From positions 248,001 through 312,000 of the forward strand of contig JAQGEQ010000048.1 in assembly GCA_034620365.1 (NCBI GenBank): a DNA stretch of 64,000 bases, given 5' to 3'. Source of the stretch: Pegea sp. RAD2-039 (Eukaryota > Chordata > Thaliacea > Salpida > Salpidae). A program made the translations under genes and the position numbers. Each line of letters begins with the position of its first letter. The stretch's first letter is position 1. Shown piece after piece: positions 1-64,000 of this stretch. The notes below the pieces were generated by a model. The model was not told where the DNA came from. It made no database searches and saw only the letters and a program-made list of their open reading frames with translations.

Positions 1-841
1 ATTGATTTTTGTGCTGAACAACCTTGTGTAAATGGAGCTTGCTTTAATGACGCGCCATCATATCGTTGTGTTTGTGAACCTGGCTATACAGGCAAACACT
101 GCAACTTTGGTAAGATTCAAAAATAGTTGATTACACCAAAATTATTCTTGTAAAGAACCATAGAATCCCACCACTGTTGATAAACACCTCCTAAAATTGT
201 CACTCATTCTTCTCACAGATGTAGATGAATGTAAGGTTAATGACAATTTGTGCAAAAATAAGGGTGTTTGTACCAATACAGATGGCTCATATAACTGCCA
301 TTGTGCACCTGGCTGGACTGGGAAGCAATGCAGTCAAGGTTCATACACTGAATTTGTATTTTTGATTTAGTTCTAAAACTAGATACAACTAGTGGTCAGT
401 GAAGTTGTAATTGCTGATGTTGAAACTATTTGATTTAGATGTAGATGAATGTCAGGAAAGCGACCCTTGTCATAACAGTGCTACTTGCATCAATCTAGCT
501 GGATCATATAAATGTAAATGCAAGCCTGGCTGGACTGGTCAAACATGTAGTATAGGTACTAATTCAAAACTTATCAGTTTTCAAACAAACTTTTAGAAAT
601 TATTTAGTTAGAACAGAACGCAGGAAAATATCTTGACTGAGTTATGTATTAAACTGAACGAATAAAAGAAGTTAGTTTTATAAAATCACTTGAACTAAAT
701 ATATAATTTGTTTTTTCAGATATTGACGAATGTAGCTTTGGATATTGTCCTTATGGTTCAACCTGTGTTGATGGGCATAATTCATTCTCTTGTTTGTGCG
801 CAGATAAAGGCTGTGAAAATTTCCAACAAGAAAGTCCTTAA
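1..841 (+). CDS. Multi-EGF-domain protein, last four exons (partial, 5' end outside window)
   Basis: Four exons read: 1-109, 219-338, 439-555 and 720-841, ending in TAA. Each encodes one EGF module and internal exons begin and end in phase 1, the classic shuffled EGF-exon pattern. Exons 2-4 begin with D-V/I-D-E-C, the calcium-binding EGF consensus; exons 1-3 carry the six-cysteine pattern ending in G-x-T-G-x-x-C. The last module is atypical, ending C-L-C-x4-C before a short tail, and I see no membrane segment after it, so the C-terminus is extracellular or secreted. Such modules occur in Notch-like, fibulin-like and fibropellin-like proteins; the family cannot be fixed without the missing N-terminal part. 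Donor 339 (GTTCAT) is weak. Confidence 0.85.
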
Positions 842-884
842 TTAGTGGATCGCTTTGACATATATTAATGAAATATAATTGCTT

Positions 885-890
885 AATAAA
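885..890 (+). terminator. Polyadenylation signal AATAAA of the EGF gene
   Basis: AATAAA lies 44 nt after the EGF stop codon, in AT-rich DNA. Position and sequence fit a poly(A) signal. Confidence 0.6.
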
Positions 891-1674
891 AGTATAATTT
901 TTACTTATTGAGTTGATCTTCTATTTTGCCTAGTAAGGATATAAGTATTTTGAAATAAAAAAAAGTATATTTATATTAATAAAATTAGAAATCGATTAAT
1001 AAACTTTAAAACTGTTTTCATTTGTTAAAAAGAAATTAAAAAAAGAAAAAAATATGTGAATGTCTGTGGCAATTGAAAAATACTATTAACATAGAATTAC
1101 AGCTTCTGTATTTATGATTATTTTTGTTGACTGTAGCTAAATAAAAGTTTTGAATTTTCATTCACTTAAATTTTTAAATGGTTTTCAAAATGTTTATAAA
1201 AAATTTTAAATATGCAAATAAGGAAGATTACTCGTTTAAGTATCCTAATACTGAATGACACAATAAAGCTAAATAGTGACGTCATAATACTTTGTATAAG
1301 TTTTATGGCCGTTTGTAATTATTAATTATAGTCAGAAATCTTTTTGAAGACTGATCGTATATTTAATATCATTTATCTGATTTATGCTAAATTCATTTGT
1401 ATTTAAAATGAATTTAGATCGCAGCAAGCAAAAATTTATTTATAAAACATCAGAATTGAGACAAACTTCAACTGATAATCATAAAGATCAGGTATTTGTG
1501 TTTTTAAACTTTATAATGTAAACTATATAGCATATACCGTTAGTCTAAAATAGATTGGCATCTGCGCTATTACTTATATGTGTTTGCTACATGTTTTAAG
1601 AATAACTATCTAAGTATCATCGATACATATATACAATTCTTTTGTCTAAACGACCTTTCATTAAATTAAAGCAG
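891..1674. other. Intergenic, probable 5' region of the next gene
   Basis: AT-rich. A TGACGTCA palindrome lies at 1277-1284. From 1408 an ATG opens 28 codons up to a good donor (CAG|GTATTT at 1491/1492). Joined to the acceptor CAG at 1672-1674 this frame stops at once, so the segment is better read as a 5' leader exon carrying a short upstream ORF. Confidence 0.4.
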
Positions 1675-1680
1675 ATATAA

Positions 1681-3039
1681 ATGAGTAGAAATTATTTTTT
1701 AAAGGGAGTTTCTCTGGATGAAGTTTTGATGATAATCTACAATCAAAAGAAAGTAGTAGACAATAATTATGAAACGATTATAAAGAACTTTTATAAAGTT
1801 TACCAGAAAAAGTATTGGCAGCCATTACACGACTTGCAAAATTTGTTACTGGATCAGTTTGGGATTAACAAGCAAAAGTAATTTACTAACAAAATTTACC
1901 CTGAGTAAAATTCTTATTGAATAAATATTATTTAAACTTTAGATTGACTGTCGGAGAAATAGATACAATTATAAAAAAATCACCGCTACAATCAGATCCA
2001 GCTTGTAAAAAGTTTAAGAAAAATTGTCAAGTTTTCAAAGCAGGTGAATGCTTATTTTAAATTATATTTTAAAGTTAAAAAAGTTAGATAAAGATACTGA
2101 AAAAGAAACTTTTTTAAAGCATCTCAAACAGCAAGTAGATCAAATCTTACAATCAGTACAACTGGAAGAATAATCTTTCCTAGTTGTAGAAATGGCAGTG
2201 ATGAAGGAAAGAATAGTTTAGAAAATAGTATACGACGTAAAACTGAAAGTAAAAAAAGTAGTGAAAATTTAGAGAAAGCAAATGAGATTGAAGAAAAGTC
2301 AGCTGTAAACAGTGAAGCTAAAGATACAGAAAGTGGAAAAACTTTTAATACTATTAAATTAAATTGCTCGTCCAAGCAGCTTAGCAACCACAAAAGCTCT
2401 TCTAAGAGTAGCAACCGTAAAAAGTCTTCATCAGGCCGTAAAGAAAGCTCTAAAGAAGAAAAGAGTAAAAATCCAAATAAGAAAAAGAAAAGAGTTATTC
2501 AAGTAAATGGCTATGAAATAAGTGACAAAGATACTTTAGATTATTCATTTGCTGAGGAAGAAGCGGAACAAATTGACCCCTTCGGCCAAATTGCTGGTAT
2601 TAAACGTAAAATTGTAGAAGCATTTGGTGATGAATTTAAAAGAAACTGTATAAGAGCAATTAAAAGGTTTCTTCCCTTGTCAAGTCAAAAGATAATAGAA
2701 GCTGCCGATCATAACACTGAGCCTGAAAGAAAGAAAATTCGCCGAACTAGATCTCAGTACACATACTCAACAGACTATTCTCCTTGTTCTTCTATAACTA
2801 CTGAAGAAGTTGTTGAAGAACTTGTGAATGTATATCCTACTTTTGATTTCATGAACCAATCCCCAACTGGTGAAATGGACGCTCGACACGAACGAACAAT
2901 GAAGTATGTTAGACAACAAACAAAACTAGTTCAAGAAATTCAAGATTCAAACATAATCCAACATCATATAAACAACTATGAGCAAGCTCAGTTTCAAGTT
3001 CCACCTTACCAACAAGTCCCAGAATGCCATATTTTGTAA
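1681..3039 (+). CDS. Unrecognised basic, Ser/Lys-rich nuclear-type protein
   Basis: Three coding exons, 1681-1877, 1943-2043 and 2120-3039, join in frame to 405 codons. I do not recognise the family. The N-terminal 100 residues look helical and folded (motifs KVYQKKYW, QFGINKQKL, GEIDTIIKK). Residues about 105-240 are low-complexity Ser/Lys/Glu with a KKKKKR nuclear-localisation-like cluster. Another ordered stretch (DPFGQIAGIKRK and following) and a second basic patch (ERKKIRRTR) come before a Gln-rich C-terminus. ATG 1681 is chosen because it is the first in-frame ATG after the acceptor at 1674. A nuclear role is inferred from the basic patches only. Confidence 0.7.
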
Positions 3040-3084
3040 ACATGTATATTGTAAGATGTTAGCTGGTGTGATATTAGCGTACCG

Positions 3085-3090
3085 AATAAA
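3085..3090 (+). terminator. Polyadenylation signal AATAAA
   Basis: AATAAA 46 nt downstream of the stop codon of the preceding gene. Confidence 0.55.
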
Positions 3091-4531
3091 AGCAAAATGT
3101 AAATAGTATTTTACTTCTAAACATCTTCTTAGTAAGCTATGACTACAACACTATTGATATGTGTCATACTTTCGTTAGTGAATTTGGTACTTTCTACCTA
3201 TATATTTTTTAAATACTACTTTAGTATACTAGTATAGTATATTCTGTTTATTTATATAATATAAAAGAGTTTTTTCGCTTTATTATAAGTTTCTAACATT
3301 ATTCATAATATATATTTCATTAAAAAATATCAGTAACTATTTTATTTCTCAGCAGCACTTTTGTATCTTTTTTATACATTCAGCTAGCATAACACGTTTG
3401 TTAGATATTTATAAAAGCTAATTACTAAAAGAGTTAGAAAAATATTTATAATTTAAAACAAAAAGAAAGATTTAAAAGACTTGGGCAAAAGATGAAGTAA
3501 ATTTTGATTTAATACAACTCTTTATAGTATAAGAGTAAGAATACTAATTTATCAATTTCAAGCAGAAAGTTTTTTAAATACTTTTTGCATAATACAGACA
3601 ACATAATAAAGTAATTTCTTATATAATAAAAACTGATCAAGTGCAAATAAGTGACCATCTCTAAGCAAGCGTTAATTCTAACAAATAAGATGACGTGTCG
3701 AACGCCAGTCACGCCACGATGGCAAAATGATAATATCTTTCTTATAAGTTTTAGGATCTTACAGTAATCTAAGTTACTTTAATTTCAAGTTTTTCAATTT
3801 GTAGAACTCATATTGTTTATAAGTTTGTTTAAAACTGTTTTTAAATTTGATGATAGAGTTTGAGTAAGACTGTTATGATACATTTTGCAACTTATTTAAT
3901 TTTATGAATTAATTTTTATACACAGGATATCATTATATCCTGTAAAAAGTCTAAACAATCTAAAGGAAAATTGATTAATCACTAAATGTATAATTGAATT
4001 ATGATAAATGTTGCATTAAATTTGAGTTAATGTTTACTTTTGCTCTGTTTGTGTTTATTATTTTCATAATATCAAAACAACTAATTTAAATATATTTTTC
4101 AATTGTTATGGTTTGGTTGTTTCGAATTATTTTTTTATTAAATATTCATTAAAATTTTTTTGGAAAATGAACTATAAAAAAAAATAACTATTAATATTTT
4201 ATAATTATTTAATCACTTTTATCATTTGCTGTAAATAATCAGTTAATTTTTTTTTCTTTGTATATATTTAATTTGAATAAAATCCAAAACTTCTGATTTT
4301 AATATTTTTTTATTCTATTGAAACGAAATAACATAATTCATTTTTTAATAAATTTAACCAAACAATATTTTTACTTATTTAAATTCAAAGTACTTTAAGT
4401 CTCATAATTAATAGCTTTCTATTTATAGTTAGTTGATGCATGGTAAGATAAAGTTGTCCCTTAAAAACATCTTAGTATAAAAAATATTCATAAATGAAAT
4501 CTTTTATTCATAGGTTAGGATATTGTTGAAG
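3091..4531. other. Intergenic AT-rich DNA and calumenin 5' region
   Basis: No supported coding frame. An acceptor-like sequence (TTTATTCATAG, ending near 4513) sits about 18 nt before the calumenin ATG, so a leader exon or a trans-splice site may join there. Confidence 0.4.
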
Positions 4532-5461
4532 ATGTTGAAATTACTTCTAGCTAGCATTTTGCTATTTGGTGTTGCTTCAGCAGCAGTAGCAAAAAAAGAT
4601 AGAAAAATTGATACACATCTAAGCGACAAGGAATTTGGTTCTCCTGATTATGACCATGATGCTTTTCTAGGAGAAGAAAAGGCTCAAGAATTTGATAGTC
4701 TACCTCCTGAAGAAAGTAAAAGACGTTTAGCTATCATTGCTCGGAAGATTGATATGGATGGGAATGCAGAGATCACAGAGGAGGAACTAGAAGATTGGAT
4801 CATTAAGACTCAACAGCGTTATATCAGAGATGATACAAGCAAACAGTTTTCTATTCATGACAAAGATAAAAACAATCAGATCACTTGGGAAGAGTACAAA
4901 GAAGTGACATACGGATTCTTGGAAGATGATCAGATGCAAGCTCAAGAAGATGATGGTTTCAGCTACAAACAGATGTTAGAACGAGATGAACGCAGATGGT
5001 TGACTGCTGATAGAGATCACGATGGAGTTGCAACTGAGGAAGAATTCAGAGCCTTTTTACATCCAGAAGAATTTGAACATATGAAGGATATTGTGATCAA
5101 AGAAACGATGGATGACATCGACAAGGATAAAGATGGCTTCATTAGTGTTGATGAGTATATTGGTGACATGTTCAATCCCGCAAATGGTGAAGAAGAACCT
5201 GAATGGATTGATACAGAAAGGAACCAATTTGCTGAATATCGTGATAAAAACAAAGATGGCAAGTTGGATGCTGATGAAGTGCGAGATTGGATTCTTCCTG
5301 ATGATTATAATCATGCAGAAGCTGAAGCAAAACATCTTATCTATGAATCAGATGATAGTAAAGATGGAGTCTTAAGTATTGATGAGATTATGACTCATTA
5401 TGAAAAGTTTGTTGGATCACAAGCTACTAATTGGGGCGAAGCTTTACATGATGAATTTTAA
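4532..5461 (+). CDS. CALU: Calumenin-like CREC-family calcium-binding protein
   Basis: A single open frame of 309 codons from ATG 4532; the in-frame TTG codons just upstream are not taken as starts. A hydrophobic signal peptide (MLKLLLASILLFGVASA) leads into six EF-hands; the acidic 12-residue loops begin at DMDGNAEI, DKDKNNQI, DRDHDGVA, DKDKDGFI, DKNKDGKL and DDSKDGVL. The protein ends in HDEF, the ER-retention signal typical of calumenins, and its length matches the family (about 315 aa). CREC proteins bind calcium with low affinity in the ER and secretory pathway and act in folding and gamma-carboxylation control. The coding region lacks introns, unlike almost all neighbours; a leader intron just upstream remains possible. 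Confidence 0.95.
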   Translation: MLKLLLASILLFGVASAAVAKKDRKIDTHLSDKEFGSPDYDHDAFLGEEKAQEFDSLPPEESKRRLAIIARKIDMDGNAEITEEELEDWIIKTQQRYIRDDTSKQFSIHDKDKNNQITWEEYKEVTYGFLEDDQMQAQEDDGFSYKQMLERDERRWLTADRDHDGVATEEEFRAFLHPEEFEHMKDIVIKETMDDIDKDKDGFISVDEYIGDMFNPANGEEEPEWIDTERNQFAEYRDKNKDGKLDADEVRDWILPDDYNHAEAEAKHLIYESDDSKDGVLSIDEIMTHYEKFVGSQATNWGEALHDEF

Positions 5462-5711
5462 TCACTTATTTACAAAATTCCTCAATTTTTAATCCAAATA
5501 TAGTTCTTGTTGCAGTTTCACTAAAGAAGTATTTTTACAACTTCATTGTCAATTGACTTCATTTCTTTTCTGCCATATTTAGTCAACAACTTAAGTTGGA
5601 TATTAGTACATCTCTGATTGCAGTTGAAATATTTAAAATGATCATTTTTTTGTAGATCAGTGTCTTAATGAAACAATTGATTGTGGCATATGAAGGTTTT
5701 ACATACGACTA

Positions 5712-5737
5712 AATAAATTTCACACTTTTTCAATAAA
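5712..5737 (+). terminator. Two AATAAA polyadenylation signals of calumenin
   Basis: AATAAA at 5712-5717 and at 5732-5737, about 250-275 nt after the calumenin stop. Confidence 0.55.
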
Positions 5738-6589
5738 CAGCATCATATCAGTGATTGGTTTTATTCGAATCTAACAAGACAGTCGAAATTTTTAATTTAT
5801 GAAAATATTTTTAAGTAAATCGAAGTATAAATAGTTTAAATTTGAATTTAAAATATTTCTTCAAACCCAGCAAAAAGCGTTGATGCTTTTATCTCAATTC
5901 TTTTTTCTTATCTCTCGATTTTAAATATTTTTAATATAAAACAAACAGTGGCGAATTTAAGTCCATTTAAGGAGGCTTAAAAGCTTCTAGTTTTTATTTC
6001 AGCTTTTAACATTTATTCCTTAATCTTATTCCAACAATAAAATAGTCTTTAAATACAGATTACTAGAGGAACAAATATTTCTACTCATTTGGTAGGTTTG
6101 AATCTTTCTACTTGGTTTCCGGTGTACATACTTTTACAAAACCGATTCCAATGCTGCAAATATACAGAAAATAAGCGAAGCATAACAAGTTGCCGCCTTT
6201 TCAAAAAGTTTTTCAAACCATTTTCTCTTCAATCAAATCTTTTAATAAATATGCAAGATACAAAAAGAGTTCCCAGCTAGTTTGACTTCAAAAAATGAGA
6301 GTCTGGGTATCTTTGATTGTGAAATTAAACAACTAGAAGCGTCTTAAGTAAAAAAAATCAACTCATAAAGAAATGGTAGTCTAAAAAAATTTAATTCTCG
6401 GTTTAATATCTTAAAAAGATCCTTGTTTGAACAACATCCATACCCTCATCCAAGTAGATCCAAGTAAGATCCGGAGACAAATGAATTTTTACAATTAACA
6501 TGAGATCTTGAAGGTGTCAATTAATTAATCAAACATTAATTGACAATTAGCTTTGAGGTGTATTTTAAGTATTCTTTACAATTCAGAAG
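5738..6589. other. Intergenic, no gene seen
   Basis: AT-rich with one 63-codon frame near 6089-6280 that shows no recognisable features. The right part may hold decayed upstream sequence of the LINE that follows. Confidence 0.3.
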
Positions 6590-7360
6590 GAATATAGTTA
6601 TAATAATCTAGTAATTAGAAGGTTTTGTTCGACAGTTTAGTCAATTCTACTCTTAAAAGGTTAAAAAAGTTTTCCTTTCAATAAATTTTCTTCAAATTGT
6701 ACGTACGTCCAATTCTTGAATACAATTTTAGTGCATGGATGCCATATCAGGTTGGTGATATCAAAAAAATCGAATCTGTTCAGGTAACATTTACAAGATT
6801 GGTATGCAGGAAACTTAATATTAAATACGATAATTATAAACATCCTGACAGCTTTTTAAATTTAGATACTTTGGAAATTTGAAGAGTTAAATACGACTTA
6901 ATTCTTATTTTTAAGATTATCCACAATTTAATTGACCTTTAATTCGATGCTTTATTTTCCATTGGTCCTTCCCTCAAGTTATATCAACTCAGATGACACA
7001 CATTACATCTTAATAAGCTCATATTACCTGGTACGTTAATCAGAGAAAATTTTTTCTCATACCGCACGATTAGTACTTGGAACCAGCTGTCATCAGACAT
7101 TGTCATATCAGAATCACTTGTGTTGTTCAAGCAGAAGTTGAACCGATATAATATTGCCAATACTGCCATTTCTAAACTGTCATTTTTCCCGTTTTTATAT
7201 CATTAACATTCTATATGATTATTCTGTTATATGCTTTTAGAACTACTGAAATGCCATGTGTTACATCTTTTTCTTTTTATATTTCTAACTTAATATTATG
7301 TGTGGCAATATGTGCCCTTTTTAGGTAGCCTCCTTTGCGTTTATTGCAAAAAATAAAATC
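6590..7360 (+). mobile_element. 5'-truncated LINE remnant (CR1/L2-like), reverse-transcriptase C-terminus and 3' tail
   Basis: The translated frame contains YVRPILEY, then DIKKIESVQ and FTRL, then further down SYRTISTWNQLSS and VLFKQKLNRY. These are the conserved C-terminal blocks of CR1/L2/jockey-type LINE reverse transcriptases. The frame is broken by at least three stops (near 6680, 6880 and 6940), so it is a dead copy. The 3' part ends near 7360 in an A-rich ATAAAATC run. The 5' end cannot be placed precisely. Confidence 0.85.
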
Positions 7361-8165
7361 AGTATTTCAGACTCTGAATTTCTGTGCTGGTGCAAGAAGG
7401 AAACTACATTTAGTTGAATCTGAATATCAGTTTGAAATCTGGAACAGAATTCATAATTGTTCCTTCACAAGCTTTTAAGAGTTGTCAAAACATAAAAGAT
7501 GTATTTGCTGGTGAATCGTCTCATAATATTTTGAGGAATTTCATGAAGTCTGCTGAAAGTTTATTCTTTGTTGCATCCTAGTTAGTAATAGACCCTAATT
7601 CAAACAACTTCAACTTAGAAGTGAAATATTATCGAAAAATTGACAGATAAAAGTGAAGCTCAAATTAATTATACAAAATTTGTTTATTTTAGAGCATTAG
7701 ATTTAAACAAAAATCAAATATTAAAAATAAATTTCAAGTTGACCATCGGCTAAAAACTAAACCACAACTGGCCGTTCAAGGGCAACAAAATAGTCAACTG
7801 CGCAATCAACCTCACACAGCAACTTATTTAAATGTACATCTGCTACAACTGAACACATCGGGTCTTTACAACCTTTCTAACACTTTTTACGATTTTTCAT
7901 TAAAGTTAAAATGTGATAAACATCATATAAACGAAGAAGTTTCCAATAAAACCATAGCGCACAATAGTGTATTGTATCAGCCATAAGATAAAGTTGATTA
8001 AAACTATCAATTACAGAAACGACGGTCCGCATTTGAGACTACTTGAGAGGCTTCTCTGACATCTGCTGGTCTCATCAAGTCCTCTTGTGGAAATAATTAG
8101 TTCTTGGTGGGAACCAATCAACTAACCAACAAATGAAACTGGTGGAAATGTTACAGCAGCAGCAG
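7361..8165. other. Intergenic and NUP153 3' flank
   Basis: No supported coding frame. Contains the 3' UTR of NUP153 (minus strand) near 8000-8165. Confidence 0.35.
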
Positions 8166-11100
8166 TTATTTGCGGAGACGGTTGGTTCGACGTTGAGCCT
8201 TCCGTACCGGCCTTCCTTTAACTTGGTCAACAATGCCCAAATTAAAACAGCTGTTTTGAGCACCTGAGTTGTCAGCAGAGATTCTGTTAAGATGAAAATG
8301 TTAGAAATTGTTTGAATGTTGAGGGTCACTCACCCAAACCCTGATTGATTGTTGTTTGTTGCTTGACCAAATTTAAAAGGTTCTTTTGCCATATTAGTGG
8401 AAGTGAAATTGAACCCTGATGAATCTAAATGAAAGAAGAGTCAGTAAAGAGTCAGATGAAGATCGGGACTTACTGGTTTTATCGTTAAAGTTTGTTCCTT
8501 CAGATGAAGAGAAGTTGAACCCTGAAACTGAAATGACGATAAATGACATGCGATTGGTCGATAACAAACCATTTTCACCTTGTGACGTGTTCTGATTGGT
8601 TGGTTTTGATGCACTGAATTGGAAACCCGAAGACGACGCAGAGTTATTAAAAGTATTTGAAGTTTCAGCAAATTTGAAGCCCGAGTTTGTAGGATTTTTA
8701 AAAGTTGAGCTACTAGCAGTAGATGAACTATTAAACAAGCCAGTAACTGGTTTGAATGGTGCCGGGTTGGACGCTGATTGCTTGCTGAAAATATCTCTAG
8801 AGGAAGATTCAGCTTTAGGATCGCCAAAGATACTTTGAGAGGCTGCTGGTTTGTTTGCAAAAACACTTCCACCAAGAGGCTTCCAGGCAGTCTCTTTGTT
8901 TGTTGAGTTATTACCAGCACCAAATATACCAGAAGACTGGTTAGAAAACATTGGAGGGTTAGGGTTGCCAAATAGGCTGGTAGAGGGTGCTGCAAACAGT
9001 TTACTAGAATCTGTTTCAGGTTGCTTTGATGGGTTTGTTATACTGAAAGGTTTCGCTTCAGAATTACTTTGAAATGTGTTCGTTGCTGATGAAGCAGAAA
9101 ACATCGAGTTTGAAGCAGCTGGGGGGGTCGATGCAGAAAACATAAAACCACTAGCCGAAGTGGTAGATGGTTGAGATGGTTTAGAAAACATAAAACCACC
9201 AGCAGAAGTGGTCTGTGGTTGAGATGGTTTAGAAAACATAAAGCCACTAGCAGAAGTGGTCTGTGGTTGAGATGGTTTAGAAAACATAAAGCCACTAGCA
9301 GAAGTGGTTTGTGGTTGAGATGGTTTGGAAAAGAAACCACCAGCAGAAGTGGTTTCTGGTTGAGATGGTTTGGAAAAGAAGCCACCAGCAGAAGTGGTTT
9401 CTGGTTGAGATGGTTTGGAAAAGAAGCCACCAGCAGAAGTGGTTTGTGGTTGAGATGGTTTGGAAAAAAAAACACCAGCAGAAGTGGTTTGTGGTTGAGA
9501 TGGTTTACTAAGGAAGCCACCAGCAGAAGTGGTTTCTGGTTGAGATGGTTTGGAAAAGAAACCACCAGCAGAAGTGGTTTGTGGTTGAGATGGTTTGGTA
9601 AGGAAGCCACCAGCAGAAGTGGTTTCTGGTTGAGATGGTTTGGTAAGGAAACCACCAGTAGAAGTGTTTGCTGGTTGGAAGTTAAGAGATTTATTTGATG
9701 AAAACATTGATGATGCAGCTGATGACGTCACAGGCTTCTGGCCAAAATTGAAACCAGCAGGCTTGCTGGAAGACGACGATGAAGTGAAGTTAAAGCCACT
9801 GGTGGATGCTGGTTGATTTGAAGCTGGTTCTGCTGGTTTTGATGCAAACACAAAACCTTTTTCAGTACTTTTGGGTGCTGAACTAGAAAGTTCGGACGGT
9901 TTCTGGGTGGCTGGTTGAGAAACACCAGTTGTTTCTGAAGTAGAAGTAGTAGCTACAACAAAATAAATGATATTTGATGTTGATTGGCTGAAACAGTAAC
10001 CAACCTGGTGCTGCTGTGGGTTCAGAAGTCGTAGTAGATGGTTTTGAAAGAACGGACATGACAGATTCATGTGAAAGAGCTGGTTTAGATGTTTCAGTAC
10101 TAACTGTAGATTGCACACCAAATTTGAAACCTAAAAATGGTTTGTGGCGTGAAAATTGTTTGAAAACACACGTGGTAACTTTAGCAAATCACCTGCTTTA
10201 GTGGTTGTTGCTGGTGTTTCAGTTGGTTTGATGCCAAATTCAACTGGTTTATTGCTACTAGTGATTCCAAAAGAGAAGCCTGTAACAATCAAAAACACCA
10301 GCTGAACCACTTACACCAGTTAGTAGCCGAACAAACAAATAAAGGATAGAGAAGAAAGACCATCTTCAAAGAAACCATAAAAACTATTTCTTTTGCACCT
10401 CACTGTGTTTTTAACACCCTCACTCGAAAGCACATCCAGCATGGTCGAAGCAGATCTCTACTATTAACCAGCAAAAGACCAGACTCTTTAACTCCGTCTT
10501 GTGGTTGGTTTTAGTCACGTGATGAGAAGAGTTTACAAAAACCACAAGAAGTTCAAATTACCTGTTGACTTTGGTTTAGAATCATCTGAACTTGATTTAA
10601 CTCCAAATTGAATAGCTGATAAAGGTGTGGCGGTTTGTTTGTTGCTTTCAACTGATTTTAGAGGAGCTCCTAAATATAAAAAAGTCATTAAATTTCAGTA
10701 GGAAGTTGAAGCAGTAATCAAAATACCAAAAGTGCCGGTGAATGCCGAAGGTTTGCTGGTTGCTGCTGCGTCTGCATCATAAGTAGAGATTACAAAAGAA
10801 GAAAAGATTGCGTTTGTGTGAAACAAGGACTTACTGGAAGTATTTGCAGTAGATGTAGTTGATGAGAATGTAAAATCCAGAGAGGGTTTGCTACTTTCAG
10901 CTGCCTTCTCACTACTTGCAACTTGTTTGGTGGTGTCTTGCTTTTTCGTATCAACTTTCAGGATAGAAGATGAAGTATACTCAAAACTCTTATCTCCGAA
11001 TGTCACTTGCTTGTTTGCTTCTAAATCCAATCAAGGATGAAAACATGTGAAGATTGATGAGTTGTTGAGCTTACCAGGGTTGGGGGTTTCACATGCGATA

Positions 11101-14100
11101 CATTTAGTACTCGACTTCTGGTTTTTGATCAAACAAACTGAACACATCCAGATATCTGAGGGTTTCTTCATCTTCATGATCGGTTTTCTAATATAAATTC
11201 AACATGTAAGACCTCATTACTCACACAGGAGAGTTTTAATGAAGAAAAGTTGCTTATTACTCACGGGCTTTCTGAAACGCTTGTTGCAGGTGGACTTGAA
11301 ATTTCTTCGTTTTCTCTACAAACAAATAAAGAAATTTATTGAATTGAAACAAACTTGAGATGGAAATTTACTTTGTGAGTCCGAACTTGATTGGATTTGT
11401 TTGTGGAAGTTTTGACATTGTAGATGATGAGGTGGTGAATGAAAGTGTAGTTTGCTTGGAAACTGGTTTCGGTTGTATTTTGCCTTCTCTTGGTACAGTA
11501 CAAGCGACACAAACTTGTTTGGATTCTTCGTTTCGAACCATACACGTCTGACATTCCCATCGCTTGCTAGATACAGCAGCAGTGGCAGCAGGTTTGTCGA
11601 AACCAAATGCTTTGGGTTTCTTCGCAATTTCCTTCGAGATATCCGCTTCAACACTTGAACTTGGTTTGTTCTTCTTATCAACTGAAATTTGGTTTTAAAT
11701 AAATTCAGTTTTCGACAAAAACTTTATGATGGAATATAAAAAATTACCAAGTTTTCAACTAAACAAGAAAATCTAGAAAAATAGAAGAAAAAAGTCAACT
11801 TACAACTAAACAACTTAGTACTACTTTCATCTGACTTTGGTTTGTTATCACCTACAAGTAAATTGATATTTATATTCATGCAAATAGCTTTCACATCGAA
11901 ATTTTTAATCATCAACTTATTGATGATTCACATCAGTAGTCACTCACCGTGATTTGTACTTTCAGTTACAGCAGATGACAACTTGAATTGAGGCTGTAAA
12001 AAGACAGATTGATTATTGAGGCGAAGTGGAAAGATTCGAAGAAATCAGAAACCTCTTCGGCAAAAAGCTTTTTAACTTTAGAAGTTGTTTGAATTGGTTT
12101 AGGACTTGAAAAACTAAAAGACATCTCAGAAGTTGACTCTTCATCAGACGGTTTGGAAACTTTCTTCTTTATCTGTGAAACAGGTGGATAAGATGAGTTT
12201 ACAATTGAAGTTTCTTACATCAAGTGGTTTCGAGAAGGTTGGTTTGCTGGTTGCTGCTGGTTTATTGGTACTTTTAGCAGATGGTGTGGATGTTGAAGCT
12301 GGTTTTTCTAAGAAGAATGAGGGGAGAGATTTGACATCAATAGGTAGGACTACATTTGGAAGATCTATCTGCTCTAGTGGCTGCTGTAATTGAGATTCAG
12401 TTAGTTGTAGCAATTCTAAAAACTGACAATTACTTCTTCTTCATTTGTGACACCAGCAGAAGATGCATGAGCTCTTCGTCTGTTCTTCATCTTCCCACCA
12501 CCCTGAGTACTAGAATCTGTAAAAGATTTTAATGAGCTGGAAGTAGGGTTGATGTGAGGAGTTACTAACTGTAAGCGACAGTAGCTTGAGAAGTTACTGG
12601 AGGCTTTGATGATTCACTCGCTGATGCTGTTTCTCTGAAAGTTTTTACAAATTTGTGAAATATTCACACAAGCAAGATAGCGAGTAGCAAATACTAACTT
12701 GACTGTCGGATTTGAATAAGAAAGAAGCGAAGAATTCAGGGAGGTTTTATTTGAAGAAATTGTTTGAGCTTTTGTAGAAACATTTAATGTTGAAACTGGC
12801 GGCTTCTATAAAAAGTTAGCCGAATGTAAATAAACAAAAGTCAGCTTCTGATCATCAATTATTTGAAATTGATTCAAGTTTATTTACAAGATTGTTTACA
12901 AAATATTGATGTAAATCTCACCTTCTTGGCTTCAACTCTTCGTTCTGCTCTTCTTCGTTTACGAATCTTTAAATTATCATTCAATAAAGGAACAGTTAAG
13001 GTGATAGAAACATTACTTACTGCTGAATAAAAAGTAGGTTCACGTTGTGACAATGGAATCTTCTTGGCATCCTGTAAATCATCGTTTAAAACTCATTGAA
13101 ATTTGCAGAAAATCGTTGACAAGTTATTGTAAAAATGATGAACAAATATAGATGGTTGTTGTCGGAACTTACTGATAAAGGAGAAGAAAAAGTTTCCAAA
13201 GTTCTCATGATTTTTTTAGCTGTTGAACTGATAGGTGTTTTAGTTGATTTGTTTAAAGTATCAAAAGAAGATATTCGTTCGACTGAAGTGTCAGCTATTC
13301 GTCTTTTTTTATTCTGCATAACTTCTACTCGTTTCACACGTGGCATCTAGAAGAAGACATCAAAACATAAAAGTCGAAAAAACTAGAAAACTAACTGACA
13401 GAAAAAGAGTTAGGGGTTAAGACGCTGTTGTTGCCGCCAAATTCAGTTCTTCCAGGGTAGAAAGGACTTTGCAATGATTTGTTAGAAGATGTTGAGCGAT
13501 TGAGTAAACGTTTTTCCTGAACCAACAAGTTGAAGTTTAACGAGAAGAAAATTCGAAGTAAAACCTGAAGAACTCCAAATGAAGTAGGAGTAAACTGACG
13601 CTTCTTCACTGCCGGATGTTGCAATTTGCTACTTGAGACTTTGTCACTCCATAATTTAAATCTTTTCGATTGATCTTCATCCAAAGAAGAACGCTCAACT
13701 ACAGATCAATAGATGTTTGGATTTTAAAAAGTGGAAGTTAGAACCCAGAAATATTTGATGTTTAAATTGAAATAATAATAGTTTGAAGTTGATAGTAAAC
13801 AAGTTGTAAAAACAAATAGAAACAAACCTTTCTGATTATCTACTTCTTGTTCTGATTGGATATCATCATCCATTCCATTTTGACTTTCTGCTTTCTGAAT
13901 AAAAACTCATTAAGTTACCATTTGGCTTTTTGTAGTCAATAATTAATCATCAACAAAACAGAGAATTCCTTTCTAGATGTGTTCGGATTTCTTATGATTA
14001 TTCTACCTCTTTAAAACATCAAAGGCTAATATTTACAAGTTATAATGTTTACTTTTTAAATATCAAGTCAAGCATTGATTTATTGCTACAACTCATCTAA

Positions 14101-15117
14101 ATTAAAAGGCTTCAAGTAAATATTTTAATTCAACACTAATGAAATTTTCAAGTGAAAATTAGAAGCTAGTGCTAGAATATACAAAATTGGTTCTACAACA
14201 TGAGATTAAGGTGTTCTTATGACAAATTATTTGCCTAAACAGAATAATATACAAATAAATGACGTATAGTAAGAAATAGATTGCAAGCAGTTAAGTTTTA
14301 GACAAAATATTACTAATCACATTAGTATGGGATAACTAGTTTAGCTCAACCTACTTTAAGTGTCATTTGATTTGAAGCTTTTTCATCTGATTGGTGAGTA
14401 CTTGAGCCCATGGTCTGGTTATGAGTTTCATATTCTATAGATAAATAAAAAAAAGTTAAAAATGACTAAAACAAATAAGACTATTTTAAACTAATTTGTT
14501 TATTTGATCTACTAACCATTATCAGTTCCAATTAACCACCCTCGAGTTAAAGGGTTCAAAATAGATTTGAAAGAATCTGTAATCCTTTTGAACATAGTCT
14601 ACAAATAAATTGAAATATTTTAAACTACTAACATTAATTAAACTTATTTTAGTTACTGAATAAATAAATAAATTCATCTTAAAATAATGATATTATAATA
14701 TTGTCTAAGAAAAAGTTTAACATAATAATTAATTTTATAATTTTTGAACTAAAATTTTGATGCCCTATAAAAATTTATTTTTTATATAATTAATATATTA
14801 GCCATAATTTGTGTAAACTGAAAATTTATTTAGAAAAATAAAATGTATAAATATCATGCTTGTCAATTAAAGTTGATTAATGATTACCAAATTATAAAAA
14901 AGTAAAACTATACAACATTTTTGTCAAGACTTTACAATATTAATAAAAATTTCTTAAATATCTAATTTAAAACAGAAATAATATAATTGCTTAAACCATT
15001 GAGAAATAACTGAATTAATATATAATAAACAAGAAAACTAACTGGTGCTGGACGTTCATAAGGCTTTCTTTCCTTAGGTTTTCTTCTATGAACCTTATCC
15101 CTATTATTAGAATCCAT
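8166..15117 (-). CDS. NUP153: Nucleoporin NUP153 (nuclear-basket FG nucleoporin)
   Basis: 28 coding exons join to 1,377 aa: 15043-15117, 14517-14598, 14356-14434, 13828-13894, 13565-13698, 13396-13516, 13173-13346, 13021-13071, 12922-12966, 12699-12805, 12570-12634, 12434-12516, 12219-12383, 12053-12172, 11948-11993, 11804-11851, 11372-11681, 11265-11315, 11075-11187, 10835-11020, 10727-10771, 10562-10669, 10193-10279, 10005-10130, 8570-9952, 8474-8527, 8334-8424, 8166-8283. Family marks: N-terminal amphipathic block RITDSFKSIL with GW; FYPGRTEFGG; STAKKIMRTLE..SSPLSDAKKIP; two RanBP2-type zinc fingers (W-x-C-x2-C...N...C-x2-C) near residues 525-550 and 615-640; a Phe-rich C-terminal half; a basic C-terminus. 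Vertebrate NUP153 (about 1,475 aa) has four fingers. It docks at the nuclear basket, binds Ran and carries import receptors through its Phe repeats. Most 3' introns are 42-64 nt; the first ones are longer. Confidence 0.93.
9150..9665 (-). repeat. In-frame minisatellite in NUP153, about 12 units of 45-48 bp
   Basis: Each unit encodes 15-16 residues of the form GGFFSKPSQPQTTSA (variants GGFLTKPSQPETTSA, SGFMFSKPSQPQTTSA). The array lies inside the large exon 8570-9952 and stays in frame. Units differ by a few bases, and the 16-residue GFMF variants are grouped at the downstream (protein C-terminal) end, as expected from repeated unequal exchange. Confidence 0.92.
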
Positions 15118-16700
15118 TCTATGTTTCTTTTTTATATAAACTAACAGATATGTAATTAACTAAGCTACAAATAAATATGCAACCAATTTTTCATTAAAGA
15201 TAATTAAAAGAAAGCCAACTTTAAATATCTAAAAAATTGATTAGAATTATGAAGTTAAATAAGCAGTAAAGAAATATATATGTAGCATATATTGTTATTA
15301 AGGCTTAAGTCAACATTAAATTAATTCTTAATGATGTAAAATTTTATACATATATCAAAATCATCAATCAGCCTTTCTATTATAAATTTATAAATATATT
15401 CTTTCAATATTACTTATTTGTTAACTACAAATTTAAATTTTAATTGACTCAAATAATAACTAAGTGAATATTGAATACAAAAAACTAAAGAAGAGTTTAT
15501 AACCAGCAACTTACTAGTATTATATAAAACATAAAAAAAAAACAATATACTTCAATTCAAAAACCATATAAGAAATTTATAAGTCAAAATTAAAAGAAAA
15601 TTGATAAATTATAAACAATTTTTTGGTCTTAGAAGGTATGTTATAAACTTATACTTTTTTAATTCTAATCTGTTACAGTAAGATTAAGTTCAACTTTTAT
15701 ATTATAGATGATTAATAAAATTAGATCATTTACTGAATCAGATAAGGTAAAAACGTTTTAGTACTAGCTAAAAATATGAAAACTAATTGCGCAAGATGGA
15801 AAGATAAAACAAGTTTTTTATAGAATCATCGCAGCTCTACACAATTAGTACATATACATCAACATTAATTTTATGACATATTGAATAAAATACTAAATAA
15901 ATTTTGTGAATTAAATAACATGCATAAAAACACGAGGACAAAACTAAATTGTGAGAGAATATACGAGAAGATTTTACTGAAGCGGGGAGCGACTAAATTT
16001 AGAGAAAAAACACTTTAGTTTATACGATTACCATAAAAAAATTTGAAATAATTTGTTAACTTTAAAGTAAATGATTTTCAAGACTTTATTTGTTTATGAT
16101 TTAAATTAAAACAAACTAAAAAATCAATTAATTTAAAAAATTTAACATAGAATAAATAAAAGGAAATTAAATATTTCATGGCATATACTTCACTCAATTA
16201 TAAATTATTAGTAGAAAAGACTACTAAAATTAAACTATTAAAATGTTGACACAGGCTATTTACAAAAGTTTTACCTTTAAGGTCTTAATCTCATTCAATA
16301 TCTTAAATTTCATAAATTAAAAATAATTTTCAGAAAATATGTAAATTATCGAGGTTTTAGCATTATTAATGGCTACAGGTTTTTCACTAAACATTTTTTC
16401 GTATTTTATTTTATTTACTTTTAGTTTTCTTTATCTGCTGGATATAATTTTCATTATCCTAATAATAATATTCTCCTACGCTATCATTTAGTTACTTGCA
16501 AATACTTTAGTTTTTGTTTAGCACGTAGCGACGTGAATTTCTAGCACTTTTGACCAATGAGCTAAAGTTCTGTATTTAAGAAATTTTTTTAGCTAAGTAT
16601 CATTATTTAATGAGTTTATAGGTTAGAGTGTGAAGTCTAACAAACTGGTATTTTATCAATTACTTGTGCACTACGTAAGTTTTGTACAAAAACAATATTC
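15118..16700. other. Intergenic, very AT-rich
   Basis: Contains the NUP153 promoter and 5' UTR on the minus strand. No coding frame, RNA gene or repeat recognised. Confidence 0.35.
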
Positions 16701-16739
16701 AACTTTTAAATCCGCGCTTTTCTAATGCTGCTAGATGGG

Positions 16740-17034
16740 AAAACATATCAATTAGAATCTGGGACCTATTTTACGGGGAGCTATCTAAAAGCAAACGAAA
16801 CATCAGCCGTACCTGTCTTTGATTTAAAGATACCTGCAAGCGCAATATGAAATCGCTTAAATTCAATATCAGCAATCGGGAAGATATCGCAGCAGATCGC
16901 TCGAAATGGCGCTCTTTACTTCGCAAACAACTGAAGGAAAGAGAAGAAAAACCAGCTTTAAAGAAAAGAAACTCTATTTTTTCACTGTGTTTTGCTCCTA
17001 TATTTCTTCCGCATTTTACTTTACGTTTTTAACA
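16740..17034 (+). mobile_element. LINE-type reverse-transcriptase tail fragment
   Basis: Reads YGELSKSKRN, a stop at 16820-16822 where a conserved basic or aromatic residue is expected, then FKDTCKRNMKSL and EDIAADRSKWRSLLRK. This order (YGEL..GKR, +KD..KR, then A.DR..WR) is the C-terminal signature found after the polymerase domain in many invertebrate LINE-type elements. Only about 80 codons survive, with one stop and diverged upstream sequence. The tail type differs from the YVRPILEY copies elsewhere in the window, so it is a different LINE family. Confidence 0.75.
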
Positions 17035-17746
17035 TCATCACTCAGAGCATATCGTGCATGACCGTTCTCGGCCGAAGCTGGCTTATTATTAAAGTGAGTT
17101 TATTTTTCCACGATCTGCGATAGAAAACTATCCGTATCATAAGAATAGGGTAACAACTTTGCAAGAAATATCATAATGGTTGTCTTAATATCGTTACTAC
17201 TCTTAGAAATAAAATGCTTTAAAAATATATCTAACCAAAACTTTGATGGTATTCAAAATTTAAAGCTTGCTGAACGAACAATGAAAGAACTTTAAAGAAT
17301 ACTTTAGCTTATGGGGTCTGGGTTAAAACAATTAGATTAAAACCTAACAAACCACTAAATGATAATACACTCCAAATGGTAGATAGCTTATTGAATATAT
17401 CAACCACCTAAATAGAGTTCTTGTGTGTAAACTAATGACAGTTTACTGATACACCAATTACAAGATGAATTATTAAAAGTTTATCAGAAATATTATCTGC
17501 AATTAATTATTAAACTGTCTGGATATCAAATAAGTAAAAAGAAGTTTTTTGCAGTTAAACTTTTAAAACAAAACTTATTCTGAAGTTAATTACATCCATA
17601 CTTCGATCACATACTTTATTGCAAAGAAAGTTGGTCATCATAATTAAAATAAAATAAAAAGAAGTGTAATATAAGTTGCTTGAAGATGTTTAGATGGTTG
17701 GTTGAAGGCAAATCTTTGTTCCATTTAAGTTAGAAATGATCATCAA
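17035..17746. other. Intergenic, ARMH3 3' flank
   Basis: AT-rich. No gene seen. Confidence 0.3.
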
Positions 17747-20700
17747 CTAAGATATAGAAGAGAACTTTTGAAGATCAACCGGCCGAATTGAAATATTTTT
17801 TCTGTAACTTTGAATCACAGAAGTAACCTACAGATGATGAAGAGTCAGACTTCGTTATTATTAGCAGAAAAATAAATACCAAATCACTAAAGAAGACCGA
17901 CTCCTTAGGACGCTCTGTATATCGTTCGTAATTATCTAAATTATCTTGCAGTTTCAATTGCAGACTATCATAGTTATTTCTCACAATATCCAACACCTAA
18001 AATGAGGAGTAAATGAGACTTCAGAAATCAGCATCATCGGCACTTCACCTCTTCTTCAGTTAGTGTTGCTTGGTTGTTGTCCTTGGACCACTGGTCAATT
18101 TTTGGTCGGAAGTGACGAGTGATCAGACGGACATTGATTAGAGCGTTGCCAAGACGATGAGTAAAGTCCTTGTATTCGGGATGACTTGAATACTTCATTG
18201 CTGTAGAAGAATATGATGAAGAATGATTGAGAGAGATGATGAGAGATCTTACCGAGAGACTGCAACATCTCAAAGAGTTGGGACATTCTGACTATTTCGT
18301 AATAGAACTCATCATAGCTCCCAGGATTAGGGAGAAACATGTCTCCATAAGTAATAAACATGTTAAAGATGTTCAGGACCTAAAAATGATCGATCAAGTA
18401 GATGATGAAGATGAGGATGTAGTTTACTTGAAGGAGAATTACAAAGATCCCAGCTTTCCAATGTGAAATGAAATTACTCTCATTTGAAATGATGTATTTA
18501 AGAAATGTAAGCAAAGCTAGAAATAAAATGTTAGAGATTAATGATGAGGTGACAACAGAACTTGTACCGCTCCATAATTCCTTCCAGTGATATTGTAGAG
18601 GAATGTTACATCTCTTCTGATAGCAAAGTAGGCGATGAATTATTCCAATACACCTCCTGAAACATCAGCTTGAAAATGGTACGATGATGTTGACATGTAA
18701 TTACTGACATATGTTGCATAAATGGGAACTCTTTCATCATGTGACTGACGAGGAACTCAGTGCAAAGATCAAACAACCAGCAAGCTAAAGGTCTACTTTT
18801 ACCATCATCACCAGCTCGTATTTTACGATGTCTCATTGGCTGAAATTAACGAATCAAAAGCAATAATTTAAAACACAAACTCGAATGCAACTTACCATAC
18901 GATGTATATTAATATGAAATACCATGCTATCATCATGAAGAAAGGAATTAGCGAATTGGTCTTCCGTAATACATGTCAAGATCAAGAAGCAGAGTTTAGC
19001 ACTGCTGATATTTTGCTTCACTGCAAATTAACAACTCTCAAATATTCGGAAGAAGCAAACGAAGAAAACAAACTCTTAGTGTCTTGCATCACTATCGAAG
19101 TGTATTGAATGAAGGTGCAAAGAACGTTGTTGGTTGTTCCGATGGTCAGAAGCGCGTCATTAGTGGGTGCTGTCAACTCAGAAGATAATTTCATGTTGGA
19201 ATTTGTTTCAGATTTACTTGTTGGTGTGCTGTTGTTTTTACTATCACCTTTTGGTGTAGTAGGTGGAGTTCCAATCAACGTATCGGTATGTGACTGATCA
19301 AATTAGAAAGATGTTAGAAGCTTCAAACATAGACAAAGATACTTACATGGGTGAGAACAGTGATAAAATTGCGATTTAAGTGAACAGCTTCGTATAATGC
19401 CATCAAAACCGACTCGTTTGTTCTGTTTTACAAGAAAATATTAATTATATTTAACTTGTGCATGAGCAAATGTATCTGATGTTTACAACAGACATCATCT
19501 ACATGCTAATCAACTTCTATTACTTGATCATTTGCTTTTGTTCATCAGAATCTCCAATAAACATATTCCCAACCTGAAAAAACCGTATTGATTATACTTT
19601 GAAACAGGGTCAAGTTTTAATAGAGCCGACACACTTTCTTTGAAACCCACACACCATTTAAACAAATTATCTAAACACCAGAAACATAACCTTAGTAGAT
19701 TATTTACTGACGACTAAGATAGATTTCAGTCATTTGCAACCTACTAGCAATAATAAGAAAGTTTTTTTGAAAATTGTAAAGAAAATTTTTGCTAAAAATA
19801 GAAAGAAATTATGTTCGTGAAGATTTATTTAGTAGAAAAAAGTAACCATGTTGGTGATGGCAGAAAATAATCCAGTGCTTCTAGATTCTTCTTGTTTGTT
19901 CATAAACTGTTTATTGAAGGAGGTAAGTGAAGATGAAATAATAGAAGCAAACCCCTGAAATAAACCAAAGTCATTTTTCACAGTCGAAGGTTTGACTATA
20001 AACTTAAATAAACAATTTTTGTTAAACTGACATTTAAAGCGAGTTCGTTGTCAAGAACAGATATCTGCATGATGTAAGGATTTATCGACTGCAAAATAAA
20101 CCATTAAATCAACAAATAATTTCGAAACTTCATCGAGTCAGTATTCCACCTCATACTTCCGATAATTAGCCAATAGAGTAAGAAGCAACAAAACATTTGA
20201 ACCATGACGACTCCTCTCGACAGGATCTGTCAAAATATCCACTAGAGCGCGCTCTATTCCACGCTGCTCAATCATGAAGTATTCAACGAAGGAATTTTCA
20301 TATAAAATGTCCGTTCCCTACACAAGCATCGTTGTGATCTGAGGTAGCGATGCACTGAATTACTCACGCAAACTATTGTTAGAAGTAGTTGTAGTGAAAG
20401 GTTCTTCAGTTCACTTGGATAAACTCTCTCTTCATCATCTGTGTCTTCCAAATTAAGGATTGGAGTGTTTGTGAGAATGGCTGATAATGTTCTTAGTAAC
20501 AATTGCATTTGCATGTCACAAAGATTTGCTCCGATTAAAAGATCTGGAGGCTCAATGCCATGAGATCTTACATCAGTATGACTCATGACTCCTCGAAAGA
20601 TGCAGATCAAGGTCTGCAGATGTAATTGGATGAAGTTGAATTTATCTACATAACTAGTTCTTGCTGTCGGACATTTTTGAGTGATTTAATCAGATTAATG

Positions 20701-21497
20701 ATACCAAAAAATGAAATATATGTTTCATAAATAAAGGAAACATAAAATAACAACTTAATTGAAAAATATTTGACTAAAACCATCTAAAAAAATATAATTT
20801 TGCTAATCTAGGTTCAGATAAATTAAATTATTTATAATAATAAAAAGTCATAATACCTGCAAAGAATTGATCATTCTTATGATGTTATCAGAAACCAGGT
20901 ATTCAGAACATTTAGAAAATAGTCTATTCAAATCATCTTGAAAAATTATAAGGTCCTTTGTAGAGAAGGATTCAAACTTCTTTTCAAGGTACTCTATATT
21001 TGTCTAAATATAAAGAAATGGTAGTCTAAATAGTTGCTTCTAAAATAACTCAACTTTATTATAACTAAAATGTAAAAAATAATACTTAATATGACAATTA
21101 ACTAACAAAAGTTTACCTGAGCTTTTTATAAACATAAAAACTTTTTGAAAATAATCTCATACAGAAAGCAAAACAATTAGTTTAAAAAGTTATAATTTAA
21201 TGAATAAGGTGTTTACATTGTTGTCATTAATACTTTTCTAAATAAACAAGATTAGATTAAAAATAAACATACTTTTAATAAGAAAAATTCATCCCAAAAA
21301 ACTGGATTCTCAAGTGTCACATCATCACTCTGATTGAAAAAAAAAATCATTTTGTATTATTCATTTTTCAAAACTACTTTAATCAATAAATGTTATTAAA
21401 AAACAATGCAAGAAATAATCACCTTAAAAATTATATCATATAACAACAAAATTTTTTCTTTGAGAGGCTTCTTACCATCTGATGCTCTCCTTAACAT
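17747..21497 (-). CDS. ARMH3: ARMH3 (C10orf76 / UPF0668 family), Golgi armadillo-like protein
   Basis: 18 exons join in frame to 704 aa (human about 689): 21423-21497, 21273-21329, 20857-21003, 20368-20613, 20150-20317, 20032-20088, 19847-19954, 19524-19573, 19347-19422, 19074-19293, 18896-19020, 18709-18839, 18568-18656, 18428-18516, 18253-18379, 18049-18200, 17880-17996, 17747-17827. The protein aligns by eye with human ARMH3 end to end: [15 protein letters not shown] at the N-terminus, [64 protein letters not shown] and a C-terminus ending KFSSIS. In animals ARMH3 recruits PI4KB to the Golgi and works with GBF1. A Thr/Ser-Pro-rich insert (TPPTTPKG) is conserved in position. ATG 21497 gives the family N-terminus. 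Confidence 0.95.
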
Positions 21498-23119
21498 TAT
21501 TTGTAAGTTTATCTCATCAAAAATATAAAGTAAATCAAGCAATGAAAGTTTGATAAAGATACATTTAAGAAATAAACTGTGAGTAAAAAGTTGAACATAT
21601 TTTATTATTTTATACAAAAAACAACTTTTATAAACAAATCTATTGGACAAATTTACAAACAATAAAATTTAAGTAGTTTTATATTGTTGTCATGCAAATA
21701 TACAAATATTGTTTTTTTTTGACTACAAGCTCATACTAATACTTTTTATATCAAGTCTATTTCTAAGTAACCCTTTTAATATATTTTTATTAATCAATCA
21801 TTTTTTATATTCATGTAGATTCTAATAAAGAAATATCCATTTAATATGGGTAAAGTTTTACTGGGTAGTTTTATGAAACTATTTATAATCGAATCATTAA
21901 GAAAACTAATCAGTATTTCTATTGTACTAAAAATTGTATTTGTAAAAACAAAATTATCAGAATTTAATTCTAATTATCGTTACAACTAGTGCAAGTTTCA
22001 AAGTTACATTTTATATATCAATAGTTACATTTATTTTATTTAACTAATATAAAATTTTTCATTTAAATATAAAACAAAATCATACAAAATTATTTATATA
22101 TGATTTATGAAAAGTTGTTTTAGCTTAAAGTTATTTTTTTATTTAAAAACATCACAGTTGTAAATCAATAAGAATCACAAAAACATAAAATAAAATATTC
22201 TAAAAACCAAATCATTTAAAAGATAACTTTTTATTTGATTACTTGTTTTATTTTTAATAAAAAATAATCTATAAAAAACATATGTAAATTATTTATCAAG
22301 TTCAAAATCAAGTGTAAATTTAGACTAACTTAGAGATTTAGTGAGAGTTATCATACATAATTCAATAATTATATCATCATTGATAAAGTTGATTCTTGAA
22401 AAAGTTTTTTTAGATTTTTTTAGAACGAAAAATTTGGCCATTTAAAAAAATAGTTTATAGTTAAAGTTTTAGATCAAGTTAAAAAAACAAAGTTGTTTGT
22501 ATCCGTTGGAAAATTTTAAAGATATATCAATAAATTTTTATTATTTTAATCCGATCAGTAAAGCACTTATTTCTACTCGAAAATTTTTCAACAGCTTGTT
22601 TGTCGTAAACGTCAAAGTTTATCTCGTATGATTAATACTAGTATGATGAATATCGCTCCTACATTTTATTTATTTAATGATGTATGTCCAGAATAACTGT
22701 ATAAAAGAATCTTGTAAGTTGTTAGCTTTCAACTATTGCTTGCGTAAATAAATCTTTAAATTCTTGCAGTTAAATACTACAATTACGAATATATGTTTTC
22801 TAATGATAGGAAAGACTATCAACATATATTAGCAATAAGTTACCAGCTGTAGTTTTGAAAACCATTTAGTCAAGGTAGCTAAAGAAATCTTGTCACTAAG
22901 TGATAAATCTTCAACTAAAAACTAACAAAAACTTAACCAAGATAAAGACTTTTATATCAATCAAAAACTTAACATATTGTTGTTATAGTTTGAGTTAGCA
23001 AACAGCGTCCTTGATGAACATGTCTCTATTGAAGGTATTAGCTTAAAGTTACTTTGACTACTAAATACATGAGGCTAAAATTCTATTATTCTGCAAAAAT
23101 AATCTTAAACCGGTAGTAG
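21498..23119. other. Intergenic between ARMH3 and the coiled-coil gene
   Basis: Highly AT-rich. Includes the ARMH3 5' flank and the 3' UTR of the coiled-coil gene. No coding frame recognised. Confidence 0.35.
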
Positions 23120-23125
23120 TTTATT
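23120..23125 (-). terminator. Polyadenylation signal of the coiled-coil gene
   Basis: TTTATT on the plus strand is AATAAA on the minus strand, 115 nt after the stop codon at 23240. Confidence 0.5.
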
Positions 23126-23239
23126 GTTTAGTTAATTAAAAATCGATTTAAATCAGACAAAAAAACAAGTACAAAGCATTAAAGAAGTTTCATTTGAAAA
23201 CTACGAAAAAACTACAAAATTGATCGATAACACAAATCA

Positions 23240-24550
23240 CTAGATTGTCAAAACTTTCATAACATCAAGTATAACAGCTTCATGATGATTACGGAAATCT
23301 TGGATGTTATGAAAATTCCTTTTTCTGTGTTCATCACATTCTTGCTGCAAACGGCGCAAATCACGATAAAATTTGTCTCCAAATTCTTTGAGAGGATCAA
23401 ACTCATCTGCCTCATCAGAGATTTGAGCAGGTAGCAACTGGGAAAGACGAGCTTCATTTCGTGTAAAAGTTTCAAGAAAGTTTTTAAGTGTATTATCAGA
23501 TTGTCTTTGCTTCATCAAAATCCAAGCATCATGAATCTCCTGCATCGGACCAACTACCATCTTCTTCAGATTACTTTCGCACTCTTTATAAGCATCACGA
23601 ACAGCTGAGAGTAATGAATTGATGTAGTGAATCTGCTGGTAGTTCATTTGTCGGCAACTTGCCACTTCTTCACTAATAGCTGAAACTTCTAACTTACTGA
23701 TATTCATCAAATATGAATGAGCCTTACACATATTCCTCATCATCACCTTCGCTTTACTCACTTGCTTTTCACCACTAAAAGTTTTCTCAATTATTTTATC
23801 AGGATCAAATAATCCGAAAGATTTGGGTTTCTTCACAACTTTCCATGGAGCATTTGGATGCAGTAATGAAAAATTAAGTAGATTTTCGCAGCAATCTTCT
23901 AACTGTTTGTTGCACTGATCTGCAATTGATGAGATTCGTTTGAAAGTTGGGGAAAGAAGAAAGTTTTCAGAACACTCTGTCTTGCTACAAGTTGATTTGA
24001 GGCTTGTTTGTAACTTCAGCAGCTGTTTGCGCAATTTATTCAAATCTTCTTCTAATTGAGCAACTTTTTCCAAGTTTAGAGATTTCAAATTTGAGTTACA
24101 AACATCTAAACAAGTCAGAGGGGTCTTTGAGAAAGCTGGTAGTGGAGCTAGCGGGACTTCTAGTCCTTCGCCACCATGACTTAGATCTTGATGTTTTCTC
24201 AATGAGCCTTGCAACTTACGCAAAGTCTGGACCCGTTTGGCCACCTCAGATCGTGGTATCGTGACGTCAGAACCAGCTGGGGTACGAAGAAGTAAATTTT
24301 GGAAGAATTGAGTCATTCGAACTATTTCAGCTTCGCTATCGACTACAGATGACGCGCGATGTGACAGTGACTTCTGTAGTAGTGAACATTGACGTTCAAG
24401 CTGAAATATCTGACATTTCATCGCGAAAGACCTTCGATGGTCGAAATTCTCCTTCTCCGCGTAAAGTTGTTGAAATTGAGCTGCAAGTTCATCGTGGGGG
24501 GCTACCTGCTTGCTACTTGCTGGTTTCTTGGATGATTTTAAGCGGTCCAT
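23240..24550 (-). CDS. Intronless coiled-coil protein overlapping ZNHIT1
   Basis: An uninterrupted frame of 436 codons from ATG 24550 (context GAAATGG, a strong start) to TAG at 23240. I do not recognise the family. It is rich in Leu, Glu, Lys and Arg heptads (LEEDLNKLRKQLLKLQ; FYRDLRRLQQECDEHRKR) with little membrane character, so a mostly helical coiled-coil protein is likely. A central non-coiled block (HPNAPWKVVKKPKSFGLFD) may be a binding motif. Its ATG lies 13 nt inside the end of ZNHIT1 in another frame. The same frame stays open upstream through the whole last ZNHIT1 exon, so a longer N-terminus is formally possible. Absence of introns contrasts with the ZNHIT1, FLAD1 and ARMH3 neighbours. 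Confidence 0.85.
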   Translation of the reverse strand: MDRLKSSKKPASSKQVAPHDELAAQFQQLYAEKENFDHRRSFAMKCQIFQLERQCSLLQKSLSHRASSVVDSEAEIVRMTQFFQNLLLRTPAGSDVTIPRSEVAKRVQTLRKLQGSLRKHQDLSHGGEGLEVPLAPLPAFSKTPLTCLDVCNSNLKSLNLEKVAQLEEDLNKLRKQLLKLQTSLKSTCSKTECSENFLLSPTFKRISSIADQCNKQLEDCCENLLNFSLLHPNAPWKVVKKPKSFGLFDPDKIIEKTFSGEKQVSKAKVMMRNMCKAHSYLMNISKLEVSAISEEVASCRQMNYQQIHYINSLLSAVRDAYKECESNLKKMVVGPMQEIHDAWILMKQRQSDNTLKNFLETFTRNEARLSQLLPAQISDEADEFDPLKEFGDKFYRDLRRLQQECDEHRKRNFHNIQDFRNHHEAVILDVMKVLTI

Positions 24551-25219
24551 TTCAAGCAGCGAGTCTCGCGATGAAGATTCAAACAAGGGATTGAGCAAGA
24601 GAAAGCGCCACAAGCGATGCAAGTGTACTTGGAGTAGTAACCACAAACTAAACAAAATTTGCGAGGTGGAAGCCTGTGAAGGTAGATGGTGAAAGAGTCG
24701 AGTTTGGATGGAGTTTTGGTGTTTACTTAGATGGAGGAACTACGGCAGTGAAGTAACTTGGTCCTTGCTTGCTGCCGATTCGTTGACGTTCTTCGTCTAA
24801 AAGTTGATTGAAAGTTTTTCGGAATCTGGTTTTGAAGTGATCTCCTCGAAAACGCTTCTTCTTTTTTTTTGATGAAGACTGAAATAAAGTTGAAAGTTGG
24901 ATTTGATCCTTGGATAAATTTAACTCACCAAAGTTGGGGAGTTTGAATGATCCTTTTGAGGAGATTCTGCTAGAAGCAAACGAGGACCCTTCTTCTTCGG
25001 TGAGTCTGAACTTTCAAAAGGATCTTTCTGTAGATGAAAATATTTCAATCAACAAACTAAAAGAAGCTGATCACTAACCTGGTGGTTATCTTCTTCTAAA
25101 GACTCTAATTTTCGATTGAGCAATCTCTTTCGTGTAGCACTATCAAGGACTCTACGCCGACCAGACTCCTGTAATCTGCTGGATTCTCTTCTTACAGTAG
25201 TTTCACTTGCCGGAGCCAT
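24538..25219 (-). CDS. ZNHIT1: ZNHIT1 (HIT-type zinc finger, SRCAP/SWR1 complex subunit)
   Basis: Four exons, 25079-25219, 24929-25027, 24727-24878 and 24538-24673, give 175 aa (human 154). Family blocks: GRRRVLDSATRKRLLNRKLE at the N-terminus; KKKKRFRGDHFKTRFRK; LLDEE; GPSYFTA; and the C-terminal HIT finger CLVCGYYSKYTCIACG, then C-x3-C-x3-H-x4-C, ending RCLKWTA. All zinc ligands are present. ZNHIT1 is a subunit of the SRCAP/SWR1 remodeller that deposits histone H2A.Z. The middle exon (KDPFESSDSPKKKG and following) is longer and more polar than in mammals. The FLAD1 stop lies 229 nt upstream on the same strand, and the next gene overlaps the last 13 nt. Confidence 0.95.
24674..24676 (-). promoter_or_regulatory. 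Splice acceptor that could serve two genes
   Basis: CAG before ZNHIT1 exon 4. Downstream of it on the minus strand there is no ATG until 24550, the start of the coiled-coil protein. An alternative leader, or a trans-spliced leader, joined here would make that ATG the first one in the message. Confidence 0.4.
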
Positions 25220-25448
25220 GGATGTCAAAATGACACAAGAATATTTGTTGGTAATTAAATTACAACTAAAACCGAAAACTGAAAGATAAATTACCTGAAA
25301 TACAGATAAGTTTTTTCACCAGTTACAAAAGGAAGTTATTGATAAAAGGAAATATGATTATATTCAAAAAATAATTTATCAGCAAAAGCGAGTAATATAG
25401 TTCAAAAGACATAAAACATCTAGAAATATTTTAATCAGTCTATTTCTT
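25220..25448 (-). promoter_or_regulatory. Short intercistronic spacer FLAD1-ZNHIT1
   Basis: 229 nt only. Holds an ATTAAA shortly after the FLAD1 stop and an acceptor-like run (TCTGTATTTCAG, ending at 25295) 75 nt before the ZNHIT1 ATG. This would suit a trans-splicing acceptor in an operon, or a leader intron; neither can be decided from sequence. Confidence 0.35.
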
Positions 25449-28440
25449 TCATAATCTTCCAAATCTTTCATCTTCTTGATCTTGTAACATGTAAGCTGGC
25501 AAGTAAGTTGCTTTTCCATTTGTTGATATCACTTTTAGCTTTTCATTTGGTGACGTTTTTCTTTTCCCACCAATACTGGTATATCTGAAGACAAAGTTTG
25601 ATATTTGAAGTCAAGTGCAGATCAACTTTAGGATTACATTAAACATAAACTAACCCTTGATCATATAGTACACAATATGGCAGATTCAGGGAACGCAGAA
25701 AACACCAGATATCTTGATAAGACCAATTCTAAAATATTAAAGTTCAGTTATTAGATGTGTTTAAAATAAAACTGAAACAAAAACATTGCGACGATGAAGG
25801 TTACGACGAAAGTAAGTACCAATATCGGATTGATTCTCATCAAAGCTGGCCACCCGTCATCGGTAGGGCTGAAAGCTTCAAGATTTTTTGAATAAGGGTC
25901 AGTTTTTCTGGTCCCCATCAGTACAGCTTTAATCTTGGGTCGTTCTTTAAGTAGTTTGGCTAACTCACATTTCATATCACCTTCAAATTGATTAGTTTCT
26001 AATCCATACCTAAAATAATTTCAAACTTATATCATGAAGATTTTATGAAAAATAATCAACCTTTTGATGGTATCTTTCATGAACTGATCAAGCTCGTTAA
26101 AAGGTTCTCCAGTTTTGATAAAAAGAGCTAAAAGACTTTTACATCTTTCCGGATCCTTTCTATAAAACAATCCTTGATGAAAATGTTCTAATTGATGACA
26201 ATCACTGAACAACTCACTTATACACGACAGCGTAATAAAGATGAAGGAGGGCAGTGCAATCTTTCCCGCCATTAAAACCGATACAGATTTCATCTGCTTG
26301 ATAACGACTCAAGGCTTCTTCGATAGTTTTTACCTAAAAGCTCAGAAAGGTTTAACATGACAGAAAACGAAACTCACAATATCTCTTACCGATGACAGAA
26401 AATTTTCCTGAAGAGTTTGTGAACTCGATTTGAAGTAATTAGTCGAGAAGATGGGCAAAACTGCGTCACCTAGTGACGAAGGTTTGTAATCTGTACAAAG
26501 TTGAAGATTTAGTTGTAAATAAAAAGTTTGTTCGGATAATTTGAATATTAGCTAATAAAAAACTACTAAATACACTAAATAGAAATTAACTAACCCTGTA
26601 AAACTGTATTGGAAGGTAAATTGTTTTGAAGATAAATTTTAGCTTCATTTGTTACACTCAAATTTGTACTTTCTACAATTAACTTCACTTTGTAATAGTT
26701 GTTCAATAAATCAGGATAAGAACCCAAGGTCAAGCCAAATGGTTTATACCTGTAAAAAGTTAAATATAATAAAATGTTCTTATTCAACTGTAAATTGAAA
26801 CTCAAATTAACATTTAGAGAAGTAATTGTTTGTAACAAATAATTCTAATATGAAAATTATTTACTAAAATCAAATTTTTGTAGCTGAATAACAATAACTT
26901 TTTCTACTAACTTTTCAGCACAAGTAGTAAGAGTTTGAGCTATTTGATTCTCATGAATGTTTACGAGTAATGTTTCGGAGTAAAAGACATCTAAAACCAT
27001 ATAAATAGTTTCAAACTTTTATTTATTTATTAGTAATAGTATAGATCAAATGTTACTTCAACTTACCATCACTTTTAAATATATGTTTAGTGCTATCTAG
27101 TTGTCTCTCCAGAAGCAACGGAATACCTTTCAAGTAACAAATGTTGATTGGAAAAAGCAGATATAATAGTTTAATGAATAAGATGAACAGACCTGGAAAG
27201 ATATAAACATTTCCAACAGCGAGAAGAGGGAACTTCATTGAATTCCCAGTTTTAGGATCAATCCCAAAGTGAAGTTTTGAGGAAGTTGGGACATGAGCAA
27301 GTTTCATCTCCGGGGATGTTACAGGTTTGTCTCCAAAGTAACTAAAACAATGAAGAAGTTTAAGTGATGTTAACTGAACTTCTAAAAATAAATCTTAATT
27401 AAACTGAACCAACTTATTTAAAACTCACAATCACAATGAGCTTATTTATTTTTAATACTTAATTGAGACGGAAAGAAAATATAGAAAATAAAAAGATCTT
27501 TGTTTAACTTACTTTTTGCAAAGTTCAAAAAGAGTTTGATTAAGAACTAATTTATCATCAAATGCTTGAGCTATTCCAGCTATAGTGATATCATCATGAG
27601 TAGGACCAATCCCTCCAGAGGTGAGAACAACATCATATGTCTTTGAGTAGCTATTTACCTGGATAACACCAAAAACTGTTAGTAATTAGCTTTTATTGTT
27701 CAAGTTCTGATTTGTGAACTTACATTAACTTAAAGATACTTATGATGAAAAATCGATCATTTTTTAAATAAATTTCAAATAAATCATTAAACTTAATATA
27801 AGATACATTATAAAAATCTGAATAAAATTTTAAGATACAACTTGGCAGATATTTTAGATGATTTATTTTTATTACAACCACCTTATAAAAAACCTACTTT
27901 AGATGAAATAACATCAAGATTATCTCCAATTACACATATTTCTGATACCACAACACCAATAGACCTGAGAACTTTGCACATATAATAGCTGTTGGTATCT
28001 TGTGTCTGGCCTTTTAAAATTTCATCTCCTACAAGGTTTAAGAAATAATTATCAATTTATTGTTTATAAATGATAAAAATTGATGTTAAAAACTAATCAA
28101 ATTTTATAATAAAACAAAATAACCAAATATTATTAAAATAATAAAAAAAGTAATCATATTCACCAATAATTATAATGCCAGCTGTTTTTGGCATTGTAGA
28201 ATATAGTTTATGATTAGAGTATCTATGATTTGAAGATGCGTAGGAAGTAGTTTTCAATGGCAACTGAAAACCTTTTTGAATCAGATATTGCCTTTGACAA
28301 AATTTTAACCAAAAAGCCTATAAAATTAAAAGTTAATTATTTATAAAACTTTAAAACCTTGTGAGATTAAATTAATTATGTAATTGTCATACACAAATAC
28401 AAAATTATTTTATAACAAATGTAAAAAGCTAACTCACCAT
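25449..28440 (-). CDS. FLAD1: FAD synthase FLAD1 (molybdopterin-binding-like plus PAPS-reductase-type domain)
   Basis: Exons 28438-28440 (ATG only, plus leader), 28164-28317, 27898-28028, 27513-27658, 27193-27341, 27067-27126, 26912-26990, 26595-26749, 26390-26490, 26218-26333, 26061-26159, 25820-26009, 25655-25728 and 25449-25584 give 530 aa (human long form 587). It makes FAD from FMN and ATP. The N-terminal MoCF/CinA-like domain shows IIIIGDEILKGQTQDTN and TSGGIGPTHDD; the C-terminal synthase domain shows IGFNGGKDCTALLHLY (PP-loop), MGTRKTDPY and GWPALMRINPIL. The first 45 residues are basic and hydroxylated with no acid, like a mitochondrial presequence. A second Met (MPKTAGIIII) would give a cytosolic form, as in mammals. 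Confidence 0.95.
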
Positions 28441-29214
28441 TTATCATAGAAAAGAAATTATATTTTTTCTAACTTCAAATTTTAATTAAAAAATACGAAT
28501 TATGAATTAATCTTTAAAAAACATCCAACAATATAAAACCATCATAAAATATATTGATAAAATAAATTTAACAAGTATAAAAAAATTAAAATAAATCCTA
28601 ATAAAGGCTATGTACAATTTTGCAAACACTTAACAAATTAAATTTTACTTCAAAATATCAATTTAAATTTTGTTTTTAATAAGATATAGATTTAGAAAAT
28701 TTACCAATAATTTCATGTAAGTCATAAATAAAACTTCAAAAAAACATTTCAAGTGGCTTATTACTGAAATTAAAACTATCAGATGATTATATACTGAAAT
28801 TGAAGAATCACTCAATTTTTTAGCTTATTTAAATAATGAGTAAACACGCGTTATTTCAAAATTTATTTTTTAAATTGAATTCGTTTATCGCTCTACAAAC
28901 AAATAATGCATAAAAACTTTTCTATTTTGTACACAAAACATCCGACAAAAAAGTTGAATCAAGTGTTTAAAGAAAACTTTTTGAAATCTTCTTTTGATGT
29001 CAAGCTAAAAAACGAAACAATATTTTTTTAAATGGAAGTCTTGTTTTAGTTTACTGAGATATTTTATTTTGAATACTGATTTAAAGTTCAAAGATTGCAT
29101 ACACTTATTATACTTTTTAAGTACTATATTTAAGAAAGGTATGATTTTACTGTAAGTTTGTTTATTTTCCAACCTTAAAGAAAGTATTAATATGCATATA
29201 AATGTTAATTTATT
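28441..29214. other. Intergenic between divergent FLAD1 and exostosin-like genes
   Basis: AT-rich; contains the FLAD1 leader and promoter. No coding frame seen. Confidence 0.35.
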
Positions 29215-29400
29215 TTATTCAACGCATGGCTGCAGATGACGAGTTATTCAACTCTTACGGCGAAAAAAAAATTGAACAGAAAGATAATAAGGTCTTTAGT
29301 ACCACAGTTTATAAGAGAAAATTCCAGTATAATTGCTACTTCTTCAAAAATCAAAAGTACATGAAAACTGTTCTGAAATAAGAATACGAATAGTAAATAG
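29215..29400 (-). mobile_element. LINE 3'-end fragment (CR1/L2-like)
   Basis: On the minus strand it ends TCGTCATCTGCAGCCATG followed by GAATAAAATAAA. The copy at 35640-36420 has the same arrangement (TTTGTCATCTACAGCCAT, then an ATAAATAAATAAA tail), and the DNA just before the tails is also similar (TTTCTGTTCAA versus TTTGTTATC type variants of a shared 3' UTR). So this is a severely 5'-truncated copy of that family. Confidence 0.6.
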
Positions 29401-30014
29401 ACAATCCATAGTTTACAAAAACAGTAAAAAGAGCTATTTAATTTGAGCAATCTGAAAACTATATTTTTGTTATAGATTAAAGAATATCAAGCTTGTATTT
29501 ATTTTAAATAATTTGAAATATTTTTATTTAAGTACCGAAGCTGTTTAAAAACATATTTGTGTAATTTAGCAGGTAAGTTTTGACGACATTTCAAATAAAA
29601 TCATTTTTGGTCTAAAATTCCACAGTTGTTTCTAATACTTTGCAAATGTTACCAGTTCATTTACAGCTTGTTATCCATTGTTTGTATTATAAACAATAAA
29701 GTTTACATTGAAAATAATATGTTTCTAGTTTTGCAAAATATTTTTTACTGAAAAAATTGTATTTTAAATATCTTTTATTAAAGAGCTATTTATATAAAAT
29801 AGCTAAACACAAAAAATTGAAATAATTAGCTTAAAAGATCAAGCTTGTTGGATAACTAAAAAACTTCAAAGCAATTAATTTCTCTGTTTTTTAAAACTGA
29901 ACCAAAATATTTAGATTTATTTTTTGTTGTTGCTAGTTTGACTAAACTAATATATATATTTTTTTAAATTCTTCTAGATCAAGAATCAACTGAAATTATG
30001 AATGAATTATTGAA

Positions 30015-32211
30015 ATGAAACCAAAGGAACATTTTGCTTTATTGTTTTTAGTTGTTTGTTTATATGGAATTTTTTGCTCAGCTTTAACTTTTCTTTTTGC
30101 TAAGGTACAAATATTACAACTTATTATAAGTGTTAAGCTTCTTATTGATGTTCTAAAATGTATTTTTTGATATAATTCAACTGATGTTTTTTTCATAGTT
30201 ACTATATAAAGATTGTGGAAAGCCTGGAGCTGTAGGTCTTAAAAGTTCTTATAATTTTAAATCAAATACTGATGTTGAGGGAGATGTAAGTTTAATTTTT
30301 ATCGTTGTTGAAAATTTGTTTTTTATTCACTATAAACATTATACAATTCATTTATTTATTTTTTCTTCACTTCTTAGGACCTTTTTCATGTTCATTCTTC
30401 TAATCCAAGAGACTTAGAACGAATCTGTGATGTTTTTGATGACTGCATGGGTTTGTAACTTTATGAATTAATTGAATAACTAATAAGAATGATTATTTTA
30501 AATATAATTATTTATTTTATTGCAGCGTCTTTATCTTATTATTTTTTACTTTAGAAACAGACTTATGATATTCATTTTAAACTTTTTCAGGATATAATAG
30601 TAATGGATGGTTGAAAAAGTCTTTAAATGCTCATGACTCTAATCAAGCTGACTTTTATCAAAAGATTGAATCTCACCTGGTACAAGTGATTCATTTTCAC
30701 AACTTTAAACTTTTTAAATCAATATATTAAGGAATTTAAAGTACAAACTTTTTCAAAATCTTTGTTCTTATAATAGTTTGTATAATTTAAATTATCTAGT
30801 ATCACCAATTAAATTGTTTATTATTTTTAGAAGAAACCTGGAACACAGATTGAAAATACTGAAGTTTCTGAAATGCTAACATCATTAAAAGTAATCTTAT
30901 TTGAATAAAAAGTATTTAAACTGTATTTAAGTTACTTTATAAAATTTTTATACTTGTACAAAGCTGAGACTGACAAATATTTGCTCGAAAAGGTTTACAT
31001 CTATGATACAAAGATTGGATCTGGGTTAACTCCTGCTCGCGTAGATGAAAATGCCGTTGAAAGAATATTTGTAGACTTGTTGAAGAAATCCAACATGATA
31101 ACTGAAGTAGGTTACTTGATTGTGAATTAGTTGAAGTTAATTTCAATGATTTCTGAAGGATCCTGAAAAAGCTTCATTCTTTTTTCTTCCACTTCGCTGT
31201 TCTTCATATATTCTTAGTCAAAGTACTGAATTAAAAGGTTTAAAAGTTGCCCGAGAGATCATAGGAAAGATTTTAAGTGAAGTTCAACAGAGGTAGACGC
31301 CAGTTGATTTTTGGCAGGTTTATGATTTGAGGGTTGATAGGTTTCCTTATTGGAATCGTTCTTTTGGAGCTGATCATTTTTATATCTGTGCTCATTCACT
31401 AGGAGCAGAAGTGTCCTGGAAGATGCTATCAAAATCAATTGCTCTTCTTAATTCAGTTGATTATCAAGATCCTTACTTCATTCCACAAAAGGTTCTTCTT
31501 CATCATTTCGTCTCTTTTGAAATAAACTTTATCATCAGGACATCAGCTTACCTCCTAGTGTTGAATTGAAACTTGAAGATCAGTTGCTTCCGATTAAAGG
31601 GGGATCAAGCATTGATCCAAGGACTCGAATTCATCTTGCATATTTTGCAGGAGATGTCAAAAGGTTTCTTGAAAATATATTTGATCACAAATGATAAAAA
31701 CCGAATTTTTTGCAGAGGAAGAATTCGCCCACTCATCTGGGACTTGTGGTCGGAGGATCCGGACATCAAGATCTTCTCAGATTCACTTTCTTATCAACTT
31801 CACATCAGCTTTTTGAAGCAATCAAGATTTTGTCTGATTATTCGAGGAAGAAAGGTTAATAAAGGTCATTCTGAATCTAACTGACTCGAGATATTTTGGT
31901 AGGCTTGGGACTCTCTCTTGACTGAATCCTTGTTAGCTGGATGTATTCCTGTTTTTATTTCTGATCACCTACATCCTCCTCTTCAAGACACAATTGATTG
32001 GTCAAAGATCTCAGTGACAATTCCTGAATCTGATGTAGATAGATTGAAATCTGTACTTGTATCCATTCCTGATATCAAAGTTTTGAATATGCAAAAACTG
32101 ATCGCGATTGAACACAAGCGCTTCATCTGGAGCAGAGGAACTCCGGTTCCTTATGATGCTTTTCATGGAGTGATGCTGCAACTATGGCGACGACGATTTG
32201 TGAAAGTTTAA
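30015..32211 (+). CDS. Exostosin-like glycosyltransferase (GT47), type II membrane protein
   Basis: Eleven exons, 30015-30104, 30199-30285, 30378-30450, 30591-30679, 30831-30890, 30969-31106, 31159-31281, 31318-31491, 31539-31663, 31716-31854 and 31903-32211, join to 468 aa. Residues 8-30 form a signal anchor (ALLFLVVCLYGIFCSALTFL), followed by a stem and then the exostosin fold: VYIYDTK, DPEKASFFFLPLRCS, RFPYWNRSFGADHFYICAH, LAYFAGD, FCLIIRGRKAWDSL and ESLLAGCIPVFISD. These match the PF03016 order with the donor-binding acidic and Arg region near the C-terminus. It is probably a Golgi sugar transferase; it resembles single-domain GT47 proteins rather than bifunctional EXT1/EXT2 (no GT64 domain), so the substrate is unknown. 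The intron 31282-31317 is only 36 nt. Confidence 0.85.
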
Positions 32212-33030
32212 TTTCATATTCGCAATCTGCTGTCTTATTATGATTATCTTAATTTTCAAAAGTATTCCGTCTTGTCCTAGTTTAATTTAGAAAACAAATG
32301 AAGTATTTAATTAGTTAATTCTCGCACTGTTTTATATTTTAGCCTTTGGCATAATTTGTACTTTAATTTTTTTAGCTTTACAATTCTATGGTACATTCTA
32401 TTATATTTTTTATTTCATATAATCGCTGCAATTATACATTTGTTAAAATTTATTATTTTGAATTTTTTGGGGATTATAATGATGCCATAACAGAAATTAA
32501 CTTTCTGCGCACCCTAGACTACCAAGTGCAAGATTTGTCTGTAAGGCAAGTTTTGTAATGTTTTTGAATATGTTTGTGAGGAAGTTTTAGCAGTAAAGTC
32601 GATAAATCGACGAAATTGGCTTTTATAGATTTATCCTTCTCAGATTTGATGCAGAGAGAGGCTTGTATTAAAAATTAAAGTTTCTTTAGAATTAAAACAA
32701 ACCGGTGCTAAAAAGTTCGGTAAAATTTATTTCAATAATAATATGTAAAGTTATCGAATGTAATTTTTTAAATATGAGAATGTTAAGTTGAAAATATATA
32801 ATATTACATTTTACTAGAAGCTTTCCTGTTGTGATAAAAATTGTTTGAATGTTATGAAGGTGAAAAAATCAAATGGTTCTGTTTATGTTTGCTTTTGACA
32901 TTCAACGTTTATATTTAGGTTATATATAAATCGTTGTAATTTAATAATAAGTAATTTGATGAATACTTTGTTGAGTAAATAGAAGTTTCTACATCTACAG
33001 GCAGTAGAGGTGGTACAATTGCTTAAGTGC
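32212..33030. other. Intergenic, exostosin-like 3' flank
   Basis: AT-rich, no gene seen. Confidence 0.3.
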
Positions 33031-34000
33031 AAAGTTACAGAAAAAATCTATTTTTAAAAACATGGAAACAATTTTAGGTGGCATTTCTAATCAATAGTCT
33101 GAGTATTTAAAGATTAAATTGTAAATAAATTGTTCGGTAATGGTTTGATGCTCTTGCTCGAGATCTTATAACCAGTCAAAGTCCACTTCTTTTTTGTGTG
33201 AATTTGAGAAGAAACCCGTGGGACACTTATAGATGCCTAGTAATATGCTCAGTTTTTTTAAAAGTTTTATGTAGACGGCTGAAACGAAATAGCTGACTGG
33301 CTGCAAAATTTCAAATTTGCAATATTTTTCAGTGAGGATAAGTCCACTGATTTCTTCAGCGCCCTTTCTGGTTTTTTGGCTCTACTATCGACGATACCAT
33401 ATAAGGAATGTGCCATAAACGCTCTTTCGATCACGCTAAAGGTTTTGTCATTAAGATTTTGTTTCCATACCCTTCTTTACATATTGCCACCACCTTATTT
33501 TTCAGTGTTGGTATTACCACCTTATATGGAAGTATGGTAGGCTTGAAAGGCACATCTGGTCGTTGAGGGTACTTTTATAAGATACAAATACTGTCCAAAC
33601 ACTGGTCATGGTATTGTTGTCTTGAGCTTTACTATAAATACACGATTATGAGTTCTTATTGACAATATTTATTTTGGATCAAAGAACCGAGATCATGAAC
33701 TCTTGAACTCCTGAAAACTTCATAAGTTGGATTGCACGCCAAAGTACATCCTATCTCTCGTGTGCTAGCCCTTGCCGCGTACGCAATTACTCGAATGGTA
33801 TTTGTGAGTGGCTTGGTGCCCAATTCAAACTTTGAAACTTTTTAAATATATCTTGGGTTCAAGATGCTTTTATATTCACAAAATGGCGTTTTCCGTCATG
33901 TGGAAATGGATTGTTTCTCTCTGCCATGTGGGACAGGGACTTCCCTCTTGTTTCTTTCTGTCATGCTTCCTGAATATAATCAGGTGATTTTTACTGTTTC
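33031..34000. other. Less AT-rich block, possibly a decayed insertion
   Basis: Base composition and word use differ from the flanks (more C and G, few poly-A or poly-T runs). Stretches of 40-55 codons are open on both strands (for example minus strand around 33690-33850, with TNTIRVIAYAAR), but I recognise no protein family and see no clear terminal repeats. Confidence 0.3.
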
Positions 34001-35309
34001 TTGAGAGTAGACAAACACTGAGGTTTGATCAAAGGCATCACTCAGTAATTCGCAGCTCTTAAAACACTTAGTGATTGCAATTGATTCCATAGAAGGCCAA
34101 AATTATTAGAAATTTCTATCCATCGTGAAATCTCTTATTTTTTCAAGTATTTATAACTTTGTAAATACTTTCTTGTGTAAATGAATGTTTCTTCAGTATC
34201 AATAATATTTACGAATTGAAAAAACTTAAAAACATGATAAATAATGGTTAATTATGTTAACCTTTAAGTTATTATAAACAAAACTTGAATAAAGTTTGAT
34301 TGAGTTAATATAACTGGTCACACAAAACCGCCTAGGCAGTTTTCAACCTGTTTTGGTGGTAGTGATCTATAGTATAAATCGGCTTTAATCCTGGTTTTAT
34401 AATTCTTTCACAATCCATAATTTTTTAAATTAGTAATAAAACTTATTAATATAATGGTATAAAGTGTTGTTTTATGAATTTTATTTTTTTGAATTAGTTT
34501 ACTAACTTTACTATGCTTTCTCACATATTTTTAGCCCTTTAAAGTGTTAGTACTTTTGATAATTAAGTATTTTTAATCTAGAAAAATGATCTTAATGTTT
34601 TTTAGCATAATTTTAGAATTGCGTGAGCGTTTTAAAATTTTAATTAATGATAGATGCAAGAGACATGTTTTTAATTAGTGATACTGTTTTAAAAGTTTAC
34701 TTATATGCGGGAGATACCCAAAAATAGAAAATTATTTCATTTGTAATTTAATTTTGCATGGCAGGTAATTATTGAGATAGTAAAACTCATACTACCGGTT
34801 GTAAAATATTTTAACATCAAAAATAGAATTATGATAAAATTAACCAATATAACTGTAAATGAGAATAATTTTTATTCATATAAACTGAATAATCAGAGAT
34901 TTTTATTTCAGAATATAGTTTACTTAATATATTACTTTTCTACTATTTCGTTTTACAACTTTTTTATCTTTTATTAAACTTTTAAAATTTATATTTTTTA
35001 TTATGTGAATTAAAAATTGATTTATATATTTGTAAAGTAAATTGTTTTGATGGTTTCTAGAAAAATGTTCAAGTTTATTAAAAAATTCACTTACACTTAT
35101 TTTCATGATTTTATTTTAATCTCTGGTTTATACTTTGTTATTATAATTTACATAACCTGATTAATTTGTAAATAATTTTGATTAATTGCTAACTTATAAC
35201 TAAATTTCAGCTTTTTATATTTACGTTTAAATATCTTTTGTAGTTAATTTGATTACAACTTTTATAATAATTTAGACAAAAATCCTTTTTGATTGTGAAA
35301 GTTTAAAAG
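34001..35309. other. Intergenic, INTS9 5' region
   Basis: AT-rich; no supported coding frame. Confidence 0.3.
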
Positions 35310-38300
35310 ATGAAGCTGGTAAGTTATTTATTTCTTATAAATTAACAAACATTCTAAATTTTATGTTTTGAATAATTTTGGATTATTTTTTCTAGTACAA
35401 CTTGTCTGCAAGTGCAACTTCACCATGCATAGTGGTCAAGTTTAAAACTTGCACCATCATGTTAGATTGTTGTTTGGATTTCAAATCTGTTCTTAACTTT
35501 CTTCCTTTGTTTCCAGGAAACAGGTTAATTTTCAAATATCTTTTCTGTAACTAATATCTAAACATTATTTTATGAATATTTAAAATACTTTCTTTTTTAC
35601 TTCATGTTATTCAAAATTCAAATATATGATTTGCAAAAAATTAAGTTTATATAAAATTATATTGAATTTTATTTATTTATATGATAAATGGCTGTAGATG
35701 ACAAATTATAAAGCTTTTATAGCAAACAAAATAATAATATGAGTAAAAAGATAACAAAAAGGTTCTGAGTACCCAGCTTAACATTAATAATATAGAAAAA
35801 ATAGAAACATTGCATAAGTAGATATAATTAAAAAATCAAAAGTACAGAATAATTAGAGAAAAAAGAAACTGGCATTATGATGATTCACTTGTTAACGAGA
35901 TCACTTAAATCATAATTTGTTTACAAAATTTTATAAGAGGGAATAGATTTTGATGTAGTGATAGATTTAGAAAGAAAATTCCCAACTTTAGTAAACCTAT
36001 TAAAAAAAGTTGTTGCTCTGCTGGGTGTTAATGAAGTTGTTGAGAATCTTAAGTTTGAATCATGAGCCTCTGAGAGTTTATGAAGATTGATATTAGTATG
36101 ACAACAATCATTCATAATTTAAATTAGTAACATAAGGTCAGAAAAAAAGACGCCAATATAACAAGGATTTAATATTGAGCTTGTGCAGATGGTATTTGTG
36201 TTAAAAAAAGGTTGTGCTACATCTAAAGAAACCTTTCTAGTAAATGATTTTTGAACGGATTCAAGCTTTATAACATATTTTTTAAGGTGAAGAAAATTCA
36301 TAATGATAAAACTCTAGTTCATAGAATAATCTCTAATTTAGGATTTATTGGTGAAAATTTTAAAAAGTCTCCAAAGAATTTTGGTCTTAAAGATGAAAGC
36401 AAGAACTAGGCCAGATGTAATTAACACATTATTTCAAATTTGTATCAAAGAAAATATTATAATAAAATTATTTAACTTGTGTAAATAACAGTAATATTTG
36501 AAATTCTTTAATCAATTAGGGAAAAATTAGTTCTAATGCATAAGATTTATAATTGAACAAAGTGACACTTAGAACAAAAAAAAAAGTGAAACTAAGAGAA
36601 AATTTTAAAATCTTTTTCTTGGGCTAATTTTTATTTTATTTTAAGTAATTGTTAGCAATTAGACAATTTTCTTACCACTGATTTTGCTCGTTTAAATTTT
36701 TAGGCCAAAATATTTTCGAAATTTTTAGAAAAATATTTTCGAAATGATGAAAAGTCCTCAAATATTGAAGATCCTACGAAGTTCAGATTAAATTTTGTCA
36801 GTTTGAGTTTTTTACATTTTTGTCAAACTCCAAATTATCAACAAAATTTGAATTTCAGGAAATTAAAGAAATCTATGGAAGATCATTTGTGGATAGCAGC
36901 CCAGAGTTCAACCCACCTGAAGTAACTTCACTGACATTTTTTTCTTCATTTAATCTTATCTACCTACAGACGGATTTGTTAAACTTATCAGAAGTTGATT
37001 TGATCCTCAAAATTTTTACAACATCACTGCTTTACCTTATATCACAGAAGTTTGTAGAAACTCTTACATCAGCATCATCATCATCTCTCAATTTCAAACT
37101 TTTTTTCAGTATTGCGGCTTTAAAGGACAAGTATATGCAACAGAGCCAACAAAAGAATTTGGCAGGTGTGTCTTGCTTACATTGAGCAGCTAAACATCTT
37201 TAATTTTCTCAGACTTCTGCTCGAGGAGCTAATCACATTTTGTAGAAGTGTTCCTAAAGACAGACATGCTTCCCTATGGAAGAACCCAAAATTCAAAAAG
37301 TCAGGATCTCTAAATTTATCTTCCGTAATTTTGATCTTTTCATTAATCAGGACTATTAGAAATCCAGTCTGTAGAGATCAGAGATCAACTTCTTGGAAAC
37401 AGATTTTTACAATGGCAGATCTTAACAACTCGTTAAAGAAGATAAGAGTGATGACGTATGCGGAAGAAAAGGTGATGACGTCATTAATGATGTTGAAGTA
37501 GATGGTGACATCACTGACTAATTTCAGAGTATCTTTGGAGCTCTGCAGATCTCAGCACACTCTTCCGGGTTCGCGATCGGAAGTTGTAATTGGGTGATCA
37601 AGTCTGATTTTGAGAAAGTGAGATGAAACTGAATATCATCAAAGATCACAAAGCTCTTCTGCAGATCGTCTATATGTCCGGAAGTTCGAAGTTACCGAGT
37701 CATCCAGACACTTTAGATGACAAATGTTTAACCGGATGTGATTTGATGGTCTTCTACGGACTCACAGAAGTCCCTCTATGTGATCCTTCAAGAATAATTT
37801 CAGATTTCAGTAACTGCATCAGTAAGTCTTCACTGATTCCTGATTCATCTCACTTCCTCTTCACCCTTTATGACGTCATCATTTACAGTTAAGACCGCGA
37901 AACAGGGCGGAAATACCCTGGTACCCTGCTTACCGTCAGGCATCATCTTTGATTTGCTGGAACATCTTCTCAACGTCATCGACATCATTGAAATTGAAAA
38001 TCGCGATTTTACCATCTACTTTGTATCACCAAGCGCCAAGGGAAGCTTGGCCTTCTCTCAAATCTACTCAGAGTGGTAAGTGGTGCCCTTGTCCAGGCTC
38101 CTCGCCCCTCTACATTAATCTTTTGCAGGTTGCATCGTGAAAAGCAAAGCAAAGCTTTTATTCCGGAACAACCGTTCACACACGAAGAGCTCAAGTCCAG
38201 CGGGAAGCTAAAAATCTTTTCAAGCATCAGAGGTGATTACATCATCTACTCATGACGTCATCAACTACTCATGACGTCATCAACGCTTTCCTTGCTGTAG

Positions 38301-39411
38301 ATGGAATGTCAGGGAACTTCAAACAGCCGTGTGTGGTGTTCACGGGTCACCCGTCACTCCGGTTCGGTGATGTGGTCCATTTCATGAACTTGTGGTCATC
38401 ATCACATTCAAACTCAATCATCTTCATTGGTATGACGTCACGACAGCTTTTATCGCTTCTATCATGACGTCACTGCAGATTCGAATTTCTCTCACGTCGA
38501 AGCACTCGCCCCCTTTCAACCAGTCGCCGCCAAAACTTACTTTTTTCCAATCGACACCCGATTAGAACACAAAGATGCTTCAGTGATTATTGATAAGATC
38601 TCGCCAAAAAAACTTGTAGTTCCTCATAACTATATCCTCCCTCCTTCTACTCATCCACATCGGACCGATCTTCGTCTAACCACGGTTAGCTTCTCTTACT
38701 CTTAATATGAGTTTGACTTTTTTGTCTTTTTTCAGAAATGCGCACCCACTGTGTTGGAATTGAATTCAGTGATGAAAGTAGATTTGAAAAGAAAGTTTGA
38801 AAAAGTCTCACTTCAACCCGATGTGAGTTACCGGAGAGTCTTCTTCGGAGTTTTTAAGTTAATCATTGATCCTTTTATAGTTAGCAGCTTCTCTTTTCCC
38901 TCAAAGTATCTCATCAACGTCTTCAACTTTAATTACTCCAATATCTGCGATGATGTGCAACAAAGACAACAGAATTACTTTAAATTCAATCCACAAGGTT
39001 GGTGGTTGCTAGTTGAAGATCGTTCAAGTCAGAGTTCTTGTTTCAGTCATCTAAGAAGCAGAGAAAGAAGCATGACGTCACGCATCGACCGCTTTCGATG
39101 GGCAAAATGAACTTTGAGAATTTAGTAGTTGATTTAAAACAGGTGAGCTTTTTGCTATCAATTGAATCAACTAACTCTTCTGATGTAGGAAGGATTCTCT
39201 GAAGCTATCTTATCATCGAATAAATCCATTAAAATTGTCAGTTGGAATGATTTTAGAGTTTTTTTTTCATTTTTCTTTTCAACAGAATAATGCAGTGATT
39301 GAGGATTCTGATCGTGAAACTCTTGTGACATTCAGCGGCAATTGCAGCTTTGAATTCCGGTCAAAGCTGTTAGGAATTCTTCTTCGTAACTTAAAAATAA
39401 AAGATGTCTAA
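35310..39411 (+). CDS. INTS9: Integrator complex subunit 9 (INTS9), with two frame lesions in early exons
   Basis: Exons: 35310-35318, 35396-35523, 36704-36796, 36859-36921, 36970-37049, 37110-37165, 37213-37299, 37351-37471, 37528-37617, 37665-37821, 37889-38075, 38129-38232, 38301-38429, 38479-38684, 38736-38822, 38881-38997, 39047-39142, 39189-39236, 39286-39411. The product aligns with human INTS9 (658 aa) throughout: [14 protein letters not shown] start, [100 protein letters not shown]9 is the non-catalytic metallo-beta-lactamase/beta-CASP partner of INTS11 in snRNA 3' processing and transcription attenuation. Exon 3 carries a 23-bp tandem duplication that breaks the frame. Exon 5 is 80 nt where a multiple of three is needed. 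All later exons are open and in phase, so an allele or assembly fault is as likely as a dying gene. Confidence 0.92.
35640..36420 (-). mobile_element. 5'-truncated LINE (CR1/L2-like), antisense in INTS9 intron 2
   Basis: Minus-strand frames give [15 protein letters not shown], then [19 protein letters not shown] and a C-terminal helix ([17 protein letters not shown]), the same blocks as the LINE at 6590-7360 and in the same order. One stop separates the two longest frames (near 36117). The 3' tail (minus strand, near 35640-35720) ends CATCTACAGCCAT and an ATAAATAAATAAA run, like the fragment at 29215-29400. It lies between INTS9 exons 2 and 3. Confidence 0.82.
36707..36752 (+). repeat. 23-bp tandem duplication at the start of INTS9 exon 3
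   Basis: AAAATATTTTCGAAAT begins at 36707 and again at 36730; the duplicated unit also carries a TTTTTAG acceptor-like end. Removing one unit makes exon 3 fit phase 2 to phase 0 exactly. Confidence 0.85.
37476..38472. promoter_or_regulatory. Cluster of TGACGTCA (CRE-type) palindromes in INTS9 introns
   Basis: Perfect TGACGTCA at 37476-37483, 37871-37878, 38253-38260, 38272-38279, 38433-38440 and 38465-38472, all in introns. A seventh lies in exon 17 at 39073-39080. TGACGTCA is the cAMP-response element bound by CREB/ATF dimers. Whether these sites are bound is unknown. Confidence 0.6.
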
Positions 39412-39430
39412 TTTCTAACAAAATCTTGTT

Positions 39431-39436
39431 AATAAA
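39431..39436 (+). terminator. Polyadenylation signal AATAAA of INTS9
   Basis: AATAAA 20 nt after the INTS9 stop. Confidence 0.6.
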
Positions 39437-42400
39437 AGTAAAATGTGAACTTAAAAGTTGAATTAATCTTCAAATTTACATTTTTAACTTTTTTACAATT
39501 TTGGTTTTGTATCTAAGTCTTAAAGATATTGAAATTATGTAAGTTGTCTTTACAAATAATTCTTTATAAAAAAACCTACCTAGTCGTTTATAGATTACTT
39601 TTATCTTTTTTGATATAATAAATTGGCTACAAGTTCTTTGAACTATAATTCAAGTCTTAGAAGTAAGATAAGCCATAAAATTTTTAGAATAGCAACTAGT
39701 ACAGACCTTTAAGACTAATTTGACTAAAACAGTCTTCAGACATATGTAGATAATACACAAATAAAGTTTCATGCCTTGCGTACTAGCATAATATCAAGTA
39801 GAGTAAAAAGTACAACAAAATCTTCAGCAGCAGTCACTATTCTACCGTTCATCACTTTTAATCTAGTATGATCAGGTGAAGTTTATGAAAGCTGTACTTG
39901 AAAACAAGTAGATAAAAACTGAAATACTAAAATCACCAAAAATAAATGTAAGAAACGATAAATTATATGTGGCTTGTAAATAATATCTTTTTAAATAATA
40001 GATGTCCTGATAGGAATGTTTCAAATCCTATTTTCTAAAATGTTTGAACATATTTATTTGATATTTTTGGTATAAAGAAAAGTTAAAATTGAACTAATGA
40101 TGAAAATTAAAATAACACGACGATGACATTCGATGAAATTTTTTCAGGAAAAATCAGATATCAAAGAAATACAAAAAAACTTTTATTAGTATGAAAGTAA
40201 TATATAAATTGATGACATCATTCACAATCACACCAGTAGAAAGTCGATATGTTTATACCATAAATCTTATCTCTCAACCAACCTTTATAGATAACTCTAA
40301 AAAATAGAACCGTTATAACCTAATTGTTTATTTTCACAAACTTTTTTGATTTATCTATACGAAATATCAAATTAGCACCTTACTAGCGACAATATACTTC
40401 TAATTATAGAATTAACACTTTCAAGTTTAATGTTATGGATTTTAAGAGCTTTACCTACGTGCTGACAACAAGGTAAGTGATGTTTAGTGTTAGAGGAAAC
40501 AAGTTAGTTTTGATATTTCTTAGTCGATATCTCTTAGTTCAAGTTTTTAAAGTTCGAAGCTTGATTTTAGTTATCAGAGTTTGAAAACGTCAACTATCTT
40601 ATCAGGAAAGTTTACTCAAGGCAAGTGAGTCCTTGGCACCTCTGCCAACCAAGATTAATGTTTGTCTGAAAAAAGGCTCGGCTCAAAAAATTATTTATTT
40701 TAATTTAAATGAACTTAACTATAAATAGATTTTACTCTTAGATAAGTAAATTACTTTTTTAAAATTAAATTAACTTGTCTAATTGAATTTATTATAACTA
40801 TTTATAAAATCAATAGGCTCTTGTCGTAAACATAAAATTAAAAACAACTGACTTGTTTTATATAAATAAAAACTTGTTTTTATTTTAAAGTAAAACTAAA
40901 AACTAGTTTGGAACAAAAAAATCTATCCAATGCTTTCTAATTTTTCTTTTACCTAAACGCAAAATTTGCTTTAACAAGTTTTAGCTCAAAACAATTTCAA
41001 TGTGATAAACTAATAGAGTTGTGTAAAACGCTTAAAGTAAAATAAAATTCATTTGAATCAGACCTAAATTGAAGTAAGGTTTAAAAATTACAATTTATAC
41101 ATGTTATATCAGAGAAGCTTTCTCAGTAATAATCATATACAATCAAACGGTTAACTTAAAATCCCAATAAATTCCAAAATAACTTCAAGTTAGTTTTTAA
41201 TTTAATTATCATTAAAATACTAATGTGTAATAAAAAAAATAATTAATAAATTTAATTAGATGTTTCAACTTCTTATTAAAAAAATGTGAATTTTATCAAG
41301 TTTATTGTAGAAGATTACAATGCAAAATAAGGATAATATGTTTGTAAGAAAGTTCCATATAAAATATTTTTTCTAACACTGACAATGGTTTGTATTATTC
41401 TTTTTACCAAAAGTGAGACATAATTTGAGTTGACAAGATATCATTTACTTGTAATTTGTCAAACTTTTAACCACTTAGTAGTGAATAACAAAAATTCAAA
41501 ATTGTTTATCAATTTCAAGAAAACAAGCCCTTTCTCAAAGATTTAACTCAGCTGATGTAGCTAACAGGTGTGTCAAAATCAGTTATAAAGATCTATTTAA
41601 GCAATAAAGATGTTTTAGAAAGGATTAAAAATTCCATTTAAAACCTGTAAAAGTTTATTATTTTTCTTATAATAATTTCGTAAAAATAATGTATAAGCAA
41701 GATGATTAAAGCTCCTGAAATACATTCAAATTAATTAAAAAGTTTTCTTTTAAATTCAAAATATAAATTGCAGCAAAGTGTTTGTTCCTTAGGAAATTAT
41801 CGCTGGTAGACATTTTTTGTAAGCTGTTTTCATCACACCATAAAATATCTTATCCATTGCTTTTTGTGGTAAACTTAAACTTTTGTATTTCATACTTCAA
41901 TTTGCACTTAGCTTACATGAAAACTTTACTTAAAATTTATAACCTTTTATTTCAAACAAAATAAAGTTTTTGAACTTACGTGAGCGTTTGAATATTTTAT
42001 TGCTTTGCAATCATAGATTTATTTTGATATATGTATGAAGTATTTATTCAAGTAAATGTTCACTATACTTAAATACTTTTACAACTTTTTTTCTTTATCT
42101 AAAAACACTCTTTCTTTTATTGTGGTATTTGCTGTGGTTTTATTTTATGCAGATAAATACAACTTTTCAACGAGGGCTTTTGTTAATAAATAAATATTCG
42201 CATATCACTGAAGTTTTAATAATTGTACATCAGAACAATTGTTGTTCTTCTCAATTTTGCTGTACACTTAAAGTTTACAATGTATTGAATTTCGTATATT
42301 TCAGTTAAATAAAAACACAAAATTAAAATAAGCCATTTTTGGTTTGGTGGATAAAACTATAAAAACTCTATTCATTCACGCAAATAAATGATAGTTCATA

Positions 42401-45400
42401 AAATAGAAACTTGAGTACTTGGTGGGTAAACTTTGTCTGATTTTGCATATATAAACATATATGTTGATAGTAGGCTGTTTGCTGCTTTGAAAAATTTCAG
42501 ACATTCTACATAGTTTTCATCTGGTATACTTTGTAAGAAAACAGTCTCTTACAAACCGAAGGCTCAAAAAGATCGCGCCCATCACTAACAAGCGCTTTCT
42601 ATTGTTAAATGAACAGTAAAGATTTTCTTAAATATGATATCAGTAAGTATCTGCCTTGTTATGTTCTTAAACATAGGATTGATAATATCAAAGATATTTT
42701 AAGGGTTTTTTCTTATCTATTTTTATACATCCATTCATCTAGTTGTTATAACATCGACTTTTGTAAGTATAAAGTTCAAACTTGAATGTTAAGTCAAACA
42801 TGATGTGTGTATTTATAAAAGTTTAATCTGACCTTAAATTTTTAGTGATGTATTTATACAACTTTTACATAAAGTATAACATTTAAACTTTTAGATTTAA
42901 GTAAATGATTTGATTTTTTTAGATCTTTTTAGATTTTTTTAATTGAATGCTTTTGAAAGCTTTTAATATATCTAACAAATATTTTACTGTACCAAATAGA
43001 TACCTAATATTTAAAAAATGAAACTTCTCTTCAGAACAACAATCTTTGACTAATATTACATCAATTATAAATAAAGAAATAACTTCAATTAACTCTTTAG
43101 AATCTTAACTTAGATTTTGCTGGAAGACTTTAAATGAGTTATTAAAAACTTTCTATTTTATAAATACTTTGGAAATACTTTAAACAAAACACATTATATT
43201 AAATATGCTTTTCTTATTTATGTTCAAATTATCTTTCAGTTGAGTTGACATTGACAAAGTTTAAATATATACTTTTAAGTACCATAATTTTAAGTTCGAT
43301 AACATGAAAAAATCAATTTTTATAGAAAAATTAGTTGAAAAAATAGTTTACAAAATAACAATTTTTAGTAGTGTAAATAAAAAATTGGTTATCTTTAAAA
43401 AAGTGAAAGTAATGCTTTATACAGAACACACATTTTGAGTGTGTGAAGTACTAAGTTCAAATTAAGTCTTAACCTTTGTTTAAATGTACATTTATAACAT
43501 AAAAGCAAAACCCAATTTTAATTTAATCGAGTCAATTAATGGCTAAAAAATAGCTATTTAAGAATTTGTTCAAAATTGTTAAGGTTTTGCAGTATTTTAA
43601 AGTTATAATGAATACTGCAAAAGAAAATTGTTGATTGTCAGAAACTAAAACGTAGAAAAAAAGCTAAAAGTTAAGTTGATTAAAAGAAGAAATTTACAAC
43701 AATAATAAAGAGAAGTAAAAGCTTTGAGGTCTAGTTTTAATAACAGAATGAACAGATGAATAGAATTCCGAAGGATAAATGATTTTTGTGGTGATCAACA
43801 AGTTTGTTTATTACAGTTTGTTTGCTTGCAAAAATCGATTTGAAATCTAGAAAGTAAAGATTTGTAAAATTTGAAAATATCCTGATTTTGAGTGTTGTAA
43901 GAAGGGTTTAGGATATTTACTAAGGCACTAATATTCTTGTTATCTTATTGGTTTTACCTTGAACTGCAATAAAGCTGTTGAATGTGTGCTAGATTGCTTA
44001 TCAAGATAAAAAGCTTAACTGGTTCAAGCCACATTAAACAATAGAACAGTCTTAGTGAACAAGTTTTCAAAGTAAAAAAGAAATAAAAACATTCAGATCG
44101 TTTCTTTGTGATTACCATGATCATATGAAATGTGACTGTTGGCTAACACTTAAATATAGTTTATTGTATACTTTTATAGGATAAGTAAATATTTTACTGC
44201 CTCCTTACTAATCAAACATATTAATTCTATTCTTAATAAGCCTCTAGTACGTTTTAAGTTAACTTTAAAGTAAATACCTTTTGAGCTTTAGTTTGATGAC
44301 TAAAATAAAAAGCTTTTTGTGCAAAAAAATGATGTTAACGGTCTGATTAGAATGAACTAACTTTCAGTATTTTATCACAAACCACAATAAATTTGTTTAA
44401 AAAAGAATAATTTTTCTGAATCATTGAGGTTAATTTAAATTCCTTTTGTTATTTTATGAGGTTTTGAAATTAATAATGTATTATAATCGATTAGTTAAAA
44501 TTGTTTAGTCATGTAATGTTTCATATTTCAATTGTTTTATAAAATAAAAAACCTTTTAAGAAGATGTTTAACTTTTAACTAATGATTTGTGGATTTTTAA
44601 AGCAAGTTAAATTTAAACCATTTCAAGATTGGTTGGATTATCATTTGTGGGTTGTTAAAATCATTTATTTAATTAGAACAAGCAAATAAAAGAAACTGAC
44701 AAAGTGTATTCAGCCCTCATACAAACAACTTAAATTCAATAAACTTCAAACTCGTGTATTTGTATCCAAAATACTATTTTTAAAGAAGATCAAATATCAA
44801 ACAAATTTACTTGTCTTTAAACTTTACCAAATATCAAGATAGCATTGACATCTTTGCAAGATTTATTTTTCATAAATAGCGATGTATAAGACATGTTGCT
44901 GCAAGATCTAACAGAAAGTAGGTCACTTATCAATAAATGATTAAGAAAGAAAGCTTTATCGTAAATTTGATTCTACCACCGTAGAGCCATTTTTCATAAA
45001 AAAACTAAAATTTTGTTTGATTAAATGTAAAAGAACTTTTGTGAATAATAAGTTAATCGAAAATTCAGTCTAACTCAGTTAAACTTAATATTTGTAATGA
45101 TCAAAAATAAGATTCCAGCATCTAATATTTTATAAAATGGGTCAAATGCAGAAATGTACTAAAAGTTGCATTTAATTTTCAGTTGGTGTAATAAATATAA
45201 TAATTGATTTTTCATAATCTGATGTAGAGCTTTAAGCAGTTATAATAATAATAATCAAATGTAGACAAGTAGTACTGCAAGCACTCAAGAAGCGTTAGAA
45301 AATAGTTTTCATGACATCAGAGTCAATTGTCAATTACGAAGCACAGACTTGAAGCATCTACATTTATTAAGTTATTAAAAACTAAAAATATAAATAAGAG

Positions 45401-45509
45401 AAATAAAAAAGAGGCAAGATCTAAACGTATTCAGATATAAGATTAAAAACCAAAACTTAAGTATAATAAATGTCTGTGGACAAAAGATTAAGAAATAAGT
45501 CACCTAATA
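39437..45509. other. Six-kilobase AT-rich region without recognisable genes
   Basis: Only short frames of 60-62 codons (41782-41964, 42120-42308) with no similarity or splice context. No tRNA, LINE or LTR marks seen. Distal regulatory DNA or decayed repeats could be present but cannot be shown. Confidence 0.35.
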
Positions 45510-47499
45510 TTAGCTATTAGATTCATTCTCGTTATAAACAACAATAATCGCGTTAGCGCGAACGTATTCTGGTGAATTGCTTTCTTCAATCACATCATGA
45601 ACACATTGTTCTGCTTCTGCACCTGTTTCCACTTCTTCTAACCAATCTAAAATTCTTTGATATCGAAATAATTCTTCCTCTTCTTCATCTTCAGTTCCAA
45701 CAGTGAGATTTTCATGGGTGAGTTTGCTTTCATCTTTATTAAGCTTCACAACTTCTTGATGAGGTCCTTTAGATGGAATTCCAGATACAAAATGATGTAT
45801 TGCTTCATTGGGAGAAATCTCTAAAATTGTTTCAAATTTGCTTTCTAAGTTTTCACCGTTTTTAGAACGAGTTTGATTTGTTTTGAAATATTTGATGTCA
45901 CTACTTGAAGAGGGTTTGTCAGCATTTAAACTTTTAGAAACTTTGTTTTGTCTTCTAGAAACAATTTTATCCGCAAAGAGGACTTCTTTTTCTGGCTTTC
46001 TTACTTCAGTAATACTGTAAAGGAATAAACAATTTCAGTTATTTTCAAAAAGTCACTTAACAAATATTTACCAGAAAAAAAAACTTGTAAATGAAAATTA
46101 GAGATAAGAAAACATGTTTCACCAACCTTTGATAGTTCCTTGTTTCATCTGCTCGATGATACACGCCATTACTTCTAACAGATTCTTTCATACCTAAACC
46201 ATTGACACAAACAACTGGCATTGAAGATCGGCGTCTTGAAGCATTCTTGCGGGGCTTTGAAACGCTTTTGCATCGTTCTGTACTCGATGCGCTCACAGGA
46301 GAATTTCGAAGTGAAGTTTCAGATGAATGAGGCTTATTTCGATATTTTATAGATCGATTTGCCTCTATTTGGTTGTCATGGAAGTTATTATGAGTTTTTG
46401 TCATCTCTGTGGCATCACTGTATCTTCTAGAAGTAGTTTGGCGTTTGATGGAAGTAAATCTAGTGTCGTTACTGAGCGAGTGGAGCTTTTTGTTACTTTG
46501 CTTTCGTTTGTTTTGTTCCATTTCTCCAAATGTAGGTCGCTGCTTGTTGAGATGTTTAATTTTAACTCCTTCAGATCGATCACTTGGACGGTATGATGGT
46601 AGACTTGTAAGAGGAGGAAAAGCGACTTTTTCTGATGCTGATTTCATTTCAGGTTGTTTGCAATCATTGACGATTTTCTGATACTTTCTATACTGATGTT
46701 GGTTGTTGTAAGTTACTCCTGATATTGGTATATAACCAACTGACGACTTCTCAGATAATCTCCAAATCTACAAAAAATTCAGTTTATTTGTAAATGAAGC
46801 AAATTTAAACTTCGCTTTCCTAAAATACTTCAATTCACACTAAAGTGTACTGCAAAGAAATAAGTGAAGAAATCTACTTTATAGATCTGCGCTGAAAATT
46901 TCAAGAGTAATTTGAAGAGTTAGATCAAGTACCTGATAAGGACAATCAATCGATTTTCTTCGTGTAGACTGACTATTTACTCGAGCACTGCCGACTTTAC
47001 TTCCACCTCCGCCGCGAAGAGCAATTGCTAGATTGGTATGAGCTCGCCGAATGAAAGCTTTATCGTTTGGATCCAAGTTGACTAAATTGTTGTTGAGAAT
47101 TTGATTATTCTTCCATTTGTTCTTCATATTGTTGTTTCCAGATCGGTGTCGTCGAAAATGAGGAGCTGATGATTGCTTCGGAGGCAAGAGCTTTTCTGTT
47201 TGAAAAAAAGCTTCTTTTCTGTCTTCTAGATAAGCTTCTTTTACTCTTGATTGGAAGTTGATAATATCATTTTCTGCTGTGCTTTTGTCACCATTCAGAG
47301 CTTGACTCGATAAGATTCGATTTTTTATTCTAGATTTCTGTTTTGATTTATCTTGATTCATCAAATTTTCTTCATTTTTTTTCCAAGATATTTTGTTAAG
47401 GTCTTCACTACACGTCAAAACTCCTAAAAAATGTTCATTAAAAGTTAAGTTAGTAATTATTATCACCCAATTCAGATTTGATTGATATGCTAAACTCAT
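45510..47499 (-). CDS. Orphan basic, Ser/Arg-rich protein with acidic C-terminal tail
   Basis: Three exons, 46933-47499, 46127-46767 and 45510-46014, join in frame to 570 aa. I do not recognise it. The N-terminal half is basic with a Gly run (ALRGGGGSKVGSARV) and RRKSID, a possible phosphosite. The best-ordered block spans the first exon junction (CPYQIWRLSEKSSVGYIPIS, YRKYQKIV). The middle is Ser/Arg/Lys-rich (SRRRSSMPVVCVNG) and the C-terminus is acidic (EDEEEEELFRYQRILDWLEE). The overall make-up resembles disordered cytoskeletal or ciliary scaffold proteins, but that is inference. The first 25 residues may be intron read-through: they include TTACTAAC followed by TTTTTTAG, so the true start may be MNQDKSKQKSR or an upstream exon. 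Confidence 0.72.
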
Positions 47500-50400
47500 T
47501 TTGAATTAAACTTGAGTAAACTTGAAGTCAAAGAATGCCTTGTTAAGAGAGCAGCATGGTTGCTAAGCATTTATCATCAGGATTTAATGAAAAACAAAAG
47601 AAAAGTAGAAAGCTCTGTGACATTGTGGTATAGAAAATGTCAGTTCTTGAAACTGACTAATGTAAGTAACGCCACTTACATCAACATAACAAAGACTATG
47701 ATAGACGAGAGTAAGTTGACTTGTGCATATTTCACGATTTCAAGAATAATTTGTTTTTGTTTGCAGCAGAATCTTTGCAACTTTGGAATTGTTATTTCAT
47801 CTTTTTGTAAAAGTTGTTAAAATATTTGTTAAATAAGCAACTTTTATAGATATAAAATCTTTTAATACTATTAAGAAACATTTTGTAACACGTTATAAAG
47901 AATTAAGCAGAGGATTGTATCTTTTATAAAAAATAATAAACTTTGAAATCTATAAGAACATTTTATAAAGTTCTATAAAAACAGAATTTGACAGGAAATT
48001 AAAATTCCAGGCATTTCTTCTAAGAAAAAGGTTTTCTAGACATGTTTTACTAGAAAAATAAACCTAAAATTTGTTTTTTTATTATATAGTAATAATACTG
48101 CTGAATGTTTAAAATTGTGTTATCAATTTCAGGTAATCAAATATTCTAAAACTCCATTCATAAACAGTTTAAGGATTGTTTAGGTGTTAGATACCTTGAC
48201 TACCTTTTAGTTATTTTAGTATTTTGATGGTTGATAGTAATCTAGCTCTAGTTTTTGTCACAACTTACCTTTAAAGAAGGGTTGAAAGAGAATAAAATAA
48301 CAAAAACATTCATAACTAGTTGATTCTTTTCAACATAAAACTAATAATGAATAAAAAAGCTAAAAATAGGTTTCCGTTATGTTACATGTCACCACTAGCT
48401 TTAATTAAACTTTTCTAAATGTAATATTAGTTTCGCCTTTGAAAATAAATATTAATGTTTCTTTTAATCTGATGAAGTATATTTAATTATTGAGTATCAA
48501 AACGTTTATTTAATGTTATGCAATTGCCACTTCAATAATATAACTTTTGTTTGCTTTGCGTTTAAGATATTATTTTATTATTTTTAAATACAGTATCCTA
48601 AACATACAATCAAAAAAATTATCTTTAACTTTTATTGCTACTTGTAATTTATTCTAATTAAATTGTAATTTTTGCCAAAGATTACTTTAAAGCTATTCTC
48701 TTGACAAATAAAATTAGAAGTAAAACTAAAGTTTACTTTTTATGTAATTTTTTATTGACAATCTAATCACAATTGTAATAAATAATTATTGTTGGTTAAC
48801 CTTTAATATCGAAACTGCTAGCCACATTTGGCATTTAAAAACAAAAGAAATTTGGTTTTAAAAGGATTTTAAGATTTACCTGTTAGAATACAAAAATGAA
48901 CGAATGCTTTGTAATAACATAATTAAGCGTTTGTTGGTGTAAAAAAGTATAGAAAGAAAAACGTAAAAATATAGCTTTCTTTATATAGTTAAATATCTAA
49001 ATTAAATTAATTTCAAATTGTATAATTTAATTTTTTACCATTAATTTGTATTTCAAGCAAACGGATCTACTAAAGCTTATTAAAAGCTAATTAATGCTTA
49101 CCAAAGTCGCAGGAAATTTGTGATTTTTTGTCCACAGAGATTATTTGCATTGCTTGCGTGGCAGAAACGATTTTCTCACAATTTGATTTCACTCTTTCAA
49201 ATAAGGTTTAAATCGTTACAATTTTGGTAAGAATACAACGAAGTTTTTATCTTGGTTTGGAAGTTTTCAAATATTCTTTATATCATAAACCTGCAAAAAA
49301 GTACCAATAAACTTAGTTGAGTTATCAACTAACAAATATACAAACAAGAAGACAAAGACAATACACAAAATTAGACTTTGAGTTACATAACATTTAAAAC
49401 CTTCCTCTTAATAGCTAGAGCGAAAGTTCAGGTCATTATTACAGGCTAAGCACTCAAGAATAGTTCTTGTCTCAATGTCAACCACTACCAATGTAGTCCT
49501 TGAACTGTTGCCAGCATGAATAGTCAATTGCAGTCATAGAGACTACTTGAACATATATTTTTAGAGTTACTTTTTGTGCATAAAACTTTTGTGTAAAACA
49601 AATGTAAAGTCAATAAATATATTTTGTACTTTGAGTACTATTAACTAGTTCTTTGCAGACGCATTCTGCTTTTAGCAGTTGATTTGGTAAAACGATCTCA
49701 TACTGTCTGTCAGAATAAGTCTTTGTACGTGTTTCGTTTATTATATAGTTTAATATCGAGTGAAAATAAAAGAATCTGTTTTAGTTGTTCGACGAAAACT
49801 GAATAGCGAACAACAAACTTGTTTTATCTTCTTTTTGTCTTTGAACTTGAATCTTATAACAAAAGCTCCAAACTGTTTTATAAGTACACAAAAATCGAAC
49901 AGAAAGATCTTTCTGTCATTCAGTAAAGATTAAAACAGGTTAAATGTTATTTTTTCAGCTGAATACTAAGCCATTCGTCCCTACCTTGTCTAGCGTTCAT
50001 TCAAATAAGAGTCAGTGACATGAGCTGTATTTAATTTTCAAATTTTGTAATGAAAAAATAATTCCAAAATAATTAAAAATCAAAAACACACAAACTCTTT
50101 TACAAAACAACAAATTTTTAGAATCGTATATAAAAATTGAAATTCTTCACAAAAGTAAACTTTTTAAAACAAATAAAATCACAATTATAACCTGGTTATG
50201 ATTAAATAATACAGAAGATATCAGGCAAAACCTCACTTGAAAGAATCAGAAGAGATAATTTGTTTAAAATTTTCCTGATTTGAAACTGCAACACCTTTGA
50301 TAAATCTATAATGAAAAGAATACGACAAAAAATGAAATAAACAAAGAATACGTAACCATAATACAAGTTTTAGACCCAAAAGTCAAATAATACTTAGTTG

Positions 50401-52400
50401 TCTTAAACACTTCAACTTTTATTTGCTAATCACTAATCAAATTTCGCCATATCAACAAGCAGCTCTTTACTGAAACGGGAAATGACATATCTGTCACGTT
50501 TTTTCTATTTTTATCAAAAACAGGAAGAAAACTTTGTAAATATGCTTTTCGACTGATGACACCTTCAACTTGAAGTTGGTCAAATATTTGAATTTTTAGT
50601 AAATATTAATCTTACGAAAGAGAAAAAAATTGTAAATTGAACTATTGAACACTAAAGCATTTTCGTAGAAAAAGATTTATTTGAATTATACAAAACATAC
50701 TGATAGTGAAAAAGTAATTGAAATAATATTCTAATGTTTTGTATTTTTGGCGTAGGTATTCAAAAAATAAATTAGTTTTTTATAAATGAATAAATACATA
50801 TAAAAACATATTTTTAAGAAAGCCTAGAAAAACTTACTTAAATAGAAGCAGACTAAAAATAAAAATTAACTTAATATCAAATCTGATTTTATTGAAAATT
50901 CTTTTATCATTCTTATAATCATAAATAAGGTCTTATTCATTTGTAAACAAACTTATTTACTTATTTACAATGATTAATAAATAATTAATCATAAAAATAT
51001 AGATTACAAGCAAACTTCTTTCAAATATATTTTAAAATCAGAATATAGACATTACTTATTGGCGAAATTTTATTGATAAAATTATGTATTGTGTTACATT
51101 GAGTTTTATACAAGCCTTAAACGTTGTTGTCGCTAACTTTTTTCTATTTTCTCTCATTATTCTTTTCAACTTTCATAATAAAAGTTTTGCAAACTTTACA
51201 GAAATTCTAGTTTACACTAAATGTTTGTTTTTCTTTTGCTATGAGCAACAAAATTACAAACTTGAAATTACTTTTTTAAAGTTAACTTCAACAAGTTTTA
51301 AAGAAAATTCCATATATTAAATAGTTTATAACATAACTTGCCAATATTTTCTTAAAACTTTAATCACATAAGACACAAGTTCATTTATTTTTTTGAATTA
51401 AAAATAGTACATAGAATAAGCTTAAAAGCATAATCTAAAAGACTTATTTTGATGCTTAAGTCTATTCTATAGTATCATACAACAAAGTATTGTAGAATGA
51501 TGATTATAGCTATGTTTTGGCCACGAAAATAGTGTTTTAAGTTTATTAAATTGAAAATCTTTTAACACTGAAACTATATTAAAATTTACTTTAAATAATA
51601 TAAAGATATATTAGCAATACCAAAGTAAACATTCTTTATCTTTTTATATTAAACTTTGTCTCGCCTTTGAATATAAAATAGTTTATGATCTTTTTAATGT
51701 TTCAAGTTTACTTGCTACAAATGTGAAATTACGAAAAAGGGAACGTACATAATAGACAGAAAAACAACGCCCATCGACATTGTTTAAAATCTGGAATATA
51801 GTTGAATAAATGATCGTTGTAAAACAAACAAAATTGCTTCTGTACATAAAAATCCATGTCAGTCACGTAATAGACTTAAAATTATTTTAATTCCTTTATT
51901 ACTGGAAAATAGTTTTTAGTTTCACTAAAAATAACTTATTCTAGATAAAGCATTTCTTGTTTTTATGAAATTGATTGTAGAGTTTCTTAAATTGAACTTT
52001 TACATCTTTTATATTTACTCTTATCAGTTTTCCAACAGTTTTTTAGATTATAGTTATAAAATTTCACCAAACATTTCACTGGTTATAATAATTATCATAA
52101 ATCAATAACTTTTTTACAATATATATTAAAAGTGATATTTAATTTATTTAAGATTGTTCTTTAATGTTTCTAACTATCCTTTACATTTTCTATTAACATT
52201 TGAACATAATTGCTTTTTTCCTTTATGTAAATTTTCAACTATATGATAAACTGTGATGAATGTCTGTGGGATGTTTCTCCTAATCATTCTATATGAGTTA
52301 TTCTAAGTTTTTATTTAAAACACGTACAACAAAACAAAGAAGCTTATAAATTATTTTTTGCATTATTATCTTATATAATGGTTTATATTATTTCGAAAAA
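47500..52400. other. AT-rich region, no gene supported
   Basis: A 102-codon plus-strand frame at 47512-47820 starts only 13 nt from the divergent orphan gene and has TTG, not ATG, at its 5' end; I do not accept it as a gene. Nothing else recognised. Confidence 0.35.
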
Positions 52401-52464
52401 TAGCTTACAACAAACTCACTAATGATCTTTACAAATCATCTAACCCTGAAAGGATTACCAATTG

Positions 52465-52540
52465 TATAGGATGACGTCATTTGACTTCACGTCATCATAA
52501 AAATATTTAGTGATACGTAAGCGCCGCGGGCTACACGATT
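52465..52540. promoter_or_regulatory. Isolated CRE-type and GC-rich patch
   Basis: TGACGTCA, then CACGTCATC 12 nt later, then GCGCCGCGGGC about 30 nt further on, inside several kilobases of AT-rich DNA. It resembles a compact transcription-factor site cluster; function unproven. Confidence 0.35.
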
Positions 52541-53726
52541 CAATTTAGTTGAACAAAAAACAAAAACCTTACAGAGATATAAGAACATAACTTGGCTAAT
52601 TATCTATCGGAGAAAAAAAGATGAAGAAATGTAGCTTACAACTATTTCACAACAACTGTCTGTGTGATGAAAGGTCACTTAAATAAAACTTTTCATAAGT
52701 AGTTACCAGTTTAAGGTTATATGGAATCTTCCAGAAAAAAAAGTTAGAGTATATATTTCAATGGTTTAAGTTTTGTTATGAAACTAGCTTCTTAAATTCA
52801 GGAGAAAAAAATTTGTTCTTGTCTAAGACAGACCTCTGTCAAAAAGAAGTAAATGGTTACACCGATTCCTCTTCAATCGATCTAAAAAGAGGTTTATCCA
52901 CATCTAGATTTTCTACAGATTTAAACGGTAAAAAGATCAAAAATCTCCAAATTTTGCCATGAACAGAATAAGTTACTCATTTGCACAATATATACAAAAG
53001 AAGTTTTAAGAAATGAAACTTGTTCGTTGTTGTTTACAAGAAGTTTATAAATATTTAAGTAGAAATACTTAAAAATTATTTTGAGAATACGAAATAAAAA
53101 CCATGCCTTCTGTTTTTATTCATAAAGTATCCTGAATATTAGTTGAAATGATTACAGCACAACTTAATAATATTTTTAGTTTGAGGTTTTTGCGTGGTGC
53201 GATAAATACAACACATTTTGCGGGTTCTAAATTGAAGTTTCCAAAACAAAAATAAAGAAAAAAAATATATCTAATGTAAAATGTATTTCATTCACAGCAT
53301 TTGCTTCTGTACTTAACTAAAATTCGTACTACCAAAACGTGAACTAAATAATTCAAGCATAAGATAGAAAAATATATCTTTCAAAAAAGATTTACTAAAT
53401 TTACTATTTATTAAGAAATAATAAATTTATTTCTTTCAATAATATTCATCACCAAATCAAATCTTCAAGAACAAAACTGTTACTTTAACATTAGAGGAAG
53501 TAAAAGCAAAGATAAGTTCAAGATTTATTTTGATTCTCACAAAAGTAAACAAAAGCTACATATAATATTTAATAAATGTATCAATTAAGAATCGATTATA
53601 TCAGAATTTCTAAGCAAGAGGGCGTTAGCTCATAGGCGTTGACATTATCAGTAGTATAAGAGTTAACCAGTGTTAACTTATTGCATTTTGTTTTAGACTT
53701 GAGAGGAGGATTAAGAAAAAGTATGT
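52541..53726. other. AT-rich DNA, no gene seen
   Basis: No coding frame or repeat recognised before the first desulfhydrase-like copy. Confidence 0.3.
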
Positions 53727-53731
53727 TTAAA

Positions 53732-54793
53732 ATGAGTTGCAATGATTTTCATCAACTAAATCAATATATACCACCAACTTGGACCAAAACTCTCACTTTT
53801 ATACCAACTCATAGAGTCAAATTGTCGATGACTCCTACTCCTATTCATAAATGGAATATTCCTTGTTTACCTGAAGACATGGAGCTCTACATCAAATGAG
53901 ATGATCTTACTGGACACACTTTGAGTGGATGCAAAGTTAGAAAGTTAGAGTTTCAACTTGCAGAAGCTTTAAAATCAGGATGTAAGTCTGTGATTACATG
54001 TGGTCCTATACAGTCCAACCACTGTAGAACAACATCTGTAGCTGCTAGTGAACTAGGACTAGAATGTCATCTACTCTTAAAATCTGACAACAAAATTGAA
54101 ATGCTTGATAAGCATCCTGGTAATGTATTGCTAGATGTTTTTAGTGGAAGTAAAATATATATTATTCCTCTAAATACTGAACCTGCGAAAGTTTTTGAAA
54201 AACAAAAGGATTTAGCAATTCATTTACAAGAAACAACAGGACATAAGATTTGGGAGATAGCTGTTGGAGGTTCAGATCTATACGGTCTGTATGGATATAT
54301 AGAAGCTTTTAAAGAAATGATTGAACAAAATGTTCTTGAAAACTTTGATGATGTTGTTATCACTTCTTGTTCTGGTGGTTCAGCAGCAGGCTTAGCAATA
54401 GCAAATCATCTTACTGGTAGTAAAGTCAAGTTACATACTATATCTACTGCTAATAATTCAGTTTCGATGACTAAACATATCAAAGAAATGTTTGATTGTG
54501 TTGGATTAGATCACCTGCCATTCGAAGATATGATTGATATTATTGATGGATATCAATATCCAGGATATAGTAAAACAACTAGTACAGATCAAGAACAAAT
54601 TGCTGACTTAATGTCTAAAACTGGAATATTTTGTGATCCAGTTTACACTTGGAAGGGTTTGAAAGGTACAATTAGAGAATTTAAAAGAAACAGAAATAGA
54701 TTCAAAGAAAACGAATTCTTTTCATTCATACTGCAGCTACTTTTTCTCTTTATGATTCAAAATGCAGGAAATGTTTTTTACAAACTTAAATGA
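53732..54793 (+). pseudogene. D-cysteine desulfhydrase-like (PLP-dependent) copy 1, internal TGA and late frameshift
   Basis: Intronless frame starting MSCNDFHQLNQY at 53732. Blocks of the D-cysteine desulfhydrase/ACC-deaminase family: FIPTHRVKLSMTPTPIHKWN, DDLTGHTLSGCKVRKLEF (the second Lys region holds the PLP lysine), GPIQSNHCR, SCSGGSAAGLA (phosphate loop), DPVYTWKGLKG. Codon 56 (53897-53899) is TGA at the Arg of the conserved K-R-D-D motif. Near 54705 one base is missing relative to copy 2, changing the last 25 residues or so. About 98-99% identical to copy 2 over the coding region only. The enzyme breaks D-cysteine to H2S, pyruvate and ammonia. Whether this copy is translated is doubtful. 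Confidence 0.8.
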
Positions 54794-55514
54794 AAATGTC
54801 GAGTATCTGTATTAACGTTTATTTTTTTGTGTATAAAAACTTGAAGTCAGCTTAAACTAGACAATTGTTCATAATGATTTTCGAATATTTTGGAAAGACT
54901 AAACACCAAAACTGAGAAGCATTATGTTGAATCCGTTATAGCCTTTTTCTTAACTTAAAATCAAGCTACTTTTGAGTATGTGTGACTCATTACTACAAAC
55001 AATCTGATTCTGATTTTAAAGTTGATTAATTTGCGGCCAAGTTTATTTATTTATTGTTTTATTAATTGGGAAATAGTTTTAAAAATCATTTTAAAAACTT
55101 ATAAAAACTAACTTATTGCTTAGAAAAGTTTCCTAACATATACAATACTTCAACCGTAACCTAAATATGAAAAGACTGATACTAAAATGCCTCATTAAAA
55201 AGAAGTAGACTGGAGAAATGATTAAGAAAACTATTTATCCAGTTTTAGTTTCTTTTCACTACTTATATAAAATAATATCTTCTTTTCAACCATTACATCG
55301 TTTTTAGGAAAATTTAAAGATGAGCAAATAGTCTGTGATGAAGAACTGAATGTTGCGCTTGATGGTGACGATTAGAAATATTTGTAAAGGCTTTTTTTAG
55401 TAAAATGCAGGATAGATATTCTAATTGAAAAAGTTGTACATTTATCTGCGTGTATCGAAATTGTTGAAGCTTCATAATGAACTTTTAGATTAAAAGTTTC
55501 AAATATTTTGCTGT
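54794..55514. other. Spacer, no gene seen
   Basis: AT-rich DNA unlike the sequence after copy 2, so the duplication ended at the coding region. Confidence 0.35.
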
Positions 55515-55600
55515 ACATTAGTAATTTTTCTTAAGATATTTGATGTTGAGTATTTGATGAGATTTTATTAAACTAAATGGTTTTTAAACAAATTTATAAG
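55515..55600 (+). repeat. Direct repeat A, left of the LTR element
   Basis: Begins ACATTAGTAATTTTT and ends GGTTTTTAAACAAATTTA plus TAAG. An imperfect copy in the same orientation lies right of the element at 57478-57565. Confidence 0.7.
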
Positions 55601-57470
55601 TGTTATGACTCGTCATATCGAGCTTTATTCCAGTTATTGAGACGACTAACAACAACGATAAGTATACTAAGATACGCGCTATCCACAACACAACCTATTA
55701 CCGAATGACAACGGTCTATACGAGAATGACTTTAATACATTTTCGTCAGCGGCAAAATACTTTACTGTTATACCGCCGTTTCTCCCGATCTTCGGGCTCA
55801 TGTTACCACTCCTGGACCCGAGCCACCAAAGCTCGTCCCCATTTCGTTATTAAAAACCTGTACACCAGTTTCGTCCCTTCCTTCATTTTTATTTTTTCTA
55901 GTCATAATCTTGTCATCGGGATTCTCCCTTATATCAATCGGTGAAACCCGTCGAGAACTACCCTCTTTATTACCCCGTCCTGAATGAACGTCAAAGTCTT
56001 GTTCATCAGCATTTGGGTATCTGAATATTATTCTTGAGAAAACGATCATATCTCTCTCGCCATCGTTTGTGATTACTTCCGTCCTGCTCTTCCTCGTACC
56101 GAAAAAGCTTAGGCTTCCTTGTGATTAGATCCAGCAGAGCCTATTGTTTGTTCTTTAAACCCTGAGCTAAGATCTCTTCTTCTTCTTTCCTTTTTTGCTT
56201 TTCTACTTCATAATAACTAATGGGTTCGGATGCTCTTTCATTAAGCTGAGTAGCACACAAATATTCAATTCTGGTCTTGGCAGTCATTGCAGCTCTTCTC
56301 TTATTTATTTTTTTATGCGGGTGCTTCTTAGATAATCCAACCCAATTTGAACATCACACGAATGACTATAATGTCCTTTTTGGTCACATCTAAAATCATT
56401 TCTTTGACTTCCCGACTGTTTGTTGGGAGAGTTTCCCTGAACATGACAGGCAAGACTATAGTGGATTTTCCTTCCACATTTGAATCATATGCTCAAACCA
56501 GCTCGGCATCTTTTAAAATCATATGGTTTGCTACCTCCACATTTTCAGCTAAATTCTTTCATGGCTGCTACTGTCGGTTTCAGTTAGTACTCCTGGAGTT
56601 CTATTGGTTTCACTGCTTCTTCTACAACTTCTACCGATCTGCCAGCCCTAAAGTAATCGTTGCTTTGTCGGGAGTTCTCCAGTGTCACTGCTTAGTTAAA
56701 GACTTTCTCTAACGTTAAAGTTTTACCCTCCAAAACCTTTGCCCCGTGTTCTGCTGCCGCGACATTCTAAACGTACCAAAGTGAATCGAAAATCTTTTAT
56801 AGATTGACTTGGCTTCTGCTTGCCGTTTTTAGTAGATGACACGCAAAACTTTCATTTGGTTTTCTTACATACAGCCGTTCCAACGTCGCTTTAGCTTCTA
56901 CATAAGTCTGACAGCTCTCAAAGTACTAGTACACGTCTTCGGTCGTGCATTTAACAAGCGCCGCCAATTTTCTCTTGTCTGTCCAATTCGACCCACACCC
57001 TTCCATGTAATTGATAGTTGTCTTCTTCCAGTAACGTCATTTGCTGGATGTTGACCGTCTATCGACATCTTACTTGGTTTCAACAGTGCATCCATTTTTT
57101 ATAAACAAAAACTTTGTTACAGTAAAAAACTAAATGTTCTTATTCACACCTATATTAAGTATAGCAAAAAGAAACTATCTTAACCGTTGCTAAGCTTCTA
57201 CTGCAAGAAGCTCCAATAACGCCAAAATAATTGGCAACAATTCGCCCAAATAATGAATTTTAATAATTTTAATAAATTGTAATGACTCTTTATATCGAGC
57301 TTTATTCAAATTATTAAAGCGACTAACAACAACGATAAGTATTCTAACGACACGCGCTACTCCTATTACATCCTATATACCGTGCTCATCCTATAACCGA
57401 ATAATAACGGTGCACACAAGCGTGACGTTCAACTCTTTTACGTCAGCGGCAAATACTTTATTGTTATACT
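55601..57470 (-). mobile_element. Old LTR-retroelement remnant, internally deleted, minus strand
   Basis: Two direct repeats of about 170-190 bp bound it: 55601-55773 and 57278-57470, sharing CGACTAACAACAACGATAAG and CGTCAGCGGCAAA, with clearly diverged rest (roughly three quarters identical by eye), so the insertion is old. The interior on the minus strand reads as a gag-like region beginning near 57095 (MDALLKPSKM) with zinc-knuckle-like C/H motifs toward its end. No polymerase, integrase or protease part is seen; at under 2 kb it is a deleted or non-autonomous copy. It is broken, with several breaks. Ty3/gypsy-like affiliation is a guess from the gag layout. Confidence 0.65.
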
Positions 57471-57477
57471 AATCTTT

Positions 57478-57565
57478 ACATTAGTAATTTTTTTTATTTC
57501 TGCATCAGAGTTTCACTAATTGGTGAGATTTTTTATTCTATATGGTTTTTAAACAAATTTATAAG
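57478..57565 (+). repeat. Direct repeat A', right of the LTR element
   Basis: Same order of words as 55515-55600 (ACATTAGTAATTTTT ... GAGATTTT ... ATGGTTTTTAAACAAATT), imperfect. Too long for a target-site duplication. Confidence 0.7.
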
Positions 57566-58623
57566 AAGTATAAAGTTCTTTTACTTTTTGTTTTTTTTGC
57601 TGGGTAGTTATAAGATAATTTTTATGCAAGAGCTATTTAATAACTCATTTATTTAAAAGTTATTAAAATTGAACTGAGAAAATTGACCAAACTGGAAATG
57701 TGTAAAAAAATATCGGATGTATATTTTATGGTTTATCCATAAATGTTTTATGACTGAAGTTTGATCTTATAGCTGTAGGCGTAGTTGTTTTATTCATATT
57801 TTTGTAACCCATTTTAGTTAGTTTTCAGATTCAGCATTAGGAATTAAAAAATGAAAAATTTATATTTTTGATTTTAAAACATTATGTTAAGGGTAAAAAC
57901 TATTTATGACTTTTTTATATTAGAACTAACAAATCAGTATTACTTTAAAAGACTTTTCCTTCAATAAGTATTAAATAATATTACCCTTTAACTAAAATAC
58001 CTTCATCTTTCTTTTATCCTAATTTTTGCAAAAAATTGTAACAATCAAATTTTTTACCAACCAGCAATTTATTTCGTTTTTTTATAGTAACAGTAAGTAT
58101 TATAAGATTATGCAAATATACTTTTCTAGGAAAAATGGATTTTTAGCATATTTAACATTAAAAACTACTAACAAAAAGTTGATATGTTTTTTACTTACAA
58201 GAATAAAAAAGCTTTATCTGTGTAACAATTGTCATATTAAACAAGATGCAGTTTTGTTCATGCACAAAGTATTCCTTTCATTGAATAATTTCTAAAACTA
58301 ATTTTAGGTTAAGCTAAGTTTTTTTCGACTTAACTACTGAATTGAAGAACTTTAACTGAATGCATTTAGATTAAAACTTTGATTAAAGTTTCTTTACCCA
58401 AATTGGCTAATATGAAATAAAGATAGCAAAATAAACTTAGTTCTATTTTGCCTCTCACTAATACAAAAGCAAGTTTGATGAATACTTTATAAATAGAGAA
58501 GCTACAATCGAACAATACCTAGGCATAAACAATTGTTAGTTGTACAAAAGTCTATTTCAATTGTGGAACGTTTAAAGGTTGAGAGAAAGATCTTATTTTA
58601 AAAAACTCAAAATCAACTTTAAT
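57566..58623. other. Spacer, no gene seen
   Basis: AT-rich. An 89-codon frame at 58026-58295 is low-complexity Lys/Phe/Ile and not supported. Confidence 0.3.
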
Positions 58624-58628
58624 TTAAA

Positions 58629-59717
58629 ATGAGTTGCAATGATTTTCATCAATTAAATCAATATGTACCACCAACTTGGACCAAAACTCTCACTTTTATA
58701 CCAACTCATAGAGTCAAATTGTCAATGACTCCTACTCCTATTCATAAATGGAATATTCCTTGTTTACCTGAAGACATGGAGCTCTACATCAAATGAGATG
58801 ATCTTACTGGACACACTTTGAGTGGATGCAAAGTTAGAAAGTTAGAGTTTCAACTTGCAGAAGCTTTAAAATCAGGATGTAAGTCTGTGATTACATGTGG
58901 TCCTATACAGTCCAACCACTGTAGAACAACAGCTGTAGCTGCTAGTGAACTAGGACTAGAATGTCATCTACTCTTAAAATCTGACAACAAAATTGAAATG
59001 CTTGATAAGCATCCTGGTAATGTATTACTAGATGTTTTTAATGGAAGTAAAATATATATTATTCCTCTAAATACTGAACCTGCGAAAGTTTTTGAAAAAC
59101 AAAAGGATTTAGCAATTCATTTACAAGAAACAACAGGACATAAGATTTGGGAGATAGCTGTTGGAGGTTCAGATCTATACGGTCTGTATGGATATATAGA
59201 AGCTTTTAAAGAAATGATTGAACAAAATGTTCTTGAAAACTTTGATGATGTTGTTATCACTTCTTGTTCTGGTGGTTCAGCAGCAGGCTTAGCAATAGCA
59301 AATCATCTTACTGGTAGTAAAGTCAAGTTACATACTATATCTACTGCTAATAATTCAGTTTCGATGACTAAACATATCAAAGAAATGTTTGATTGTGTTG
59401 GATTAGATCACCTGCCAGTCGAAGATATGATTGATATTATTGATGGATATCAATATCCAGGATATAGTAAAACAACTAGTACAGATCAAGAACAAATTAC
59501 TGACTTAATGTCTAAAACTGGAATATTTTGTGATCCAGTTTACACTTGGAAGGGTTTGAAAGGTACAATTGGAGAATTTAAAAGAAACAGAAAAAGATTC
59601 AAAGGAAAACGGATTCTTTTCATTCATACTGCAGCTACTTTTTCTCTTTATGATTTTAAAATGCAGGAAATGTTTTCTGATAAGTTTGAAAAGCAAGTTT
59701 GTTTTCTAACAAATTAA
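58629..59717 (+). CDS. D-cysteine desulfhydrase-like (PLP-dependent) copy 2, internal TGA
   Basis: Same family blocks as copy 1 and full family length: 362 codons including one TGA at codon 56 (58794-58796), the same conserved Arg position as in copy 1. Apart from that codon the frame is open through RILFIHTAATFSLYD, the usual C-terminal block (LFIHTGG.F.LYD), to TAA at 59715-59717. No intron. Compared with copy 1 I count about a dozen base changes, more than half changing the protein (for example Thr-Ala, Ser-Asn, Phe-Val, Arg-Gly), which suggests weak constraint. It could be a pseudogene, or the TGA could be bypassed. The family is best known from plants and bacteria but also occurs in some invertebrates, so origin by transfer cannot be judged here. 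Confidence 0.7.
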
Positions 59718-62332
59718 AACCTTTTATTATAAATATGTATGTCATATATATATTTTGTTTGCTTTTATCAAACTTTAATTATTAGCAATTGTTAAGGGAA
59801 CGAACTTTTATGACTCATCAGTTGTTTTTCAAAGTCATTTTATATAGCTGAATTTGTAGACATCCTGATATTTATCGATAATCTTAAATACAAATTTCGT
59901 TCTTTAGTTTCAGATATTATACATTACTGACTGGAATATTATGTATTGGGAGAAATTTAAGAAATTTTTCTTACAATAATAACATAGTCTGTTATACATC
60001 AATATAAAATATTCGCCTTGTTTAATTTTGTAAGCAAATTTTTGCATTTACTAAAAAAATTAAGAATTCCTCTTTCATCTTTTGCGTTTAACTTTTGCAA
60101 TGTAATTTTTTCTAAACTAATTTTTAATGAGAGTTTTCTACTTTTTTATTACTAGTTAACTCAGTGATTTTCGACTAATTGAAGGAACAGTTATTGTAAT
60201 ATAACTCTACTAAGTATGTGATTTGATTCAAATTAATCTTAAAGAGGACTCTAAGCACGTCCAAGGTAATTCACATACTCAGGTTATAAACGGACTTCTG
60301 TAATTTAAAAGACTTCATCAAAGATCATAAAAGGTTGTATTGAGATATGAATTTTGCCAGTGGAGGACAAAAGGAACTTAGCCGTCTTATGATAAAAATG
60401 CTTTGAAGAAATAACTTATCTTTGAATTATGAGAAATATGTATTGCATATTTACTTTTATTAAGATTTATTGTTCCAAGAGGTCTACCCTGGCTATAAGT
60501 TTAAAACCGGCGATATAGCTGTTTATTCCGACTTTTCTCTTGCAGTATTTTAACTCTATTTACTTAAAGCCTTGTCAAGTTTTTAAGCATTATAAGTAAA
60601 TAAAGAGAATGTTTTTATCGTACAATTTTATATGAAGCCATTTAACGAACATAATTAATACAAATAAGCTAAAAAGTAACCTGCTAATATTTTCACATAA
60701 CCTGGTGGGTGTTAATAAAAACAATGATTTTATAGGGTGCATATAAACTTATTTTTTATCAACTTTGTTTAATTTAGGGAATTTTAGGTTACTTGAAGCA
60801 AACTTTGTTTAAATAAAGTAAATCGCTTCTATCGCTTTACCTTTCAGTCAAATAATTTAATTCTCTGTAAAACCTTAGTTATAGAAATTTGAAATACAGA
60901 TGCAATAGACAAAATTCAAAATTGAATCATCGAAATTAAGTAGATTTTTATTTTAATGAGTTTTAAAACTAGTTATCTATTTGGTTTTCTACGTAGAAAG
61001 CTTTGTACAAAAAGTCCTACGATTATTTAGTTGGTTTTATAAATATCTTTTAATGAGTTTAAATATCGACAATTAGATCTTGAATAAAATTTAAAATCAG
61101 TTTGTAAATAAGTAGAGAGCTAATTAGGAGTTTTTATCAAAAATATTTCTAATTCTTTTATCAAAATCAAAAAGTTTATATCAATTTTTGCCAAGTAAAT
61201 TATTGACTGGAAATTATTGAGCTTATATGATAACAAACAAATTGGTTTCAAAGGACAATGCTGTAATTAGTAATTAATTAGGTTTTCACCTCTTTACATA
61301 ATTAGCAAAAGATACAAGCTTATACTATAAAAGTTCAAATCTTTTACAAATTGTAAATTTTGATCAAAATCTTATTGAAAATTGATTTTTCAACCACTAT
61401 TATATCACCTCATAAAATCTGAATTTTACAAATAATTTTGACCACTTGGTAAGTTTAAAACGATTTTTGAATAACTTTTTAGTACGTTTGTTCGTTGTAA
61501 AGGTTGAAGTTGAGATTATTAAAAAAAGTTTAGTTGAAACAGAAGATGAAAAACTAGAAGATAAAAACGATTCTAATAACACATGAAAGGAAGAATATCA
61601 GAAGTTATTAAGTACAAACAAATACACTATCAAATATTTAAACTTGATAAAAACTTATCACTTAATCTATAAACACTTTAAATTATTAGTGATCATCACT
61701 CAGAACTTTTCAATTTCATTACAAAGCAACTAAAAGCGAAACTGAAACAACTATACATTCCCACACACAGTGCTTGGTGGTGCACACCATGTTATGCTTG
61801 TTGCATAAACAATTGAACCATTAATTACTGATTTATTCAAAATTATTATCACAATGATTGGATAAATCGTAATACTTTTTTCTTAATCTATTCATTGATA
61901 TGAATGTTTAAATAAAACTTTCAATTTTTATAGGATAAAACTGTAGATAAAAGAGATTAAATAGGAAATTATCATCTTAAAAAAAAAGAAGTATCAAATT
62001 ATTTGATGGTTCTATCTACTAAAGATAAAAAGTAAAAAATCATCACGAGATTTGATAGATGATTACAGAATAATTAGGATAATTTAAATACAGAAAAGAT
62101 GTTTTTATGTTCATTTAAAAGAAACAAAAAGATGAAAGTTAGATGATTAGTTGAAAACGAAAAGAAGTTAGCAGAAAGAATTGCAATTAATCTGTTGATT
62201 ACAATTGAATGAAATTGAAATAGAAAAAAGATGAGAATAAAGTAAATAGTTGATAAATTGCGTGGATAGTAGAAAATATTAATCTCCTTAAAGTTGTTTT
62301 ACATCAAAGAAGAAGTTTCGAAGAATTGATCC
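59718..62332. other. AT-rich intergenic region, GIPC 3' flank
   Basis: No supported gene. A short palindromic patch (GTGGTGCACACCA, near 61771-61783) stands out but has no assigned role. 62230-62332 is probably GIPC 3' UTR. Confidence 0.35.
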
Positions 62333-63868
62333 TTATGAGCTCACTCGTGTGTCCTTCATCACTCCCCATACATCAAATATAAAGTCTTGTGGGAAACCAA
62401 ACTCCCCGACTTCAGCATCTAAAGACGCTAGGAACTGATCAGGGTTCACTTTACCTTTTCCACATTCCCAAATCGTTTTGGCTGAAAACAAATTGCCACT
62501 TTTAAAAAAAAGAATTTAAAATATCGAAATTTGATATTTTCCAACCTACTTGAAATATGAGATTAGAAAAAAATATTTTTCGTATAATTTCAAGTCATGC
62601 ATGATCATTTCGTAGTATAAGTTTGAAAATATTTACAGTTGCACAGATATTCAGTCAAAAATTTATAAAACATAACTAATCATTAAACAAACAAAGTAAT
62701 GTAAACTTCAAACTATTGGATAGTTAACTTTGTATTCAAATATTGTTTTATAAGTTTGTAGTTTCAACTTATTTCTATTTCAGTTTGATTTAATCGAAAA
62801 ATCTACATTTACTTCTTCTTCTCGTCAGGAACCTTTTATTTTTACAAATCTAAAAATATCTTTTACAGTAAAACGCTGAGAGCAAAATTAAGTTTTTTGA
62901 CAAATGTTATAGAAAATATTTGAAGTGATAAATATCAGCCTTCAATTGTGAAGTAGTGAACAAATATCTTACAAGAGGAATAAAAGTTGACAAAAAATAT
63001 AAAAACTAAAAACTAATTATACGGTTTAAAAAATTTTAACTTTCTTCTGTTTTGAAAAATAAATTTCTAACTGAAAATAAAAATGAATGAAAATACATTT
63101 CAAAATGTTAAATTAATATAATTATAAATTGAAGTTGATTAATTTCAAAGATGAAATATTTTCACCCAGTTTTAAAAGATTTCCAAATGAAATTACGAAC
63201 ATTACTAATTTCAATAATTCTAATTTTAAAGTTGCATCTTATTACCTAAATCTCCATCTCGTATCCCCATAAAACTCTCCAGCAAATCATCAATTCTAGC
63301 AATTGCTTGTTCCTCTGCTGCTGTTGGCTAAAATATAAAAATAAATTGAGAAAAATCCTCAAGATTTTGAAAGACTTTTTGAAGGATGTAATTAAATTTA
63401 GAGGAAGTCAATTAAACTTTTACAAATTAATGAGAATGAAAAATTTACTAATTCTTCAATAGTCGCTGGTCCATGAGATCTAAGTCTTAATGTGGATCTT
63501 CCACTAGTGATGTTGGCAGTTGAAGGAGTTGCTCCTCCTTTACCAGCACCTCTTTGAGAAATCATTTCTAAAATATCAAAAAAAAACTATTTAAAAAACT
63601 AACCAGAAAAAATATCAGTGGAATTAATAAAATAAGATTTTATTATTTCTTTAAATTTAATTTTAGTTACAGCAAATACACAAATCTGGTAATGACCAAA
63701 AGCTTTTTTCGGTTCCACCAAACTCATTACAAACGTTGAGTTGAGTTCAAGCTCTCGAAGAGTTTTAGCTACTTGAAAATGACGCATGCCAATGGTGCTG
63801 ATATTATTGATAGATTGAACGACATCGCCCACAGATATATTCGTTGTTTTTTCAACAACAGAATCTTT
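62333..63868 (-). CDS. GIPC: GIPC-family PDZ protein, C-terminal exons (partial, 5' end outside window)
   Basis: Four exons, 63697-63868, 63449-63567, 63246-63327 and 62333-62481, join in frame. The first holds the second half of the PDZ domain (SVGDVVQSINN, GMRHFQVAKTLREL, VEPKKAF), followed by EMISQRGAGKGG, STLRLRSHGPATIEE, the linker block ARIDDLLESFMGIRDGDLA and the C-terminal GH2 domain (NPDQFLASLDAEVGEFGFPQ, FIFDVWGV). This is the GIPC order: PDZ binds receptor tails, GH2 binds myosin VI to drive endosomal transport. All visible blocks match GIPC1-3; vertebrate paralogue names cannot be applied. N-terminal GH1 and the PDZ start lie beyond position 64000. Confidence 0.93.
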
Positions 63869-64000
63869 CTGTAGAAATCATCATCAACTGAATATTTAAA
63901 TTGTTTGAAGAAAAACTACCACAAAAAACACGATTACATGAAACTAAACTTCATCTAACTTCAATTACTTCCGACATTTAGTATTGGTTTGCTTTTGTTG

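Follow-up and report, generated by a model that had tools for sequence, protein, structure and literature searches.

The closest described counterparts of the gene pair analyzed here come from flies and green algae. In Drosophila, the stoned and Snapin loci contain AUG-deficient first cistrons, and their second cistrons are described, with experimental support, as being reached by leaky scanning (Wall et al. 2005, as cited in PMC11892635). The bicistronic loci of green algae, as presented in the citing report itself (PNAS 2025, PMC11892635), combine weak start contexts of ORF 1 with few AUGs upstream of ORF 2. At a larger scale, FlyBase was reported to hold 159 dicistronic pairs, as well as 18 gene pairs whose shared coding sequence is read in different frames, mostly with an overlap of less than 40 nt; for fly loci with polycistronic transcripts only, the stop-to-start distance was given as −34 to 319 nt, and the same source describes the requirements of a scanning mechanism as unmet by most of the fly dicistronic pairs (PMC4528330). 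A literature search combining ZNHIT1 with bicistronic expression yielded a single report, in which Drosophila Dmp18, a ZNHIT1 homologue, is described as bicistronic with Tfb5 (PMC9514664).

A pair of genes of this kind was found on the minus strand of the window (i.e., the whole stretch of 64,000 nucleotides that was analyzed). The first of them consists of four exons with an in-frame translation of 175 aa, and we take it to be ZNHIT1 (Swc6), in agreement with the Pfam match of its zf-HIT domain. Exon 1 (25079..25219) starts with ATG 25219 and is followed by exon 2 (24929..25027), exon 3 (24727..24878), which ends in TAA, and exon 4 (24538..24673). The last of these begins behind a CAG 3' splice acceptor (24674..24676), the one named in the earlier note, and carries the C-terminal zf-HIT zinc finger (PF04438, E-value of 9.1e-09, 35.4 bits vs. 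the cut-off of 24.7), as well as the stop codon TAA (24540-24538). Besides this locus, the zf-HIT domain was found at three further places in the assembly. In the 5' leader of ZNHIT1 there are two tandem acceptor-like TTTCAG sites, placed 16 nt apart (25279..25300), which would fit an outron as well as an intron in the 5' UTR. The same strand carries, further upstream, a gene with a PAPS reductase domain in one exon, which by our own reading is FLAD1-like.

The second gene is an intronless ORF of 436 codons (23240..24550), with its ATG at 24550 and its stop codon ending at 23240. Its coding sequence overlaps that of ZNHIT1 by 13 nt (24538..24550) in a different frame, and in this respect our coordinates and translations agree with those proposed previously, i.e., the end of ZNHIT1 at 24538 and a 436-codon minus-strand ORF starting from ATG 24550. 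It should be stressed that the second ATG is formed within AAA TGG, the codons of a Lys-Trp pair located near the C-terminus of ZNHIT1 and presumably conserved also in human ZNHIT1. The DNA spanning both ORFs (2,061 bases) has one match in the 105.7-Mb assembly of 387 contigs. The earlier note regarded such a compact layout as unusual for an animal gene pair, which is overstated in the light of the FlyBase counts given above (PMC4528330).

The second ORF is not a chance open frame and behaves like a coding sequence, since its own frame is interrupted by nothing but the terminal stop, against 34 and 44 stops in the two alternative frames, and the base composition differs among its three codon positions. 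The encoded protein has one match in the assembly. Its comparison with Pfam gave five weak rows and that with NCBIfam two, all of them under the respective cut-offs; no match was obtained in PDB and no relative among the viral contigs. The AlphaFold model, built from the single sequence, is all helical, with a low-confidence pLDDT of 45.

The use of Rfam over the whole window gave no match. Sequences of 18S, 5.8S, and part of 28S rRNA were found, whereas COX1 gave no match. The cuticle-protein domain PF00379 was not detected either, which is a hint against an arthropod, although the 14 control genomes were equally empty. Elsewhere in the window, two ORFs for PLP-dependent enzymes (PF00291), presumably D-cysteine desulfhydrase-like, are located in direct orientation on the plus strand (53900-54793 and 58797-59717), and their DNA is 98.7% identical over 1,054 aligned nt, which indicates a recent tandem duplication. 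Another ORF, on the minus strand (8394-10130), contains near-identical repeats arranged in tandem, together with a sub-threshold FG-nucleoporin match (27.2 bits vs. 32.2); we read it as NUP214-like.

The feature that distinguishes the ZNHIT1 locus is the lack of ATG, in any frame and in exons and introns alike, between the start codons at 25219 and 24550 (a stretch of 666 nt, 24551..25216). In the spliced ZNHIT1 coding sequence, ATGs are present only at offsets 0 (its own) and 515 (that of the second ORF). It had been noted before that no other ATG lies between the exon 4 acceptor and 24550; indeed, no other was found in 24739-24500, and the ATG-free run proved to be longer, reaching up to 25219. 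The G+C content of this stretch (0.41) and of the second ORF (0.39) contrasts with the lower value for the window (0.296); across the window and seven further pieces of the assembly it ranged from 0.24 to 0.36, with higher values in two pieces bearing rDNA. Such a base composition would suit monogonont rotifers (G+C of 24.95-31.14%, PMC11954553) but is no proof of them.

Measured between the start codons, the gap spans 669 nt, and none of the 2,010 genomic ATG gaps counted on the two strands of the window is longer. It ranks second, after one of 814 nt, among the 8,465 gaps of a 272-kb sample in which the window was combined with an adjoining piece of 8 kb and twenty pieces of 10 kb (the other loci fetched from the assembly were left out). 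Moreover, of the 17 mechanically called ORFs with 150 or more codons in this sample (all with putative starts), the second ORF has the longest ATG-free run before its first ATG (669 nt); the next values were 293 and 285, and the median was 38. When the ZNHIT1 protein was kept fixed and its codons were exchanged for synonymous ones under five codon-usage nulls (20,000 recodings each), 2.7-3.1 ATGs were expected, compared with no internal ATG observed, and the fraction of recodings without an internal ATG was 0.6%, 1.0%, 1.6%, 2.2%, and 2.3%, respectively. Dinucleotide shuffling of the genomic stretch gave 4.65 expected ATGs, with none in 0.4% of 4,000 shuffles. The ZNHIT1 protein has no internal methionine, and therefore the lack of ATGs partly follows from the protein itself. 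As all of these tests were devised post hoc, after the feature had been seen, we consider them as evidence of moderate weight.

The same stretch bears on the possibility that a promoter inside the ZNHIT1 gene body drives a separate, monocistronic mRNA of the second ORF. We rank this as the strongest rival explanation, albeit an unlikely one, because the ATG-free sequence would then serve as a 5' leader, and exons and introns are equally devoid of ATG ahead of the second start, as a leader should be. However, the ATG-freeness extends exactly to the start codon of ZNHIT1, which is beyond the need of a short leader, and that of the introns taken alone arises by chance in 28% of cases and is thus uninformative.

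The two start codons also differ in their surroundings. The ATG of ZNHIT1 (ACATCCATGG) has T at −3 and G at +4, whereas that of the second ORF (CTTGAAATGG) has G at both positions, in accordance with the strong context previously ascribed to ATG 24550. The first context is therefore the weaker one at −3 (T vs. G), with the reservation that the host's own consensus may differ; among the other first ATGs listed, which are putative starts, a purine at −3 was present in 8 of 11. The G at +4 of the second start is fixed, since it is supplied by the Trp codon of ZNHIT1.

We propose, with about an even chance of being right, that a single cis-spliced mRNA carries both ZNHIT1 and the 436-aa ORF as its cistrons and that the latter is read by leaky scanning. 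The majority of ribosomes would initiate at the ZNHIT1 AUG, placed in a sub-optimal context, while those scanning past it would travel along about 512 nt of the spliced message without encountering a further AUG and would initiate at the stronger AUG 24550, giving rise to the second protein. As the second ORF is intronless, there is no exon junction 3' of the ZNHIT1 stop codon, and the bicistronic mRNA would be spared junction-dependent decay. A common message, the translation of its second cistron in this way, and its escape from decay are what we infer for this locus. Against leaky scanning it may be said that the ZNHIT1 ATG has G at +4, and thus its context is not the weakest, and that the 814-nt ATG gap in the 272-kb sample has no such cause known to us.

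The distribution of poly(A)-signal-like sequences is consistent with a common message. Within 25500-22950, AATAAA occurs downstream of the ZNHIT1 start only at 24040, i.e., inside the second ORF, and at 23125 (23120..23125), 3' of it; there is none between 25219 and 24550, and hence no AATAAA signal of the first gene ahead of the second ORF. This suggests that the ZNHIT1 message probably carries the second ORF, in whole or in part.

On such a message, the second start would lie only 10 nt upstream of the ZNHIT1 stop, and ribosomes terminating there might also slip back over this distance and restart at AUG 24550. That no competing AUGs occur close to the stop fits such reinitiation in part, as is conceded in the algal paper (PMC11892635); nevertheless, reinitiation after long ORFs is presumed in a review to be very rare (PMC5972666), the viral-type TGGGA motif is absent from 24700-24480, and the RNA fold predicted at 24500-24620 is not unusual (z = 0.59). 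We regard this mechanism as very improbable.

Comparison with the described systems places the leaky-scanning reading in context. With stoned and Snapin the ZNHIT1 pair shares a first cistron poor in internal AUGs and a first start that departs from the consensus, features that are linked there to leaky scanning of the second cistron (PMC11892635). It differs from them in the 13-nt overlap, with the second AUG placed inside ZNHIT1 codons, and in being known from sequence alone. The algal loci are likewise similar, with two close ORFs in different frames, few AUGs before ORF 2, and a weak context of ORF 1; however, in vivo tests of a synthetic locus and of two endogenous ones were reported for them, whereas our reading of the ZNHIT1 locus is drawn from its DNA (PMC11892635). 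In the case of Dmp18, the likeness consists in ZNHIT1 sharing one transcript with another gene, but the fly partner is Tfb5 and not a counterpart of the 436-aa ORF (PMC9514664). In its sequence features, the ZNHIT1 locus conforms to a leaky-scanning bicistron, and it is probably a further case of a kind already known, with leaky scanning as the presumed mechanism.

According to the earlier note, one acceptor might serve two leaders, giving ZNHIT1 by cis-splicing and the second protein by the joining of an alternative first exon or a spliced leader at 24673. This part of the proposal stands as a possibility: there is a splice acceptor (24676-24674) upstream of the second ORF, the exon begins 123 nt before its ATG, and the interval from 24673 to 24550 contains no stop in the second frame. 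An AUG at the end of a leader would therefore be in frame and would add an N-terminal extension of 41 aa, hydrophobic by eye. Such a leader is, on the other hand, not needed, since with an AUG-free ZNHIT1 coding sequence the scanning ribosomes can reach the second AUG on an ordinary cis-spliced mRNA. In parasitic flatworms, common acceptors are reported to be used in cis- and trans-splicing, and a study of the flatworm leader, with its 3' AUG as the initiator methionine, is named in the reference list of the same paper (PMC12582326). The spliced leader-resolved operons described there resemble the ZNHIT1 locus in that neighboring genes lie close together on one strand and the second ORF is preceded by a 3' acceptor (PMC12582326), but no spliced leader was found in the genome studied here with two bdelloid-derived patterns. 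The lineages with trans-splicing include rotifers (PMC12460157), and bdelloids are said to possess a spliced leader (PMC1925144).

The two patterns were a bdelloid leader with up to two mismatches and its 11-nt core followed by a consensus donor; neither was found, with the reservation that both were derived from bdelloids and may not be those of the host. The core itself is present within the 5S spacer, which may be counted in favor of a leader. More precisely, a cluster on contig C1 (1385410-1386691) contains four 5S genes with spacings of 430, 365, and 368 bases, and two copies of the spacer (1387-1397 and 1755-1765 of the 5S piece) include the 11-nt GCTTATTACAA, which presumably matches the bdelloid spliced-leader exon; it is not followed by a consensus donor and its occurrence is perhaps due to chance. 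Of the five 5S loci, two, comprising four genes, were searched with Rfam at E-values of up to 0.1, and 5S alone was detected. An EST study of Brachionus also reported no leader, although its authors allow for a small trans-spliced subset (PMC1925144). These negative results carry little weight. The joining of another leader to the exon 4 acceptor seems to us decidedly unlikely as the source of the second mRNA.

The frame of the second ORF remains open across the whole of exon 4, and its closest upstream in-frame stop in the spliced mRNA is the terminal TAA of exon 3. Only 5.5% of own-codon shuffles kept this frame open, which is better explained by a leader AUG or by a fusion of the two proteins, as leaky scanning does not require the openness. 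A fusion might arise by alternative cis-splicing to a candidate acceptor AG at 24648..24649 (TTTTGTTTAG), which by frame arithmetic would let the reading frame of ZNHIT1 exon 3 continue into the second ORF, so that the N-terminal part of ZNHIT1 would be joined to the 436-aa ORF and the zinc finger lost. The site resembles TAG acceptors, which end four of the six introns of the adjacent FLAD1-like gene (marked by eye), and the open second frame in exon 4 agrees with such splicing; still, T-rich codons can yield an acceptor-like site by chance and the second ORF already has a well-placed ATG of its own, hence we find this fusion most improbable. In a broader formulation, one 3' acceptor region would provide two proteins, with cis-splicing giving ZNHIT1, and either an AUG-ended leader or a 26-nt shift to AG 24648 giving the second frame; exon 4 would then be dual-coding and the second protein would gain the N-terminal extension or the N-terminal part of ZNHIT1. 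We hold this to be improbable as well, to the same degree as the shared acceptor alone.

A fusion by −1 frameshifting was also considered and rejected. Slippery heptamers for such a shift were found in the ZNHIT1 frame at just two places, both within the A run of exon 3, and this possibility is excluded because the shifted frame meets a stop formed by the final three bases of that exon.

If the leaky-scanning reading is correct, the ZNHIT1 locus would extend the AUG-depleted, leaky-scanning bicistron beyond the fly and green algae, and would provide an example in which the start of the second cistron is embedded in a Lys-Trp codon pair of ZNHIT1. ZNHIT1 would then be bicistronic in two lineages, with different partners, and coupled expression with a chromatin-exchange subunit would become a testable idea. 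It would also be a warning for gene predictors, as an intronless ORF that directly follows a terminal exon may lack a promoter of its own.
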